Assembly (NCBI RefSeq): GCF_025165815.1
Contig: NZ_JAFFZE010000015.1
Span: 1 to 64,000 of the forward strand
Direction: 5' to 3'
Length of the DNA: 64,000 bases
DNA from: Actinophytocola gossypii
GTDB lineage: Bacteria > Actinomycetota > Actinomycetes > Mycobacteriales > Pseudonocardiaceae
Shown here: piece by piece, positions 1 through 64,000 of the stretch
Numbering within the stretch: position 1 is the first letter of the stretch
Layout of the letters: the number at the start of each line of letters is the position of its first letter
Notes under the pieces: model-generated
The model's database searches: none
What the model saw: only the letters and a program-made list of their open reading frames with translations
What the model was told of the DNA's origin: nothing
Position numbers and translations under genes: made by a program

Positions 1-2418
1 CGGGTCGGCAACCCCCCGTTCGGCGTCGGCGCGGGCGCCCCGCCGTCGCGGCCCCCGGGGCCGCGACCCGGTGGCGGTGGCCCTGGTGGCCCCGGCGGCG
101 ACCGTGCGGCCCGTCCCGGTGACGCGCGGCCGGCACCCGGCCCGCGCGGCGGCGGCAACGCGCCGTCCGGCGGCGGCAACCGGCCATCGCCGGGCAACAT
201 GCCGCCCCGGCCCAACCCGGGCATGATGCCGCCCCGACCGGCTCGTCCGGCCGGTGGTGGCCGCGGTGGTCCCGGCGGCGGCCGTGGCGGTCCCGGTGGT
301 CCCGGCGGCGGTGCGCGTGGTGGTCCCGGCGGCCCGCGCGGTGGCGGCGGCGGTGGCGGTGGCTTCCGCGGTGGTCCCGGTGGCGGCGGTGGCGGCGGTG
401 GCGGTGGCTACCGCCCCGGCGGTGGCGGTGGCCCCGGCGGTGGCGGTGGCTTCCGCGGTGGCGGTCGTCCCGGTTCCGGCGGCGGTCGCGGCGGTGCCGC
501 GGGCGCGTTCGGTCGCCCTGGTGGGCCGTCCAGGCGTGGTCGCAAGTCGAAGCGGCAGAAGCGCCAGGAGTACATGGAGAACATGCAGGCGCCCAGCGTC
601 GGCGGCGTCCGCCTGCCCAAGGGCAGCGGCGAGACGATCCGGCTGCCGCGCGGTGCCTCGCTGACCGACTTCGCCGAGAAGATCAACGCCAACCCGGCGT
701 CGCTGGTGCAGGTGCTGTTCCACCTCGGTGAGATGGTCACCGCGACCCAGTCGGTCTCCGACGACGTGCTCGAGCTGCTCGGCACCGAGATGAACTACAA
801 GGTGCAGGTGGTCAGCCCGGAGGAGGAGGACCGCGAGCTGCTGGACTCCTTCGACATCACCTTCGGCGAGAACGCCGGTGGCGAGGAGGCGCTCCAGGCC
901 AGGCCGCCGGTCGTGACCGTCATGGGTCACGTCGACCACGGTAAGACCCGCCTGCTGGACACCATCCGCAAGACGACCGTGCACGAGGGCGAGGCCGGCG
1001 GCATCACCCAGCACATCGGCGCCTACCAGGTCGCGGTCGACGTCGAGGGCAACGAGCGGCTGATCACCTTCATCGACACCCCGGGTCACGAGGCGTTCAC
1101 CGCCATGCGTGCCCGTGGTGCCAGCTCCACCGACATCGCGGTGATCGTGGTCGCCGCCGACGACGGTGTGATGCCCCAGACGGTGGAGGCGATCAACCAC
1201 GCGCAGGCCGCCGAGCTGCCGATCGTGGTCGCGGTCAACAAGATCGACAAGGAGGGCGCCAACCCGCAGAAGGTGCGCCAGCAGCTCACCGAGTACGGGC
1301 TGGTCGCCGAGGAGTACGGCGGCGAGACGATGTTCGTCGACATCTCGGCGCGGCAGAACATCAACATCAACGGGCTGCTCGAGGCGGTCGTGCTCACCGC
1401 GGACGCGTCGCTCGACCTGCGGGCCAACCCCGAGATGGAGGCGCAGGGCGTCGCCATCGAGGCGCACCTGGACCGCGGTCGCGGCCCGGTCGCCACGGTG
1501 CTGGTCCAGCGCGGCACGCTGCGGGTCGGCGACTCGATCGTCGCCGGCGACGCCTACGGCCGCGTGCGCCGGATGGTCGACGAGTTCAACGACGACGTCA
1601 TCGAGGCGAACCCGTCGCGGCCGGTCCAGGTCATCGGCTTCACGTCGGTGCCGGGTGCCGGTGACACGTTCCTCGTCGTCGAGGAGGACCGCACGGCCCG
1701 GCAGATCGCCGAGCGTCGCGCGGCCCGCATGCGCAACGCGGCGAACGCCCAGCGGCGCAAGCGGATCAGCCTCGAGGACCTGGACTCCGCGCTCAAGGAG
1801 ACCAGCCAGCTCAACCTGATCATCAAGGGCGACAACTCGGGTACCGTCGAGGCACTCGAGGACGCGCTCACGAAGATCGAGGTCGGCGACGAGGTCGAGC
1901 TGCGGGTCATCGACCGCGGTGTCGGTGGCATCACCAAGGCCAACGTGGACCTGGCGATCGCGTCCGACGCGATCATCCTCGGGTTCAACGTCCGCGCCGA
2001 GGGCAAGGTCACCGAGCAGGCCAACCGCGAGGGCATCGACGTCCGGTACTACTCGGTCATCTACCAGGCGATCGAGGAGATCGAGCAGGCGCTCAAGGGC
2101 ATGCTCAAGCCGGTCTACGAGGAGGTCGAGCTCGGTCGCGCCGAGATCCGCGAGGTGTTCAAGTCCTCGAAGGTCGGCACGATCGCGGGCTGCATGGTGC
2201 TCTCCGGGGAGATCCGGCGCAACGCCAAGGCCCGGCTCATCCGCGACGGCTCGGTCATCCACGAGAGCCTGCCGGTCAGCTCGCTGCGGCGGTTCAAGGA
2301 CGACGCGGTCGAGGTCCGCGAGGGCTTCGAGTGCGGTCTGACGCTCGGCTCGTACGGCGACCTCAAGGTCGACGACATCATCGAGACCTACGAGCTGCGC
2401 GAGAAGCCGCGCGACTGA
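1..2418 (+). CDS. infB: Translation initiation factor IF-2 (5' end outside window)
   Basis: IF-2 is the cytoplasmic GTPase that places initiator tRNA on the 30S subunit and promotes subunit joining. The reading frame is open from base 1, so the start lies upstream; 805 residues are visible. Order: a long disordered Gly/Arg/Pro-rich segment (to about nt 530), a basic linker, the IF2_N helix region (about nt 600–830), then the G domain with GHVDHGKT (nt 925–948), DTPGH (nt 1075–1089) and NKID (nt 1237–1248), followed by domains II–IV to the stop. The Gly-rich N-terminus is typical of actinobacterial IF-2 but very pronounced here. A hairpin terminator follows, then ylxP and rbfA in the usual order. 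Identification is certain. Confidence 0.98.
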
Positions 2419-2427
2419 CGTCAGCCA

Positions 2428-2468
2428 CCCGGTCGCCGCGCTCCCTTTCCGGGGGCGTGGCGACCGGG
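2428..2468 (+). terminator. Hairpin after infB
   Basis: A perfect 10-bp inverted repeat (CCCGGTCGCC at 2428–2437, GGCGACCGGG at 2459–2468) with a 21-nt loop lies 10 nt past the infB stop and ends 26 nt before ylxP. There is no clear T-tract, so it may only attenuate read-through into ylxP–rbfA. Confidence 0.5.
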
Positions 2469-2494
2469 CAAGTTCTCGTGGAAAGTGATACCCG

Positions 2495-2791
2495 TTGTAC
2501 GTGGGGGCCCTGGAGCTGGATGTCGTGCTCGGTGACATCCGTTCCCTGAAGGAGAAGCGTTCCGCCGTGCGGCCGGTGATCGCCGAGCTGCGCCGGCGGT
2601 TCGAGGTGACCGTGGCCGAGGCCGGTCACCTGGACAAGTACCGCCGGTCGTTGATCGGCGTGGCCGCGGTGGCGGCCGACGCCGGGCACGTCGGTGACGT
2701 GCTCGACGCGTGCGAACGGCTGGTCGCCGGGCGCCCCGAGCTGGAGTTGGTCTCGGCGCGCCGGCGCTGGCTCGGCCCGAACGACGAATGA
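2495..2791 (+). CDS. YlxP-like DUF503 family protein
   Basis: 98-residue protein of the DUF503/YlxP family, a small alpha/beta protein almost always encoded between infB and rbfA; its role is unproven, probably ribosome-associated. The conserved core LGDIRSLKEKRSAVRPVI is present near the N-terminus. The TTG start at 2495 gives the family-typical beginning MYVGALELD, although no strong ribosome binding site is visible; an in-frame GTG two codons later is the alternative. It lies 21 nt before rbfA and is very probably co-transcribed with it. Confidence 0.9.
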   Translation: MYVGALELDVVLGDIRSLKEKRSAVRPVIAELRRRFEVTVAEAGHLDKYRRSLIGVAAVAADAGHVGDVLDACERLVAGRPELELVSARRRWLGPNDE

Positions 2792-2812
2792 CACGGTCAA
2801 GGAAGGAACGTC

Positions 2813-3262
2813 GTGGCTGACGCACCACGCGCCCGCAAGCTCGCCAAGCGCATCGCGCAGATCGTCGCGTCCGCGCTGGAGCACGAGGTCAAGGACCCCC
2901 GCCTGGCCCGAGTGACGATCACCGACGCACGGGTCACCGCCGACCTGCACGACGCGACCGTCTACTACACGGTCCTCGGCGACAAGCTCGACGCCACCCC
3001 GGACACCCGGGGCGCCGCCGCCGCACTCGAGTCGGCCAAGGGCGTCCTGCGCTCCCGGGTCGGAGCCGGCACCGGCGTGCGCTTCACCCCCACCCTCACC
3101 TTCGTGGCGGACACGGTTCCCGAGGACGCCAAGCACATCGACGACCTGCTGGCCCGCGCCCAGGCGGCGGACGCCGAGGTCGCCCGCCTGGCCAACGGCG
3201 CCCAGCCGGCCGGCGACGCCGACCCCTACCGAGCCCCCCGCGACCCCGACGACGAGGAGTGA
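2813..3262 (+). CDS. rbfA: 30S ribosome-binding factor A
   Basis: RbfA binds the immature 30S subunit, helps process the 5' end of 16S rRNA and is needed for growth in the cold. The 149-residue protein starts at a GTG preceded by AAGGAAGGA at good spacing. The KH-like fold is recognisable from the [20 protein letters not shown] start, followed by [20 protein letters not shown] disordered acidic Pro/Asp tail of about 25 residues ends the protein, as in other actinobacteria. It is the last gene of the infB–ylxP–rbfA group; the next gene is convergent. Confidence 0.95.
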
Positions 3263-3266
3263 TCCC

Positions 3267-3834
3267 TCACGGCCGCAGGCTCGCCGGATCGAGACTCACC
3301 GGCACCGGCGCGGCCGTGATGGTGACCGCGCGGCCCGGTCCGGCAGTGGTGTCCTCGACGTAGCGTCCGCCCTTAAGGACGTGCGTGCTCACGGTGCTGC
3401 CGAGGCGGCCTTGGTCGACCATCCAGAGGAACGGCACGCCCGCGTCCGTGTAGGCGGCGGTGATGGTCTCCCGGTCGGCGCGCGTGGCCCGGCGACCAGA
3501 TCTCCACCACGAGTTCGAGGTCGTCGGGCCCGATGCTCGTACCGCCCGGTCTGGTGTTCAGCACGGCGACGTCCGGGATCAACGCGGTTCGCCAACCGGT
3601 GCTGATCCGCACCCCGACTCCACTGACCGCGTACAAGTCGGAGCGGCCGGCATCGCGAAGAGCGTGCTTGAGGACCAGGCGCAGTTCGTCGACGGCGTAC
3701 TGGTGCTGGCCGGACGGGGGAGGGCTCGTGTGCAGGTGGCCGTAGACCAGCTCGAGGCGCGAGCCATCCGTGGGATGGTCCCGCGCAAACCAGTCATCGA
3801 CCGTGTTCGGGCCGATGTAGTGATCAAGAGTCAC
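3267..3834 (-). pseudogene. Uma2 family endonuclease, frameshifted
   Basis: Reads as a Uma2/DUF820 protein, a PD-(D/E)XK nuclease-fold family expanded in actinomycetes with mostly unknown targets. From a GTG at 3834 the frame gives VTLDHYIGPNTVDDW… and the core LIPDVAVLNT and ELVVEIWSPGHAR. At about nt 3485–3492 the frame breaks inside a GCGCGC run. The next frame continues the family consensus (ADRETITAAYTDAGVPFLW) to a TGA at 3267–3269, so one extra base (or two missing) separates two good halves. Either a recent pseudogene or a sequencing error. An alternative ATG start is at 3885. It is convergent with rbfA. Confidence 0.7.
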
Positions 3835-3996
3835 CGGCCCAGTACTACCTGATCGACCTGGGACGTGCCTGTGTCCGCTGGTCATCACGCCACCGTCGCG
3901 CAACTGTCGAAAGTCACGAAACCGCCCCGAGTCGAGCACGGCTTCGCTACTCTCGGTGCCGCTGATCCGACGACGACTGCCAGCTTGGGGTGAGAC

Positions 3997-4869
3997 GTGC
4001 CTGCAGGCGACCTTCGCCGATCGCGGCGAGACGTCCTGCTTGGTGCTGTCGGCTTGGGCCTCGCGGCCGCCGGCTGTGCATCAGAGCCAGAGGACGTTCC
4101 TGTCAGAACCGGCGCTACCAGTTCCGCGCCAGGGACCCTGTCCGCCGCCACTCCCACGGCGCCGCCCGAACCGGTCACCGTCGAGCGGGTGCGGTCGGCG
4201 GCCAGGGGCACCGAGGTCGAGCTGGTGGTCATGCGGCCGGAGGACGCCGGCCGGGAGCTGCCGGTGTGCCTGGCGCTGCACGGCCGGAACGAGGGCGCCG
4301 GCATGTTCGTCGACCTCGGCCTGCCGGACGTCCTGACCTCGCTGGTCAACTACCAGGGCGTCCCGCCGTTCGCGGTGGTCGCGGTGGACGGCGGGGACTC
4401 CTCCTACTGGGTCTCGCGCGACTCCGGCGACGACCCGCAACGGATGCTCCGCGAGGACATGCCGGCCTGGCTGGCCGAGCGGGGCCTGTCCACCAACCCG
4501 TTCGCCGTACTCGGCATCTCGATGGGCGGCTACGGCGCGCTCAACTACGCGACGAACGTGCACAACCCGGCGGTCGCGGTACTCAGCCCGGCCCTGTTCC
4601 TGAGCTGGCCGGAGGCCGAGGCGCGGGACGTGTTCACCGACGAGCAGCAGTGGCGCGAGACCGACCCGCTGCAGAACCTGGACGACATCACCGGCCTGCC
4701 GATCGGCGTCTGGTGCGGCGAGACCGACCCGTTCATCGACGGCGCCCGCCGGCTGATCGAGCAGGCCGGACCGACGGTCGCCGAGGTCGAGCCGGGTGAC
4801 CACGACGACGTCTACTGGCGCAAGGTCCTCCCCGACGCACTCAAGTTCGTCGGCAGCCACGTGGCCTGA
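3997..4869 (+). CDS. Tat-exported lipoprotein alpha/beta hydrolase (esterase-like)
   Basis: 290-residue putative esterase anchored outside the membrane. The N-terminus has a twin-arginine motif (RRSRRDVLLG) and a hydrophobic stretch ending in a lipobox (LAAAGC), so export by Tat and lipidation are predicted. The hydrolase domain is of the esterase D/antigen 85-like type. The nucleophile elbow is GISMGGYGAL, the acid is probably the Asp in GETDPFID, and the His in EPGDHDDVYW completes the triad. GTG start. Substrate unknown. It stands alone, with a strong terminator downstream. Confidence 0.8.
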   Translation: MPAGDLRRSRRDVLLGAVGLGLAAAGCASEPEDVPVRTGATSSAPGTLSAATPTAPPEPVTVERVRSAARGTEVELVVMRPEDAGRELPVCLALHGRNEGAGMFVDLGLPDVLTSLVNYQGVPPFAVVAVDGGDSSYWVSRDSGDDPQRMLREDMPAWLAERGLSTNPFAVLGISMGGYGALNYATNVHNPAVAVLSPALFLSWPEAEARDVFTDEQQWRETDPLQNLDDITGLPIGVWCGETDPFIDGARRLIEQAGPTVAEVEPGDHDDVYWRKVLPDALKFVGSHVA

Positions 4870-4886
4870 CCCGCACAAACAGCATC

Positions 4887-4919
4887 CGCGCCGTGCGAAT
4901 GGACCATTCGCACGGCGCG
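4887..4919 (+). terminator. Terminator hairpin after the lipoprotein hydrolase
   Basis: Perfect 14-bp stem: CGCGCCGTGCGAAT (4887–4900) and ATTCGCACGGCGCG (4906–4919) around a 5-nt loop, starting 18 nt after the hydrolase stop codon. It separates that gene from nrnA. Confidence 0.7.
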
Positions 4920-4958
4920 CTCCTTGATCGCCGTGACCCACCGGGCCACGGTGGAGTC

Positions 4959-6035
4959 ATGGCCCAGATCTCAACTCCACAACCATCCACCGCTCGTGCA
5001 CTGGACGCGGCCGCTCCGTTACGTGAGGCTGTCCGCGTGCCGTCCACCGACCTCGCCGCCGCCACCGACCTGCTGCGCGGCGCAACCGACGTGACCCTGC
5101 TGGCACACGTCACGCCGGACGCCGACGCGCTCGGCAGCGCGCTGGCACTGGGCCTGGTCCTGCACCGGCGCGGCGCGGCCGTCCGGGTCTCGTTCGGCGC
5201 GCCGGACGAGACGCCGGAGTCCCTGCGCTGGCTCGACTCGGCCGGGCTCGTCGTTCCGGCCGACGCGGTGCCGCCCGCCGCCGACCTCCTGGTCACGGTC
5301 GACTGCAGCAGCGTCGACCGGCTGGGCCGGCTCGGCGGCCTGGTCGAGGCCACCGTCGCGGGCGGGGGAGCGGTTCTCGTGGTCGACCACCACGCGAGCA
5401 ACACCCGCTTCGGCACCCACCACGTGGTCGACGACGGCGCCGAGGCCACGACCGTGCTGGTCGCCGCCCTGCTCGACGAACTCGGTATCCCACTCGACGC
5501 CGACCTCGCCCGGTGCCTGTACGCGGGCCTGGTCACCGACACCGGCTCGTTCCAGCGGGCACGACCGGCCACCCACGCGCTGGCCGCCCGGCTGATCGAG
5601 GCGGGCGCCGACCCGGCGGTCGCCGCCCGCGAGCTGTTCGGCAACCATCCGTTCGCGTTCCTGCGCATGCTCGGCGCGGTGCTCGGCCGGGCGGAGCTGG
5701 AGCCGGACGCGGCCGGCGGGCTCGGGCTGGTGCACACGGCGGTGCGGCTCGACGACCAGGCGGGCGTCCGCGTCGAGGAGGTGGAGTCCGTGGTCGACAT
5801 CGTGCGGACCACCGCCGAGGCCGAGGTGGCGGCCGTGCTCAAACAGGCGGGGCCCGACACCTGGATCGGTTCGTTGCGCGCCGCCGGAACGGTCGACGTG
5901 CGAGCGGTCGCCGCCCGGTTCGGCGGCGGCGGACACCGGCTGGCCGCCGGATTCACCGCGCACGGTGAGCTGCCGGAGGTCCTCGATCGGCTGCGGGACG
6001 CGTTGCGGATTCCGGTAACGCCCGCATCGGGTTGA
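4959..6035 (+). CDS. nrnA: DHH/DHHA1 phosphoesterase, NrnA-type oligoribonuclease / pAp phosphatase
   Basis: 358-residue Mn-dependent phosphoesterase that degrades short RNA oligonucleotides and dephosphorylates 3'-phosphoadenosine 5'-phosphate. Motifs of the DHH superfamily appear in order: TPDADALGSA, VDCSSVDRLG, VDHHASN and YAGLVTDTGSF. The DHHA1 substrate-binding domain ends with the diagnostic GGGGHRLAAGF. The ATG at 4959 has GGTGGAG just upstream and is preferred over an in-frame ATG at 4893. In actinobacteria this gene normally lies between rbfA and dinF; here an accessory sugar island separates it from the MATE gene. Confidence 0.93.
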   Translation: MAQISTPQPSTARALDAAAPLREAVRVPSTDLAAATDLLRGATDVTLLAHVTPDADALGSALALGLVLHRRGAAVRVSFGAPDETPESLRWLDSAGLVVPADAVPPAADLLVTVDCSSVDRLGRLGGLVEATVAGGGAVLVVDHHASNTRFGTHHVVDDGAEATTVLVAALLDELGIPLDADLARCLYAGLVTDTGSFQRARPATHALAARLIEAGADPAVAARELFGNHPFAFLRMLGAVLGRAELEPDAAGGLGLVHTAVRLDDQAGVRVEEVESVVDIVRTTAEAEVAAVLKQAGPDTWIGSLRAAGTVDVRAVAARFGGGGHRLAAGFTAHGELPEVLDRLRDALRIPVTPASG

Positions 6036-6065
6036 GCACGGTCGGGCGTCGCGGAGTTGAACAGG

Positions 6066-6077
6066 TGGTATAAACCA
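6066..6077. promoter_or_regulatory. DasR/GntR-like operator before the sugar ABC operon
   Basis: TGGTATAAACCA has inverted half-sites TGGT/ACCA and matches 10 of 12 positions of the published DasR-responsive element TGGTCTAGACCA. It lies 72 nt before the TTG start of the solute-binding protein, a suitable place for repression by a HutC-type GntR regulator. The regulator is not encoded in this window. The functional assignment is inference. Confidence 0.55.
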
Positions 6078-6148
6078 ATCGCCGCGCGGGTCGGGTGGGC
6101 CGGCGGCGACCAGCCAGGCGGACCGGCCCGGCGGAAACGGAGGAGAAG

Positions 6149-7381
6149 TTGAGGCGCGTCATCAAGGCAGCCGCGGTCGCGACCGTGGCCGCGCTCGGGC
6201 TCGCTGCCTGCGGAAGTGAGTCGGGCGGCGAGGGCGGCAAGACCGAACTCGATCTGCTGGTGCCGATCTACAGCGACAAGACCAAGCCGTACTGGGAGAA
6301 CCTGGTCAAGGCCTTCCAGGAGGAGAACTCGGACATCCAGGTCAACCTGGAGGTCCAGAGCTGGGACAACATCTACACAGTGCTCGACAACAAGATCCAG
6401 AACCAGGCCGCGCCGGACATCCTGGAGCTGGACGCGGCCGGCCCGGCCTACGGTTCCGAGGACCTGCTCTACGAGGCCGAGGAGATCGTCTCGCCGGAGA
6501 CCCTCGCCGACATCGAGCCGACGTTCATCGACAGCGCCAAGATCGACGGCGTCGCGTACGGCCTGCCGACCGTGGCCTCGACCAGGGCCCTGTTCTACAA
6601 CAAGGACCTGTTGACCCAGGCCGGCGTCACGGCACCGCCGAAGACCTGGGACGAGCTGATGGCCGCCGCGCGGAAGATCTCCGACCTCGGCGGCGGCGTG
6701 CACGGCTACGGCATGCCGCTGGGCAGCGAGGAGGCCCAGGCCGAGACCTCGATCTTCGCCTACGGCGCCGGCGCGAGCTGGGAGTCCGACGGCAAGATGA
6801 CCATCGACACCCCGGAGGCCAGGGAAGCCCTGACCTTCATGAAGGAGATGATCGACGCGGGGGTCACCCAGCCCGACCCGGGCGCCACCGACCGAACCCC
6901 GCTGCTCGACGTCTTCATCCAGGGCAAGATCGGCATGATCCAGGGCCTGCCGCCGATCGTCGGCCAGATCAACGAGAAGAACCCGGACCTGAACTGGGAC
7001 ATCGCACCCTCGCCGACCCCGGACGGCGAGCCGTCCACGCTCGGCGTCGCCGACTACTTCGTCGGCTTCGACAAGGGCGAGGAGAAGCAGGAGGCCATCT
7101 CGAAGTTCCTCGACTTCTTCTACCAGCAGGACAACTACCTCGAGTTCAACGAGAACGAGGGCTTCATCCCGGCCACCAAGTCCGGTGCCGAGGCGGCGGC
7201 GGACAAGCCGGAGCTGCAGGTCTTCCTGGAGACCCTGCCCGATGCGAAGTTCTACCCGGCCACCAACCCGGCCTGGGGCGCGACCTCGGGCGCGTTCAAG
7301 GATCTGGTCGGCCAGATCCAGAGCAAGCCGGTGGACGACGTGCTCGCGCAGATCCAGGCGAAGGCCGACGCACCGGCGTGA
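6149..7381 (+). CDS. ABC sugar importer, solute-binding lipoprotein
   Basis: 410-residue family 1 extracellular solute-binding protein that captures a sugar for the permeases encoded next. The N-terminus is a Sec signal with lipobox (ALGLAAC), so the mature protein is lipid-anchored. The TTG at 6149 is chosen because GGAGGAG sits at 6139–6145 and because it gives a compact signal peptide (MRRVIKAAAVATVAALGLAAC); an in-frame GTG at 6095 would add an unlikely Arg-rich leader. The SBP fold is supported by the Trp/Tyr-rich pocket and segments such as VAYGLPTVASTRALFYNKDLL and the C-terminal INxFL-type region. A hairpin downstream may hold permease expression below that of the SBP. Confidence 0.9.
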   Translation: MRRVIKAAAVATVAALGLAACGSESGGEGGKTELDLLVPIYSDKTKPYWENLVKAFQEENSDIQVNLEVQSWDNIYTVLDNKIQNQAAPDILELDAAGPAYGSEDLLYEAEEIVSPETLADIEPTFIDSAKIDGVAYGLPTVASTRALFYNKDLLTQAGVTAPPKTWDELMAAARKISDLGGGVHGYGMPLGSEEAQAETSIFAYGAGASWESDGKMTIDTPEAREALTFMKEMIDAGVTQPDPGATDRTPLLDVFIQGKIGMIQGLPPIVGQINEKNPDLNWDIAPSPTPDGEPSTLGVADYFVGFDKGEEKQEAISKFLDFFYQQDNYLEFNENEGFIPATKSGAEAAADKPELQVFLETLPDAKFYPATNPAWGATSGAFKDLVGQIQSKPVDDVLAQIQAKADAPA

Positions 7382-7388
7382 GCCCCAA

Positions 7389-7425
7389 CCGTCCGGGACC
7401 GCCCACGCCGGGCGGTCCCGGACGG
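7389..7425 (+). terminator. Intra-operon hairpin between binding protein and permeases
   Basis: A perfect 16-bp stem (arms 7389–7404 and 7410–7425, loop ACGCC) lies between the binding-protein stop and the permease start. Such hairpins commonly stabilise the upstream mRNA or cut read-through, so the binding protein is made in excess over the permeases. Confidence 0.65.
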
Positions 7426-7457
7426 CCGACAGCATTCGACGAGGCTAGGAACGAGGC

Positions 7458-8390
7458 GTGACAGCACCGACCACCGCGCGCCGGTCACGGAACCAGGCGT
7501 TGAGACGGCGGGCCAGGCGGCAGACGACCCTGCACGCCCTGCCCTGGCTCGCGCCCGCGCTGATCCTGATCGGCGGCGTGGTCCTGTTCCCGGTCGGGTA
7601 CATGATCTACACGTCGTTCCGGGACCTCACCCGGTTCGGCACCGACCGGGGCTGGGCCGGCTGGGAGAACTACGAGCGGGTGCTCGACCTCGGCCACCTG
7701 CCCAGGGTGCTGGTCAACACCGGCGTCTGGGTCGTCGGCGTGGTAGCGCTGAGCATCGGCTTCGGGCTGGTGCTCGCCCAGTTCCTGAACAAGCGGTTCC
7801 CGGGCCGCAAGATCCTCCGCATGGTGGTCATCGTGCCGTGGGCGGCGTCGGTGGTGATGACCTCGACCATCTTCGTCTACGGCCTCGACCCCTTCTACGG
7901 CATCATCAACAAGTTCCTGGTCGACGTCGGCATCCTGGACGCGCCGTTCGGCTTCCTGAAGAGCCCGCTGCCCGGTTTCCTGTCCGCGATGGCGGTCGCG
8001 GTGTTCGTGTCGGTCCCGTTCACCACCTTCGTCCTCCTCGCCGGCCTGCAGACCGTGCCGCACGACGTGCTCGAGGCGGCGCAGATCGACGGGGCGAACC
8101 GCACCCAGACCTACTGGCGCGTGGTGTTCCCGATGCTGCGCGGCGCTCTCGCGGTGGCCACGATCATCAACGTCATCAACGTGTTCAACAACCTGCCGAT
8201 CCTCAAGACGATGACCGGGGCGATCCCCGGCTACGACGCGGACACCACGACCTCGCTCATGTTCAAGATCATCCAGAGCGACCGCCAGATCGACACCGCG
8301 AGCGCGCTGTCCGTGCTCAACTTCGTCGTGGTGGTCGTCGTCATCGGCATCTACCTGCGCGTCGTGCGCCCGATGCGGCAGGAGGACTGA
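7458..8390 (+). CDS. ABC sugar importer permease (MalF-like)
   Basis: 310-residue inner-membrane permease of the carbohydrate ABC importer family CUT1. Six transmembrane helices are visible, the first at about residues 25–48, after a basic N-terminus (RRRARRQTTLHALPW). The EAA loop that docks on the ATPase is present as DVLEAAQIDGANRTQTYWRV. GTG start with GAGG upstream. It is followed at once by the partner permease, whose ribosome binding site lies inside the 3' end of this gene, so the two are translationally coupled. Confidence 0.92.
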   Translation: MTAPTTARRSRNQALRRRARRQTTLHALPWLAPALILIGGVVLFPVGYMIYTSFRDLTRFGTDRGWAGWENYERVLDLGHLPRVLVNTGVWVVGVVALSIGFGLVLAQFLNKRFPGRKILRMVVIVPWAASVVMTSTIFVYGLDPFYGIINKFLVDVGILDAPFGFLKSPLPGFLSAMAVAVFVSVPFTTFVLLAGLQTVPHDVLEAAQIDGANRTQTYWRVVFPMLRGALAVATIINVINVFNNLPILKTMTGAIPGYDADTTTSLMFKIIQSDRQIDTASALSVLNFVVVVVVIGIYLRVVRPMRQED

Positions 8391-8393
8391 GCC

Positions 8394-9287
8394 ATCAGCA
8401 CCGTCATCGACCGCCCGACCAGGGTCACCACCGGGGGCGAGGGCACCAGCCGGCCCGTGGCGCGGGAGAAGAAGCGCTGGGGCCTGACGATCGTCGGCAC
8501 CGTCGTCGCGCTGGTGTTCCTGTTCCCGTACCTGATCATGCTGGTCGGCGCGTTCAAGCCGCGGCGGGAGATCCTCCAGGTCCCGCCGGCCTACCTCCCG
8601 GACAACTGGGAGCCCGGCAACTTCCTCACCATGTGGGACACGCCGGAGACGCCGCTGCCGTTCAACCTGCTGTCCACGGTGGTCATCTCGCTCGGCGGCA
8701 CCGCGCTCGCCCTGCTCGCCGCCCTGCCCGCGGCCTACTACACCGCGCGGCACCGGTTCCGGCTGCGCCTGCCGTTCCTGCTGCTCGTGCTGGTCACCCA
8801 GATGCTGCAGCCGACGGTGCTGGCCTCCGGCCTGTTCCGCGAGTTCGTCGAGCTGGGGATCAACGACACCTGGCTGGCGATGATCCTGGTCAACGCCGCG
8901 TTCAACCTGTCGTTCGCGGTGTGGATCATGCACAGCTTCTTCGCCAGCGTGCCCAATGAGATCGAGGAGGCGGCCTGGCTCGACGGCTGCTCCAAGGGCC
9001 AGTCGCTGCGCCGGATCATGCTGCCGCTGGTGTGGCCGGGCATCGTCACCGCGGTCATCTTCACGTTCATCGCCTGCTGGAACGAGTTCGCGGCCAGCCT
9101 GATCCTGCTGCCGACCGACGTCAACCAGCCGTTGACGGTGGCGTTGACCCGGTTCATCGGCCAGTACGAGTCCGCCTGGCAGTACGTCTTCGCGGTCTCG
9201 ATCATCGGTATTCTGCCGGTCGTGGCGCTGTTCGCGCTGATCGAGAAACACCTCGTCTCCGGCCTCACCGCGGGCGGGGTGAAGTGA
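8394..9287 (+). CDS. ABC sugar importer permease (MalG-like), probable ATC start
   Basis: Second CUT1 permease, about 297 residues. It has six transmembrane helices, and the EAA loop reads EIEEAAWLDGCSKGQSLRRI. The start is unusual. A strong AGGAGG (8380–8385) is followed 8 nt later by ATC (8394) in frame, giving xSTVIDRPTRVTTGGEG…, a normal cytoplasmic N-terminus. The first conventional start, GTG at 8457, has no ribosome binding site and would remove 21 residues. So either ATC is used as the start or an ATG was misread. The sugar is unknown; neighbours suggest an amino sugar. Confidence 0.88.
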   Translation: MSTVIDRPTRVTTGGEGTSRPVAREKKRWGLTIVGTVVALVFLFPYLIMLVGAFKPRREILQVPPAYLPDNWEPGNFLTMWDTPETPLPFNLLSTVVISLGGTALALLAALPAAYYTARHRFRLRLPFLLLVLVTQMLQPTVLASGLFREFVELGINDTWLAMILVNAAFNLSFAVWIMHSFFASVPNEIEEAAWLDGCSKGQSLRRIMLPLVWPGIVTAVIFTFIACWNEFAASLILLPTDVNQPLTVALTRFIGQYESAWQYVFAVSIIGILPVVALFALIEKHLVSGLTAGGVK

Positions 9288-9323
9288 GATCGTGATTCTG
9301 AATCGTGGTGTTCACGGGTTTGT

Positions 9324-9335
9324 TCATCTAGATTG
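9324..9335. promoter_or_regulatory. Weak DasR-like site before the ATPase gene
   Basis: TCATCTAGATTG keeps the central TCTAGA of the DasR consensus (7 of 12 positions) and lies 75 nt before the ATPase start, in an AT-richer promoter-like stretch. Alone it is weak; it is listed because a better site precedes the first gene of the same locus. Confidence 0.3.
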
Positions 9336-9410
9336 TTCTGTGCTCGAGCGCCGGTCTCGCACCGGGCCGACAACGGGGTGCGGTCTCTGACCGGCGATGA
9401 AAGGACAGCC

Positions 9411-10529
<1,119 letters not shown>

Positions 10530-10543
10530 CCGACAACGCGTCA

Positions 10544-10578
10544 ACCGCCGCCGGGTGCCCGTGGTACCCGGCGGCGGT
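10544..10578 (+). terminator. Terminator after the importer ATPase
   Basis: 13-bp perfect stem: ACCGCCGCCGGGT (10544–10556) and ACCCGGCGGCGGT (10566–10578), followed by GTTTTA, one of the more intrinsic-like terminators of the window. Confidence 0.75.
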
Positions 10579-10594
10579 GTTTTATGCTCGATAT

Positions 10595-10606
10595 CGACAC
10601 AGACCA
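10595..10606. promoter_or_regulatory. Possible GntR half-site before the SIS gene
   Basis: CGACACAGACCA contains the exact right half AGACCA of the DasR element; the left half is poor. It shares ACCAATC (10603–10609) with the good site before the importer operon (6074–6080). It lies about 45 nt before the start codon. Weak by itself. Confidence 0.3.
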
Positions 10607-10648
10607 ATCACCTTCAAGCAGGATTCGGGCACCCCGGGGGACCGTGAC

Positions 10649-11527
10649 GTGAGTTTTCTGTCCGAGGAGATCGCCAGCCAGCCGTCGCTGTGGGCCTCGT
10701 CCGCGCTCCGCGACCTGGCCGGAAGCGGCGACCTGCCGAAGCCGGGGGAGCGGGTGGCCGTGCTCGGCTGCGGCACCTCCTGGTACATGGCGCAGTCGTA
10801 CGCGGCGCTGCGGGAGGCCGCCGGCCAGGGCGAGACCGACGCGCTCGCGGCCTCGGAGTTCCCGGCCGACCGGCGCTACGACCGGGTGCTGGCGCTGACC
10901 AGGTCCGGCACGACAACCGAGGTCCTGGCCGCGCTCGCCAAGGTCCCCGCCGGCACGCCGACGGTCGCGATCACCGCCGACCCGGCCACCCCGGTCAGCG
11001 ACGCCGCCGGCGCGGTGGTCGCCCTGGACTTCGCCGACGAGCGCTCGGTCGTGCAGACCCGGTTCGCCACCTGCGCGCTGGTCCTGCTGCGCGCCCACCT
11101 CGGCGAGCGGCTGGACGGCCTGGCCGCCGACGGCGAGCGCGCCGTGGCCGCTCCGCTGCCCGCCGAGGTGCTGGACGCCGAGCAGGTCACCTTCCTCGGC
11201 ACCGGCTGGACGTTCGGGCTGGCCAACGAGGCCGCCCTCAAGCTCCGCGAGGCGGCGCAGGCGTGGACCGAGTCCTACCTCGCGATGGAGTACCGGCACG
11301 GCCCGATCTCCATCGCCGCGCCCGGCCGAGTGGTCTGGGTGTTCGGCGAGCCGCCGGCGGGCCTGCTCGCCGACCTGGCCGGCACCGGCGCGCACGTCGA
11401 GCACGCGCCGGGAGACCCGCTGGCCGACCTGGTCCGGGCGCAGCGCCTCGCCGAGTCCCTGGCCACGGCACGCGGCCTCGACCCCGATCGCCCGCGCAAC
11501 CTGGAGCGCTCGGTCATCCTCGGCTGA
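10649..11527 (+). CDS. SIS-domain sugar-phosphate isomerase/deaminase (AgaS/GlmS-like)
   Basis: 292-residue protein with two SIS (sugar isomerase) domains, related to the isomerase half of GlmS and to AgaS/FrlB-type deaminases, and therefore expected to act on an amino-sugar phosphate in the cytoplasm. The phosphosugar-binding motifs are GCGTSWYMAQ, LTRSGTTTE and, in the second half, TFLGTGWTFG and the catalytic-region segment AMEYRHGP. GTG start after a GGGGG stretch. Its position after an importer and before a GH109-like glycosidase supports an amino-sugar pathway. The exact reaction cannot be read from sequence. Confidence 0.82.
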   Translation: MSFLSEEIASQPSLWASSALRDLAGSGDLPKPGERVAVLGCGTSWYMAQSYAALREAAGQGETDALAASEFPADRRYDRVLALTRSGTTTEVLAALAKVPAGTPTVAITADPATPVSDAAGAVVALDFADERSVVQTRFATCALVLLRAHLGERLDGLAADGERAVAAPLPAEVLDAEQVTFLGTGWTFGLANEAALKLREAAQAWTESYLAMEYRHGPISIAAPGRVVWVFGEPPAGLLADLAGTGAHVEHAPGDPLADLVRAQRLAESLATARGLDPDRPRNLERSVILG

Positions 11528-11693
11528 CCCCGCGCCGACCACCGACCCGCCCGCCGTGCTGCACGGCATGCTCGCACCCCTGGGCGACGGCAACGCCGGT
11601 ACTGCTCCGATCGGCCGTAGCCCTGCTGCATGATCGTGTGTGATAGTGCCTTCACGGACGCAACTTCACGCACAACGGATCGGGGAGTGTGCA

Positions 11694-13052
11694 ATGAGCG
11701 AACAGGTGTCCCGCCGGGCGATGTTGCGTGGAGCCGCCGTCGCCGGTGTCGGGCTCGGAGTGGCCGGCACGACCGGGATCGAGGCGGCCGCCGAGGCCCC
11801 GCCGGCCAGGGGGCGGACGATGATCGGCGAACCGTTCCGGGCCACCGACGCGCCCCGGTTCGGCATCATCGGGCTCGGCAACCGGGGCGGCGGGATGCTC
11901 CCGCTGCTGCTCGCGATCCCGGGCGCCAAGGTCACCGCCCTGTGCGACATCCGCCCCGAGTTCGCCCAGCGCGCGGCGCGGACCGTCACCGAGGCCGGGC
12001 AGCCGGAGCCGGCCGTCTACACCGGCGGCGACGACGACTACGAGAACCTCTGCGCCCGCGACGACGTCGACTTCGTCTACATCGCCACCCCGTGGGAGTG
12101 GCACACCCCGATGGCGCTCACCGCGATGCGCAACGGCAAGCACGTCGGCGTCGAGTGCCCCATCGGGCTCACCCTCCGCGACCTCTGGGAGCTGGTCGAC
12201 ACCTCGGAGCGCACCCGCCGGCACTGCATCCAGCTGGAGAACTGCTGCTACGGCCAGAACGAGCTGCGCGCGCTGCGCATGGCGCACGACGGCAAGTTCG
12301 GCGAGCTGCTGCACGGCTCCGGCGCCTACCTGCACGACCTGCGCGAGCTGCTGTTCTCCAAGACCTACTACGAGGACCAGTGGCGCCGCCGCTTCCACAC
12401 GAAGATCGACGGCGACCTCTACCCGACGCACGGCCTCGGCCCGGTCGGCGCGTACATGGACCTGCACCGCGGCGACCGGTTCTCCCACATGACCTCGATG
12501 AGCACGCCCGCGCTCGCCCTGGCCGAGTACCGCGCCGAGCACATGCCGCCCGGCGACGAGACCTGGCGCGAACGCTACGTCAAGGGCGACGTCACGATGA
12601 GCCTCATCCAGACCGCCAAGGGCCGGGTGATCCACCTCGCGCACGGCGTGTCCAGCCCGCACCCGTACTCCCGGCTGAACCACCTGGCCGGCACCAAGGG
12701 CGTCTTCGAGGACTACCCGCCGCGCATCTACCTCGAGCCGGACATGAGCGGCCACGAGTGGGGCTCGTTCGACGACTACGCGTCCTACGACCACTGGCTG
12801 TGGACCGACGTCGGCCCCGGTCCAGGCGGACACGGCGGTATGGACTACCTGATGCTGTACCGCCTGGTGCAGTGCATGCGGCTTGGCCTGCCGCCGGACA
12901 TCGACGTCTACGACTCGGCCGCCTGGAACGCGCCGTTCCCGCTGAGCGTGCTGTCGATCCGGCACCGCGGCGCCTCGATCCCGTTCCCCGACTTCACCCG
13001 CGGCCGCTGGCGCACCCCGCACCCCGGCACCGACTCGGAGAAGCCCGCCTAG
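11694..13052 (+). CDS. Tat-exported Gfo/Idh/MocA protein, GH109-type glycosidase
   Basis: 452-residue NAD-dependent Rossmann protein with a Tat signal ([20 protein letters not shown]). The dinucleotide motif is [10 protein letters not shown], and [19 protein letters not shown] follows where dehydrogenase relatives have EKP. The blocks [20 protein letters not shown] and [17 protein letters not shown] match glycoside hydrolase family 109 (alpha-N-acetylgalactosaminidase), which uses NAD in a redox-assisted hydrolysis. ATG at 11694 preceded by GGGGAG. This suggests removal of terminal alpha-GalNAc outside the cell, feeding the neighbouring importer. Family membership is strong; substrate is inferred. 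Confidence 0.85.
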
Positions 13053-13567
13053 CGCCGCCGGGACCGGAACGCCGCCACGTGCATCCGGTTCGCGCAGCGC
13101 GGTGAGCAGAACCGCTTGGTGCGGTTGGACGACGTGTCCAGGTAGTAGTTCGCGCACCCGTCGGCGCCGCAGCGGCCCCACCGGTCGAGCCCGTGCCGGA
13201 CGACGCCCTGCGCCATTCCCCACGCCGCCGCGGCCGCGACCTCGGTGGCCGGGGCGGCGTCGACGTCGGCGACGTGCACGTGCCAGTCCGCGATCTCGCC
13301 GTGCCCGGCCGACAGCCTCGGCCGCAGCGGGTGCGCGGACAACAGCGCGTTGACCTCGCGCAGCACGCCCTCGCCGTCGCCCGCCGCCGCCCGGTCGAGC
13401 ACCCGGCGCAGGCCGGCCGCCACCGGAACGAGTGCCGCGACGTCCTCCGGTGTCGCCCGCTCGGACCACCACGGCTCGTCGTGCAGCGCGGCCCGCAGCG
13501 CGTCGACGCCGGTCAGCTCGATGTTGGCCAGGCGCAGCGCGACGTCGATGTAAGCGGCGTTGTCCAT
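13049..13567 (-). CDS. CGNR zinc finger / ABATE domain protein
   Basis: 172-residue putative transcription factor. The N-terminal part is the ABATE domain common in actinobacteria ([16 protein letters not shown]…). The C-terminal part is a CGNR zinc finger with [12 protein letters not shown] and [20 protein letters not shown], giving four zinc ligands and a basic end. Its 3' end overlaps the stop codon of the convergent GH109-like gene by 4 bp. Function and targets are unknown; it could regulate the adjacent MATE gene, which starts 63 bp away in the opposite direction. Confidence 0.88.
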
Positions 13568-13629
13568 CCGCGGTCCTTACGGCTATCGTCAGGGGCGAAA
13601 CCCACTTCAGTACCTTACCGGGGGAGTCC

Positions 13630-14928
13630 GTGGGACAACCGCTGCGGCAGGTTCTCGGGCTCGCCGTGCCGGCGCTCGGCGTGCTCGCCGCCGAACCGCT
13701 GTACCTGCTGGTCGACACCGCCGTGGTCGGGCACCTCGGCGCGGTGCCGCTCGGTGGGCTGTCGGTCGGGGCGATCGTGCTCGCGCAGGTCTCCACCCAG
13801 CTGACCTTCCTGTCCTACGGCACCACCGCCCGCGCCGCCCGCCTGCACGGCGCCGGCCGCCGGACCGAGGCGGTCGCCGAGGGCGTGCAGGCCACCTGGC
13901 TCGCGATCGTCGTCGGGCTGGTGCTGGTCGCCGCCGGGCAGGCGCTCGCCGGGCCGGTCGCGCGGCTGCTCGCCGGGCCGGGGGAGGTGGCCGACGCGGC
14001 AGTGTCCTGGCTGCGGATCGCGTTGTTCGGCATCCCGTTCATCCTGGTCACGATGGCCGGCAACGGGTGGATGCGCGGCGTCCAGGACACCCGCAGGCCG
14101 CTGCGCTACGTCCTGGCAGGCAACGGGATCTCCGCCGTGCTGTGCCCGGTCTTGGTCTACGGCGCCGGCTGGGGCCTGGAGGGCTCCGCGGTCGCGAACG
14201 TCGTCGCGCAGCTGATCGCGGCCTCGCTGTTCTTCCGCGCGCTCGCCGTGGAGAAGGTGCCGCTGCGGCCCCGGCCGGCGACCATGCGCGCCCAGCTCAC
14301 GCTCGGCCGCGACCTCGTGCTGCGCAGCCTCGCCTTCCAGGCCTGCTTCGTCTCGGCCACCACGGTCGCCGCGCACACCTCGGTCGGCGCGGTCGGCGCG
14401 CACCAGATCGTGCTGCAGCTGTGGACGTTCCTGTCCCTGGTGCTCGACTCGCTGGCCATCGCGGCCCAGCAACTCGTCGGGGCGGCCCTCGGCGCGAACG
14501 ACGACCGCCGGGCCCGCGGCCTGGCCCGGCAGGTCACCGGCTACGGCCTGGTGTTCGGCGCCGCGCTCGGCGTGCTGTTCGCCGCCCTGTCCGGGCCGCT
14601 GCCCGGCGTGTTCACCTCCGACGGCGCGGTGCTCGCGGAGATTCCGCACGCGTGGTGGTTCTTCGTCGCCCTGCAACCGGTCGCGGGCGTGGTGTTCGCG
14701 CTGGACGGCGTGCTGCTCGGCGCGGGCGACGCGGCGTTCCTGCGCACGGCCACGATCGGCGCGGCGGCCGTCGGGTTCCTGCCGATGGTGTGGCTCTCGC
14801 TCGCGTTCGACTGGGGTCTGGTCGGCATCTGGACCGGGCTGACCGCGTTCATGCTGCTGCGGCTGGCCTCACTGCTGGGCCGCACCCGTTCCGGCCGCTG
14901 GGCGGTGGTCGGCGCCGTGCGCGTCTAG
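13630..14928 (+). CDS. dinF: MATE family efflux transporter (DinF-type)
   Basis: 432-residue transporter with twelve predicted transmembrane helices, belonging to the multidrug and toxic compound extrusion family. The GTG start at 13630 follows GGGGGAG. The N-terminal helix carries EPLYLLVDTAVVGHLGAVPLGGL, typical of the DinF subfamily. In mycobacteria dinF lies directly beside nrnA; here it lies 7.6 kb further on, beyond the sugar island. Its 3' end overlaps the convergent TetR gene by 60 bp. Likely substrates are cationic drugs or oxidised metabolites; none can be named. Confidence 0.9.
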   Translation: MGQPLRQVLGLAVPALGVLAAEPLYLLVDTAVVGHLGAVPLGGLSVGAIVLAQVSTQLTFLSYGTTARAARLHGAGRRTEAVAEGVQATWLAIVVGLVLVAAGQALAGPVARLLAGPGEVADAAVSWLRIALFGIPFILVTMAGNGWMRGVQDTRRPLRYVLAGNGISAVLCPVLVYGAGWGLEGSAVANVVAQLIAASLFFRALAVEKVPLRPRPATMRAQLTLGRDLVLRSLAFQACFVSATTVAAHTSVGAVGAHQIVLQLWTFLSLVLDSLAIAAQQLVGAALGANDDRRARGLARQVTGYGLVFGAALGVLFAALSGPLPGVFTSDGAVLAEIPHAWWFFVALQPVAGVVFALDGVLLGAGDAAFLRTATIGAAAVGFLPMVWLSLAFDWGLVGIWTGLTAFMLLRLASLLGRTRSGRWAVVGAVRV

Positions 14929-15513
14929 CGGTGCCAGGTAGCCGACCAGGGCGCGCTTCAGCTCGGCCACCCAGGCGTCCCGGTCGTCGCCCGCGCCCAG
15001 GATCGTGCCGAGCAGCGCGCCGAAGATCTGGGTGGCCACCACCGCGGTCCGGTGCACCTCGCCGGCCGGCAGGTGCGGCAGCCGGGCCGCGATGACCGAC
15101 CCGATCCGGCCGGCGACCGCCGCGTGCAGCTCGCGGGCCGGGGCGGCCACGTGCGCCGGCATGTCGGCGGCGGTGAACAGGGCCTTGAACCCGGGGTTGG
15201 CGACGTTGACCGCGATCATCGGGTCGACCATCCGGTCCACCAGTTCCGCCAGCGGCAGCGTCGCGAACCCGGGGTCGAACGCCTGCTCGTGCGCGTCGGC
15301 CAGGGCCGCCCGGTACCGCTCGGCCAGGCCCGCGGCCAGCGCCTCCTTGTTGCCGAAGAACTGGTACAGCGTGCCGGGCGACACACCGGCCCTGGCCGCG
15401 ACCGCGTTGGTCGTGCCCTTCGCGTACCCGTGCTCGGCGAACACCTCCGCCGCCGCGTCCAGCAGCTGCGCCATCCGCCGTTCCCCCCGCGCCTGACGCT
15501 TCCGTTCGGTCAT
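14869..15513 (-). CDS. TetR family regulator of the MMPL transporter
   Basis: 214-residue repressor. The N-terminal helix-turn-helix is clear ([42 protein letters not shown], split here only by reading). The C-terminal ligand domain is all-alpha. The ATG at 15513 has AAGGAG at the right distance; an in-frame extension upstream to 15609 has no such site and would run across the operator region. It is divergent from the MMPL gene, with two palindromes between them, so it very probably represses both itself and the transporter. Confidence 0.9.
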
Positions 15514-15528
15514 ACAACTCCTTCGGGT

Positions 15529-15579
15529 TTGACAAACACGAGCAAACGCTCGTAATTTCGATTGCGAGCGATCACTCGT
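15529..15579 (+). promoter_or_regulatory. Promoter and twin TetR operator between tetR and mmpL
   Basis: Two 16-bp palindromes with the same architecture lie 26 bp apart centre to centre: ACGAGC-AAAC-GCTCGT (15538–15553, perfect 6-bp arms) and GCGAGC-GATC-ACTCGT (15564–15579, one mismatch). A consensus -35 TTGACA at 15529–15534 and a weak -10 TAATTT at 15553–15558 bracket the first palindrome on the mmpL strand, so a bound repressor would block RNA polymerase. Confidence 0.75.
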
Positions 15580-15611
15580 GTTCCTGTCGACCTTACCCCC
15601 TGGAGTCACCC

Positions 15612-17822
15612 GTGTCCCGTCCCGTGCTGGCCCGTCTCGGTCGGTTCGCCTACCGCAGACGCCGCCCGGTCCTCGTCGTCTCCGTCCTGCTCACCCTGCT
15701 GGTCGGCGTGTTCGGCGCCGGCGCGCTGAACGCCCTGTCGCTGTCGCGGATCGACGCGCCGGGCTCGGAGTCCGACCGGGCCCGCGCCGTGCTCGCCGAC
15801 CAGTTCGACACCGGCCCGCCCAACCTCGTCCTGCTGGTCACCGCCAAGGACGGCACGGTCGACGACATCCGCGCCGACGGCGAGCGGCTGACCAGGGAAC
15901 TCGCCGCCGAGCCCGGGGTCGCCGAGGTCGGCTCCTACTGGTCGCGCGGCGACTCACCGGCGCTGCGCAGCGAGGACGACACCGCCGGGCTGGTCCTCGC
16001 GCGCGTCCCCGGCGAGGTGAACGCCGCCCGCGAACGGGTCGGCGAGCTGGCCGAGCGATTCACCACAGAGACCGCCACCGTGCGGGTCGAGGCCGGCGGG
16101 CAGGACGTGGTGTTCCGCGAGATCGGCGCGCAGGCCAGGACCGACTTCCTGCGCGCGGAGCTGATCGTCATCCCGCTCGTGCTGGCGTTGCTGCTGCTGT
16201 TCTACCGCCGGATCACGCTCGCCCTGGTCACGCTCGGGGTCGGGGTGTTCTCCATCCTCGGCACGCTGGCGCTGCTCCGGCTGGTCGCCTCGGTCACCCC
16301 GGTGTCCACGTTCGGCGCCAACATCGCCCTGGTCATGGGGCTCGCGCTCGGTGTCGACTACTGCCTGTTCGTCATCGCCCGGTTCCGCGAGGAACTCGGC
16401 CGGGGCGCGACCGTCGAGGACGCGGTCGCCGGCGCGGTGCGCACGGCCGGACGCACGGTCCTGTTCAGCGGCATCACGGTGGCCACCTCGTTGCTCGCCC
16501 TGCTGCTGTTCCCGCTGTCGTTCCTGCGGTCCTTCGGCTACGCGGGCGCGTTCGTGGTGCTGACCGCGGTCGTCGGCGCGCTGGTGATCCTGCCCGCCGC
16601 GCTCGCCGTGCTCGGCCGGCGCGCGCTGCCGCGCCGGGAACGCGCGCCGAGGAACCTCTGGTACCGCCTGGCCAACGCCGTGATGCGCCGGCCGGTGCTG
16701 ACCGGCGGCGCGATGCTGGTCCTCGTGCTGGTGGTCGCCTCACCGGCGCTCGGCCTGCGGTTCGGCATGCCGGACGCGCGGATCCTGCCCGCCGACTCGC
16801 CGGGCCGTGCCACCGCCGACGAGATCCGCGAGGGCTTCGGCCAGGAGGAGTCCGACGCCGTCTACCTCGTCGCGCCCGAGGCCGGTACCGGCGACGTGGC
16901 CACCTACGCCGCCCTGCTGTCCGACGTGGACGGCGTGGCCCAGGTCGACTCCTCGGCCGGCTCCTTCGCCGGCGGCGACCCGATCGGACCCGGCAGCGAC
17001 CGCTTCACCTCCAACGGCGGCACCTACCTGGCCGCCATCCCCACCCAGGACGCCCTCCACGGCGACCCCGGCGACCTGATCGCCGACCTGCGCGCGGTTC
17101 CGGCCCCGTTCGACGTGCTCGTCGGCGGCAACCCGGCCGAGACCGTCGACTGGCGTGACGCGATGACCGAACGGTTGCCGCTCGTGCTCGCGGTGGTCCT
17201 GCTGCTGACCTTCGCCGTGCTGTTCCTGATGACCGGGAGCCTGTTGCTGCCGCTCAAGGCCACCGTGCTGAACCTGCTCAGCCTCGGGGTGATGTTCGGC
17301 GTGCTCGTCTGGGTTTTCCAGGACGGAAACCTCGCCGACCTCCTCGGTTTCACCGCGACCGGCACCCTGGAGTCGAGCATCCCGATCCTGATGTTCTGCA
17401 TCGTCTACGGGCTGTCCATGGACTACGAGGTGTTCGTCGTATCGCGGATCCGCGAGGAGTACCTGTCCGGGAAGGACGGCCGCTCGGCGGTGGCACTCGG
17501 ACTGCAGCGCAGCGGTCCACTGGTGACGGTCGCCGCGGTGATCCTGGCGGCGTCGTTCGCGGTCTACGCGACCGGCGGCGTGGTGTACCTCAAGATGATC
17601 GGCGTCGGCATGGCGGTGGCCGTGCTGGTCGACGCGGTACTGATCCGCGGCGTGCTGCTGCCCGCGTTCATCCGGCTGGCCGGCGACGCCAACTGGTGGG
17701 CGCCGGCCTGGCTGCGGCGCGTACACGAGCGGTTCGGGATCTCCGAGCAGGATGTGGGCAATCGCACGCTTAGCGATGCTAACGATGCGGGCCGCCGAGA
17801 CGCTGTAGCCACGGGGACCTGA
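15612..17822 (+). CDS. MMPL family RND transporter
   Basis: 736-residue inner-membrane transporter of the MMPL/RND class, which exports lipids or drugs using the proton gradient. It has two repeats of one plus five transmembrane helices with two large periplasm-facing loops (about residues 40–185 and 385–520). The essential transport motifs are recognisable in the helix 4 regions as GLALGVDYCLFVIARFREE and YGLSMDYEVFVVSRIREEY, each carrying the conserved Asp-Tyr. GTG start. It is controlled by the divergent TetR. It could confer resistance or export a lipid; neighbours do not decide. Confidence 0.92.
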   Translation: MSRPVLARLGRFAYRRRRPVLVVSVLLTLLVGVFGAGALNALSLSRIDAPGSESDRARAVLADQFDTGPPNLVLLVTAKDGTVDDIRADGERLTRELAAEPGVAEVGSYWSRGDSPALRSEDDTAGLVLARVPGEVNAARERVGELAERFTTETATVRVEAGGQDVVFREIGAQARTDFLRAELIVIPLVLALLLLFYRRITLALVTLGVGVFSILGTLALLRLVASVTPVSTFGANIALVMGLALGVDYCLFVIARFREELGRGATVEDAVAGAVRTAGRTVLFSGITVATSLLALLLFPLSFLRSFGYAGAFVVLTAVVGALVILPAALAVLGRRALPRRERAPRNLWYRLANAVMRRPVLTGGAMLVLVLVVASPALGLRFGMPDARILPADSPGRATADEIREGFGQEESDAVYLVAPEAGTGDVATYAALLSDVDGVAQVDSSAGSFAGGDPIGPGSDRFTSNGGTYLAAIPTQDALHGDPGDLIADLRAVPAPFDVLVGGNPAETVDWRDAMTERLPLVLAVVLLLTFAVLFLMTGSLLLPLKATVLNLLSLGVMFGVLVWVFQDGNLADLLGFTATGTLESSIPILMFCIVYGLSMDYEVFVVSRIREEYLSGKDGRSAVALGLQRSGPLVTVAAVILAASFAVYATGGVVYLKMIGVGMAVAVLVDAVLIRGVLLPAFIRLAGDANWWAPAWLRRVHERFGISEQDVGNRTLSDANDAGRRDAVATGT

Positions 17823-17849
17823 ACCGGAGCGATCACGAAACGGAGCATT

Positions 17850-19172
17850 GTGCGCACGCAGCGGGGAGCACTGTCCATCTGGGCCATCGCGGTCCTCGTC
17901 TACCTGGCGGCGGTGTTCCACCGCACCTCGCTCGGCGTGGCGAGCCTCGAGGCCTCCGTGCGCTTCGGGGTCGGCCCGGCCGCGCTCGGCACGTTCACCG
18001 TGCTGCAGATCGGCGTGTACGCACTCATGCAGGTGCCCACCGGGCTGCTCGTCGACCGGTACGGTCCGCGCCGGGTGCTGACCGTCGCCGCGCTGCTGAT
18101 GGGTGCCGGGCAGCTGCTGTTCGCGTTCGCCGTCTCCTACCCGCTCGGGCTGCTCGCCCGCGGGGTGCTCGGCGTCGGCGACGCGATGACGTTCGTCAGC
18201 GTGCTGCGCCTGGTCGCCGCGCACTTCCCGGCCAGGCGGTACGCGGCGCTGGCCGCGCTGACCGCCGCGCTCGGCGCCATCGGCAACCTGGTCTCGACGG
18301 TGCCGCTGAGCGCACTGCTCGACGGCGCCGGCTGGACCGCGACCTTCGCGGTGGCCGGTGCGGCGACCGTGCTGTACGCCGTCGTCCTGGCCACGCGGGT
18401 GCGTGACGGGGCGGCGGCGGAGCCGGACCGGGCGCCCGCCCGCACCGCCGGCATGGTGCCGTTGCTGCGATCGGTGCTCGGCCAGGTCCGGCTCGCGTGG
18501 TCCACCCCGGGCACCCGTCTCGGCTTCTGGGTGCACTTCTCCACGATGTTCGCCCCGGCCATGCTCGGGCTGCTCTGGGGCTTCCCGTACCTGGTGCAGG
18601 CGCAGGGGATGAGCGAGCCGGCCGCCGGCCTGCTGCTCGGCGTCCTGGTGGTCGGGGCGATCGTCGGCGGGCCGCTGGTCGGCACGGTGGTCAGCCGGTG
18701 GCCGGAGTGCCGGACGCCGCTGGTGGTCGCGTACCTGGTCACGGCGCTCGCGGTGTGGTCGGTGCTGCTCGGCTGGCCAGGTGGCCGGGTGCCGGCCGGC
18801 GTGCTGGTGGCCGGCTTCGCGCTGCTGTCGTTCGGCGGACCGGCGTCGTCGATCGGGTTCGCGCTCGCGCGGGACTACAACCCGCTGCGCCGCGTTGGCA
18901 CCGCGACGGGCGTGGTGAACGTGGGCGGCTTCGTCGCGATCACGGTCTCCGCGCTGTCGGTCGGGGTGCTGTTGGCGGCGTTCGGGCCGCTCGGGCCGCA
19001 GACCGCGTTCCGGATCGCGCTGCTGTCGGTGGTCGTCGTGCTGGTGGTCGGCCTGTGGCGGACGTCGGTGTGGTGGCGGCGGGCGCGGGCCGCGGTGTTC
19101 GACGCGGAGGCCCGTGGCGAGGCCGTGCCGGTCCAGATCCGGCGCCGGGCCTGGGACCTGGCCCGGGCCTGA
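17850..19172 (+). CDS. MFS transporter
   Basis: 440-residue major facilitator with twelve predicted transmembrane helices. The loop 2–3 motif reads GLLVDRYGPRRVL, close to the family signature GxLaDrxGrkxxl. GTG start with GGAG upstream, 27 nt after the MMPL stop, so it may share that transcript. The C-terminal tail is basic and cytoplasmic. Overall resemblance is to nitrate/sugar-phosphate-like or general metabolite MFS proteins of actinobacteria; the substrate is unknown. Confidence 0.88.
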   Translation: MRTQRGALSIWAIAVLVYLAAVFHRTSLGVASLEASVRFGVGPAALGTFTVLQIGVYALMQVPTGLLVDRYGPRRVLTVAALLMGAGQLLFAFAVSYPLGLLARGVLGVGDAMTFVSVLRLVAAHFPARRYAALAALTAALGAIGNLVSTVPLSALLDGAGWTATFAVAGAATVLYAVVLATRVRDGAAAEPDRAPARTAGMVPLLRSVLGQVRLAWSTPGTRLGFWVHFSTMFAPAMLGLLWGFPYLVQAQGMSEPAAGLLLGVLVVGAIVGGPLVGTVVSRWPECRTPLVVAYLVTALAVWSVLLGWPGGRVPAGVLVAGFALLSFGGPASSIGFALARDYNPLRRVGTATGVVNVGGFVAITVSALSVGVLLAAFGPLGPQTAFRIALLSVVVVLVVGLWRTSVWWRRARAAVFDAEARGEAVPVQIRRRAWDLARA

Positions 19173-19197
19173 GCGAACGCTGCTGAATAATGGCGCG

Positions 19198-20103
19198 GTG
19201 CCCCCTCCCGCCACCAAACAGCGTGTCGTCGTGCCCCCCGGCCTGGTCGTGGTCGACAAGCCGGACGGCCTGACCTCGCACGACGTCGTCGCGCGGGTCC
19301 GGCGGATCATGGGCACCCGCAAGGTCGGCCACGCCGGCACGCTCGACCCGATGGCCACCGGGGTGCTGGTGCTCGGCATCGAGCGGGCCACCAAGCTGCT
19401 CGGCCACCTCGCCCTGGACACCAAGGCGTACCTGGCCACCATCTCGCTCGGCTCGGCCACCACCACCGACGACGCCCAGGGCGAGGTGCTGTCGACCGCG
19501 CCGGTCGACCAGGTCACCGACGAGGCGATCACCGCCGGGATCCGCGCGCTGACCGGATCCATCCAGCAGGTGCCGAGCGCGGTGTCTGCGGTGAAGGTCG
19601 ACGGCAAGCGCGCCTACGCGCGGGTGCGGGCGGGGGAGGAGGTCGCGCTGGCGGCGCGGCCGGTCGAGGTCTCCCGGTTCGACCTGCTGGCCGCGCGGCG
19701 TACCGGCGAGACGATCGAGCTGGACGTGATGGTCGAGTGCTCCTCCGGCACCTACGTCCGCGCACTGGCCAGGGACCTCGGTGCCGCGCTCGGCGTCGGC
19801 GGGCACCTCGCGGCACTGCGCCGGACGAGGGTGGGCCCGTTCGACCTGCGGGTGGTGACCACGCTGGACCGGCTCGCGGACGCACCCGGCCTGTCGCTGC
19901 CGATGGACGCCGCGGTGGCCGCCGCGTTCCCCCGCCGGGACGTCGACGAGCGGTCGGCGGCCGCCCTGCTGCGCGGCCGGCGGCTGCCGGCGGCGGGCAT
20001 CGCCGGCACCTACGGCGTGTTCGACCCCGCCGGCCGGGCGGTCGCGCTCGCCGTCGACGAGGGCGACGCCAGCCGTTCCCTCGTGGTGCTCACCCCGGCC
20101 TGA
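19198..20103 (+). CDS. truB: tRNA pseudouridine(55) synthase
   Basis: 301-residue enzyme that converts U55 of the T-loop of all tRNAs to pseudouridine. The catalytic motif is HAGTLDPMATGVL (catalytic Asp), followed by KAYLATISLGSATTTDD, VPSAVSAVKVDGKRAY and the SSGTYVRALARDLG block, all diagnostic. The C-terminal extension resembles the actinobacterial TruB_C domain. GTG start at 19198, just 25 nt after the MFS stop; no strong ribosome binding site is seen. ribF, its usual neighbour, follows after one small inserted gene. Confidence 0.95.
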   Translation: MPPPATKQRVVVPPGLVVVDKPDGLTSHDVVARVRRIMGTRKVGHAGTLDPMATGVLVLGIERATKLLGHLALDTKAYLATISLGSATTTDDAQGEVLSTAPVDQVTDEAITAGIRALTGSIQQVPSAVSAVKVDGKRAYARVRAGEEVALAARPVEVSRFDLLAARRTGETIELDVMVECSSGTYVRALARDLGAALGVGGHLAALRRTRVGPFDLRVVTTLDRLADAPGLSLPMDAAVAAAFPRRDVDERSAAALLRGRRLPAAGIAGTYGVFDPAGRAVALAVDEGDASRSLVVLTPA

Positions 20104-20106
20104 ACC

Positions 20107-20139
20107 CGCTTTCCCCGCGATGAAAGCGACGGGAAAGCG
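20107..20139 (+). terminator. Possible hairpin after truB
   Basis: CGCTTTCCC (20107–20115) and GGGAAAGCG (20131–20139) form a 9-bp stem with a 15-nt loop just after the truB stop. No T-tract follows. Confidence 0.4.
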
Positions 20140-20183
20140 TCGCCGAGATCCTCTTCCCACCACCGAGAGAGGGGAGAGCGAAC

Positions 20184-20573
20184 ATGAAGAGAACGACCAA
20201 GCGGGCCGGCCTGGTGGTCACGCTGCTGACGATGGTGACCATGCTCGTGCCGGCGACCGCTTCGGCCTCCGTGCCGATCTGGTACTCCAACCCGGCCAAC
20301 TGCACAAAGGTCTCCACCGTCGCCGAGAAGACGTCCAACGGCAGGTTCGTCCAGCTGCGCCGGGGCATCTGCGGCGGTACGCACTACGTCTGGGCCCGCG
20401 CGAACGGCGGTTACGTCGTCGAACTGGGCGTCATGAACGGCAGTGGCCGCATCATCGCGACCGACAAGACGCAGAACGGGAGCGGGAACACGCACTACAC
20501 CCGGGGCTACCGGTCCTACTCGAGCAACATCTACCTCGGTGAGGTCAGCTGGACCACCCCGGTCGCCTTCTGA
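20184..20573 (+). CDS. Small secreted protein of unknown function
   Basis: 129 residues with a clear Sec signal: basic MKRTTKRAG, a hydrophobic core LVVTLLTMVTMLVPA, and a likely Ala-Xaa-Ala cleavage near ATASAS. The mature part of about 100 residues is rich in Tyr, Ser, Asn and Gly and has only two cysteines (NCTK and ICGG), which could form one disulfide. A strong ribosome binding site (GAGAGGGGAGAG) precedes the ATG. No family is recognised. Its position between truB and ribF is not part of the usual order, so it is probably a lineage-specific insertion. Confidence 0.75.
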   Translation: MKRTTKRAGLVVTLLTMVTMLVPATASASVPIWYSNPANCTKVSTVAEKTSNGRFVQLRRGICGGTHYVWARANGGYVVELGVMNGSGRIIATDKTQNGSGNTHYTRGYRSYSSNIYLGEVSWTTPVAF

Positions 20574-20604
20574 GCCGGAAAGCGGTTCGGCATAGGGTGG
20601 GGGC

Positions 20605-21667
20605 GTGCAACGCTGGCGCGGGTTGGAGTTCGTCCCCGGTGGCTGGGGGCGCTGTGTCGCCACCATCGGGGTCTTCGACGGGGTGCACCTCGGGCACCAG
20701 GAGCTGATCAACCGGGCGGGGGGGGGGGCCCCCCCCCCCCCCCCCCCCCCCCCGGGGGGGGGCCCCCCCCCCCCCCCCCCCCCCCGGGGGGGGGCCCCGG
20801 GGCCCCCTGGCGGTGATCACCGGGGGGGTCGCGCGCGCCCGCGCGCGCGACGTCCCCAGCGTGTTGGTCACCTTCGACCCGCACCCCGCCGAGGTGGTGC
20901 GCCCCGGCAGCCACCCCGCCCAGCTGACCACCCTGAGCCGCAAGGCGGAGCTCGTGGAGGGGCTCGGCATCGACGTGTTCTGCGTGCTGCCGTTCACCCC
21001 CGAGCTGTCCAAGGTGCCGGCGGACGAGTTCGTGCACGAATTCCTGGTCGACCGCCTGCACGTCGCCGCGGTCGTCGTGGGACAGAACTTCACCTTCGGC
21101 CACCGGGCGCTCGGCAACGTCGAACTGCTCACCCAGCTCGGGCAGCGGTTCGGGTTCGCCGCCGAGGGGGCCAAGCTCGTCACCGTGCCCAACCACGGGG
21201 CCGCCGACGAGATCACGTTCTCCTCCACCTACATCCGCGCCTGCGTGAACGCCGGCGACGTGCGGGCGGCCGCCGCCGCGCTCGGCCGCCCGCACCGGCT
21301 GGAGGGCATCGTCGTCCGGGGCGACCGGCGGGGCCACGAGCTCGGCTTCCCGACCGCCAACCTGTCCACCCCCCGCTACGCCGCGGTTCCGGCCGACGGC
21401 GTCTACGCCGGCCGGTTCTCGCTGCTCAACGCGGCGAACCGGCCACCGCTGATGGCCGCGATCTCGGTCGGCACCAACCCGACCTTCTCCGGCCGGGAGC
21501 GTCGCGTGGAGGCGTTCGTGCTCGACGTCGACGAGGACTTCTACGGGCAGCGGGTGGCCGTCGACTTCGCGGACCGGCTGCGGGACATGGAGCGTTTCGA
21601 CTCCTCCGATGCGCTGGTCGAGCGCATGCACGACGACGTGCGGCGGACCCGCGAACTCCTCTCCTGA
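20605..21667 (+). CDS. ribF: Bifunctional riboflavin kinase / FAD synthetase, interrupted in this sequence
   Basis: RibF makes FMN from riboflavin and then FAD. The FAD-synthetase start is intact from the GTG at 20605 (VATIGVFDGVHLGHQELINRA). The rest is in another frame from about 20828 (VLVTFDPHP, VVVGQNFTFGH, and the kinase part GHELGFPTANL, PADGVYAG, AISVGTNPTF). Between them lie about 109 nt of mostly pure G/C homopolymer that shift the frame. Deleting 20719–20827 restores a family-perfect junction NRA-VARARARDVPS. The gene is essential, so this is most likely an assembly or base-calling artefact rather than a real inactivation. Confidence 0.88.
20718..20807. repeat. G/C homopolymer block inside ribF
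   Basis: Ninety consecutive bases contain only G and C in runs of 11 G, 25 C, 9 G, 23 C, 9 G, 4 C, 4 G and 5 C. A short mixed segment with the palindrome CGGTGATCACCG (20811–20822) follows, then a strong GC hairpin (20828–20851). No amino-acid pattern of RibF is encoded. It looks like a sequencing or gap-filling error at a hard hairpin. Confidence 0.85.
20828..20851. repeat. Perfect GC hairpin in ribF
   Basis: An 11-bp inverted repeat (GTCGCGCGCGC, then CC, then GCGCGCGCGAC) with a 2-nt centre lies immediately after the homopolymer block. Both arms are in the RibF coding sequence (VARARARD). It is a plausible cause of polymerase stalling and of the bad sequence next to it. Confidence 0.7.
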
Positions 21668-21813
21668 TCCGCCCATCACCCCTCCGGGTTACCCGGTGCC
21701 CGTGCAGAAGCGAAGAGCTGTCGGGATTTGCCGCGCGATCGCCCACGGGGCTGGCAAGATGCTGATTGATCCGGCGGCGGGGCACGGGTCGGTTACCCAG
21801 GGGAGAGGCGAAG

Positions 21814-22293
21814 GTGGAGGACCACAAGATCGTCCAGCGCAATCTCGCACTGCAGCGGGAGTGGTATGGCGAACCGCTCGGTGACCGGGTCCGCCGTCTC
21901 GTGGTCGCGTTCGACATCTCGCAGGCCTTCCTGGCCGACGTACTCGGCATCAGCGCGCCGATGCTCAGCCAGGTCATGTCCGGGCGCCGCGCCAAGATCG
22001 GCAACCCGGCGGTCCTCGCCCGGCTGATCATGCTGGAGCGCAAGGTCCTGGTGCCCGACGTCGCCGCCGGCAAGAAGGAAGCCATGATGCGGGCGCTCGA
22101 CGAGGTCCGCAGCTCCCGCCCCTCGGTGACCAGGGACAACCTGCCCGTCGACATCGGGCGCAACGACCGCGTCGCCGTCGCCGCGCTGCGCCGGGTCGCC
22201 GAGGCGAACGACCTCACGGCCGCCGCGACCCTGCTCAACGCCCGCTTCCCCGAGCTAGCGGACCTGCTGCGGCGGGCTGGCCAGCCCCAGTGA
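21814..22293 (+). CDS. Helix-turn-helix DNA-binding protein
   Basis: 159-residue cytoplasmic protein with a Cro/CI-like helix-turn-helix near residues 20–60 (RVRRLVVAFDISQAFLADVL and ISAPMLSQVMSGRRAKIGNP). It is followed by an alpha-helical region without recognised domains and by a C-terminal helix pair (VAALRRVAEANDLTAAATLL). The GTG at 21814 follows GGGGAGAGGCGAAG. It lies between ribF and rpsO. It is probably a conserved actinobacterial regulator; target unknown. Confidence 0.8.
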   Translation: MEDHKIVQRNLALQREWYGEPLGDRVRRLVVAFDISQAFLADVLGISAPMLSQVMSGRRAKIGNPAVLARLIMLERKVLVPDVAAGKKEAMMRALDEVRSSRPSVTRDNLPVDIGRNDRVAVAALRRVAEANDLTAAATLLNARFPELADLLRRAGQPQ

Positions 22294-22315
22294 CGCGCCC
22301 CGGCGGCTGACCGCC

Positions 22316-22879
22316 ATGGCCCGGCTGTTCTCCGCGATCGAGCTGCCCGCCACCGTGCGCGCCGAGCTCGCCGACCGCCTGCGCGACCTGCGCGCGAGCG
22401 ATCCCGAGCTCGAGCGCGAGCTGACCTGGTCGCCGCCGCACGGCTGGCACATCACCCTCGGCTTCTACGGCGACCGCGAGCACGTGGACCGCCGCGGCGC
22501 GTGGTTCCGCCGGCAGGCCGCCGGGCTCGACCCCGCCCGGCTGCGGCTGCGCGGTGCGGGCCGGTTCCCCGGCGTGCTGTGGATCGGGGTCAACCCGATG
22601 GGCGAGCGGGACGCGGGCGCGCTGTCCGGCCTGGCCGGTGCGCTCGGTGCGGACATCACCGCCGACCAGTTCGACTTCGCCCCGCACGTCACCGTCGCGC
22701 GCTGGCGGCGCGGCGGCGTGCGCGGCGAGCGCGCGATCCAGGCGTCCGCGGCGCTGGCCGACTTCGCCAGCAGCTGGTGGCCGGTCACCGAGGTCGCCCT
22801 GTTCCGCTCCGACCGGGACGGCTCCGCGCCGGTCTACACCGCCGTCGACCGGGTGCCCCTGGCCAGTACGCAGCGTTAA
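22316..22879 (+). CDS. thpR: RNA 2',3'-cyclic phosphodiesterase (LigT/2H family)
   Basis: 187-residue 2H phosphoesterase with the two catalytic H-x-T motifs, HITLGFYG and HVTVARW, about 80 residues apart, as required. It opens RNA 2',3'-cyclic phosphates to 2'-phosphates. The start MARLFSAIELP is typical (family: RLFVAI.LP). It begins 22 nt after the HTH gene stop and may be co-transcribed with it. Confidence 0.92.
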   Translation: MARLFSAIELPATVRAELADRLRDLRASDPELERELTWSPPHGWHITLGFYGDREHVDRRGAWFRRQAAGLDPARLRLRGAGRFPGVLWIGVNPMGERDAGALSGLAGALGADITADQFDFAPHVTVARWRRGGVRGERAIQASAALADFASSWWPVTEVALFRSDRDGSAPVYTAVDRVPLASTQR

Positions 22880-22990
22880 CGACCCACCTGCTAACCTCGG
22901 TGTTTGGGTCCGGCTGCGGTCCGTGGCGGCCGGTACCTGCATTCCCGTTCCGGGACCGCACGGCACATCTCAACCTCGAGGAGTACACGA

Positions 22991-23260
22991 GTGGCGCTGT
23001 CCACTGAGCAGAAGAAGACCATCCTCACCGAGTACGGCGTCCACGACAAGGACACCGGCTCGCCGGAGGCCCAGGTCGCGATGCTGACCAAGCGCATCAG
23101 CGACCTGACCGAGCACCTCAAGGTGCACAAGCACGACCACCACTCGCGTCGGGGTCTGCTGCTGCTGGTCGGCCGTCGCCGCCGGCTGCTCAACTACCTG
23201 ACCAAGGTGGACATCGAACGCTACCGGTCGCTGATCCAGCGACTCGGCCTGCGCCGATAG
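22991..23260 (+). CDS. rpsO: 30S ribosomal protein S15
   Basis: 89-residue S15, which binds the 16S rRNA central domain early in 30S assembly. The complete family pattern is seen ([47 protein letters not shown]). The GTG start follows GAGGAGTACACGA. The 110-nt leader after thpR carries an AT-richer stretch (GCTAACCTCGG) that could hold its promoter. A very strong terminator follows, before pnp. Confidence 0.97.
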
Positions 23261-23264
23261 ACCC

Positions 23265-23301
23265 CGTCGGGGGAGCGGTCACCGCGACCGCTCCCCCGAC
23301 G
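23265..23301 (+). terminator. Strong terminator between rpsO and pnp
   Basis: A perfect 16-bp stem, CGTCGGGGGAGCGGTC (23265–23280) and GACCGCTCCCCCGACG (23286–23301), with loop ACCGC, starts 4 nt after the rpsO stop. It is the most stable simple hairpin in this part of the window. Confidence 0.8.
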
Positions 23302-23357
23302 TCTATGTAAAACGAAACACCCAAGGGCGCCGCGCGCCGCGTACGGGGATCAGTCCG

Positions 23358-23414
23358 CCGGTCCTCGGTAGTGGTTCCCGGGTTTCGAACCCGAGGACTT
23401 CGATCGAAGACCGG
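23358..23414 (+). promoter_or_regulatory. Structured 5' leader of pnp
   Basis: The pnp leader folds on paper into a branched element: outer helix CCGGTC (23358–23363) with GACCGG (23409–23414), an inner hairpin CGGGTTTCGAACCCG (23379–23393) and a second hairpin CTTCGATCGAAG (23398–23409, sharing one base with the outer helix). An alternative pairing TCCTCGG/CCGAGGA competes. In Streptomyces and E. coli the pnp leader is cut by RNase III for autoregulation, so a similar role is likely but unproven. Confidence 0.5.
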
Positions 23415-23482
23415 CTCCGTGATCGCGAATTCCTGTGCCCCGTATGGGGTGAGCGCCCGCGATGAGAACGAGGAGCAACCGC

Positions 23483-25729
23483 ATGACCGACTTCAGCGAA
23501 GCTGGAGTTCACGAGACCACCGCCGTCATCGACAACGGCAACTTCGGCAAGCGCACCATCCGCTTCGAGACCGGGCGCCTCGCGCGCCAGGCCGCCGGCA
23601 GCGTCGTGGCCTACCTCGACGAGGAGACCATGCTGCTGTCCGCCACCACCGCGTCCAAGCACCCGAAGGAGCACTTCGACTTCTTCCCGCTGACCGTGGA
23701 CGTCGAGGAGCGGATGTACGCCGCGGGCCGCATCCCCGGCTCGTTCTTCCGCCGCGAGGGTCGTCCCTCCACGGACGCGATCCTGACCTGCCGGCTGATC
23801 GACCGGCCGCTGCGCCCGTCGTTCGTCGACGGTTTGCGCAACGAGATCCAGGTCGTCATCACCGTCCAGAGCCTCAACCCGGTCGACCTGTACGACGTGG
23901 TCGCGATCAACGCCGCCTCCGCGTCCACCCAGCTCGCCGGCCTGCCGTTCTCCGGCCCGGTCGGCGCGACCCGCGTCGCCCTGGTCGGCGAGCAGTGGGT
24001 CGCCTTCCCGACCCACGAGCAGCTGGGCAAGGCCGCCTTCGACATGGTCGTCGCCGGCCGGGTCGTCGGTGACGACGTGGCCATCATGATGGTCGAGGCC
24101 GAGGCCACCGAGAACGTGCTGGACCTGGTCGCCGAGGGTGCCACCGCGCCGACCGAGGAGGTCGTCGCCCAGGGCCTGGAGGCCGCGAAGCCGTTCATCA
24201 AGGTGCTGTGCGAGGCCCAGTCGCGGCTCGCCGAGGTCGCCGCCAAGGAGACCAGGGACTACCCGACCTACCCGGCCTACCAGCCGGACGCCTACGCCGC
24301 GGTCGAGGCCGCCGTCTCCGACGAGCTCGCCCAGGCGCTGACCATCGCCGGCAAGCAGGAGCGCGAGACCAGGATCGACGAGATCAAGGCCGCCACCCTG
24401 GAGAAGGTCGGCGCGGTCGACGGCGGTGCGTTCGAGGGCCGCGAGAAGGAGGTCGGCGCCGCGTTCCGGTCGCTGAACAAGAAGCTGGTCCGCCAGCGGA
24501 TCCTGCGCGACAAGGTCCGCATCGACGGCCGGGGCCTCACCGACATCCGCCAGCTGTCGACCGAGGTGGCGCTGATCCCGAGGGCGCACGGCTCGTCCCT
24601 GTTCGAGCGCGGCGAGACCCAGATCCTCGGCGTCACCACGCTGAACATGCTCCGCATGGAGCAGCAGATCGACTCGCTGTCCCCGGAGACGCACAAGCGC
24701 TACCTGCACCACTACAACTTCCCGCCGTTCTCCACCGGCGAGACCGGCCGGGTCGGCTCGCCGAAGCGCCGGGAGATCGGCCACGGCGCGCTCGCCGAGC
24801 GGGCCCTGGTGCCGGTGCTGCCCAAGCGCGACGAGTTCCCCTACGCGATCCGCCAGGTCTCCGAGGCGCTGGGCTCCAACGGCTCGACGTCGATGGGCTC
24901 GGTGTGCGCGTCCACCATGTCGCTGCTCAACGCCGGCGTGCCGCTGAAGGCCCCGGTCTCCGGCATCGCCATGGGCCTGGTGTCCGACGAGGTCGACGGG
25001 AAGACCGAGTACGTCGCGCTGACCGACATCCTCGGCGCCGAGGACGCGTTCGGCGACATGGACTTCAAGGTCGCCGGCACCAAGGAGCTGGTCACCGCGC
25101 TGCAGCTGGACACCAAGCTCGACGGCATCCCGTCCGAGGTGCTCGGCGCGGCGCTCTCCCAGGCGCGCGACGCGCGGCTGACCATCCTCGAGGTGATGGC
25201 CGAGGCCATCGCGTCGCCGGACGAGATGAGCCCGTACGCGCCGCGGGTCACCAGCGTGAAGATCCCGGTCGACAAGATCGGCGAGGTCATCGGACCCAAG
25301 GGCAAGATGATCAACTCGATCACCGAGGAGACCGGCGCCGACATCTCCATCGAGGACGACGGCACCATCTACGTCGGCGCGGCCGACGGCCCGTCCGCGG
25401 AGGCCGCGATCGGCAAGATCAACGCCATCGCGAACCCGCAGCTGCCCAAGATCGGCGAGCGGTTCCTCGGCACGGTGGTCAAGACCGCCGCGTTCGGCGC
25501 GTTCGTCTCGCTGCTGCCGGGCAAGGACGGCCTGGTGCACATCTCCAAGCTGGGCAACGGCAAGCGCATCGGCAAGGTCGAGGACGTGGTGAAGGTCGGC
25601 GACAAGCTCCGGGTGGAGATCGCCGACATCGACCAGCGCGGCAAGATCAGCCTGGTCCCGGTCAAGGAGGACGCCGACCAGCCGGCCGAGGAGCCGGCGG
25701 CCCCGGCGGACGAGTCGACCAAGGCGTAG
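23483..25729 (+). CDS. pnp: Polyribonucleotide nucleotidyltransferase (PNPase)
   Basis: 748-residue phosphorolytic 3'-5' exoribonuclease, a trimer of the RNA degradation machinery; in actinobacteria it also adds 3' tails. Order: first RNase PH domain ([11 protein letters not shown]…), all-alpha linker, catalytic second RNase PH domain ([48 protein letters not shown]), KH domain ([19 protein letters not shown]) and S1 domain ([19 protein letters not shown]). The ATG at 23483 has AGGAG 7 nt upstream and is preferred over an ATG at 23462. The M16 peptidase gene follows after 4 nt. Confidence 0.97.
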
Positions 25730-25733
25730 TTCG

Positions 25734-27814
<2,081 letters not shown>

Positions 27815-28124
27815 GCGCGTGAAACGTTTCTACTGGGAAAACGTCACCCGGTTTGCGCCGTTTGCGATGCAACGCTACTCCGCTTGGCTGGTGTGATCAG
27901 ACGGTCACGCAAGTAGCGTCAGCACCCGTCAGAGGCTAACCAACTCCCGTCTGTTCGTGCGAAAGTCCCACCCTGCCATCGTCACCGGGACCGCGCGCGA
28001 TGAGGGCCAGACGAGAGACAGGGTGGGCTCGCGTGGTCCCCGCGCGGGCCCACCCCAGCTCGTCATGCTCTCGATCCCGCACGGGTCGGTAGCGGTGCCA
28101 GGGCACCCCCGAAGGGAATGTCCC
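27815..28124. other. Intergenic region before the Cys-rich cassette
   Basis: 310 nt with lower GC and no convincing gene. It holds the perfect palindrome GAAACGTTTC (27821–27830), of the type bound by LacI-family regulators. It also has a spaced inverted repeat CCCACCCTG (27967–27975) / CAGGGTGGG (28019–28027) that could fold the leader RNA. The promoter of the downstream cassette presumably lies here; no unambiguous -35/-10 pair was found. Confidence 0.6.
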
Positions 28125-28559
28125 ATGGCAGCACCTCCCGACGTCGGCGCGATGGCGCCGACCACCGCCGAGACCTCGTGGTTCTGCTGCGGCGCCGGTT
28201 GGGGCCCCTGCGGCTCCGCGGGCGGCGGCGCGTGCGGCAACTGCCAGTCCGGCAGCCGGCACTGCGCCTGGCCGAACACCTCCGACGCCTGCTTCGACAT
28301 CACCAGACCGGACCGCTGCGGCGACAACCTGCTGCGCCGGACCTGCGGACACACGTTCTACGTCGAGCACCTGTGCGGCACCACCGAGATCGCCGTGCAG
28401 ATCGCCGACTGCGGCCCGCAGACCGACCTGTGGTGCGGCGAGCAGTCGTGCTGCTCGGGCAACTGCGCCACGAACCGCCTGCTCGACCTGACGCCGTCGG
28501 CCTACAGCGCGATCGGCAACCTGTCCAGCGGGATCATGCCGGTCCGGATCAGGAGCTGA
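28125..28559 (+). CDS. Cys-rich protein with double-psi beta-barrel-like C-terminus
   Basis: 144 residues with 15 cysteines, most in the first two thirds (FCCGAGWGPCG, ACGNCQ, HCAWP, TCGHTFYVEHLCG, EQSCCSGNCA). The end, VQIADCGP … RLLDLTPSAYSAI … GIMPVRI, follows the double-psi beta-barrel pattern of RlpA/barwin/kiwellin-type proteins. Only the ATG at 28125 has a ribosome binding site (AAGGGA). There is no Sec or Tat signal in the predicted protein or in the open frame upstream, although so many cysteines suggest an extracellytoplasmic disulfide protein. The next genes encode a Tat-exported protein and a MauE-like redox protein, so piggy-back export is possible. Not a recognised enzyme. Confidence 0.82.
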   Translation: MAAPPDVGAMAPTTAETSWFCCGAGWGPCGSAGGGACGNCQSGSRHCAWPNTSDACFDITRPDRCGDNLLRRTCGHTFYVEHLCGTTEIAVQIADCGPQTDLWCGEQSCCSGNCATNRLLDLTPSAYSAIGNLSSGIMPVRIRS

Positions 28560-28565
28560 GAGACC

Positions 28566-29174
28566 ATGGATTCGTTGGGACGCAGGAAGTTCCTCACCGG
28601 CGCGGTGCTCGGCACCACGGCCGCCACGGTCGTCGGCGCCAGCACGATGGGCTCGTTCGCCCCCGAGGCCGCGGCGGGCCAGCGGCGTCCGCTCGACGTC
28701 GAGGCGGGCGCGCACGACCCGAACTTCATCGAGGGCCGGATCACCGGGCTGCGCAAGGGAATGCTGATGGTCACCAGCTCGGACCGCAGCATGCACCGGA
28801 TCCACCTGACCGGTGCGACGAGCGTCTGGAAGCTGCGCCCGACCTCGTCGGACGCGGCGAAGGTCGGCGATGGCCTCTACGCCCGCGGCGTGCGCATGCC
28901 GGACGGCACGCTCGCCGCCGACGCGGTGTGGCTGAACATCGTGAACCTCCAGGTGCACATCACCTCGATCGGCCGGAACGTGATGCACCTCGACCACCAC
29001 GGCGACCGGATCGTCGGGCACGTGGTCGCGGGCACCACCGCCGCTGTCTACAACAGCACCCCCGCGGTCAGCGACCTGTCGCTGCTGCAGGTGGGCAAGC
29101 ACGCCCAGGTGATCGGCGCGTGGCGGCCGGACACCAACGAGGTCGACCTGGCCACCGTGTACGCGGCGGCCTGA
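28566..29174 (+). CDS. Tat-exported protein of unknown function
   Basis: 202 residues starting 6 nt after the Cys-rich gene, so certainly in the same operon. The N-terminus is a Tat signal: GRRKFLTGAVLGTTAATVVG with a probable cleavage near EAAAG. The mature part is beta-rich, with two similar segments (FIEGRITGLRKGMLMVTSSD and VQVHI-type TSIGRNVMHLDHHGDRIVGHV), resembling the small OB-like barrels of DUF5666-type proteins. No cysteines are in the mature part. It may act as partner or carrier for the neighbour that lacks a signal peptide. Function unknown. Confidence 0.8.
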   Translation: MDSLGRRKFLTGAVLGTTAATVVGASTMGSFAPEAAAGQRRPLDVEAGAHDPNFIEGRITGLRKGMLMVTSSDRSMHRIHLTGATSVWKLRPTSSDAAKVGDGLYARGVRMPDGTLAADAVWLNIVNLQVHITSIGRNVMHLDHHGDRIVGHVVAGTTAAVYNSTPAVSDLSLLQVGKHAQVIGAWRPDTNEVDLATVYAAA

Positions 29175-29179
29175 TCCCC

Positions 29180-29209
29180 GCCCGGGCCGCCGTGCCGGGC
29201 GGCCCGGGC
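29180..29209 (+). terminator. Hairpin between the Tat protein and MauE-like genes
   Basis: 12-bp perfect stem GCCCGGGCCGCC (29180–29191) / GGCGGCCCGGGC (29198–29209). It ends 27 nt before the MauE-like start and may lower expression of the membrane protein relative to the two upstream genes. Confidence 0.55.
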
Positions 29210-29235
29210 CCCACCTCTTGTCGTGGAGGACGAAC

Positions 29236-30042
29236 GTGATCGAGTGGTTCGCCGGCGCGCAGCAGCTCGTGTTGGCCGGGGTGCTGGTCTGGGCCGGCAC
29301 GGTGAAGTTCCGGGCGACCGCACCCGAGGCGGCGCGCCGCTCGGCGTTGCGGAAGCTGGTCGGCGAGCGCCGCGTGGTGACCGCCTACCGGGCGGTGGGC
29401 ACGGCCGAGCTGACGCTGGGCGCCCTGCTGCTGGCCCCACCGATGTTGGTGATCGAGTCGTACGCGGCGGTCGCCCTGTTCACCGGGATGCTCGGCTACC
29501 TGGTGTACGCGAAGCGGAAGGCACCCGAGTCCGGCTGCGGCTGCCTCGGTGACAAGCAGACCCCGATCCGCGGCCGGGCGTTCGCACGCACCGCCGTGCT
29601 GCTGGCCGCCGCACTGGCGACCCTGGGCGCCGCCTGGTGGCCCGCGGCGCTCGCCGACCGCCCGCTCGCGACCGTCGCCGTGCTGGTGGCCGAGGCGGCG
29701 CTGGTGGTGGCGTTGTCGCCGGAGCTGGACCACCGCTGGCTGCTGCCGCTGCGCCGGTGGCGGGTCCGGGTCCGCCACCCCCTGGCCACCGGTCCGACGG
29801 TGGTGCCGCTGGAGTCCAGCGTGCAGCGCCTGCAGAAGAGCGACGCCTACCGGTCGGTGGCCGGGCTCCTGCGCTCGGACCTGCTCGACTGGTGGGAGGA
29901 GGGGGAGTGGCGCCTGCTCACCTACGCCGCCACCACCTCCGACGGCCAGGTCACCGCGGTCTTCGCGGTGCCCCTGCGCGACCACGGCCCGGCCGACGTC
30001 CGCGTCGCCCTGGTCCCCGACCCGGAGCCGGCGCCCGCGTGA
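29236..30042 (+). CDS. MauE/DoxX-like redox-associated membrane protein
   Basis: 268 residues. The first 155 or so hold about five transmembrane helices of the MauE/DoxX fold. A Cys-Gly-Cys pair in SGCGCLGDKQTP (residues 101–103) lies at a membrane boundary, the site of the CGCFG motif of MauE proteins, which are needed for disulfide formation in methylamine dehydrogenase. A soluble C-terminal domain of about 100 residues (SVAGLLRSDLLDWWEEGEWRLL…) is an unusual addition. The GTG start follows GGAGG. Third gene of the cassette; likely involved in oxidising the cysteines of the first gene's product (inference). Confidence 0.82.
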   Translation: MIEWFAGAQQLVLAGVLVWAGTVKFRATAPEAARRSALRKLVGERRVVTAYRAVGTAELTLGALLLAPPMLVIESYAAVALFTGMLGYLVYAKRKAPESGCGCLGDKQTPIRGRAFARTAVLLAAALATLGAAWWPAALADRPLATVAVLVAEAALVVALSPELDHRWLLPLRRWRVRVRHPLATGPTVVPLESSVQRLQKSDAYRSVAGLLRSDLLDWWEEGEWRLLTYAATTSDGQVTAVFAVPLRDHGPADVRVALVPDPEPAPA

Positions 30043-30049
30043 CGCGGCG

Positions 30050-30574
30050 TCAGAGGATCCAGCCGGCGACCAGGGCCGGGGACGCGGCGATCGCGCTGAA
30101 CCGGATGAACCGCCCCAGCAGGCCGGCCGACACGAAGGCCGACAGGCTCATCCTGGCCATGCCCGCGAGCACTGCGGTCGCCATGTACGGCGGGAGTCCG
30201 ATCAGGGAGCTGACTCCATAGGTCCCGACCATCCAGCGGGGATGCCGGTGGCACTTCTCCCGCAGCGCCTCGACCCAGCCGCGGATCCGCTTGGTGCGCA
30301 GCTCCCAGCGGATCCGCCTGGCCGTCATCGGCCGCTCGGCCCTGCGGCGCCGGTGCATCCACCGGGGAAGGTGCAGCTGGCCGCGGGCGGCGTAGTAGTA
30401 CACGAGCTTCCCGCCGACCTGGCCGACCGCGACCACGGCGCCGAGTGCCAGCCACGAGATGTGCGGCTCCTGCAGGGCGAGCCCGACCAGGAAGACCTCG
30501 ACCGACACCAGCGGGATCAGCGCCGAGCCGAACGCGACGCCGAGGGTGACGCACAGCCACGCAACCACCAGCAC
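30050..30574 (-). CDS. VTT/DedA-like membrane protein
   Basis: 174 residues with four or so membrane segments and a basic cytoplasmic loop of about 55 residues (HLPRWMHRRRRAERPMTARR…). The second half, GVSSLIGLPPYMATAVLAGMARMSL, fits the VTT (SNARE-associated/DedA) domain signature around the re-entrant loop (FxxG.PxxPxx..G), members of which act as lipid scramblases or flippases. Convergent with the MauE-like gene, 8 nt away. Function is family-level only. Confidence 0.75.
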   Translation of the reverse strand: MLVVAWLCVTLGVAFGSALIPLVSVEVFLVGLALQEPHISWLALGAVVAVGQVGGKLVYYYAARGQLHLPRWMHRRRRAERPMTARRIRWELRTKRIRGWVEALREKCHRHPRWMVGTYGVSSLIGLPPYMATAVLAGMARMSLSAFVSAGLLGRFIRFSAIAASPALVAGWIL

Positions 30575-30631
30575 AACCCCTAAGTTCGGAGACCGGCGTG
30601 AAGAGTATCTGTTATCAATACGTGTCGGAAG

Positions 30632-31189
30632 TCAGGCCAGTTCGATACGAAGCGTGCCCGTCAGCCTGAGCTCCCGCAGCGGCCGCCCTCCGGCGTCCAG
30701 TGTCCGGACCGTACCGTCCCGCACCCAGGACGCACGCTCGAAGAACGCCAGCGACGCCTTGTCCTGCTCCGGCACCCAGGTGATCCCGCGCGTCGCCCCG
30801 GCCGCCCGCATCGCCTCGCCCGCCATCGCCAGCAGCCGGCCGCCGTGGCCGCGCCGCCCCCACCTCGGCTCCACCAGCAGGGTGCTGACCAGCGCGACGG
30901 TCTCGACGTCCTTGGCCGGGGTGCCGGCCGCGTCGGCGGTCTCGTCCTGCGGGGCGGGTCCGGCCGCGCAGAAGCCGACCCGGTACGCGCCCTCGACGGC
31001 CACGAACACCTGGGCGGGCCCCTGCTCGATGGTCTGCCGCCAGGCCAGGGCGGCCTCGTCGTCCGAGAGCGCCTCCACCACGGCGGGCGGCAGCAGGTCG
31101 GTGTAGGCGGCGCGCCAGGTCTCGAGCTGGATCCGCGCGATCTCCTCGGCGTCGGAGGGCACGGCGGGGCGCACGGAGGCTTCGGCCAT
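30632..31189 (-). CDS. GNAT family N-acetyltransferase
   Basis: 185-residue acetyl-CoA-dependent acetyltransferase. The N-terminal part is VRPAVPSDAEEIARIQLETWRAAY, typical of GNATs. The acetyl-CoA pyrophosphate loop is in RWGRRGHGGRLLAMAGE, after the LVEPRW strand, and the C-terminal motif B is KASLAFFERASW. The ATG at 31189 is preferred over one 21 nt upstream. Single gene; substrate unknown. Confidence 0.87.
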   Translation of the reverse strand: MAEASVRPAVPSDAEEIARIQLETWRAAYTDLLPPAVVEALSDDEAALAWRQTIEQGPAQVFVAVEGAYRVGFCAAGPAPQDETADAAGTPAKDVETVALVSTLLVEPRWGRRGHGGRLLAMAGEAMRAAGATRGITWVPEQDKASLAFFERASWVRDGTVRTLDAGGRPLRELRLTGTLRIELA

Positions 31190-31260
31190 GGCCGGCAACC
31201 CTACCCGCACGATTCTGTCGGTGCGGCATGCGAGGGTGGTGCGGTGAACGAGGGACGTCG

Positions 31261-32475
31261 ATGATCGGGGCCGAGGTGGCCCGCCGGATCGCGCTGGCCG
31301 CGCAGGGTTTCGCGGACGCCCGGCCCGGCGGCGAGGTGACCAGGCGGCACCTGCGCCGGGTGCTCGACCGCGTGCGGCTGATCCAGCTGGACTCGGTGAA
31401 CGTGGCCGTGCGCGCGCACTACATGCCGCTGTTCAGCCGGCTGGGCCCGTACCCGGCCGAGCTGGTCGACGACGCCGCGTGGGCGCACTCGGCGCGGCGG
31501 CCGAGGCTGCTGGTCGAGTACTGGGCGCACGAGGCGAGCCTGCTTCCGGTGGCGGACTGGCCGCTGTTCCGCTGGCGGATGCGCGACTACGAGCGGCGGC
31601 TCGGGTCCCGCTACCGCGAGCTGTTGCGGGCGTCCCCCGGCCTGCTCGACGACGTGCTGGCCGCGGTGAAGGACCTCGGTCCGGTCGGCGCCGGCCCGCT
31701 CGAACGGGAGCTCGGCGTCGAGGGCCGCCGGGCCGCGGGCGGATGGTGGAACCGTTCGTCGGTGAAGCACGCGTGCGAGTACCTGTTCGCCGTGGGGGAG
31801 CTGACCACCGGCGCCCGCCGCGGCTTCCAGCGCCTCTACGACCTGCCCGAACGGGTGCTGCCGCCGGAGGTGCTCGGCACGCGGGTGTCCGACGAGGACG
31901 CGATCCGCGAACTGACCCGCCGCGCGGCGACCGCGCACGGTGTCGCCACCGAGCCGGACCTGCGGGACTACTACCGCATCCGCCCGCCGGAGGCGAGCCG
32001 CCGGGCGGTCGCCGAGCTGGTGGAGGCGGGGGAGCTGGCGGAGGTGCGGGTGGACGGGTGGCCCGGGCCGGCGTACCGGCACGTGGACGCACGGGCGCCG
32101 AGGCGGGTGTCCGGCCGGGCGCTGCTGGCGCCGTTCGACCCGCTGGTGTGGGAGCGGGCGCGGACGGAGCGGATCTTCGGGTTCCACTACCGGATCGAGA
32201 TCTACGTGCCGGAGCCGAAGCGGGTGTACGGGTACTACGTGTTCCCGTTCCTGCTGGACGGCGAGCTGGTGGCACGGGTGGACCTGAAGACCGACCGGGC
32301 GGCGGGGGTACTGCGGGTGCGCGGCGCGTTCGCCGAGCCGACCGCGCGCGAGCCGAGGGTGGCCGCCGAACTGGCCGCCGAACTCCAGGTGATGGCCGCT
32401 TGGCTGGAACTGGACGGTGTGACGGTCGAGGACCGCGGCGCCCTGGCCCCGGCACTACGAGCCGTCCTGCCCTGA
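31261..32475 (+). CDS. AlkX/YcaQ-type winged-helix DNA glycosylase
   Basis: 404-residue member of the HTH_42/DUF1006 family, whose characterised members (E. coli YcaQ/AlkX, Streptomyces AlkZ) unhook DNA interstrand crosslinks or remove bulky alkyl adducts. The catalytic QxD motif is present as IQLDSVN (Gln42, Asp44). The family blocks LVEYWAHEASLLP and YYVFPFLLDGELVARVDLK follow. The ATG at 31261 has GAGGG upstream. AlkZ homologues often sit in gene clusters for DNA-alkylating antibiotics; no such cluster is seen here, so it is probably the general AlkX type. Confidence 0.88.
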   Translation: MIGAEVARRIALAAQGFADARPGGEVTRRHLRRVLDRVRLIQLDSVNVAVRAHYMPLFSRLGPYPAELVDDAAWAHSARRPRLLVEYWAHEASLLPVADWPLFRWRMRDYERRLGSRYRELLRASPGLLDDVLAAVKDLGPVGAGPLERELGVEGRRAAGGWWNRSSVKHACEYLFAVGELTTGARRGFQRLYDLPERVLPPEVLGTRVSDEDAIRELTRRAATAHGVATEPDLRDYYRIRPPEASRRAVAELVEAGELAEVRVDGWPGPAYRHVDARAPRRVSGRALLAPFDPLVWERARTERIFGFHYRIEIYVPEPKRVYGYYVFPFLLDGELVARVDLKTDRAAGVLRVRGAFAEPTAREPRVAAELAAELQVMAAWLELDGVTVEDRGALAPALRAVLP

Positions 32476-32724
32476 CGGCCGCGAGTACGGCCCGCGACGC
32501 TCCGAACGCCGCAGCCGCGCTGATCCCAGCGAATCACCCGCATCCGCGCGGTCAACACCTCCGCGAGATCGCCGAACATGTCCCACAAAACCCGGACCCC
32601 CATGACACGTGATCACCGGGTCCCCGCGGCCAACGTCGGACGCCCACAGTCGACACCCGTCATCCGTCACGAGGTCCGGCTCCGTCACCACCCCTGCGCG
32701 CTGCTCACGCGCTCGTCCGGCCAT
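32470..32724 (-). pseudogene. Truncated proline iminopeptidase-like alpha/beta hydrolase
   Basis: Pieces of a prolyl aminopeptidase-type hydrolase can be followed in two frames: LVTDDGCRLWASDVGRGDPV and ITCHGGPG in one, LWDMFGDLAEVLTARMRVIR and WDQRGCG in another, then RSERRGPYS back in the first. Two single-base deletions explain the shifts. The protein stops where the catalytic Ser would have followed, at the 3' end of the convergent glycosylase gene. At least two thirds of the gene is missing, so it is a decayed remnant. Confidence 0.75.
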
Positions 32725-32903
32725 CGTGAGGTGCTCGGTCGTTCGACGGACGTGCCGGACGTGCCGTGCTCGTTCGGTCCTGGCTGGGGCGCAGGCGCCG
32801 CGGGCCACAACGCGACGGCGGCGATCACGACGAGCAGCACCGTCATGATCGCCGCCACGACGGCGATCACGACGGTGCGCTTTCGGTCAGTCTCCTGCGG
32901 CAT
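32685..32903 (-). CDS. Small single-span membrane protein
   Basis: 72 residues: a short charged start (MPQETDRKR), one hydrophobic helix (TVVIAVVAAIMTVLLVVIAAVALW) and a disordered Pro/Ser/Thr/Glu tail. Its start overlaps the 3' end of the protease gene by 17 bp on the same strand, suggesting translational coupling. Its 3' end overlaps the decayed hydrolase remnant, which may be why the tail has no recognisable pattern. It could be an anchor or modulator for the protease, or a chance frame. Confidence 0.4.
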   Translation of the reverse strand: MPQETDRKRTVVIAVVAAIMTVLLVVIAAVALWPAAPAPQPGPNEHGTSGTSVERPSTSRWPDERVSSAQGW

Positions 32904-33861
32904 CATCGTAAATCGACTGTACCTTGTCGTCGAAGTAAGGACTGTCGATCCATTCGGGTCCGTCATCGGTGCCCGGCCACGTGCTGCCTACGCCGTTGAC
33001 ATATCCGAGCAGGGTGTCGTCGGAGTATTCCCGGAACCACGGTCCACCACTGAAACCGCCGGTCCAAGCGCAGTACAAGGTCGGCCGGTAGTCTGGAAAT
33101 CCGTAGTTCGTTGTGCCTTCGCAAGTCCATGGAATCTCGCCGCCGTCGCGATTTCCCGGATAGCCGAACGTGACGGAGTCGAACGATCCCGGATAGTTGT
33201 ATGAGATTCCGTTACCGCCGACCGTCTCGACCAGTAGTTGGTTGTTCTCGTTGGTGTAGGTTGTGACGATGGCGATGTCGTAGTCCCAGTCGCAGTCCGC
33301 TATCCAGGTATCGAAGGTGCGGAGCGCGCGCACCTGAAAAGTCCCGTATGGACGGTCTCCGCTCCAGTACAGGGGTACGAACTCGGCTTCGGTCATCCAC
33401 GCCGCGGAGCCGGGGTTGCCGTTGCAGCCGGCCGGTCCCGTGTGCACGCAGTGAGCAGCTGTGATGATCTGGCTCAGATTTCCTGAATTGATCGCGCTCG
33501 CCGTACAGTAGCCGTCGCGTCCGGTATTGGGATTGTGCAGAAACAGCTTGCCGGTGGTGGGTGTGGCATTCGTCAGCGGAGCGATGCCTTGTGGCGCATT
33601 GGTTGGCAGCCGGGGCTCAATTTTTCCGCGATTCGCAGGCGCGTCCGGTTCCGTGCCATGGCGAGTTCCAGTGTCCGGTTTGATGTTGTCGAAAGATATC
33701 GCTGCCGCCATCCGCGCCGCGCTCCATGCGCCCTCGCGCTTGGTGATTGTCACGGACGACGTTTGATCCAGCCGTGTTGGTGACGGCTCGGCGAACGCGA
33801 GTGGCTGAAAAATGAACGAAGCAACGATGATGACGGCGCACGTGACCGCGACTCTTCGCAT
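32887..33861 (-). CDS. Secreted trypsin-like serine protease
   Basis: 324 residues. Signal peptide MRRVAVTCAVIIVASFIFQP ending at LAFA; then a propeptide-like region and a chymotrypsin-fold domain. The catalytic triad is visible as His137 (ITAAHC), Asp195 (DWDYDIAIV) and Ser271 (TGGFSGGPW). Four or more cysteines fit disulfides. The ATG at 33861 has GGGGGTT upstream, and a consensus-like promoter lies behind it. The gene is clearly less GC-rich and more codon-diverse than its neighbours, suggesting horizontal acquisition. Resembles V8/glutamyl-type secreted peptidases of actinomycetes. Confidence 0.88.
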   Translation of the reverse strand: MRRVAVTCAVIIVASFIFQPLAFAEPSPTRLDQTSSVTITKREGAWSAARMAAAISFDNIKPDTGTRHGTEPDAPANRGKIEPRLPTNAPQGIAPLTNATPTTGKLFLHNPNTGRDGYCTASAINSGNLSQIITAAHCVHTGPAGCNGNPGSAAWMTEAEFVPLYWSGDRPYGTFQVRALRTFDTWIADCDWDYDIAIVTTYTNENNQLLVETVGGNGISYNYPGSFDSVTFGYPGNRDGGEIPWTCEGTTNYGFPDYRPTLYCAWTGGFSGGPWFREYSDDTLLGYVNGVGSTWPGTDDGPEWIDSPYFDDKVQSIYDDAAGD

Positions 33862-33895
33862 GATTGGAACCCCCATGACGCGTAGCCTCAAAATG

Positions 33896-33925
33896 AGGTT
33901 ACGCCAGGTTCTCCCAGTGTGTCAA
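33896..33925 (-). promoter_or_regulatory. Sigma-70-type promoter of the protease gene
   Basis: On the minus strand TTGACA (33925–33920) and TAACCT (33901–33896) are separated by 18 bp, about 35 nt before the protease start codon. CCTCATTTTGAGG next to the -10 is a small palindrome that could be an operator. Confidence 0.6.
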
Positions 33926-34220
33926 CGGTTGGATATTAACGCGCGAATCCTGGGTATTGATCAGTTCGGGATATTGATCTAGTACGGCAAGCTGTGCGTC
34001 CGGTGAGCTGATCTCAGCAAACTGATCTTCGCGACACGGGTGTTTCCCATTGAGCTCAACGCGGGCGCGGACATCCCGAACAGCGGGCCGAACCGCCGCA
34101 TTTGAGATCACCCGCACCCATCCATGATCAAACTACCGGCACACCGACCCAACAGCCGACCCCATCGATTTGCGAGACGTCCTTTACCGTCGGACATCGA
34201 CGGTTCCGGCGGTACGCAAG
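33926..34220. other. Lower-GC intergenic stretch, no convincing gene
   Basis: Part of the 419-nt gap between the protease start and the DUF4097 gene end. It is AT-richer than the window average. A 72-codon minus-strand frame (34117–33899) exists, but it crosses the protease promoter, has no ribosome binding site and matches nothing known to me. Nothing else is seen. Confidence 0.5.
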
Positions 34221-34259
34221 AAGCCGGGCGGCGCGTTGGAGCCACGCGCCGCCCGGCTT
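34221..34259. terminator. Terminator of the DUF4097 operon
   Basis: Perfect 15-bp stem AAGCCGGGCGGCGCG (34221–34235) / CGCGCCGCCCGGCTT (34245–34259), 21 nt past the DUF4097 stop on the minus strand. In that orientation the right arm is followed by TT. Confidence 0.75.
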
Positions 34260-34280
34260 CGTCCCCTGCTCACCGAGTGG

Positions 34281-35183
34281 TCAGTCAACCGCCTTCGTCA
34301 CCAGGGCGGAGCCGGAGCCGGTGCGTCCGCGCAGCCGCAGCGCAGGCGCGGACTCCGGTGGGGTCGTGGTCAGGTCCAGGTCGCTGTGGGCCTCGCCCGA
34401 GCCCGACGACAGGTCGATCTCCGCGCGGCTGCCCTCGCGCACGCCGATCCGCAGCTCGCCGGAGCCTGTGTGCAGCTCCAACTGCCCGGCGGACGCGTTC
34501 GCGATCGTCAGGTTGCCGCTGCCCGTCCTGGCCAGCACGTCGCTGGTCACCGCGCCGAGCCACACGTCGCCACTGCCCGTGATCACCGTGCTCGCGCCGC
34601 CGACCGCGGAGATCTCCACGTCGCCGCTGCCCGTCTTCGCGCGAACCCCGGCGGCCATCGGGCCGAGGCGCACCACGCCCGAGCCAGTGTCGACCTTCGC
34701 CGCGGCCGTCGCCTGGTCGGCGTTGACCCGGCCCGAGCCCGTGGTCAGCTCCAGGCGACCCGCGGCACCGGAGACCATCACGTCGCCGGAGCCGGACCGC
34801 GCCGCCACGTGACTGCCGACCGGCGCCTGGACCGACACCGCGATCGCCACGTTGCGCAGGTGCATGTCCTTCGGCGTGCGCACCACCAGCCGGCCGGCGG
34901 TGAAGTCGACCCTGGTCTGGCGCACCGCCTCGGCCGGGATGCTGCCCTCGGCCTGGTCCAGGTTGCCGAACTGGTAGCCGATCCAGTTCATCAGGTTCGA
35001 CACGCCCTGCGCGAACGGGTTGTCGCCGTCCTGGTCGTGCCGCACCTCCACGTGCACGCCCGGCTCGTCGACCAGCCGCACGTCGATCCGGCCCGCGCCG
35101 GTCCCCAGACTGAGCTCGATCGGGCCCTCGGCCTCGAAGCTCTGCCGCCGCACCAGTTCCTCGGTGTCCCGCGCTTCCGTCAT
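34281..35183 (-). CDS. DUF4097 family beta-repeat protein
   Basis: 300 residues with no signal peptide. The second half is a series of about seven short repeats with the core TGSGDV/TGSGxL, one every 17–22 residues (SGSGDVMVSG, TTGSGRVNAD, DTGSGVVRLG, KTGSGDVEIS, TGSGDVWLG, RTGSGNLTI, HTGSGELRIG). This is the pattern of DUF4097 proteins, thought to form a right-handed beta solenoid. It starts 6 nt after the RHH gene, with which it forms an operon. Function unknown; DUF4097 proteins often accompany regulators or stress genes. Confidence 0.85.
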   Translation of the reverse strand: MTEARDTEELVRRQSFEAEGPIELSLGTGAGRIDVRLVDEPGVHVEVRHDQDGDNPFAQGVSNLMNWIGYQFGNLDQAEGSIPAEAVRQTRVDFTAGRLVVRTPKDMHLRNVAIAVSVQAPVGSHVAARSGSGDVMVSGAAGRLELTTGSGRVNADQATAAAKVDTGSGVVRLGPMAAGVRAKTGSGDVEISAVGGASTVITGSGDVWLGAVTSDVLARTGSGNLTIANASAGQLELHTGSGELRIGVREGSRAEIDLSSGSGEAHSDLDLTTTPPESAPALRLRGRTGSGSALVTKAVD

Positions 35184-35188
35184 GCCGC

Positions 35189-35743
35189 TCACCCCTCGTA
35201 CCAGCCGTGCACCCGCGACGAGCCGGACGCCCCGGACGCACCGTCGCGGTTCTCGTGCGGCCACTCGCCCCACCGGGCGCCCCAGTCCTTGGCCCGCTGC
35301 TTCCCCTTGCCGTGCAGCGCGCCCTGCACCGCCTGCTGCACGAACGTGTTCAGCGACACGCCCTGCGCCGCGGCCGCCTGCTCGGCCTTGCTCTTCAGCT
35401 GCTCGAACAGCCGCAGCGTCATCCGGCTCATGTCGCCGGACATGTCGGCGCCATCGTGCGGCGGCGGCTGCTCCTCCGCGCGCGGCTCCTCGCGGCCGGA
35501 CCCGGTGCCGGTGACGACCACCTGCACGTCCCGGCCGTCCAGCCGCACCTCCACGACGTGGTCGTCCAGCGAGGCGGTGACCTCGGCGGCCAGGTCGGAC
35601 AGCGCGTTCATGATCGCGAGGCGGGCGGCGGGCTCCAGCGCGGCGGCCAGCACCGCGGCCGCGCGCCGGGTGTTCTCGTCGCCGGCGGAGGCGGCCGTGG
35701 TGAGGTCCTCCCGCATCGAAGCGACATACGGTGTGAGATCCAT
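35189..35743 (-). CDS. Ribbon-helix-helix regulator (HicB/Arc-like C-terminal domain)
   Basis: 184 residues. The N-terminal half is helical and of no known family (MDLTPYVASMREDLTTAASA…). After an acidic linker, the segment MSRMTLRLFEQLKSKAEQAA and AAQGVSLNTFVQQAVQGAL is a clear Arc/HicB-type ribbon-helix-helix DNA-binding unit (beta strand MTLRL, helices A and B). A basic, Gly/Ser-rich tail follows. Three TGAYRTCA repeats cover its own start region, so autorepression of this two-gene operon is likely. The fusion of an N-terminal helical domain to an RHH is uncommon. Confidence 0.82.
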   Translation of the reverse strand: MDLTPYVASMREDLTTAASAGDENTRRAAAVLAAALEPAARLAIMNALSDLAAEVTASLDDHVVEVRLDGRDVQVVVTGTGSGREEPRAEEQPPPHDGADMSGDMSRMTLRLFEQLKSKAEQAAAAQGVSLNTFVQQAVQGALHGKGKQRAKDWGARWGEWPHENRDGASGASGSSRVHGWYEG

Positions 35744-35773
35744 GATGTCATCATGACGTCACAAGTGACATCA
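35743..35773. promoter_or_regulatory. Three-repeat RHH operator
   Basis: TGATGTCA (35743–35750), TGACGTCA (35754–35761) and TGACATCA (35766–35773) share the palindromic pattern TGAYRTCA and are spaced 11 and 12 bp start to start, so they lie on one face of the helix. The first overlaps the start codon of the RHH gene. RHH proteins typically bind such short palindromes cooperatively. thyX starts 69 bp away on the other strand. Confidence 0.7.
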
Positions 35774-35841
35774 GTCAAGGTGAAGTTGGTGTCACGGGTC
35801 GCGACCGCCGGTCGCGGACCTCGGCGGTTAGGCTGCGGGGC

Positions 35842-36594
35842 ATGACGGAGAGGGTGTCGCCCGAGGTGCGGCTCATCGCGAAGACCGAGTTCTTCCCGCC
35901 GGCCGAGGTGCCGTGGTCGACCGACGCGGAGGGCGGCGAGGCACTCGCCGAGTTCGCCGGCCGCGCCTGCTACCAGTCGTGGAAGAAGCCCAACCCCGCG
36001 ACCGCCACCAACGCCGGCTACCTGCGGCACATCCTCGAGGTCGGCCACCTGTCCGTGCTCGAGCACGGCACGGTCAGCTTCTACCTCACCGGCATCTCCC
36101 GCTCGCTGACCCACGAGCTCATCCGGCACCGGCACTTCTCCTACTCCCAGCTCTCCCAGCGCTACGTCCCCGAGCGCGACGCCGCCATGGTCGAGCCGGA
36201 CGTGATCGCCAACGACCCCGTCCTGCACGAGAAGTTCGTCGCCGCCACCGAGGCCAGCGTCGCCGCCTACACCGACCTGCTCGAAGGCCTCCAGGAGCGC
36301 TTCGCCGACGTGCCCAACGCGACGCTGCGCCGCAAGCAGGCCCGCCAGGCCGCCCGCGCCGTGCTGCCCAACGCCACCGAGACCCGCATCGTGGTCACCG
36401 GCAACTACCGCGCCTGGCGGCACTTCATCGCCATGCGCGCGAGCGAGCACGCCGACGTCGAGATCCGCGAGCTCGCCGTGGAGTGCCTGCGCCAGCTGCA
36501 GAAGGCCGCCGCGAACGTGTTCGACGACTTCGTCATCTCCGCGCTCCCGGACGGCACCGAGGTCGCGTCCAGCCCCTACGTCACCGAGGGCTGA
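35842..36594 (+). CDS. thyX: FAD-dependent thymidylate synthase
   Basis: 250-residue flavin-dependent enzyme that makes dTMP from dUMP using methylenetetrahydrofolate and NADPH. The signature RHRxxSxxxxSxR is present as [13 protein letters not shown] near residues 95–107. [15 protein letters not shown] near the C-terminus completes the dUMP site. It follows no close upstream gene on its strand. In mycobacteria thyX is next to dapA; here six genes (an ACT protein, the polymerase, the kinases and others) are inserted between. Confidence 0.96.
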
Positions 36595-36598
36595 GCGG

Positions 36599-36985
36599 GT
36601 GCGCCGGCTCGTCGTCGAGGTCGCGCCGGGGGAGTACACGGTGCTGCGCCTGCCCGCGGGCACCCCGCCCCCGGTCGCCCTGTTCACCGACGCGCCCGGC
36701 CTGGTCTCGGTGGTCAGCGCGCCCGACGGGCTCACCGTCGTCTGCCCGACGGACCTGGCGCTCGAGGCCGACCCCCGTGAGGACGGCTGGCGCCTGCTGT
36801 CGGTCCGCGGTCCGCTGGACTTCGCCCTGACCGGGATCATGGCCGCCATCGCCGGCGAGCTCGCCGCCGCCGGGGTCAGCCTGTTCGCGGTGTCCACCTA
36901 CGACACCGACCACGTGCTGGTGAAGGCCGCCGACCTGGACCGCGCGGTCGCCGCCCTGCGGGAGGCCGGGCACGAGATCGGCTAG
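36599..36985 (+). CDS. ACT domain-containing protein
   Basis: 128-residue small protein with ACT/CASTOR-like fold, as in amino-acid sensors. The second ACT half is DFALTGIMAAIAGELAAAGVSLFAVSTYDTDHVLVKA, read across the strand-helix-strand pattern. GTG start 4 nt after the thyX stop, so translationally coupled. It is convergent with the polymerase gene, with a 4-bp overlap. Probably binds a small amino-acid-like ligand; role unknown. Confidence 0.82.
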   Translation: MRRLVVEVAPGEYTVLRLPAGTPPPVALFTDAPGLVSVVSAPDGLTVVCPTDLALEADPREDGWRLLSVRGPLDFALTGIMAAIAGELAAAGVSLFAVSTYDTDHVLVKAADLDRAVAALREAGHEIG

Positions 36986-37998
36986 AACTCCGCCCGCACC
37001 CCCAGCAGCCGCACCGGGCGGTCGTCGGTGAACAACGCCAGCACCGCCAGCGCCGCGCGCTCCAGCTCGTCGGCGTCGCTGGTGGGTTCGGGCAGCGTCA
37101 TGCTCCTGGTGTGGGTGAAGAACGGCGCGAACCGCACCTTCACCGCCACCCGCGCCGCCGGCCGCCCCTCCGCCACCACGTCCTCGGCGACCCGCCTGGC
37201 CAGCGCCGCCACCGCCGCGCCGATCTCCGCCCGGGTGGTCAGGTCCTCCTGGAACGTGGTCTCCCGGCTGCGTGAACGCGGCACGTACGGGGTGGCGCTG
37301 ACCTCCGTGCTCCCCGCGCCGAGCGCGAGCGTGCGGTACCAGGGGCCCATCGTCGGCCCGAGCCGCGCGGCCAGCACCCCCGGGTCGGCGCCGGCCAGCT
37401 CGCGGACCGTGGTGAACCCGAGCCCGGCGAGCTTGCGGGCGGTCTTGCCGCCGATGCCCCACAGCGCCTCGGTCGGCCGCTCACCCATCACCGCGACCCA
37501 GTTGTCCCTGGTCAACCGGAAGATCCCGGCCGGCTTGGCGAACCCGGTGGCGAGCTTGGCGCGCAGCGTGTTGTCGCCGATGCCGATCGAGGCGGACAGG
37601 CTCGTCGCGGCCAGCACCGCCCGCTGGATCTCGCCGGCCAGCGCCTCCGGGTCGTCGACGGACACCCCGAGGAACGCCTCGTCCCAGCCGAGCACCTGCA
37701 CCACGGCGTCGAACTCGCGCAGCGTCGCCATCACCTCCGCCGACGCCGCCTCGTACACGGGCGGATCGTGCGGCAGGAACACCGCGTCCGGGCAGCGCCT
37801 GGCCGCCAGCCGCAGCGGCATCCCGGAGTCGACGCCGAACGCGCGCGCCTCGTAGGACGCCGTCGCCACCACGGCCCGCTTCGTCGGGTCGCCGGTGCCG
37901 CCGACGATCACCGGCCTGCCCCGCAGCTCGGGCCGCCGCAGCACCTCGACCGCCGCGATGAACTGGTCGAGATCGACATGCAGTATCCACGTCGCCAT
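36982..37998 (-). CDS. Y-family DNA polymerase, DinB2-type with Ile steric gate
   Basis: 338-residue Y-family polymerase. Palm motifs: HVDLDQFIAAVE (metal ligand Asp9) and GWDEAFLG (Asp-Glu pair); then a thumb with helix-hairpin-helix (WGIGGKTARKLAGLG) and a little-finger domain. It differs from canonical DinB, which has DMDxF(F/Y)ASVE and SLDEAFLD. The residue that normally excludes ribonucleotides (Phe/Tyr) is Ile14 here. Mycobacterium smegmatis DinB2 has the same DLDQF and GWDEA blocks, carries Leu at this site, and readily uses rNTPs. No LexA box was recognised upstream. The second, canonical dinB lies at the end of the window. Confidence 0.9.
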   Translation of the reverse strand: MATWILHVDLDQFIAAVEVLRRPELRGRPVIVGGTGDPTKRAVVATASYEARAFGVDSGMPLRLAARRCPDAVFLPHDPPVYEAASAEVMATLREFDAVVQVLGWDEAFLGVSVDDPEALAGEIQRAVLAATSLSASIGIGDNTLRAKLATGFAKPAGIFRLTRDNWVAVMGERPTEALWGIGGKTARKLAGLGFTTVRELAGADPGVLAARLGPTMGPWYRTLALGAGSTEVSATPYVPRSRSRETTFQEDLTTRAEIGAAVAALARRVAEDVVAEGRPAARVAVKVRFAPFFTHTRSMTLPEPTSDADELERAALAVLALFTDDRPVRLLGVRAEF

Positions 37999-38031
37999 GC
38001 CGACATTCTGGCTGGCAGTAGCATTTCAGGA

Positions 38032-39486
<1,455 letters not shown>

Positions 39487-39512
39487 GCCGCCGCCGGACT
39501 AGGCTGCCCGGC

Positions 39513-40139
39513 ATGTCCGTCTCCACCGACGAGCGTCTGGCGCTCAGCGACCTGTTCACCGAGCTCGGCCCGGACGCGCCCACCCTGTGCGCCGGCTGGC
39601 GGACCAGGGACCTCGCCGCCCACCTCGTGCTCCGCGAACGCCGGCCGGACGCCGCGCCGGGGATCCTGCTCGCCCCGCTCGCCGGCCACACCAAGCGGGT
39701 GCAGGACGCCTTCGCCCGCCGCCCGTGGGCCGAGCTCGTCGACCTGGTGCGCGGCGGGCCGCCCGCGTTCTCGCCAACCCGGATCCCGCTGGTGGACCGG
39801 ATCGTCAACTCCGTCGAGCTGTTCACCCACCACGAGGACGTCCGCCGCGCCCAACCCGGCTGGGAGCCCCGCCCCGCCGACCCGGCCCGGGACGCCGCCG
39901 CCTGGAACGGGGTGTCCCGCGCGGGCCGGATGACGCTGCGGCGCAGCCCGGTCGGCATCGTGCTGCGCCGCCCGGACGGCGAGGAGGCGGTCGTCCGCCG
40001 CGGCCCCAACACCGTCGTCGTCGCCGGCCCGCCCGGGGAGCTGCTGCTCTGGGCGTTCGGACGTGACGAGGTGCGCGTCGACTTCGACGGCGAGCCGTCC
40101 GCGGTCGATGTCGTCCGCGGCCTGCGCCGGAGCCTGTAG
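39513..40139 (+). CDS. TIGR03085 family metal-binding protein (mycothiol-dependent/DinB-like fold)
   Basis: 208-residue protein of the maleylpyruvate isomerase/DinB four-helix-bundle superfamily, TIGR03085 branch, restricted to actinobacteria. Typical features are the start ALSDLFTELGPDAPTLCAGW, TRDLAAHLVLRERRPDAAPG and the His pair in VELFTHHEDVRRAQPGW, which with an earlier His forms the metal site. Enzymes of this superfamily use mycothiol, but this branch is uncharacterised. It sits between two paralogous kinase genes, all in one direction. Confidence 0.85.
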   Translation: MSVSTDERLALSDLFTELGPDAPTLCAGWRTRDLAAHLVLRERRPDAAPGILLAPLAGHTKRVQDAFARRPWAELVDLVRGGPPAFSPTRIPLVDRIVNSVELFTHHEDVRRAQPGWEPRPADPARDAAAWNGVSRAGRMTLRRSPVGIVLRRPDGEEAVVRRGPNTVVVAGPPGELLLWAFGRDEVRVDFDGEPSAVDVVRGLRRSL

Positions 40140-40202
40140 TACCCGCTTGGCGGGAACCTGACATTCTTCCGCGCGTCGAAGCGGTGTGGCGAGGAGGACA
40201 CG

Positions 40203-41687
<1,485 letters not shown>

Positions 41688-41690
41688 TAG

Positions 41691-44399
<2,709 letters not shown>

Positions 44400-44413
<14 letters not shown>

Positions 44414-45383
44414 CCGGCTTGCGCGAGGCCACCTGCACCAGGCCCGCGCCGCCCAGCAGCACCGCCGCGCCGGCGATCTGCACGACCGTGAGCGTCTGGT
44501 CGAGCACCAGCCAGGCCATGGTCGTGGCGACCACCGGCTCGCAGAGCGCGAGCACGCTGGCCACGTTGGCCGGCAGGTGCCGCAGCGCGCTGATCGAGAA
44601 CAGGTAGGCGAGCGCCGTGCTCATCACCGCGCAGGCCACCAGCAGCGTCCACACCGGGACCCGCCAGGCGCCGAAGTCGGTGACCCGCGCCAGCGTCTCG
44701 CCGGGCAGTGACCACGGCGGCGCGATCACCGCGATCGCGACCGCGCCGGCGACCATGCCCCAGGTCACCATGCCGATCGGGGTGAGGGTCCTCGTCGCCG
44801 TGGTCATCCCGTGCTCGCCGAGCAGGAAGTACCCGGCCGAGCACAGCGCGGCGCCGATGCCGGCGAGCAGGCCGACCGCGTCCAGCCGCAGGCCCTGCCA
44901 GACCTGGGCGACCATCGCCAGCCCGACCAGCGCCAGGATCGTGCCGGCCCACATCCGGGCGGGCATGACCGTCCGGCGCACGAACCGCACCCACAGGGCG
45001 ACCAGGACCGGCGAGGTGAACTCGAGCAGCAGCGCGACGCCGATCGGGATCCGGGCCACCGCGGCGAAGTAGAGCAGCTGCACCCCGGCGACGCCGACCA
45101 GCCCGTAGGCGACGAGCAGCCGCAGGTCCGCGCGCCGCACCCGCAGCAGCGCGGGCCGGGTCAGGCCGACCACGACGAGCAGCACCAGCGCGGCCAGCCC
45201 GATGCGCACGCTGGCCACCTGCTGCGGGCTCAGCCCGGCGTCCATGGCCGGCTTGGCGAGCACCCCGGAGCTGCCGAAGCAGAACGAGGCGACGATCACG
45301 AGGAGCGTGCCCCTACGCCTAACCAGCGTCTCGCTTTCGGTGGTTGAGCGGCGCGCGTCCGCGACCGTGCCGGATGTCGTCAT
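44400..45383 (-). CDS. EamA/DMT family transporter
   Basis: 327 residues with ten predicted transmembrane helices in two EamA repeats, the drug/metabolite transporter plan used by amino-acid and metabolite exporters. The start at ATG 45383 is preferred; GTG 45419 is an in-frame alternative. It ends 14 bp inside the convergent rnj gene. It is divergent from an Lrp-type regulator with a palindromic site between them, which suggests export of an amino acid under Lrp control. Substrate unknown. Confidence 0.88.
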
Positions 45384-45470
45384 CGCGACGGAGACCTTTC
45401 CTGCCAGTGGATTCCCCACTCGAAGGCTATGTCAGCCGGCGCGAGCGCCGATTGAATTCTGTCCCGGGAT

Positions 45471-45489
45471 CACGCAAGATTTTTGCGTG
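45471..45489. promoter_or_regulatory. Lrp-type operator over the regulator's own start
   Basis: CACGCAA-GATTT-TTGCGTG is a perfect 7-bp inverted repeat with an AT-rich centre. It ends exactly on the GTG start codon (45487–45489) of the Lrp-like gene, and it lies 88 bp from the divergent exporter start. Shape and position fit an Lrp/AsnC autoregulatory site. Confidence 0.65.
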
Positions 45490-45975
45490 AAGAAGTCCCA
45501 GATCGTGCTCGACGACACCGACCACCACCTGCTCGACGAACTCCAGGCCGACGCGGGCCGCACCCTGCGCGAACTCGGCGACCTCGTCGGCCTTTCCCCG
45601 AGCGCGGTGCAGCGCAGGATGGGCCGCTACCGCGCCTCGGGTCTGCTGTCCCGCACCGCCGCCGTGCTCGACCCGAGCGCCAGCCCCGACCTCGTACTCG
45701 CGGTGTGCCTGGTGCAGGTGGAGCGCGAGTCCCGCCGGCTGCACGAGGCGTTCAACCGCCGTCTGCTGGCGACCCCGGAGGTGCAGCAGGCGTACACGGT
45801 GTACGGCGAGTGGGACTACGTCGTGGTGCTGGCCGCCGGCGGGATGGCGCACTTCAACGAGGTGTCCGAGCGGCTGTTCATGGACGCCCACAACGTGCGC
45901 AAGTACTCCACGCTGTTCGTCGTGGACCCCGTCCGCACCGGCGCCGCGATCCCCACCCGCGCGCTCAGGCCGTAG
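45487..45975 (+). CDS. Lrp/AsnC family transcriptional regulator
   Basis: 162 residues. N-terminal winged helix: LDDTDHHLLDELQADAGRTL, then RELGDLVGLSPSAVQRRMGR. The C-terminal RAM (ACT-like) ligand domain has VQQAYTVYGEWDYVVVLAAG, the family pattern V..ay.vtG..D....v. GTG start with no Shine-Dalgarno, so the mRNA may be leaderless or nearly so. Divergent from the EamA exporter, hence the likely regulator of that gene. Overlaps the convergent acyltransferase gene by 11 bp. Confidence 0.9.
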   Translation: MKKSQIVLDDTDHHLLDELQADAGRTLRELGDLVGLSPSAVQRRMGRYRASGLLSRTAAVLDPSASPDLVLAVCLVQVERESRRLHEAFNRRLLATPEVQQAYTVYGEWDYVVVLAAGGMAHFNEVSERLFMDAHNVRKYSTLFVVDPVRTGAAIPTRALRP

Positions 45976-46783
45976 GCCGCCACGGGCTCGTGCTGTCCGT
46001 CGGCCGGGTCGGGTCGTAGAAGCGGGGCGTGTCCGGCTCGTCCGCGCGCAACGGCACCAGGTCGTCGGTGATCGCCCGCATGATCCGCTTGTGCGCGCGC
46101 ACCGCGTCCCCCGGCTTGCCCGCGGCCAGGTCCGACAGGTCCACGCGCTCGCCGAAGTGGACCCGGAACAGCGGCCGGTCGCGGATCGCGCGCAGCCCCG
46201 AGGTCACCAGCGGCATGAGGTCCCGCCAGCTGTTCACCCGCTCGGTGCCCCAGTACACCGCCTCGTGCGCGCCCCACTGGCTGATCGTCATCACCGGCAC
46301 GTCGGCCGCCAGCGCCATCCTGGCCAGGCCCGTCTTGCCGCGCTCCGGCCACAGGCCGGGGGTCCGGCTGATCCGGCCCTCCGGGTACACCAGCACCGGA
46401 CCTGACGCGGACCGCAGCGCGTCGATGGTCCTGGTGAACGCCTCGGCGACGTTGCTCTTGCCCCGGTCGACCCGGATCGAGCCGCCCTGCTTGAGCCCCC
46501 AGCCGATCACCGGCGTGTCGAGCAGCCCGGCGGTCAGCAGGAACCGCGGGTTCACCCCGGCCTCGCGCAGGGCCGCGGTCAGCACGAACGCGTCGAACAT
46601 GCCGATGTGGTTCGCCGCGATCAGGCCGGGCCGGTCGCGCAGCTCCGGCGGGATCGTGCCGGTGACCTCCAGTCGCCCGAGCAGCCGGACGAGCCCCCGG
46701 TCGACCTGGGTCATCGCCCACCAGGCCGGGGAGGCCCCGGATCGGCGTGTCGGCTCGGTGTTGTGGTGGAACAGCGCGACCAT
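45965..46783 (-). CDS. Lysophospholipid acyltransferase (PlsC-type)
   Basis: 272 residues. Acyltransferase motif I H(X)4D is NHIGMFD (AANHIGMFDAFVL); motif II region is GGSIRVDRG; motif III is VYPEGRIS. It esterifies the sn-2 position of lysophosphatidate or a related acceptor at the membrane. The ATG at 46783 is chosen because it gives the family-sized protein. It is divergent from ftsK, with 100 nt between the starts. Confidence 0.88.
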   Translation of the reverse strand: MVALFHHNTEPTRRSGASPAWWAMTQVDRGLVRLLGRLEVTGTIPPELRDRPGLIAANHIGMFDAFVLTAALREAGVNPRFLLTAGLLDTPVIGWGLKQGGSIRVDRGKSNVAEAFTRTIDALRSASGPVLVYPEGRISRTPGLWPERGKTGLARMALAADVPVMTISQWGAHEAVYWGTERVNSWRDLMPLVTSGLRAIRDRPLFRVHFGERVDLSDLAAGKPGDAVRAHKRIMRAITDDLVPLRADEPDTPRFYDPTRPTDSTSPWRPTA

Positions 46784-46883
46784 GGCGGGAGCATCGCACG
46801 ACCCCCTCCGGCGGAGATCATGCGGGCGGGGACCCGTGTGGCACGAGTGACTCATGGGGTGGGGGCCGACTACCGTGGAGAAC

Positions 46884-49448
46884 ATGGCGAACCGGACTGC
46901 AGCCTCGAAGACCGCCAAGAGCCGCGGGGGCTCCGGGTCCGGCCGTTCGTCGACCAGGCCCTCCTCGTCCCGGACGACGTCGAAGTCGGCGTCGAAGTCG
47001 GGAGCGTCGAAGTCTTCCTCGGCCCGCACCGGCACCACCCGCGCCAAGAGCTCCGCCACCCGCCGTCCGCCCGCGCGCCGCAAGGGCGGGGTGGGCCGCA
47101 CGGTCGGCCGCGGCCTGCGCGGAAGCTGGAACCTGGTGGCCAAGGGCGCCGGCGGAATCGCCCGCACGGTCGGCCGCACCAAGGACCTCGACCCGGCGCA
47201 CCGCCGGGACGGTCTCGCGTTCGCGCTGATCGCCGTCGGAGTCATCGCCGGCGCCGGCATCTGGTGGAAGGCGGGCGGCCCGGTCGGCGGCTGGCTCGAG
47301 ATCGGCGTGCGGTCCTCGATCGGCGCGGCGGCGATGGCGCTGCCGATGGTGCTGCTGGTCATCGGCGTCACGCTGATGCGCTCGGACCCACAGCCGGAGA
47401 AGCGGCCCCGGCTGGTGGTCGGCACCCTGCTGTTCGCCATGGCGTTCCTGGGGATCCTGCACGTGTTCAGCGACCTGCCCGAGGACAACGCCGGCCGGAT
47501 GTACGGCGGCGGCGCGCTCGGGTACTTCTCCGGCGGGATGCTGGCCAAGGGCGTGACGTCCTGGGTGGCGGTGCCGCTGCTGGTGCTGGTGCTCGGCTTC
47601 GGTGTGCTGGTGTTCACCGGTACGCGCTTCCGCGACATCCCGACCCGGCTGCGCGAGCTCGGCATGGAGCCGGAGGACGACGTCGACGTCGACGACCGCC
47701 TCGACCTGCCCGGCGAGGAGGAGGCCCCCGCGGCGGAAACCAAGCTGCGACGCCCGTCGCGCCGCCGCCAGGCGTCGATGGCCGACGACCCGCCGGCGGA
47801 CGACCAGGCCGAGTCCGCGGTCGAGGTCCCCGTGGAGGTGGCCAAGCCGACCCCGAGCCCGCGCAAGCGCCCCACCGTGCGGCCCGAGCAGGTCAAGGAG
47901 ACCCAGCCGGCCAAGGAGCCGACCGGCCAGCTCGCGCTCACCCGGGCCGTGGACGGCGACTACACGCTGCCCGACCCGTCGATCCTGGCCGGCGGTGACC
48001 CGCCCAAGTCCCGCAGCCGCGCCAACGACGCCATGATCGAGGCGATCACCGGCGTGCTGGACCAGTTCTCGATCGACGCGCAGGTCACCGGCTTCACCCG
48101 GGGCCCGACGGTCACCCGGTACGAGGTGGAGCTGGGACCGGGCGTGAAGGTCGAGAAGATCACCGCGCTGACCAAGAACATCGCCTACGCCGCCGCGACC
48201 GACAACGTGCGGCTGCTGGCCCCGATCCCCGGCAAGTCCGCGGTCGGCATCGAGGTGCCGAACAGCGACCGCGAGATGGTCCGCCTCGGCGACGTGCTGC
48301 GGTCGACCACCGCGGTGTCCGACACCCACCCGATGGTGATCGGCCTCGGCAAGGACATCGAGGGCCACATGGTCACCGCGAACCTGTCGAAGATGCCGCA
48401 CCTGCTGTGCGCCGGCTCGACCGGTTCCGGCAAGTCGAGCTTCGTCAACTCGATGCTGGTGTCCCTGCTCGCCCGGGCCACCCCGGACGAGGTCCGGATG
48501 GTCCTGATCGACCCCAAGATGGTGGAGCTGACCCCGTACGAGGGGATCCCGCACCTGATCACGCCGATCATCACGCAGCCGAAGAAGGCCGCGGCGGCGC
48601 TGGCGTGGCTGGTCGAGGAGATGGAGCAGCGCTACCAGGACATGCAGGCCAACCGGGTGCGCCACATCGACGACTTCAACCGGAAGGTGCGGTCGGGCGA
48701 GATCACCGCGCCACCCGGGTCGGAGCGCGAGTACCGCCCGTACCCGTACATCCTGGCCATCGTCGACGAGCTTGCCGACCTGATGATGACCGCGCCGAGG
48801 GATGTCGAGGACGCCATCGTCCGGATCACCCAGAAGGCCCGGGCGGCCGGCATCCACCTGGTCCTGGCGACCCAGCGCCCGTCGGTCGACGTGGTCACCG
48901 GCCTGATCAAGACCAACGTCCCGTCCCGCCTGGCGTTCGCCACGTCGTCCCTGACCGACTCCCGCGTCATCCTCGACCAGCCGGGCGCCGAGAAGCTGAT
49001 CGGCATGGGCGACGGCCTGTACCTGCCGATGGGCGCGTCGAAGCCGGTCCGCATCCAGGGCGCGTTCATCACCGACGACGAGATCAACGCGATCGTGTCG
49101 TTCGTCAAGGAGCAGGCGCAGCCCGAGTACACCGAGGGCGTCACCGCGGCCAAGGCAGGCGAGAAGAAGGAGATCGACGAGGACATCGGCGACGACCTGG
49201 ACGTGCTGCTCCAGGCGGCCGAGCTGGTGGTCACCTCCCAGTTCGGCTCGACGTCGATGCTCCAGCGCAAGCTCCGCGTCGGCTTCGCCAAGGCAGGCCG
49301 CCTGATGGACCTCCTGGAGAGCCGAGGCGTCGTCGGCCCGTCCGAGGGCTCCAAGGCCCGCGACGTCCTCATCAAACCGGACGAGCTGGACAGCATCCTC
49401 TACCTCATCCGCGGCGGCGACCCCACCGGCGGAAGCTCCGACGACTAG
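46884..49448 (+). CDS. ftsK: DNA translocase FtsK/SpoIIIE
   Basis: 854-residue septal DNA pump. Order: a Ser/Lys/Arg-rich cytoplasmic start (about 90 residues), four transmembrane helices (about residues 110–260), a disordered linker, then the motor. Walker A is GSTGSGKSS, Walker B LAIVDELADLMM, with the ATQRPSVDVVTG block. The C-terminal gamma winged helix (VTSQFGSTSMLQRKLRVGFA) reads polar DNA sequences. The ATG at 46884 follows GGAG. Neighbour order ftsK–argA–…–pgsA–clgR matches mycobacteria. It abuts the convergent lipoprotein amidase by one base. Confidence 0.96.
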   Translation: MANRTAASKTAKSRGGSGSGRSSTRPSSSRTTSKSASKSGASKSSSARTGTTRAKSSATRRPPARRKGGVGRTVGRGLRGSWNLVAKGAGGIARTVGRTKDLDPAHRRDGLAFALIAVGVIAGAGIWWKAGGPVGGWLEIGVRSSIGAAAMALPMVLLVIGVTLMRSDPQPEKRPRLVVGTLLFAMAFLGILHVFSDLPEDNAGRMYGGGALGYFSGGMLAKGVTSWVAVPLLVLVLGFGVLVFTGTRFRDIPTRLRELGMEPEDDVDVDDRLDLPGEEEAPAAETKLRRPSRRRQASMADDPPADDQAESAVEVPVEVAKPTPSPRKRPTVRPEQVKETQPAKEPTGQLALTRAVDGDYTLPDPSILAGGDPPKSRSRANDAMIEAITGVLDQFSIDAQVTGFTRGPTVTRYEVELGPGVKVEKITALTKNIAYAAATDNVRLLAPIPGKSAVGIEVPNSDREMVRLGDVLRSTTAVSDTHPMVIGLGKDIEGHMVTANLSKMPHLLCAGSTGSGKSSFVNSMLVSLLARATPDEVRMVLIDPKMVELTPYEGIPHLITPIITQPKKAAAALAWLVEEMEQRYQDMQANRVRHIDDFNRKVRSGEITAPPGSEREYRPYPYILAIVDELADLMMTAPRDVEDAIVRITQKARAAGIHLVLATQRPSVDVVTGLIKTNVPSRLAFATSSLTDSRVILDQPGAEKLIGMGDGLYLPMGASKPVRIQGAFITDDEINAIVSFVKEQAQPEYTEGVTAAKAGEKKEIDEDIGDDLDVLLQAAELVVTSQFGSTSMLQRKLRVGFAKAGRLMDLLESRGVVGPSEGSKARDVLIKPDELDSILYLIRGGDPTGGSSDD

Positions 49449-50390
49449 TCAGCCGGCCATGGCGAGGTCGAAGTCGTGGACGCGGTCCAGGTTGCCGGCG
49501 GTGGCCAGGTGGATGTCGCCGGCGCGGAGGCCGTAGACCACGGACCACTGGGTGTGGTTCTGCCGCACCCGGTCGAGCAGGTCCATCGCCGAGCGCCAGT
49601 CGGTCGCTCCGGGCAGGCCTTCGGTGGCGGTGCGGTAGCGGCGGTCGGCCTGGCGGGACTCCTCGGTCGATTCGGCCATCGTGAAGTTGACGGCGGTGCG
49701 GACCGGCAGCACGGACACCTCACCGTCGACGAACTCGATCACGACCGAGCGGCCGGTGGCGTCCGCGACCAGGTAGTGCAGGGACGGGCCGCCGGAGAAG
49801 TCGATGTTGTGCTCCTCGAAGACCGCTACCGCCTCGTCGACGGTCGACGCCTCGTCCAGGACCAGGCGGATCGCTCGGAGGCCGCCCACCGTCGGGCGCT
49901 CGGGGCCGGTGCCGGTGTCGGCCTCCGGGACGGCGGCCAGGCCGATCGCCAGGCCCTCGGCGTTCATGCCGTCCACCGGGAGCAGCGGGGCGTCGACCAG
50001 CAGGTCGCGGTCGGCTCCGGCCGGGTCGGCGGCGCCCAGGATCCGCAGGTCGACCATCGACACCGACGCGTGGCCGTCCGGCGGGTCGGTGAACAGCAGC
50101 ATCGCGGGGCCGTGGTTCCAGTCGAAGTTGCGGGCGAACAGCGGATCCGCCTCGGCGCCGGCCAGGAACAGTGAGCAGCCGTACGGGGTCGCCGGTGGGG
50201 GAGTGGTCACGCCCTTCATCCGGTCGTAGCCGCCCTCGTACCGCATCGTCCACAGTGGATGGTCGTCGAGCTTCTCCAGGGAGTCGAGGGAGGCTCGCCA
50301 GTCGGGCGCGGTTCTCGGGGCGGCCGGGCTCGTCTGGCAGCCAGACAGCGCCAGGACGACCAGTGCGACCACCGCGACGAGGCGCCTCAT
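49449..50390 (-). CDS. Lipoprotein Ntn hydrolase (linear amide C-N hydrolase / acyltransferase type)
   Basis: 313 residues. Signal peptide with lipobox LALSGC (Cys18). The domain resembles the choloylglycine hydrolase/isopenicillin acyltransferase families: candidate nucleophile Cys72 in TPYGCSLFLAG, Asp90 in ARNFDW 18 residues later (as expected for Ntn Cys enzymes), and the later blocks DGMNAEGLAIGL and NFTMAE. Activation would need cleavage before Cys72. Possible substrates are acyl amides such as N-acyl homoserine lactones, beta-lactams or acyl amino acids; none can be chosen from sequence. Confidence 0.82.
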   Translation of the reverse strand: MRRLVAVVALVVLALSGCQTSPAAPRTAPDWRASLDSLEKLDDHPLWTMRYEGGYDRMKGVTTPPPATPYGCSLFLAGAEADPLFARNFDWNHGPAMLLFTDPPDGHASVSMVDLRILGAADPAGADRDLLVDAPLLPVDGMNAEGLAIGLAAVPEADTGTGPERPTVGGLRAIRLVLDEASTVDEAVAVFEEHNIDFSGGPSLHYLVADATGRSVVIEFVDGEVSVLPVRTAVNFTMAESTEESRQADRRYRTATEGLPGATDWRSAMDLLDRVRQNHTQWSVVYGLRAGDIHLATAGNLDRVHDFDLAMAG

Positions 50391-50471
50391 GGCGAGATGA
50401 TAAGAGTCTTTACCAGAAGTGATCAAGTCGTTACGGTGAGGTCATCCGAACCATGTGCCAAAGGGGGCACC

Positions 50472-51620
50472 ATGCGTCGTCTGCTCGTCGGAACCCTGCT
50501 CGCCGCGTTGGCCGTCACCGGTCCGCCGGCCGCCGCCGAGGAAGTCGTCCAGAACACCGCCGAATCCACCGTCGAATCCTCCGCGCCCGGTGATGTCGTC
50601 ACCGCTCGCCAGATCTCCGCGCCGGGCTTCTTCTACGCCCGCACCTGGTCGATCACCTACACCTCGACCTCCGCCACCGGCCAGCCGATCACGGTCAGCG
50701 GCACCGTCATCGTCCCGTACGGCGCCGACGAGGACACCCCGGTCGTCGGGTACGCGCCCGGCACCCACGGCCTCGGCGACCAGTGCGCTCCGTCCCGCCA
50801 CCTGGAGGCCGGGGACGAGACCGAGGGCCTGCTCATCCACCAGTACGCGATCCGCGGGTTCGCCGTCGCGGTGACCGACTACGAGGGCCTGGGCACCCCG
50901 GGCGAGCACACCTACATCGCCGGCCGCGCCGAGGGCAACGCCACGCTCGACGTGGTCCGCGCCGCGCTCCGGCTGCCCGGCACCGGCCTGTCCCCGTCGA
51001 CCGACGTCGCCGTCGTCGGGTACTCGCAGGGCGGGCACGCCTCCGGCTGGGCGGCCGAGCTCGCCCCGACCTACGCCCCGGAGCTGAACATCGCCGCGTA
51101 CGCGGTCGGCGCCCCGCCCGCGCACCTGCGCACGGTCGCCGAGCACAACGACGGCGGCGACAACGTCGGGCTGGTCATGGCCGCGGGCTTCGGCATGGAC
51201 GTCACCTACCCGGAACTCGACCTGGCCCCGTACCTGAACGACGAGGGTCGCGCCGCGTTCGCCGACATCCGCGACGACTGCACCGCCGACCTGACGAAGT
51301 ACGCCGGGCACTCGATGGCCGACTACACCACCGAGGACGTGCTCGCCCGCCCGGAGTGGACGGCGAGGGTCGACGAGCAGAACCTCGGCGGCGGCACCCC
51401 CGAGGCCCCGGTGCTGCTCTACCACTCCAACGGCGACGAGATCCTCCCGGTCCAGGTCAGCGTCGACCTCCGCGCCGACTGGTGCGGCGACGGGGCCAAC
51501 GTCACCTTCTGGCGCACGCACACCGGCGCCCACTTCACCACGGCGGCCGTCATGAGCCCGGCGGTCACCGACTGGGTCGCCGACCGCCTGGCCGGCCGCT
51601 CCACGGGAGGCAACTGCTAG
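50472..51620 (+). CDS. Secreted lipase (LIP family)
   Basis: 382 residues. Sec signal MRRLLVGTLLAALAVTGPPA ending near AAAEE. Alpha/beta hydrolase of the secretory lipase family: oxyanion-region YAPGTHGLGDQC, DYEGLGTPGEHTY, nucleophile GYSQGGH, acid Asp in HSNGDEILPV and the His in HTGAHFT. The four visible cysteines probably form two disulfides. ATG preceded by AAGGGGG. Hydrolyses triacylglycerols or esters outside the cell. A bidirectional terminator separates it from a convergent phospholipase A2. Confidence 0.9.
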   Translation: MRRLLVGTLLAALAVTGPPAAAEEVVQNTAESTVESSAPGDVVTARQISAPGFFYARTWSITYTSTSATGQPITVSGTVIVPYGADEDTPVVGYAPGTHGLGDQCAPSRHLEAGDETEGLLIHQYAIRGFAVAVTDYEGLGTPGEHTYIAGRAEGNATLDVVRAALRLPGTGLSPSTDVAVVGYSQGGHASGWAAELAPTYAPELNIAAYAVGAPPAHLRTVAEHNDGGDNVGLVMAAGFGMDVTYPELDLAPYLNDEGRAAFADIRDDCTADLTKYAGHSMADYTTEDVLARPEWTARVDEQNLGGGTPEAPVLLYHSNGDEILPVQVSVDLRADWCGDGANVTFWRTHTGAHFTTAAVMSPAVTDWVADRLAGRSTGGNC

Positions 51621-51622
51621 TC

Positions 51623-51653
51623 GATCGGGGGCACGCCCGGCGTGCCCCCGATC
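51623..51653. terminator. Bidirectional terminator between lipase and phospholipase
   Basis: GATCGGGGGCACGCC (51623–51637) and GGCGTGCCCCCGATC (51639–51653) form a near-perfect 15-bp inverted repeat around a single base; 13 bp or so can pair in RNA. It serves both convergent genes. Confidence 0.75.
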
Positions 51654-51662
51654 AACGAACCG

Positions 51663-52181
51663 TCACCGCGCGGCGGCCACGGCGGCCTTCCGCACCGACG
51701 GCTGGTCCAGGATCTCGGCGGTGGTCATCGAGCTGCCGCCGAACTGGCGCACGGCCGCGTAGTACACGTCGGCGAACCGGTTGCACGCCCAGTTGCCGTC
51801 GCACACCACGTACATGTCGGACTTGAACCTGTTGTCGATGGTCAGCCGGTTGCCCTCGGTGAACCGGGCCTGCCGCTTGTAGTTGCGGTAGCCGAAGTCG
51901 TGCCGGTGGCAGGCCCGCACCAGGTTGAACCCGAACGGGTTGTCCGGCGAGTTCGAGCAGCCGTCGGACGACCAGTCGAGCTGGTTGCCGTACGGCCGCT
52001 GCGCGCGCAGGTCCTGGAACCCGCCCAGGCTGGTGCTGAACATGTACCGGTCGGTGACGGTGCGGAGGTCGCCGGGGCTCAGATCGGCCTGGGCGGTTCC
52101 CACTCCGACGAGCAGGGTGCCCGCCATCGCGATCGCGGTGACGAGTGCACGGGCGGCACGACGCAGGGTTGACGTGGCCAC
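51663..52181 (-). CDS. Secreted bacterial phospholipase A2
   Basis: 172 residues. A signal peptide (VATSTLRRAARALVTAIAMA … GTAQA) starts from a GTG at 52181 with GAGGGAG 7 nt upstream. The mature enzyme is the small prokaryotic PLA2 type: DGCSNSPDN followed by ACHRHDFGYRNY, where His and Asp are the catalytic pair, and a second Cys pair (VVCDGNWACNRFA). It hydrolyses the sn-2 ester of phospholipids with Ca2+. Together with the facing lipase it forms an extracellular lipid-degrading pair. Confidence 0.92.
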   Translation of the reverse strand: MATSTLRRAARALVTAIAMAGTLLVGVGTAQADLSPGDLRTVTDRYMFSTSLGGFQDLRAQRPYGNQLDWSSDGCSNSPDNPFGFNLVRACHRHDFGYRNYKRQARFTEGNRLTIDNRFKSDMYVVCDGNWACNRFADVYYAAVRQFGGSSMTTAEILDQPSVRKAAVAAAR

Positions 52182-52296
52182 GCTTGATCTCCCTCGTGAG
52201 GCACGGACCCGCCCGGTGCGGGCCCTGATCAATTACGCCGTGGCCGCGTGAACTTCGTAACCCCCCAACAGGCTAATAATGGGTATCGAAAGTGAT

Positions 52297-52794
52297 TCAC
52301 AGCTCCAGCAGCATCCGGCTGTTCCCCAGCGTGTTCGGCTTGACGTAGGGCAGGTCGAGGAACTCCGCCACCCCCTCGTCGACCGACCGCCGCATCTCCT
52401 CGTACACCTCCGGGCTCACCGGCGTCCCGTCGATCTCGACGAACCCGTGCCTGGCGAAGAACTCGGTCTCGAACGTCAGCACGAACACCCGCGCCAGGCC
52501 CAGCTCGCGCGCCACCCCGATCAGCGCCTCCACGATCCGTCCGCCCGCGCCGAGCCGCAGCGCGTGCGGCAGCACCGCGATCGACCGGATCTCCGCGATG
52601 TCCTCCCACAGCACGTGCAGCGCCCCGCAGCCGACGATCTCGCCGTCCACCTCGGCAACCCAGAACTCCTGCACGTCCTCGTACAGGCTGACCAGCTCCT
52701 TGGCCAGCAGCACCTTGCCCACGTAGGTGTCGACGACCGACTTGATCGCCCGCACGTCACCGATCCGCGCGCGGCGGACCACCACCTGACTCAC
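52297..52794 (-). CDS. argA: Amino-acid N-acetyltransferase (short ArgA-type NAGS)
   Basis: 165-residue GNAT-only N-acetylglutamate synthase, first step of arginine synthesis, the short form known from Mycobacterium tuberculosis (Rv2747) and Streptomyces. Recognised from [39 protein letters not shown], the acetyl-CoA block [20 protein letters not shown], and [12 protein letters not shown]. Position next to ftsK and pgsA, as in mycobacteria, supports the assignment. Confidence 0.9.
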
Positions 52795-52846
52795 CCGACC
52801 AAACTATCCGGCGTCATCCGCGACCTCGCCGGTTACCCTGAGAGCC

Positions 52847-54265
52847 GTGCCCACTCCACCACCGTCGCGCCGTGCCGCCCTGCTCACCCTCGGATGTGCC
52901 CGCAACGAGGTCGACTCCGAGGAACTCGCCGGGCGGCTCGCCGACGGCGGCTGGCAGCTGACCCAGGACGCCGAGGGCGCCGACGTCGTCGTCGTCAACA
53001 CCTGCGGCTTCGTCGAGTCGGCCAAGAAGGACTCCGTCGACACCCTCCTCCAGGCGGCCGACACCGGCGCGAAGGTCGTCGCCGTCGGCTGCATGGCCGA
53101 GCGGTACGGCGCCGAGCTCGCCGAGAGCCTCCCCGAGGCCGCCGCCGTGCTCGGCTTCGATCACTACCCGACCCTGGGCGAGCGGCTCGACGACGTGGTC
53201 GCCGGCCGCGCGGTCGCCGCGCACACCCCGACCGACCGCCGCACCCTGCTGCCGATCAGCCCGGTCCAGCGCCCGGCCGTCGACCTCGCCGTTCCCGGCC
53301 ACGGCTGGGGACCCCGCGTGCTGCGCAAGCGCCTCGACGACGCCCCGGTCGCCGCGCTCAAGATCGCCTCCGGCTGCGACCGGCGGTGCTCGTTCTGTGC
53401 GATCCCGTCGTTCCGCGGCGCGTTCGTCTCCCGCCCGCCGGAGGAGATCCTGGCCGAGGCGGCCTGGCTCGCCGGCCAGGGTGTCCGCGAGCTGTTCCTG
53501 GTCAGCGAGAACTCCACCTCCTACGGCAAGGACCTCGGTCGCGAGCACGGCGGCCCGGAGGCGCTCGAGCGGCTGCTGCCCCGGCTCGCCGCGCTCGACG
53601 GTGTCGAGCGGGTGCGGGTGTCCTACCTGCAGCCCGCCGAAACCCGCCCCGGCCTGCTGCGCGCGATCGCCGGCACCGAGGGCGTGGCGAACTACTTCGA
53701 CATGTCCTTCCAGCACGCCAGCTCGACCGTGCTGCGCCGGATGCGCCGCTTCGGCGGCACCGAGTCCTTCCTCGCCCTGGTCGAGCAGATCCGCGAACTC
53801 GCGCCGGACGCCGGCATCCGCAGCAACGTGATCGTCGGCTTCCCGGGCGAGACCGAGGACGAACTGGCCGAGCTGGAGCACTTCCTGACCGAGGCCCGCC
53901 TGGACGTGGTCGGCGTGTTCGGCTACTCCGACGAGGACGGCACCGAGGCCGAGCGGCTCGGCGGCAAGCTCGACGAGGACGAGGTCGCCGAGCGGGTGAC
54001 GCGCGTCTCCGACCTGGTCGAACAGCTCACCACCCAGCGCGCGGAGGACCGGATCGGCGACGAGGTGCTGGTGCTGGTCGAACGCGTCGAAGAAGGTGAG
54101 CGCGCGGGCCGGGCCGCCCACCAGGGTCCCGAGGTGGACGGCGAGTGCCTGCTCACCGGCGACCAGGACCTGGCGGTCGGCGACCTGGTCCGGGGCAAGG
54201 TGGTGGGGTCGGAAGGCGTCGACCTGGTGGTCGCGCCGGCCGAGGTCGTCAAGGGCTCCCCGTGA
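52847..54265 (+). CDS. rimO: Ribosomal protein S12 methylthiotransferase RimO
   Basis: 472-residue radical SAM enzyme that methylthiolates an Asp of ribosomal protein S12. N-terminal UPF0004 domain with three cysteines for the auxiliary cluster ([24 protein letters not shown]), radical SAM motif CDRRCSFC, and a C-terminal TRAM domain. The family is distinguished from MiaB by LGCARNxVDSE. GTG start. Its stop overlaps the pgsA start (GTGA). Confidence 0.95.
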
Positions 54266-54873
54266 ACGCGTCCCCCGCCGGGGGCGGGTCGTCCAAGCCG
54301 GTCGTCGCCGCGGTCCCGCCGATCCTCAACATCGCGAACGTGCTGACCGTGACCCGGCTCGTGCTGGTGCCGGTGTTCCTGCTGACCCTGTTCGCCGCGC
54401 CGGAGTCCACCGGGTGGCGGCTGATCGCGACGCTGGTGTTCGCGGTCGCGTCGGTCACCGACCACATCGACGGCACCCTGGCCCGCCGGCTCGGGCTGGT
54501 CACCGACTTCGGCAAGGTCATCGACCCGATCGCGGACAAGGCGCTGACCGGGTCCGCGCTGATCGGCCTGAGCGTGCTCGGCGAGCTGCCCTGGTGGGTC
54601 ACCATCACCATCGCCGGCCGCGAGGTCCTGATCACCCTGCTGCGGTTCTGGGTGATCCGCTACGGCGTGATCGCCGCGAGCTACGGCGGCAAGCTCAAGA
54701 CGATCGCGCAGATCCTCGCGATCGGGCTGTTCCTGCTGCCGCTGCCCGCCGGGTTCGACCCGCTGAACTGGGTCGTCATGGCGGTCGCGCTGGCCCTGAC
54801 CGTCGGCACGGGTGTCGACTACGTCGTCCGGGCCGTGCGCCTGCGTGCTCGTGCGAGCCGGAACGATGGCTAG
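54262..54873 (+). CDS. pgsA: CDP-diacylglycerol–glycerol-3-phosphate phosphatidyltransferase
   Basis: 203-residue membrane enzyme of phosphatidylglycerol synthesis. The CDP-alcohol phosphotransferase motif D-x2-DG-x2-AR-x8-G-x3-D-x3-D is intact across [14 protein letters not shown] and [12 protein letters not shown]. Five or six transmembrane helices. GTG start overlapping the rimO stop. It overlaps cinA by 8 nt downstream, so rimO–pgsA–cinA form one coupled operon. The equivalent mycobacterial gene next to clgR is called pgsA3. Confidence 0.93.
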
Positions 54874-55384
54874 GAACCCGCTCGCCGACACCCTCGGCGT
54901 CCCCGCCGACGACCTGGCCGGCCTGGTCGCCACGCTGCGTGCGCGCGGCGAGACCGTCGCGACCGCGGAGTCGCTCACCGGCGGGCTGGTCGCCGCGGCC
55001 CTGACCAGCGTGCCCGGCTCCAGCGCGGTGGTGCGCGGCGGCCTGGTCGTCTACGCCACCGAGCTCAAGGCCCGGCTGGCCGGCGTGGACCCCGCGCCGC
55101 TCGCCGAGCACGGGCCCGTGCATCCGGCGGTGGCCGAGCAACTCGCCGAGGGTGCCCGCCGCACCTGCGGGGCGAGCTGGGGGATCGGGCTGACCGGGGT
55201 CGCCGGCCCCGACCCGCAGGACGGGATCGAGCCGGGCGTCGTGCACCTGGCCGTGTCGGGACCCGGTGTCACCGCCGTTCACACGATCGGGGTGGACGGT
55301 AACCGCCACCAGGTCCGTGCGGCCGCCGTGCGCGCGGCGTTCGACCTGCTCAGGGCCCAGTTCGAGGAGCCGGCGGCTGGCTGA
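54866..55384 (+). CDS. CinA C-terminal domain protein (nicotinamide-nucleotide amidase type)
   Basis: 172-residue stand-alone CinA_C/PncC protein that deamidates nicotinamide mononucleotide for NAD recycling. Family blocks: TVATAESLTGGLVAAALTSV, GGLVVYATELKARLAGV and GLTGVAGPDPQDGIEPG. The N-terminal MoaB-like domain of full-length CinA is absent, as in E. coli PncC. Start ATG at 54866 inside the pgsA 3' end. Confidence 0.9.
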   Translation: MARNPLADTLGVPADDLAGLVATLRARGETVATAESLTGGLVAAALTSVPGSSAVVRGGLVVYATELKARLAGVDPAPLAEHGPVHPAVAEQLAEGARRTCGASWGIGLTGVAGPDPQDGIEPGVVHLAVSGPGVTAVHTIGVDGNRHQVRAAAVRAAFDLLRAQFEEPAAG

Positions 55385-55420
55385 GCTCAACCGGGGCTCA
55401 AGTCGCCGCCCGTAACGTTC

Positions 55421-55461
55421 GGGAACACCCGGGCGCGCTCGCACGTTCGCTTGTGGCGGAC
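55421..55461 (+). promoter_or_regulatory. ECF-sigma-like promoter overlapping a ClgR-like site
   Basis: GGGAAC (55421–55426) and CGTT (55444–55447) are spaced 17 bp, like SigE/SigR-class promoters of actinobacteria. The -10 is inside GTTCGC-TTGTG-GCGGAC (55445–55461), a nearly perfect inverted repeat matching the GTTCGCnnnnnGCG ClgR motif. In M. tuberculosis clgR is driven by SigE and activates itself, so the arrangement fits; the activity here is inferred. The start codon is about 80 nt downstream. Confidence 0.6.
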
Positions 55462-55541
55462 GCACGGTGATGCCGCTGCCGATGATCGTGCTCGCTCGGT
55501 AACGTTGTCACTGTGTTCGACCATGAAGGGAGGCACGCGCG

Positions 55542-55994
55542 ATGACCGTGCTGTTGCGCGAGGCGATCGGTGATCGGCTCCGGCATGCCCGCACGAACCA
55601 GCGACGCACCCTGCGCGAGGTCTCCCGGGCCGCCCGGGTGAGCCTGGGCTACCTCTCCGAGGTCGAGCGGGGACGCAAGGAGGCGTCCAGCGAACTGCTC
55701 GCCGCGATCTGCGACGCGCTCGAGCTGCCGCTGTCGCAGCTGCTGCACCACGTCGCCAGCGACATGGGCGCCGTCGACTCGATGCCCGACGCGGCCGAGA
55801 CCCCCGAGCGCGAGACCGTGGACCACGCCGCCGACGCGGGCGCCCGCGCCTCCGTCGACGGTGTCGAGGGCGGCCGGCTGGTGCCGGCGGTCATCGGCGA
55901 CAACCTGGCCGACCTGCGGATGCAGCCGGTGCTGAGCCACCGTATGGAGACCTCGCTCGGCGGGCACCGGATGGGCGCGGTGTTCGCCGCCTGA
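55542..55994 (+). CDS. clgR: Stress regulator ClgR (XRE family)
   Basis: 150-residue helix-turn-helix activator of clp protease and envelope-stress genes. The HTH covers [20 protein letters not shown] and [20 protein letters not shown], the hallmark of ClgR, followed by [17 protein letters not shown]. The C-terminal tail ends in small residues (VFAA), similar to the degron by which ClgR is itself degraded by ClpP. ATG at 55542 preceded by GAAGGGAGG. First gene of the clgR–psp locus. Confidence 0.93.
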
Positions 55995-55996
55995 CA

Positions 55997-56683
55997 GTGC
56001 CCACCACCGTTGTCATCGTCGTCCTCGTCGTGATCGGCGTCGCGGCGCTGGTGACCGTGCCCCTGATGATCAGGAGCACCCGCCGGCAGGTCGTCGAGGA
56101 CGTGCCGGCCGACGGCCCGCGCCCCGCCCTGGACAGCCCCGCCCGCGTGTGGACCGAGCGCGGCGAACGGGTGGTGCGCGAGCTGGGCGACACGCTCGGG
56201 GAGCACGCCGACCCGCTCGGGATCTCCACCGACGCCGCGCACGTCGTCGCCGAGCTGCGGCTGACCGCGAGCCGGGTGGCCGAACTGGACCACGCGCTCG
56301 CCCGGATCCCGGTGCCGAGCCTGGAGGAGGAGCTGCGCACCCTCGGCGTGGCGCTCGCCGAGGCCGAGGCGTCCGGACGTCCCGCTGCCACCGACCTGGC
56401 CCGCTCGCACGAGGCCGTCACCGCCCGCCTGGCCGCCGCCGCCCGCGGCCGGGACGCCCGGGAGGCGCTGCTGGCGAGGATGCGGGCGACGGTCACCGAA
56501 CTGGAACTGGCGCGTGACGAGCTGACCGAGCTGGTCGCGGATCTCGGCGGCACGTCGCGCGCCGATCACGTGGAGGACACCGCGGCTGGCCGGCTCGCAG
56601 GTAGGCTCGATGCCCTGAGGGAGGGTCTGGTCCAGGTGCGCGACATGTCCGACCCCGAGATCGGCTCCGGCAGTCAGGGCTAA
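55997..56683 (+). CDS. Membrane-anchored coiled-coil protein between clgR and pspA
   Basis: 228 residues: an N-terminal transmembrane helix (VVIVVLVVIGVAALVTVPLM), a short polar linker, then about 170 residues of mostly helical, Glu/Arg/Ala-rich sequence likely to form coiled coils (SLEEELRTLGVALAEAEASG, ARMRATVTELELARDELTEL). The GTG start is 2 nt after the clgR stop, so the two are co-expressed. In mycobacteria pspA follows clgR directly, so this is an extra component. No family recognised. The domain plan resembles a membrane tether for PspA-like proteins (inference). Confidence 0.8.
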   Translation: MPTTVVIVVLVVIGVAALVTVPLMIRSTRRQVVEDVPADGPRPALDSPARVWTERGERVVRELGDTLGEHADPLGISTDAAHVVAELRLTASRVAELDHALARIPVPSLEEELRTLGVALAEAEASGRPAATDLARSHEAVTARLAAAARGRDAREALLARMRATVTELELARDELTELVADLGGTSRADHVEDTAAGRLAGRLDALREGLVQVRDMSDPEIGSGSQG

Positions 56684-56788
56684 CCCTGATCGATTCCTGA
56701 TTTCTGCCGGGTCCGGTGGTGGGGACGCCGTCGTACCTGACACGATGGAACCCACAAGCGACCAGCATGGAGAAGGCAGGCGGAGGAG

Positions 56789-57628
56789 ATGGCCAACCCG
56801 TTCGTGAAGTTCTGGAAGTACCTCATGGCGGCCTTCTCGTCGAAGATCGACGAGCATGCCGACCCGAAGGTGCAGATCCAGCAGGCCATCGAGGAGGCCC
56901 AGCGGCAGCACCAGGCGCTGTCGCAGCAGGCGGCCGCCGTGATCGGCAACCAGCGCCAGCTGGAGATGAAGCTCAACCGCCAGCTCGGCAACGTGGAGAA
57001 GCTGCAGTCCTCCGCGCGCCAGGCGCTGGTGCTGGCCGACGAGGCCCGCGCCAACGGTGACGAGGCCAAGGCCACCCAGTTCGAGCAGGCCGCGGAGTCG
57101 TTCGCGACGCAGCTGGTCACCGCCGAGCAGGACATCGAGGACATCAAGACGCTGCACGACCAGGCGCTGCAGGCCGCGACGCAGGCCAAGCAGGCGGTCG
57201 AGCGCAACGCGATGATGCTGCAGAACAAGCTCGCCGAGCGCACGAAGCTGCTCAGCCAGCTCGAGCAGGCGAAGATGCAGGAGCAGGTCTCCAAGAGCCT
57301 CAACCAGATGAGCGAGCTGGCCGCGCCCGGCAACACGCCGTCGCTGGAGGAGGTCCGCGACAAGATCGAGAAGCGGTACACCACCGCGCTCGGCTCCGCT
57401 GAGCTCGCGTCCAACTCGGTGCAGGGCCGGATGATGGAGGTCCAGGCCTCGACCACCGAGCTGGCCGGCCAGTCGCGCCTCGAGCAGATCCGCGCGTCGA
57501 TGGGCGGTGCGCGGCAGGTCACCAGCGGCACGTCCGGCGCGGCGGCGTCCAACCCGACCGCGAACATCGAGGCCGAGATCGCGCAGCGGGTGGCGCAGGA
57601 GCAGAAGGCGAACCCGCAGAGCTCCTGA
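56789..57628 (+). CDS. pspA: Phage shock protein A (PspA/IM30)
   Basis: 279-residue membrane-remodelling protein of the ESCRT-III superfamily that assembles on damaged inner membrane. Almost wholly alpha-helical, with the amphipathic N-terminal helix [20 protein letters not shown] and the typical [20 protein letters not shown] and [20 protein letters not shown]. The start has GGAGGAG upstream. A 105-nt gap before it may hold a separate promoter. The C-terminal Ala/Asn-rich tail is longer than in E. coli. Confidence 0.95.
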
Positions 57629-57673
57629 TTCCACTGGTCCGCTGGTCAGCTCACCCGAGGAGGTGCCGGAACC

Positions 57674-58540
57674 GTGCAAGGTCGGGAGATCGCCAAGCTC
57701 GCTCGGCTCGCGAACCGGTACGTCAACGGTGAGGTCGCGCAGCAGGTGCGGCAGGCGCGGCAGCAGGTGCAGGAGGCGCTGGCGAACCGGGGCGACGAGA
57801 ACGTCCGGATCGAGCGCCAGCGCCGCAAGCTGGAACGCAGGCGGATGTGGGCGTCCCGCTGGGCGACGGCGTGGGCCCTGATCACCGCGATCTGCATGGT
57901 GTTCATCGTGGCCGCGGCCACCAGCACCATCGCTCAGGGCGACGAGGCGATGACGGTCGCCAGCGGCATCGCGGTCGCCCTGGTCACCGGCACGATGGCC
58001 GTCCGAGGCATGCGCAAGACGGTGCTGGTCAAGCGGGCGCAACGCGAGTTCGACCGCGAGCACCCGCCGCCCGGCCTCCCGGCCGCCGCGCCGTCGACCG
58101 CGCTGCCCCCGAAGGGCTCGGCCGCCCGCGAGCCGATGCAGCGGCTGGCCGATGCCGAGACCGCGCTGGCGCAGGTACTGGGTCAGCTGTCGGCGCCGTC
58201 GACGTCGGTCCCGGTGGAGTCGGTGGCGCACGTCGAGGCGACGTCGTCGGAGGCCGCGACCGCGTTACGCGCGGTGGCGGCCCAACTGGTGGCGGTGGAG
58301 CTGGCGAGGGACCACGCGCCCCCGCTGGAACGCGGCCCCCTGGTGGACGGCGTGACGCGCCTGCGCGAGCAGCTGGACGAGGGCCTGGACGGCTACCGGA
58401 GCCTGGTGGCCGCCGCTGGCCGGGTGGTGGCCGCGAACTCGGCCCCTGGCCCCAAGCAGGAACTCACCGACGCCACGGACCACCTGGCCGGCCTGGCGGT
58501 CGCCCTCCGCGAACTGTCCGAGGCGGCCGGCCAGTCGTAG
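57674..58540 (+). CDS. PspM-like membrane protein
   Basis: 288 residues. A basic helical start (QVRQARQQVQEALANRGDEN) is followed by a two-helix membrane hairpin (WATAWALITAICMVFIVAAA and ASGIAVALVTGTMAVRG). After it comes a Pro-rich linker and a helical C-terminal domain of about 150 residues. The position right after pspA and the two-span plan match PspM (Rv2743c) of mycobacteria, which links PspA to the membrane. GTG start after GAGGAGGTG. Sequence similarity is not obvious by eye, so the name is positional. Confidence 0.75.
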   Translation: MQGREIAKLARLANRYVNGEVAQQVRQARQQVQEALANRGDENVRIERQRRKLERRRMWASRWATAWALITAICMVFIVAAATSTIAQGDEAMTVASGIAVALVTGTMAVRGMRKTVLVKRAQREFDREHPPPGLPAAAPSTALPPKGSAAREPMQRLADAETALAQVLGQLSAPSTSVPVESVAHVEATSSEAATALRAVAAQLVAVELARDHAPPLERGPLVDGVTRLREQLDEGLDGYRSLVAAAGRVVAANSAPGPKQELTDATDHLAGLAVALRELSEAAGQS

Positions 58541-58577
58541 ACCAGGAAACGGCGGCCACAAGCACACCTGGGCGGCG

Positions 58578-59606
58578 TCAGCGGGGGAGGCGGTTGATTC
58601 GGCGGACCAGGGCCGGGCCGCGGTAGATGAAGCCCGTGTACAGCTGCACCAGGCTCGCGCCCGCGTCGAACATCCTCGCCGCGTCCGTCGGCGTGTGGAT
58701 ACCGCCGACGCCGATCACCGGCAGCCGTCCGTCGCCGTGCTTCGTCACGTGCGAGACCACCTCCAGGGCCCGCGCGGCCAGCGGACGGCCCGACAGGCCA
58801 CCCGGCTGCTCACCGACCGCCTGGTCCTCGGTCACCAGGCCCTCCCGCGACAACGTCGTGTTCGTCGCGATGAGTCCGGCCACGTCGTGCTCCGCACACA
58901 CCGACAGCACCTCGTCGATCGCCTCGAACGTCAGGTCGGGGGCGATCTTGACCAGCAGCGGTGGCCGGCGGCCACCGGCGGCCAGGGTGTCGGCCTCACC
59001 TCTCAACTCGGCGAGTAGCGCGGACAGCGCCGCCCGGTCCTGCAACCCGCGCAGGCCCGGCGTGTTCGGCGAGCTGACGTTGATCGCGAAGTAGTCGGCG
59101 TACGGGAACAGGGCACGCAGCGACGTCCGGTAGTCCTCCACCGCCTCCTCGACCGGGGTGACCTTCGACTTCCCGATGCTCACCCCGATCGGCACGCGCC
59201 TCGCCCGCAACCGCCGCAGCCGCTCGGCCAGCGCCGCCGCGCCCGCGTTGTTGAAGCCCATCCGGTTGATCACGGCCTCGCTCGCCGGCAACCGGTACAG
59301 CCTCGGCCTCGGGTTGCCCGGCTGCGGATGCCGCGTCACGGTCCCGACCTCGACGAAGCCGAACCCCAACCCTGGCCACGCGCGTAGCGCCACCCCGTTC
59401 TTGTCCACCCCCGCCGCGAGCCCGACCGGCCCGGGGAACCGCAGGCCGAACACCTCCACCGGCTTCGACCGGCCGTAGAACGGACGCAGGACCCCGGTCA
59501 GCGGACCGAGCCGGGACATCGCCGCGAGCGTCCGCTCGTGCGCGACCTCCGGGTCGCCGTCACCGAGGCGGAACAACGCACGACGCAGAACACGCTGGTA
59601 GACCAC
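58578..59606 (-). CDS. pyrD: Dihydroorotate dehydrogenase (quinone, class 2)
   Basis: 342-residue membrane-associated flavoenzyme of pyrimidine synthesis. N-terminal quinone-binding helices ([20 protein letters not shown]), FMN-site [23 protein letters not shown], the catalytic Ser in [24 protein letters not shown] and [15 protein letters not shown] start at 59606. Divergent from the following coiled-coil gene by 43 nt. Confidence 0.96.
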
Positions 59607-59649
59607 CCGACCATCGTTCCACCGGCCCCGCGACTGCGAAGATGGTGGT

Positions 59650-60519
59650 GTGCCGGACACCGTCGACCTGGAAACCGCCGCCGCCGAGCTCTACGCCGGC
59701 TCCCGCGAGGACTTCACCCCGCGTCGCAAGGAGCTGGCCAAGGCGGCCCGCGCCCAGGGCGACCGGGACCTCGCCGCCGCGATCGACAAGCTCGGCAAAC
59801 CCACCACCTCGGCCTGGCTCGCCAACCAGCTCGCCCACGACCCGTCCGCCGACCTCGACCAGGTCGCCGAGCTCGGCGACGCGCTGCGCGAGGCACACGC
59901 CAACCTCGCCGGCGCCGACCTGAAGGCCCTCTCCCAGAAACGGACCAAGCTCGTCGCCACGCTCGTCGCGCGGGCCGCCGAGGTGCACGGGTCGCCGCTG
60001 ACGGAGTCGGTCACCCGCGAGCTCGAGGAGATCTTCACCACCGCCGTCGCCGATCCCGACGTGGCGCGGGTGCTGCTCGCCGGCCGGCTCACCTCGGCCA
60101 AGGATCTCGCCGACGCGGTCGCGGCGTGGCCGTCGGTCTCCGGCACGCCGACCCCGGTCGCCCGGCCGAAGCGCACGGAGCCGAAGAAGGACCTGTCCGA
60201 CCGCGAGCGGGCCGAGCGGGCGAAGAAGCAGGAGGCCGCGCGCCGGGACCTGGACGAGGCGCGGGCCGCGGTGAAGGAGGCCGAGGCGGACCGCACCGAG
60301 GAGGAACGCATCCTCGCCGAGGCGCAGCGCGCCGCCGACGAGGCCACCGAGGAGGTCCGCCGGATCTACGAGCAACTCGACGCGGCCGAGAACCGCGAGA
60401 AGGAGGCACGCCGGCGGGTCGGCTCCGCGAGCCGGTCGGTCAAGGACGCCGAGAAGCGCGCCGGCCAGGCGTGGCGGCTCGTGCAGCGGGCCGAACAGGC
60501 ACTGGAGGAACTGGGGTAG
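59650..60519 (+). CDS. Helical/coiled-coil protein of unknown function
   Basis: 289 residues, GTG start. The first 170 residues are globular and helical, with a conserved-looking start ([20 protein letters not shown] and [19 protein letters not shown]) known from many uncharacterised actinobacterial proteins. After a Pro-rich linker, about 110 residues are a highly charged coiled coil ([20 protein letters not shown] …). No signal or membrane segment. A role cannot be given. Confidence 0.82.
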
Positions 60520-60528
60520 ACGTAAAAC

Positions 60529-60605
60529 GGCCCCCGGGCGACTCCCGCACTCCGTCAAGGGTGCGGGCTCAGGGTCGGACGAAGTCCCTGAGAGCTCCGG
60601 GGGCC
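60529..60605 (+). ncRNA. Candidate structured RNA (three-way junction) or complex terminator
   Basis: Three perfect helices nest cleanly: outer GGCCCCCGG (60529–60537) / CCGGGGGCC (60597–60605); helix 1 CCCGCAC (60544–60550) / GTGCGGG (60561–60567); helix 2 CTCAGGG (60568–60574) / CCCTGAG (60586–60592). It starts 10 nt after the upstream stop, so it could be an elaborate terminator. But a closed junction with two 10–11 nt loops resembles a riboswitch or small RNA. I recognise no known family. Confidence 0.45.
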
Positions 60606-60907
60606 GGGTGACTGCCTGGTATTCGCCGACCACACCGCGCGTCTACGGCACCGGGGAAACCGGTGTCAGCCGTGTTGCGCAGCCGGCCAAACCATGTCCG
60701 GTCGGGTGGTCCTTAGCGGACAGCCACCTCACGAGTCCTATAGCAATTCACTGTTGGACCACCTCCTCTCTCGTGTACCGCGAGATTACGTCCTCCCGGT
60801 GGTTCGCGACAAAGACTTTTCCGGCGAGGAACCTCACGCCGGGGGCGGGAATGCGTCAGGTCGCGGGGCGCTATCACCCGAATGGGGGGTGGTAGATTCC
60901 CGCGTCA
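60606..60907. other. Lower-GC intergenic region with possible RNA structure
   Basis: About 300 nt with lower GC than the surroundings. It contains a compound hairpin (60645–60673, ACGGCACCGG paired with CCGGT and GCCGT) and the long-range complement GGTGGTCC (60705–60712) / GGACCACC (60756–60763). A 78-codon frame (60694–60930) starting MSGRVVLSGQPPHESYSN overlaps the next gene, lacks a ribosome binding site and matches no family. I treat it as unproven. The promoter of the next gene must lie here. Confidence 0.45.
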
Positions 60908-61321
60908 ATGAACTCTCCGTTACGAAGTGAACACGGCCGGCTGGGGCTCGGCGCTGTGGTCGGCGTCGTGACGGCCGCGTTGTTCACCGCGGGAGTGCTG
61001 TCCGGGCAGACGACGGTGCCGCTGTCGGACGTCCGGCTCCCGGTCGAACCGGTACCGCCGGCGCCCGGATCGAGCGGCCGGGCGATCGCCGTCACCACGA
61101 CCGTGTCGGCCAGGTCCGCCGGCTCGTCCTCGCGCCGGGAGTCCACCACCACGACGACGACCACGACGACCACGACAACGACCACCACGACGACCGTGCC
61201 CGAGGACGAGCCGCCGGTCGAGACCACGACCACGACCACCACGCGGGACCAGCCACCCCCGCCCGCCGATCCCGACCCGACGACGACCACCACGACCTGC
61301 GAGCGGCTGATCTGCTGGTGA
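60908..61321 (+). CDS. Small membrane protein with poly-Thr tail
   Basis: 137 residues: one N-terminal transmembrane helix (LGLGAVVGVVTAALFTAGVL), a Pro/Val-rich spacer, an uninterrupted run of 17 threonines (residues 80–96), two more Thr runs, and a short end with two cysteines (CERLIC). The Thr/Pro-rich part is expected outside the membrane and could be O-mannosylated and span the cell wall. No family recognised. The repeats are encoded by ACC/ACG codons and are likely length-variable. Confidence 0.65.
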   Translation: MNSPLRSEHGRLGLGAVVGVVTAALFTAGVLSGQTTVPLSDVRLPVEPVPPAPGSSGRAIAVTTTVSARSAGSSSRRESTTTTTTTTTTTTTTTTTVPEDEPPVETTTTTTTRDQPPPPADPDPTTTTTTCERLICW

Positions 61322-61337
61322 CCGACCGCGCGCCGGC

Positions 61338-62285
61338 TCAGCGGTCGGCGACCACGTTCGTGTCGTTGTCGCCGTCGCTCTCGTCGGACTGGCTGTCGGC
61401 GTCGAGGTCGCCGTTGAGGTCGCCGTTGAGGTCGCCGTTGAGGTCGCCGTCGAGGTCGCTGTCGGACTCCGGCCAGCTCGCGGTGCGGTGCCGACCCCGG
61501 CCGCTGGTGCGCAACACCCTGGCCAGCAACAGGTTCAGCGCCAGCGACACCTCGCGCGAACCCGGTGTGCCCCACTGGTGGATCGGCACGCACGCACCCT
61601 GCGCCTGCTGCACCGCGAGCCGGTCGGGCAGCGCCACCGGCATCACCAGCCGCCCGAAGTGCTCGCGCAGCTCGGCGATCCGGTACTGGTGCTCGTAGGA
61701 CTGCGGCCGGACCCGGTTGACCACCACGCCCAGCGGCGAGAGGACCGGGTTGTGCTCCTCCCGCGCCTTCTCCACCGCCTCGAACGCCCGCTGCGCACCG
61801 GACACCGCGAACAGCGTCGGCTCGGTGACCAGCAGGGCGCCGTGCGCGGCGTGCAGTGCCGAGCGGGTCAGCCTGCCGAGCGAGGGCGGGCAGTCCAGCA
61901 GCACCAGCTGGTACGGGAGCTCGCCGTCCTCGAGCAGCGGCCCCAGCTCGGTCAGCGCGCGTGCCAGCTTCTCCAGTCGTCGCGGGTCGGGGTCCTGGTC
62001 GTTGAGCAGTTCGAGGCTCTCCGAGCCGACCAGCACGTCGACCTCCTCGCCCCAGCCGCTGCGCGCGATCGCGTCCCGCAGCACCGCGGGCCGAGGGGTC
62101 TCGAGCACGTCGGCGAGCGTGGCGTCGGTGTCGTCGGGGTCGAGCGTCGCCGTCGCGTTGCACTGCGGGTCGAGGTCGACCACCAGCGTGCGCGCGCCGC
62201 GACGCAGGGCCGCCGAGGCAAGGCCGAGCGCGATGGTGGTCTTGCCAACACCACCCTTGAGGCTGAGCACCGCCACCGTTTGCAC
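61338..62285 (-). CDS. Orphan ParA/MinD-like ATPase with acidic repeat tail
   Basis: 315 residues. Deviant Walker A KGGVGKTT near the N-terminus, VDLDPQCNAT (Walker A' region) and LLDCPPSLG (Walker B) place it in the ParA/Soj class. No parB is nearby, so it is an orphan. The last 40 residues are very acidic and repetitive (DLDGDLNGDLNGDLNGDL), encoded by 12-bp DNA repeats. GTG start at 62285. Divergent from a methyltransferase gene, with 34 nt between starts. It may position a cellular cargo; not the chromosomal ParA, which lies near oriC. Confidence 0.85.
   Translation of the reverse strand: MQTVAVLSLKGGVGKTTIALGLASAALRRGARTLVVDLDPQCNATATLDPDDTDATLADVLETPRPAVLRDAIARSGWGEEVDVLVGSESLELLNDQDPDPRRLEKLARALTELGPLLEDGELPYQLVLLDCPPSLGRLTRSALHAAHGALLVTEPTLFAVSGAQRAFEAVEKAREEHNPVLSPLGVVVNRVRPQSYEHQYRIAELREHFGRLVMPVALPDRLAVQQAQGACVPIHQWGTPGSREVSLALNLLLARVLRTSGRGRHRTASWPESDSDLDGDLNGDLNGDLNGDLDADSQSDESDGDNDTNVVADR
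61404..61463 (-). repeat. 12-bp tandem repeat encoding an Asp-Leu-Asn-Gly tail
   Basis: Five head-to-tail copies of GAGGTCGCCGTT (plus-strand reading; three exact-type, two with changes at the last or middle positions) encode the repeated tetrapeptide GDLN/GDLD of the ATPase tail. The unit is a multiple of three, so copy number can vary without a frameshift. Confidence 0.85.
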
Positions 62286-62319
62286 GGCGACAACCCTACG
62301 GGGCCTAGTCTTCACCCCC

Positions 62320-63051
62320 ATGCGACCGGATGCTGTTCGCCACTCGATCGACGCCGAGCTGGCCGCCGCGCGCCGCCGGCGGGGCGGGCAGCCGCCCCGC
62401 GTGCTCGACGTCGGCGGTGGTAGCGGCGTTCTCGCCGTGCCGCTGGCCGCGGCCGGAGCCGCCGTGACGGTCGTCGAGCCGAACCCGAACGCGCTCGCGA
62501 CGCTGTCCCGCCGCGCGGAGGACGCCGGCGTCGCCGACCGGATCACCGCGGTCCAGGCCGACAGCGACGCGCTCGGTCAGGTGGTCGAGGCGGGCGGCGC
62601 GGACCTGGTGCTGGCGCACGGACTGCTCGAGGTGGTCGACGACCCGAAGGTCACGGTCGCCGGAATGGTCGGCGCCCTGGCCGAGGACGGCGCGGTGTCG
62701 GTGCTGGTGGCGAACCGGACCGCGGCGCTGCTGCACCGCGCGGTCGCCGGCCGCCTGGCGGAGGCGAGCCGTCTCGCCGGGGATCCGAACGGTCGGCTGC
62801 CCGCCGAGCCGCTGCTGCGCCGCTTCGACACGGACGGCCTGACGAGGTTGCTGGCCGACGCCGGCCTGGTGGTGGAGCTGCTGCAGGGGCAGGCGGTGCT
62901 GTCGGACCTGGTGCCGGGGTCGGCGCTGCAGCAGGACTCCGGAGCCGCGGAGGCCCTGGCGGACCTGGAACTGCGCCTGGCCGGCACGTCGCCGCTGCGC
63001 GACATCGCCACCCGCCTGCACGCCGTCGCCCGCCGCGCACCAGGTTGGTGA
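62320..63051 (+). CDS. SAM-dependent methyltransferase (class I)
   Basis: 243 residues with a Rossmann-like methyltransferase fold. Motif I is VLDVGGGSGVLAVPLA, acidic loop VVEPNPNAL, then ITAVQADSD and ADLVLAHGLLEVVDD. The C-terminal half resembles CmoM-type tRNA methyltransferases or SmtA-like proteins. No ribosome binding site before the ATG; divergent from the ParA-like gene by only 34 nt, so the mRNA may be leaderless. Substrate uncertain. Confidence 0.85.
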   Translation: MRPDAVRHSIDAELAAARRRRGGQPPRVLDVGGGSGVLAVPLAAAGAAVTVVEPNPNALATLSRRAEDAGVADRITAVQADSDALGQVVEAGGADLVLAHGLLEVVDDPKVTVAGMVGALAEDGAVSVLVANRTAALLHRAVAGRLAEASRLAGDPNGRLPAEPLLRRFDTDGLTRLLADAGLVVELLQGQAVLSDLVPGSALQQDSGAAEALADLELRLAGTSPLRDIATRLHAVARRAPGW

Positions 63052-63070
63052 GCAGCCGCCCAGCGCCCAC

Positions 63071-63352
63071 GCGAGCGAGAGCGAGGGAGCGTTCGCCGGC
63101 TGGCTGAGGAGCGCGCACGTGAGCGGGAGCGAGGGCGCGTTCGGGTGGGCTGAGGAGCGCGCAGGTGAGCGGGGGCGAGGGCGCGTTCGGGTGGGCTGAG
63201 GAGCGCGCAGGTGAGCGGGGGCGAGGGCGCGTTCGGGTGGGCTGAGGAGCGCGCAGGTGAGCGGGGGCGAGGGCGCGTTCGGGTGGGCTGAGGAGCGCGC
63301 ACGTGAGCGAGAGCGAAGGAGCGTTCGCCGGCTGGACTGAGGAGCGCGCGCA
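63071..63352. repeat. 46-bp minisatellite between methyltransferase and dinB
   Basis: Six tandem units; the four central ones (63119, 63165, 63211, 63257) are exactly 46 bp and almost identical, and the outer two are diverged. Each unit contains TGAGGAG (stop plus Shine-Dalgarno-like) followed 7 nt later by GTG. No unique spacers, so not CRISPR. It fills most of the 402-nt gap between the methyltransferase stop and the dinB start; nothing else is seen there. Confidence 0.9.
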
Positions 63353-63453
63353 GGCGCGCCAGCGCCGAGCACGCGACGAGGGAAGCCGGCGAGTCAGCGA
63401 CTGAGCGAAGCGAACCATGAACCCCGTCGGTGGTGTCTGCTTAGCTCTTCCGC

Positions 63454-64000
63454 ATGGGGCGTAGTGGGGACCTGCCGCGGGGCCTGGTCGATCGGTACAA
63501 GGCGCGGGACGGTCGGTGGCCGGACGACACCGGCTGCCACGTCCTGCACGTCGACATGGACGCGTTCTACGCCTCGGTGGAGATCAGGGAGCGGCCGGAG
63601 TTGCGGGACCGGCCCGTGGTGGTCGGGGGCACCGGTGGCCGGGGGGTGGTCAGCTCGGCGAACTACCTCGCGCGCACCTTTGGTGTCCGGTCCGCCATGC
63701 CCACCGCGCACGCTCGACGGCTCTGTCCGAAGGCGGTGTTCCTTCCGCCGACCTTCTCGCTCTACCAGGACGTCTCCGCCGGCGTCATGGCGATCTTCCG
63801 CGACGTCACACCGCTGGTGGAGCCGCTCAGCCTCGACGAGGCCTTCCTGGACGTCTCGGGCGCGCTGCGCCAGCTGCGCCTGACATCGGGGCAGATCGCG
63901 GAGCGGATCCGGGCGCGGGTCGCGGCCGAGCACGGGATCACCTGTTCGGTGGGTATCGGCTCGACGAAGTTCGTGGCGAAGTTGGCTTCTGGGCTGTGCA
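63454..64000 (+). CDS. dinB: DNA polymerase IV, canonical DinB (3' end outside window)
   Basis: The first 182 residues of a Y-family translesion polymerase are visible. [12 protein letters not shown] (metal Asp, steric-gate Tyr), [31 protein letters not shown] (catalytic Asp-Glu) and [15 protein letters not shown] are canonical. A 28-residue N-terminal extension ([20 protein letters not shown]…) precedes the palm. The reading frame is open at the window end. It differs at the steric gate from the DinB2-type enzyme at 37–38 kb, so the organism has both types. Confidence 0.95.

Follow-up and report, generated by a model that had tools for sequence, protein, structure and literature searches.

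A putative three-gene actinobacterial module for oxidation and Tat-dependent export of a cysteine-rich double-psi barrel protein

How does a disulfide-rich cargo use the Tat machinery, which wants folded proteins, in nature? In the laboratory, Tat use by disulfide-rich proteins has been solved by oxidases added to the cytosol. The question is addressed by a three-gene cassette at 28125..30042 of the DNA analysed here (the window: 64,000 nucleotides of Actinophytocola gossypii, contig NZ_JAFFZE010000015.1), which has the look of a portable answer evolved in nature, complete with oxidase and carrier and present in actinobacteria that can be grown in culture. The initial annotation of the locus had proposed that a folded cysteine-rich protein is co-exported with a Tat-signal partner and matured by a MauE-like membrane protein, as a secreted redox or wall-associated system.

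The cassette and its distribution

Our reading of the window confirms the three annotated genes, all on the forward strand. CYS (28125..28559) encodes a 144-residue, Cys-rich double-psi beta-barrel protein without a signal peptide, TAT (28566..29174) a 202-residue Tat-signal protein, the presumed carrier (RR motif, structure model), and MAUE (29236..30042) a MauE-family membrane protein. The CYS stop codon and the TAT start ATG at 28566 are 6 nt apart, as annotated, while MAUE starts with a GTG at 29236 preceded by GGAGG, with an alternative in-frame TTG start at 29218. According to Pfam, pnp, an M16 peptidase gene and dapB lie upstream of CYS in the window. After MAUE there is a convergent VTT-domain-like gene (30050-30574; 23.6 bits, under the cut-off of 33.9), followed by GNAT and AlkZ-like genes.

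The initial annotation called for a search for conserved co-occurrence, and the three genes are indeed constant neighbours. Full-length CYS (E below 1e-60) is present in 22 of 346 sampled genomes of the window's family, its own genome included, and full-length TAT (E at most 3.3e-90) in the identical 22, with the two genes adjacent in every one by coordinates. Neither occurs alone at full length in these 346 genomes; about 9-11 first-look candidates were scored per genome, and weak relatives may therefore have escaped. A further 26 genomes match TAT in the Tat signal region only (profile positions 2-60), with the exception of G616, and the remaining two CYS matches are those of G616, described below, and G497. 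We discarded the G497 match, by eye an ordinary secreted RlpA-like protein with no cassette, and a match in G055 (E 7.5e-4), a 28% partial CYS match from which TAT and MAUE are absent.

A search with CYS yielded 61 named loci from Pseudonocardiaceae, Streptomyces, Kribbella, Fodinicola, Catenulispora and one record titled Rhodococcus. One of the Streptomyces loci, L042, belongs to S. griseofuscus DSM 40191. By tblastn with the window proteins, TAT directly follows CYS in 60 of the 60 scorable loci, and MAUE follows TAT in 59 of them (58 by the window query and L056 by a closer query); in the exception, L073, the sequence stops about 360 nt past TAT. In the 61st locus (L071, Fodinicola), the matched CYS sits at the contig end after two further cassettes in tandem. 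This locus has three CYS copies, and one CYS and one MAUE gene were each matched in two frames and may therefore be frame-shifted. Two tandem cassettes are also found in L105 (G039, 4785-8762). The Rhodococcus record (L026, JOAA01000005.1, titled Rhodococcus rhodnii) perhaps comes from a mislabelled strain, its cassette and flanks clustering with Kibdelosporangium loci.

The order CYS-TAT-MAUE is kept in different genera amid differing neighbours. Together with the strict co-occurrence and the fused relatives described below, it strongly supports the linkage proposed at the outset. Protein distances of CYS, TAT and MAUE correlate at r 0.93-0.95 (60 loci), a co-divergence that is expected from common descent alone. 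In a sample of the class, a clear CYS is found in 5 of 394 genomes (own included) and a weak match in one, G433; beyond the class, a draw of 296 genomes from the whole phylum returned the window and one 29-residue match, and no other cassette. Identical sequences were removed before the invariance counts given below (RR, CxC, Cys) and before the fusions were counted, and the start codons of relatives were picked by rule.

Flanking genes were given up as a clue to function, since among the 25 largest clusters none but the cassette itself and antisense frames exceeds 10 of the 61 loci. Most smaller clusters belong to a single genus, but some cross genera: dapB, M16 and VTT-type genes recur among Pseudonocardiaceae, and a transporter-like cluster occurs in nine loci (Kribbella, one Streptomyces, Catenulispora). 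Upstream of CYS, a SigR-type stress-sigma promoter was found in 0 of 65 stretches with two simple patterns, a SigE-like pattern in 7 of 65 and a BldN-like one in 1 of 65, and this scarcity gives no sign of common control. Judged by eye from the printed loci, non-coding stretches upstream of CYS (about 27945-28020 in the window; Actinophytocola and Kibdelosporangium loci) are alike around GCGAAAGTCCCACCCTGC and GCGATGAGGGCCAGACGAGAG. The Kribbella loci (for example L041 and L047) have a strongly conserved leader with GGCAAAAAGTTTCC and AGGTCTTACCGCCCCTAGACCTGGAGG immediately before the CYS start, with small differences.

The cysteine-rich barrel, its presumed carrier and their fused relatives

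As annotated, the window CYS has 15 Cys in 144 residues and no visible signal peptide. The family shares the latter trait in 64 of 64 rows, as judged from start sites and not by a signal-peptide predictor, and in 22 of these a stop lies at most 25 codons upstream of the conserved core. Fourteen Cys are invariant across the family (the window protein adds C47), with a range of 14-17 per protein and an odd total (15 or 17) in 21 of 63 proteins. In 29 of 63 proteins a Cys in the N-terminal tail accompanies another in the 86-92 strand, and no protein has just one of the two. Such paired presence is the pattern that a disulfide would require, and it could reflect few evolutionary events.

The annotated barrel is borne out by the structure model but is not restricted to the end of the protein: from about residue 12, the whole of CYS is predicted to be barrel (residues 12-144, 28158..28556; VIA-align range 12..144). 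The model is confident, has the double-psi fold, and finds its best matches mostly among extracellular barrels, so that CYS is predicted to be of the RlpA/loosenin/expansin type; the sequence is conserved over most of its length. Pfam places the window protein just below the curated cut-off (PF03330, RlpA-like double-psi barrel, 27.4 bits against 28.8) and matches all 63 members at E up to 0.1, the best at 8.7e-9. CYS ends with the barrel at residue 144, and the second, beta-sandwich domain of expansins is absent. Its conserved polar residues include two Asp, D95 and D121, invariant in 63 of 63 rows. D121 aligns with GRIIDVS of 4avr, that is, with the Asp of the RlpA GRxxDLS/T motif, and the Asp of RlpA/expansin barrels has a catalytic role. 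The secreted redox system of the initial annotation is not supported, CYS having the fold of barrels that bind wall, glycan or protein.

TAT opens with a twin-arginine signal, again as annotated (residues 1-37, 28566..28676; RRKFL ... AAA). The signal contains MDSLGRRKFLTGAVLG and ends in AAA, the cleavage site being read by eye. The RR pair is present in 65 of 65 distinct TAT proteins and the apolar stretch in 64 of 64 relatives; the signal region is modelled at pLDDT under 50. Beyond it, the predicted structure is a tandem OB-fold (about residues 51-125 and 124-202, 28716..29171; VIA-align). DUF5666 (PF18914) scores 16.4 bits on the window TAT, below its cut-off of 27, and matches 31 of 58 relatives at E up to 0.1. 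A CusF match had brought up a metal chaperone role for TAT, which we rejected: the family lacks invariant His, Met or Cys (H144 is present in 95%) and has no conserved Cys at all, giving no sign of metal chaperoning.

Whether the two proteins belong together physically is addressed by a natural fusion. The genome G616, from the same family as the window, encodes one protein of 329 residues in which a complete Tat signal (SRRTFLTAAAIGGTAAAVGG) precedes a domain resembling TAT and a barrel resembling CYS. The barrel has 12 Cys and retains the Asp, here within GRIADLT; the next gene is MauE-like and contains GCGCFG. This fusion supports a CYS-TAT complex. With the gene set and the Tat signal found on TAT and absent from CYS (from motifs and start sites), it fits a Tat hitchhiker pair.

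Searched with the G616 fusion, 45 of the 394 class genomes give a match. Family f31 accounts for 39 of these, and within it matches occur in 113 of 120 genomes and in 66 of 68 genera. We identify f31 as Streptosporangiaceae not by label but by a named Nonomuraea gerenzanensis record with both forms. This genome holds a complete split cassette and a fused gene, and both forms are also found in G187 and G379. Of 56 fused loci read, 45 are distinct, and all 45 have a same-strand MauE-like gene next, at a gap of -61 to 110 nt (extrapolated) in 44 and overlapping or abutting in L110. The N-terminal motif is readable in 33 of the 45 proteins, the classing resting on printed motifs: 32 have RR and a short AALLG-like apolar stretch without a full Tat signal, G616 is the only one with a full signal, and 12 of the 45 were not classed. 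At the D121 position, the 45 proteins carry E in 21, Q in 11, S in 5, D in 2 (G616 and L149), R in 2 and C in 1, with 3 unread. Their barrels hold 7-10 Cys (12 in G616; 7 or 9 in 31 of 45), as counted after the domains were separated automatically.

Loss of the full Tat signal and loss of the D121 Asp coincide in nearly all classed f31 proteins, and G616 keeps both features; L149, an f31 protein whose N-terminus was not classed, retains the Asp. The pattern, drawn from few lineages, fits two roles: one outside the cell that depends on the Asp, served by the exported form, and a different one inside, served by the f31 form. Since the fused relatives mostly lack a complete Tat signal and keep MauE, the module is not always an export module, and the export annotated for the window's type does not extend to every member. 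Among the larger fused loci (L152-L163), 10 of 12 have a divergent sigma factor gene upstream of the fused gene (one BLAST cluster), a possible regulator; that of L152, the one tested, is ECF-type by Pfam, and G616 and L159 lack a sigma gene.

The MauE-family protein and the side of oxidation

MAUE exceeds the curated cut-off of Pfam MauE (PF07291; E 2.4e-16, 60.6 bits, cut-off 27), and its annotated five hydrophobic segments and Cys-Gly-Cys pair (C101, C103; 29536..29544) are confirmed. The pair lies in SGCGCLG after the third hydrophobic segment, and a CxC in this place is the defining trait of the MauE family. It is invariant in 63 of 63 split-cassette proteins and in 75 of 75 with fused loci added, a set that leaves out two short frames. 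One of these (L019, 7009-7476) is an open frame of only 156 residues, internally deleted by eye, and the other (L062, 7070-7453) has only 128 and reaches the contig end.

On which side of the membrane does this pair lie? K+R per residue is 0.02 in the N-terminal tail, 0.21 in the first loop, 0.04 in the second, 0.17 in the CxC loop, 0.05 in the fourth and 0.16 at the start of the C-terminal part. The CxC loop is more positive than each neighbouring loop in 75 of 75 proteins, and the presumed inner loops jointly exceed the outer loops in all 75. These charges predict an N-out, CxC-in, C-in topology; some MAUE of fused loci are clipped N-terminally by the start rule, which leaves the CxC comparison unaffected. 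The C-terminal part (residues 159-268, 29710..30039) is likewise predicted to be cytosolic, lies outside the Pfam match (3-130) and is kept in both split and fused loci.

The window's genome has three MauE matches, and one further MauE (L118, G000:C16 about 512-515.5 kb) has a like charge pattern by eye. Next to it comes a thioredoxin-like protein with CHTC, which resembles MauD by eye and has no Pfam match, and then a protein with a Tat-like signal and a Cys-rich part (by eye) and peptidoglycan-binding repeats (Pfam). L118 parallels the cassette in combining a Tat signal, a Cys-rich protein and MauE.

The explanation we favour, at somewhat better than even odds, is that the three genes act as a unit that produces a disulfide-rich barrel and exports it, with CYS oxidised by MAUE most likely in the cytosol before export. 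CYS would be synthesised in the cytosol without a signal and bound by TAT, the tandem OB-fold protein that bears the twin-arginine signal. The MauE-like protein would form its disulfides, probably seven, most likely at the cytosolic membrane face. The folded pair would then leave through the Tat machinery, CYS hitchhiking on TAT. Outside the cell, the barrel groove with its two invariant Asp may act on the wall or another polymer, like the RlpA-, loosenin- and expansin-type barrels. For the window's type, co-export of CYS with TAT is very probable and a role of MAUE as disulfide maturase nearly as much so, while its action on the cytosolic side stands just short of an even chance. We tentatively, and at less than even odds, extend this to a fuller model: the oxidase, of MauE type, would present its CxC to the cytosol, dock there through a cytosolic domain of its own and oxidise CYS while the carrier holds it, and only the folded, oxidised pair would be exported. 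The fused sister, near-universal in another actinobacterial family, would have lost the export signal and retained the oxidase, so that its disulfide-rich product remains in the cell.

The order of events may differ from the initial annotation, which names maturation after co-export: oxidation may precede export with the CxC predicted to be cytosolic, and would do so because Tat carries folded proteins. Against cytosolic oxidation, the actinobacterial cytosol is reducing, and discussions of the methylamine dehydrogenase MauE usually concern a periplasmic substrate. The fused barrels often have odd Cys numbers, the f31 proteins break the rule of Tat export, and the topology is drawn from charges only; these points also count against our explanation.

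The same hitchhiker pair could instead be exported first and then oxidised by the MauE-like protein at the outer face of the membrane, where oxidation usually takes place. MauE has been speculated to aid disulfides in the methylamine dehydrogenase beta subunit (excerpt of PMC7794033, citing van der Palen 1997). We regard this version as rather unlikely, because the CxC loop is predicted to be cytosolic in 75 of 75 proteins, MauE is retained by fused relatives without a full Tat signal, and in E. coli a disulfide protein was almost wholly dependent on cytoplasmic disulfide formation for its Tat export (excerpt of PMC9995818). Taken together, these three points favour oxidation before export. 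It is less probable still that CYS remains in the cytosol, its Cys binding metal or acting as thiols, while only TAT is exported and MAUE has an unrelated purpose. That CYS is signal-less in a reducing cytosol would suit such an arrangement, as would the missing full Tat signal in most classed fused relatives; it conflicts, however, with G616, where CYS is fused to a protein that bears a complete Tat signal, with the lack of any full-length TAT without CYS in 346 genomes, and with the co-occurring Cys pair and the mostly extracellular barrels among the best fold matches.

Two further explanations give MAUE another task. It might reduce CYS or TAT or supply them with electrons, the unit being a surface redox system, as the initial annotation suggested in part; both the MauE-family CxC and the DoxX-like type are redox-associated. 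This appears very improbable: the Pfam scan shows no redox cofactor domain, TAT has no conserved Cys, and the fold and the two invariant Asp of CYS match wall- or glycan-acting barrels. Alternatively, MAUE could be the modifying enzyme of a pathway for ribosomally made, cysteine-modified peptides, and CYS its substrate. Excerpts of PMC7794033 list, among decRiPPter candidates, three Streptomyces families in which mauE homologues lie by precursor genes with at least 8 Cys, and these may be akin to the cassette. We give this reading hardly any weight, since CYS is a folded domain, conserved over most of its length and confidently modelled as a barrel, with no leader and core peptide, and no further gene recurs in more than 10 of the 61 loci.

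Relation to known systems

The favoured module of barrel, Tat carrier and cytosol-facing oxidase has parts of known kinds (MauE, double-psi barrel, OB fold, Tat hitchhiking), and their combination appears to be new. In the titles and abstract starts of the open-licence literature we found no description of this cassette. Many soil actinobacteria share it, and it has the appearance of an undescribed route for folding a disulfide-rich protein and exporting it. In MauE with the methylamine dehydrogenase light chain, a MauE-family membrane protein with a CxC likewise stands beside a Cys-rich protein. The cassette differs from the mau system in the extra C-terminal part of about 110 residues, in the double-psi barrel as cargo and, in the window, in neighbours that are not mau genes (pnp, M16 peptidase, dapB, VTT-like, GNAT, AlkZ-like). 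MauE-type proteins are thereby linked to a second, quite different kind of Cys-rich partner, and may work at the cytosolic face, as the cassette suggests. Compared with RlpA-like proteins, loosenin, expansin domain 1 and the Streptomyces papain inhibitor (SPI), CYS has no signal peptide of its own and no second domain, contains 14-17 Cys and has constant TAT and MauE partners. TAT itself differs from CusF/CcmE-type OB-fold proteins and DUF5666 in having two OB folds in tandem and a Tat signal.

The closest parallel to the pair is the Streptomyces tyrosinase MelC2, which hitchhikes on its Tat carrier MelC1: the genes are adjacent, one partner has the Tat signal and the other is signal-less (excerpt of PMC2758597). 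The cassette departs from it in having no copper enzyme, a Cys-rich barrel as cargo, the order cargo then carrier, a third, MauE-like gene and fused versions. According to the same source, the carrier of the intracellular MelD operon has no Tat signal and its cargo stays inside, so that MelC and MelD show the same division into exported and internal types as the split and f31 forms of the cassette.
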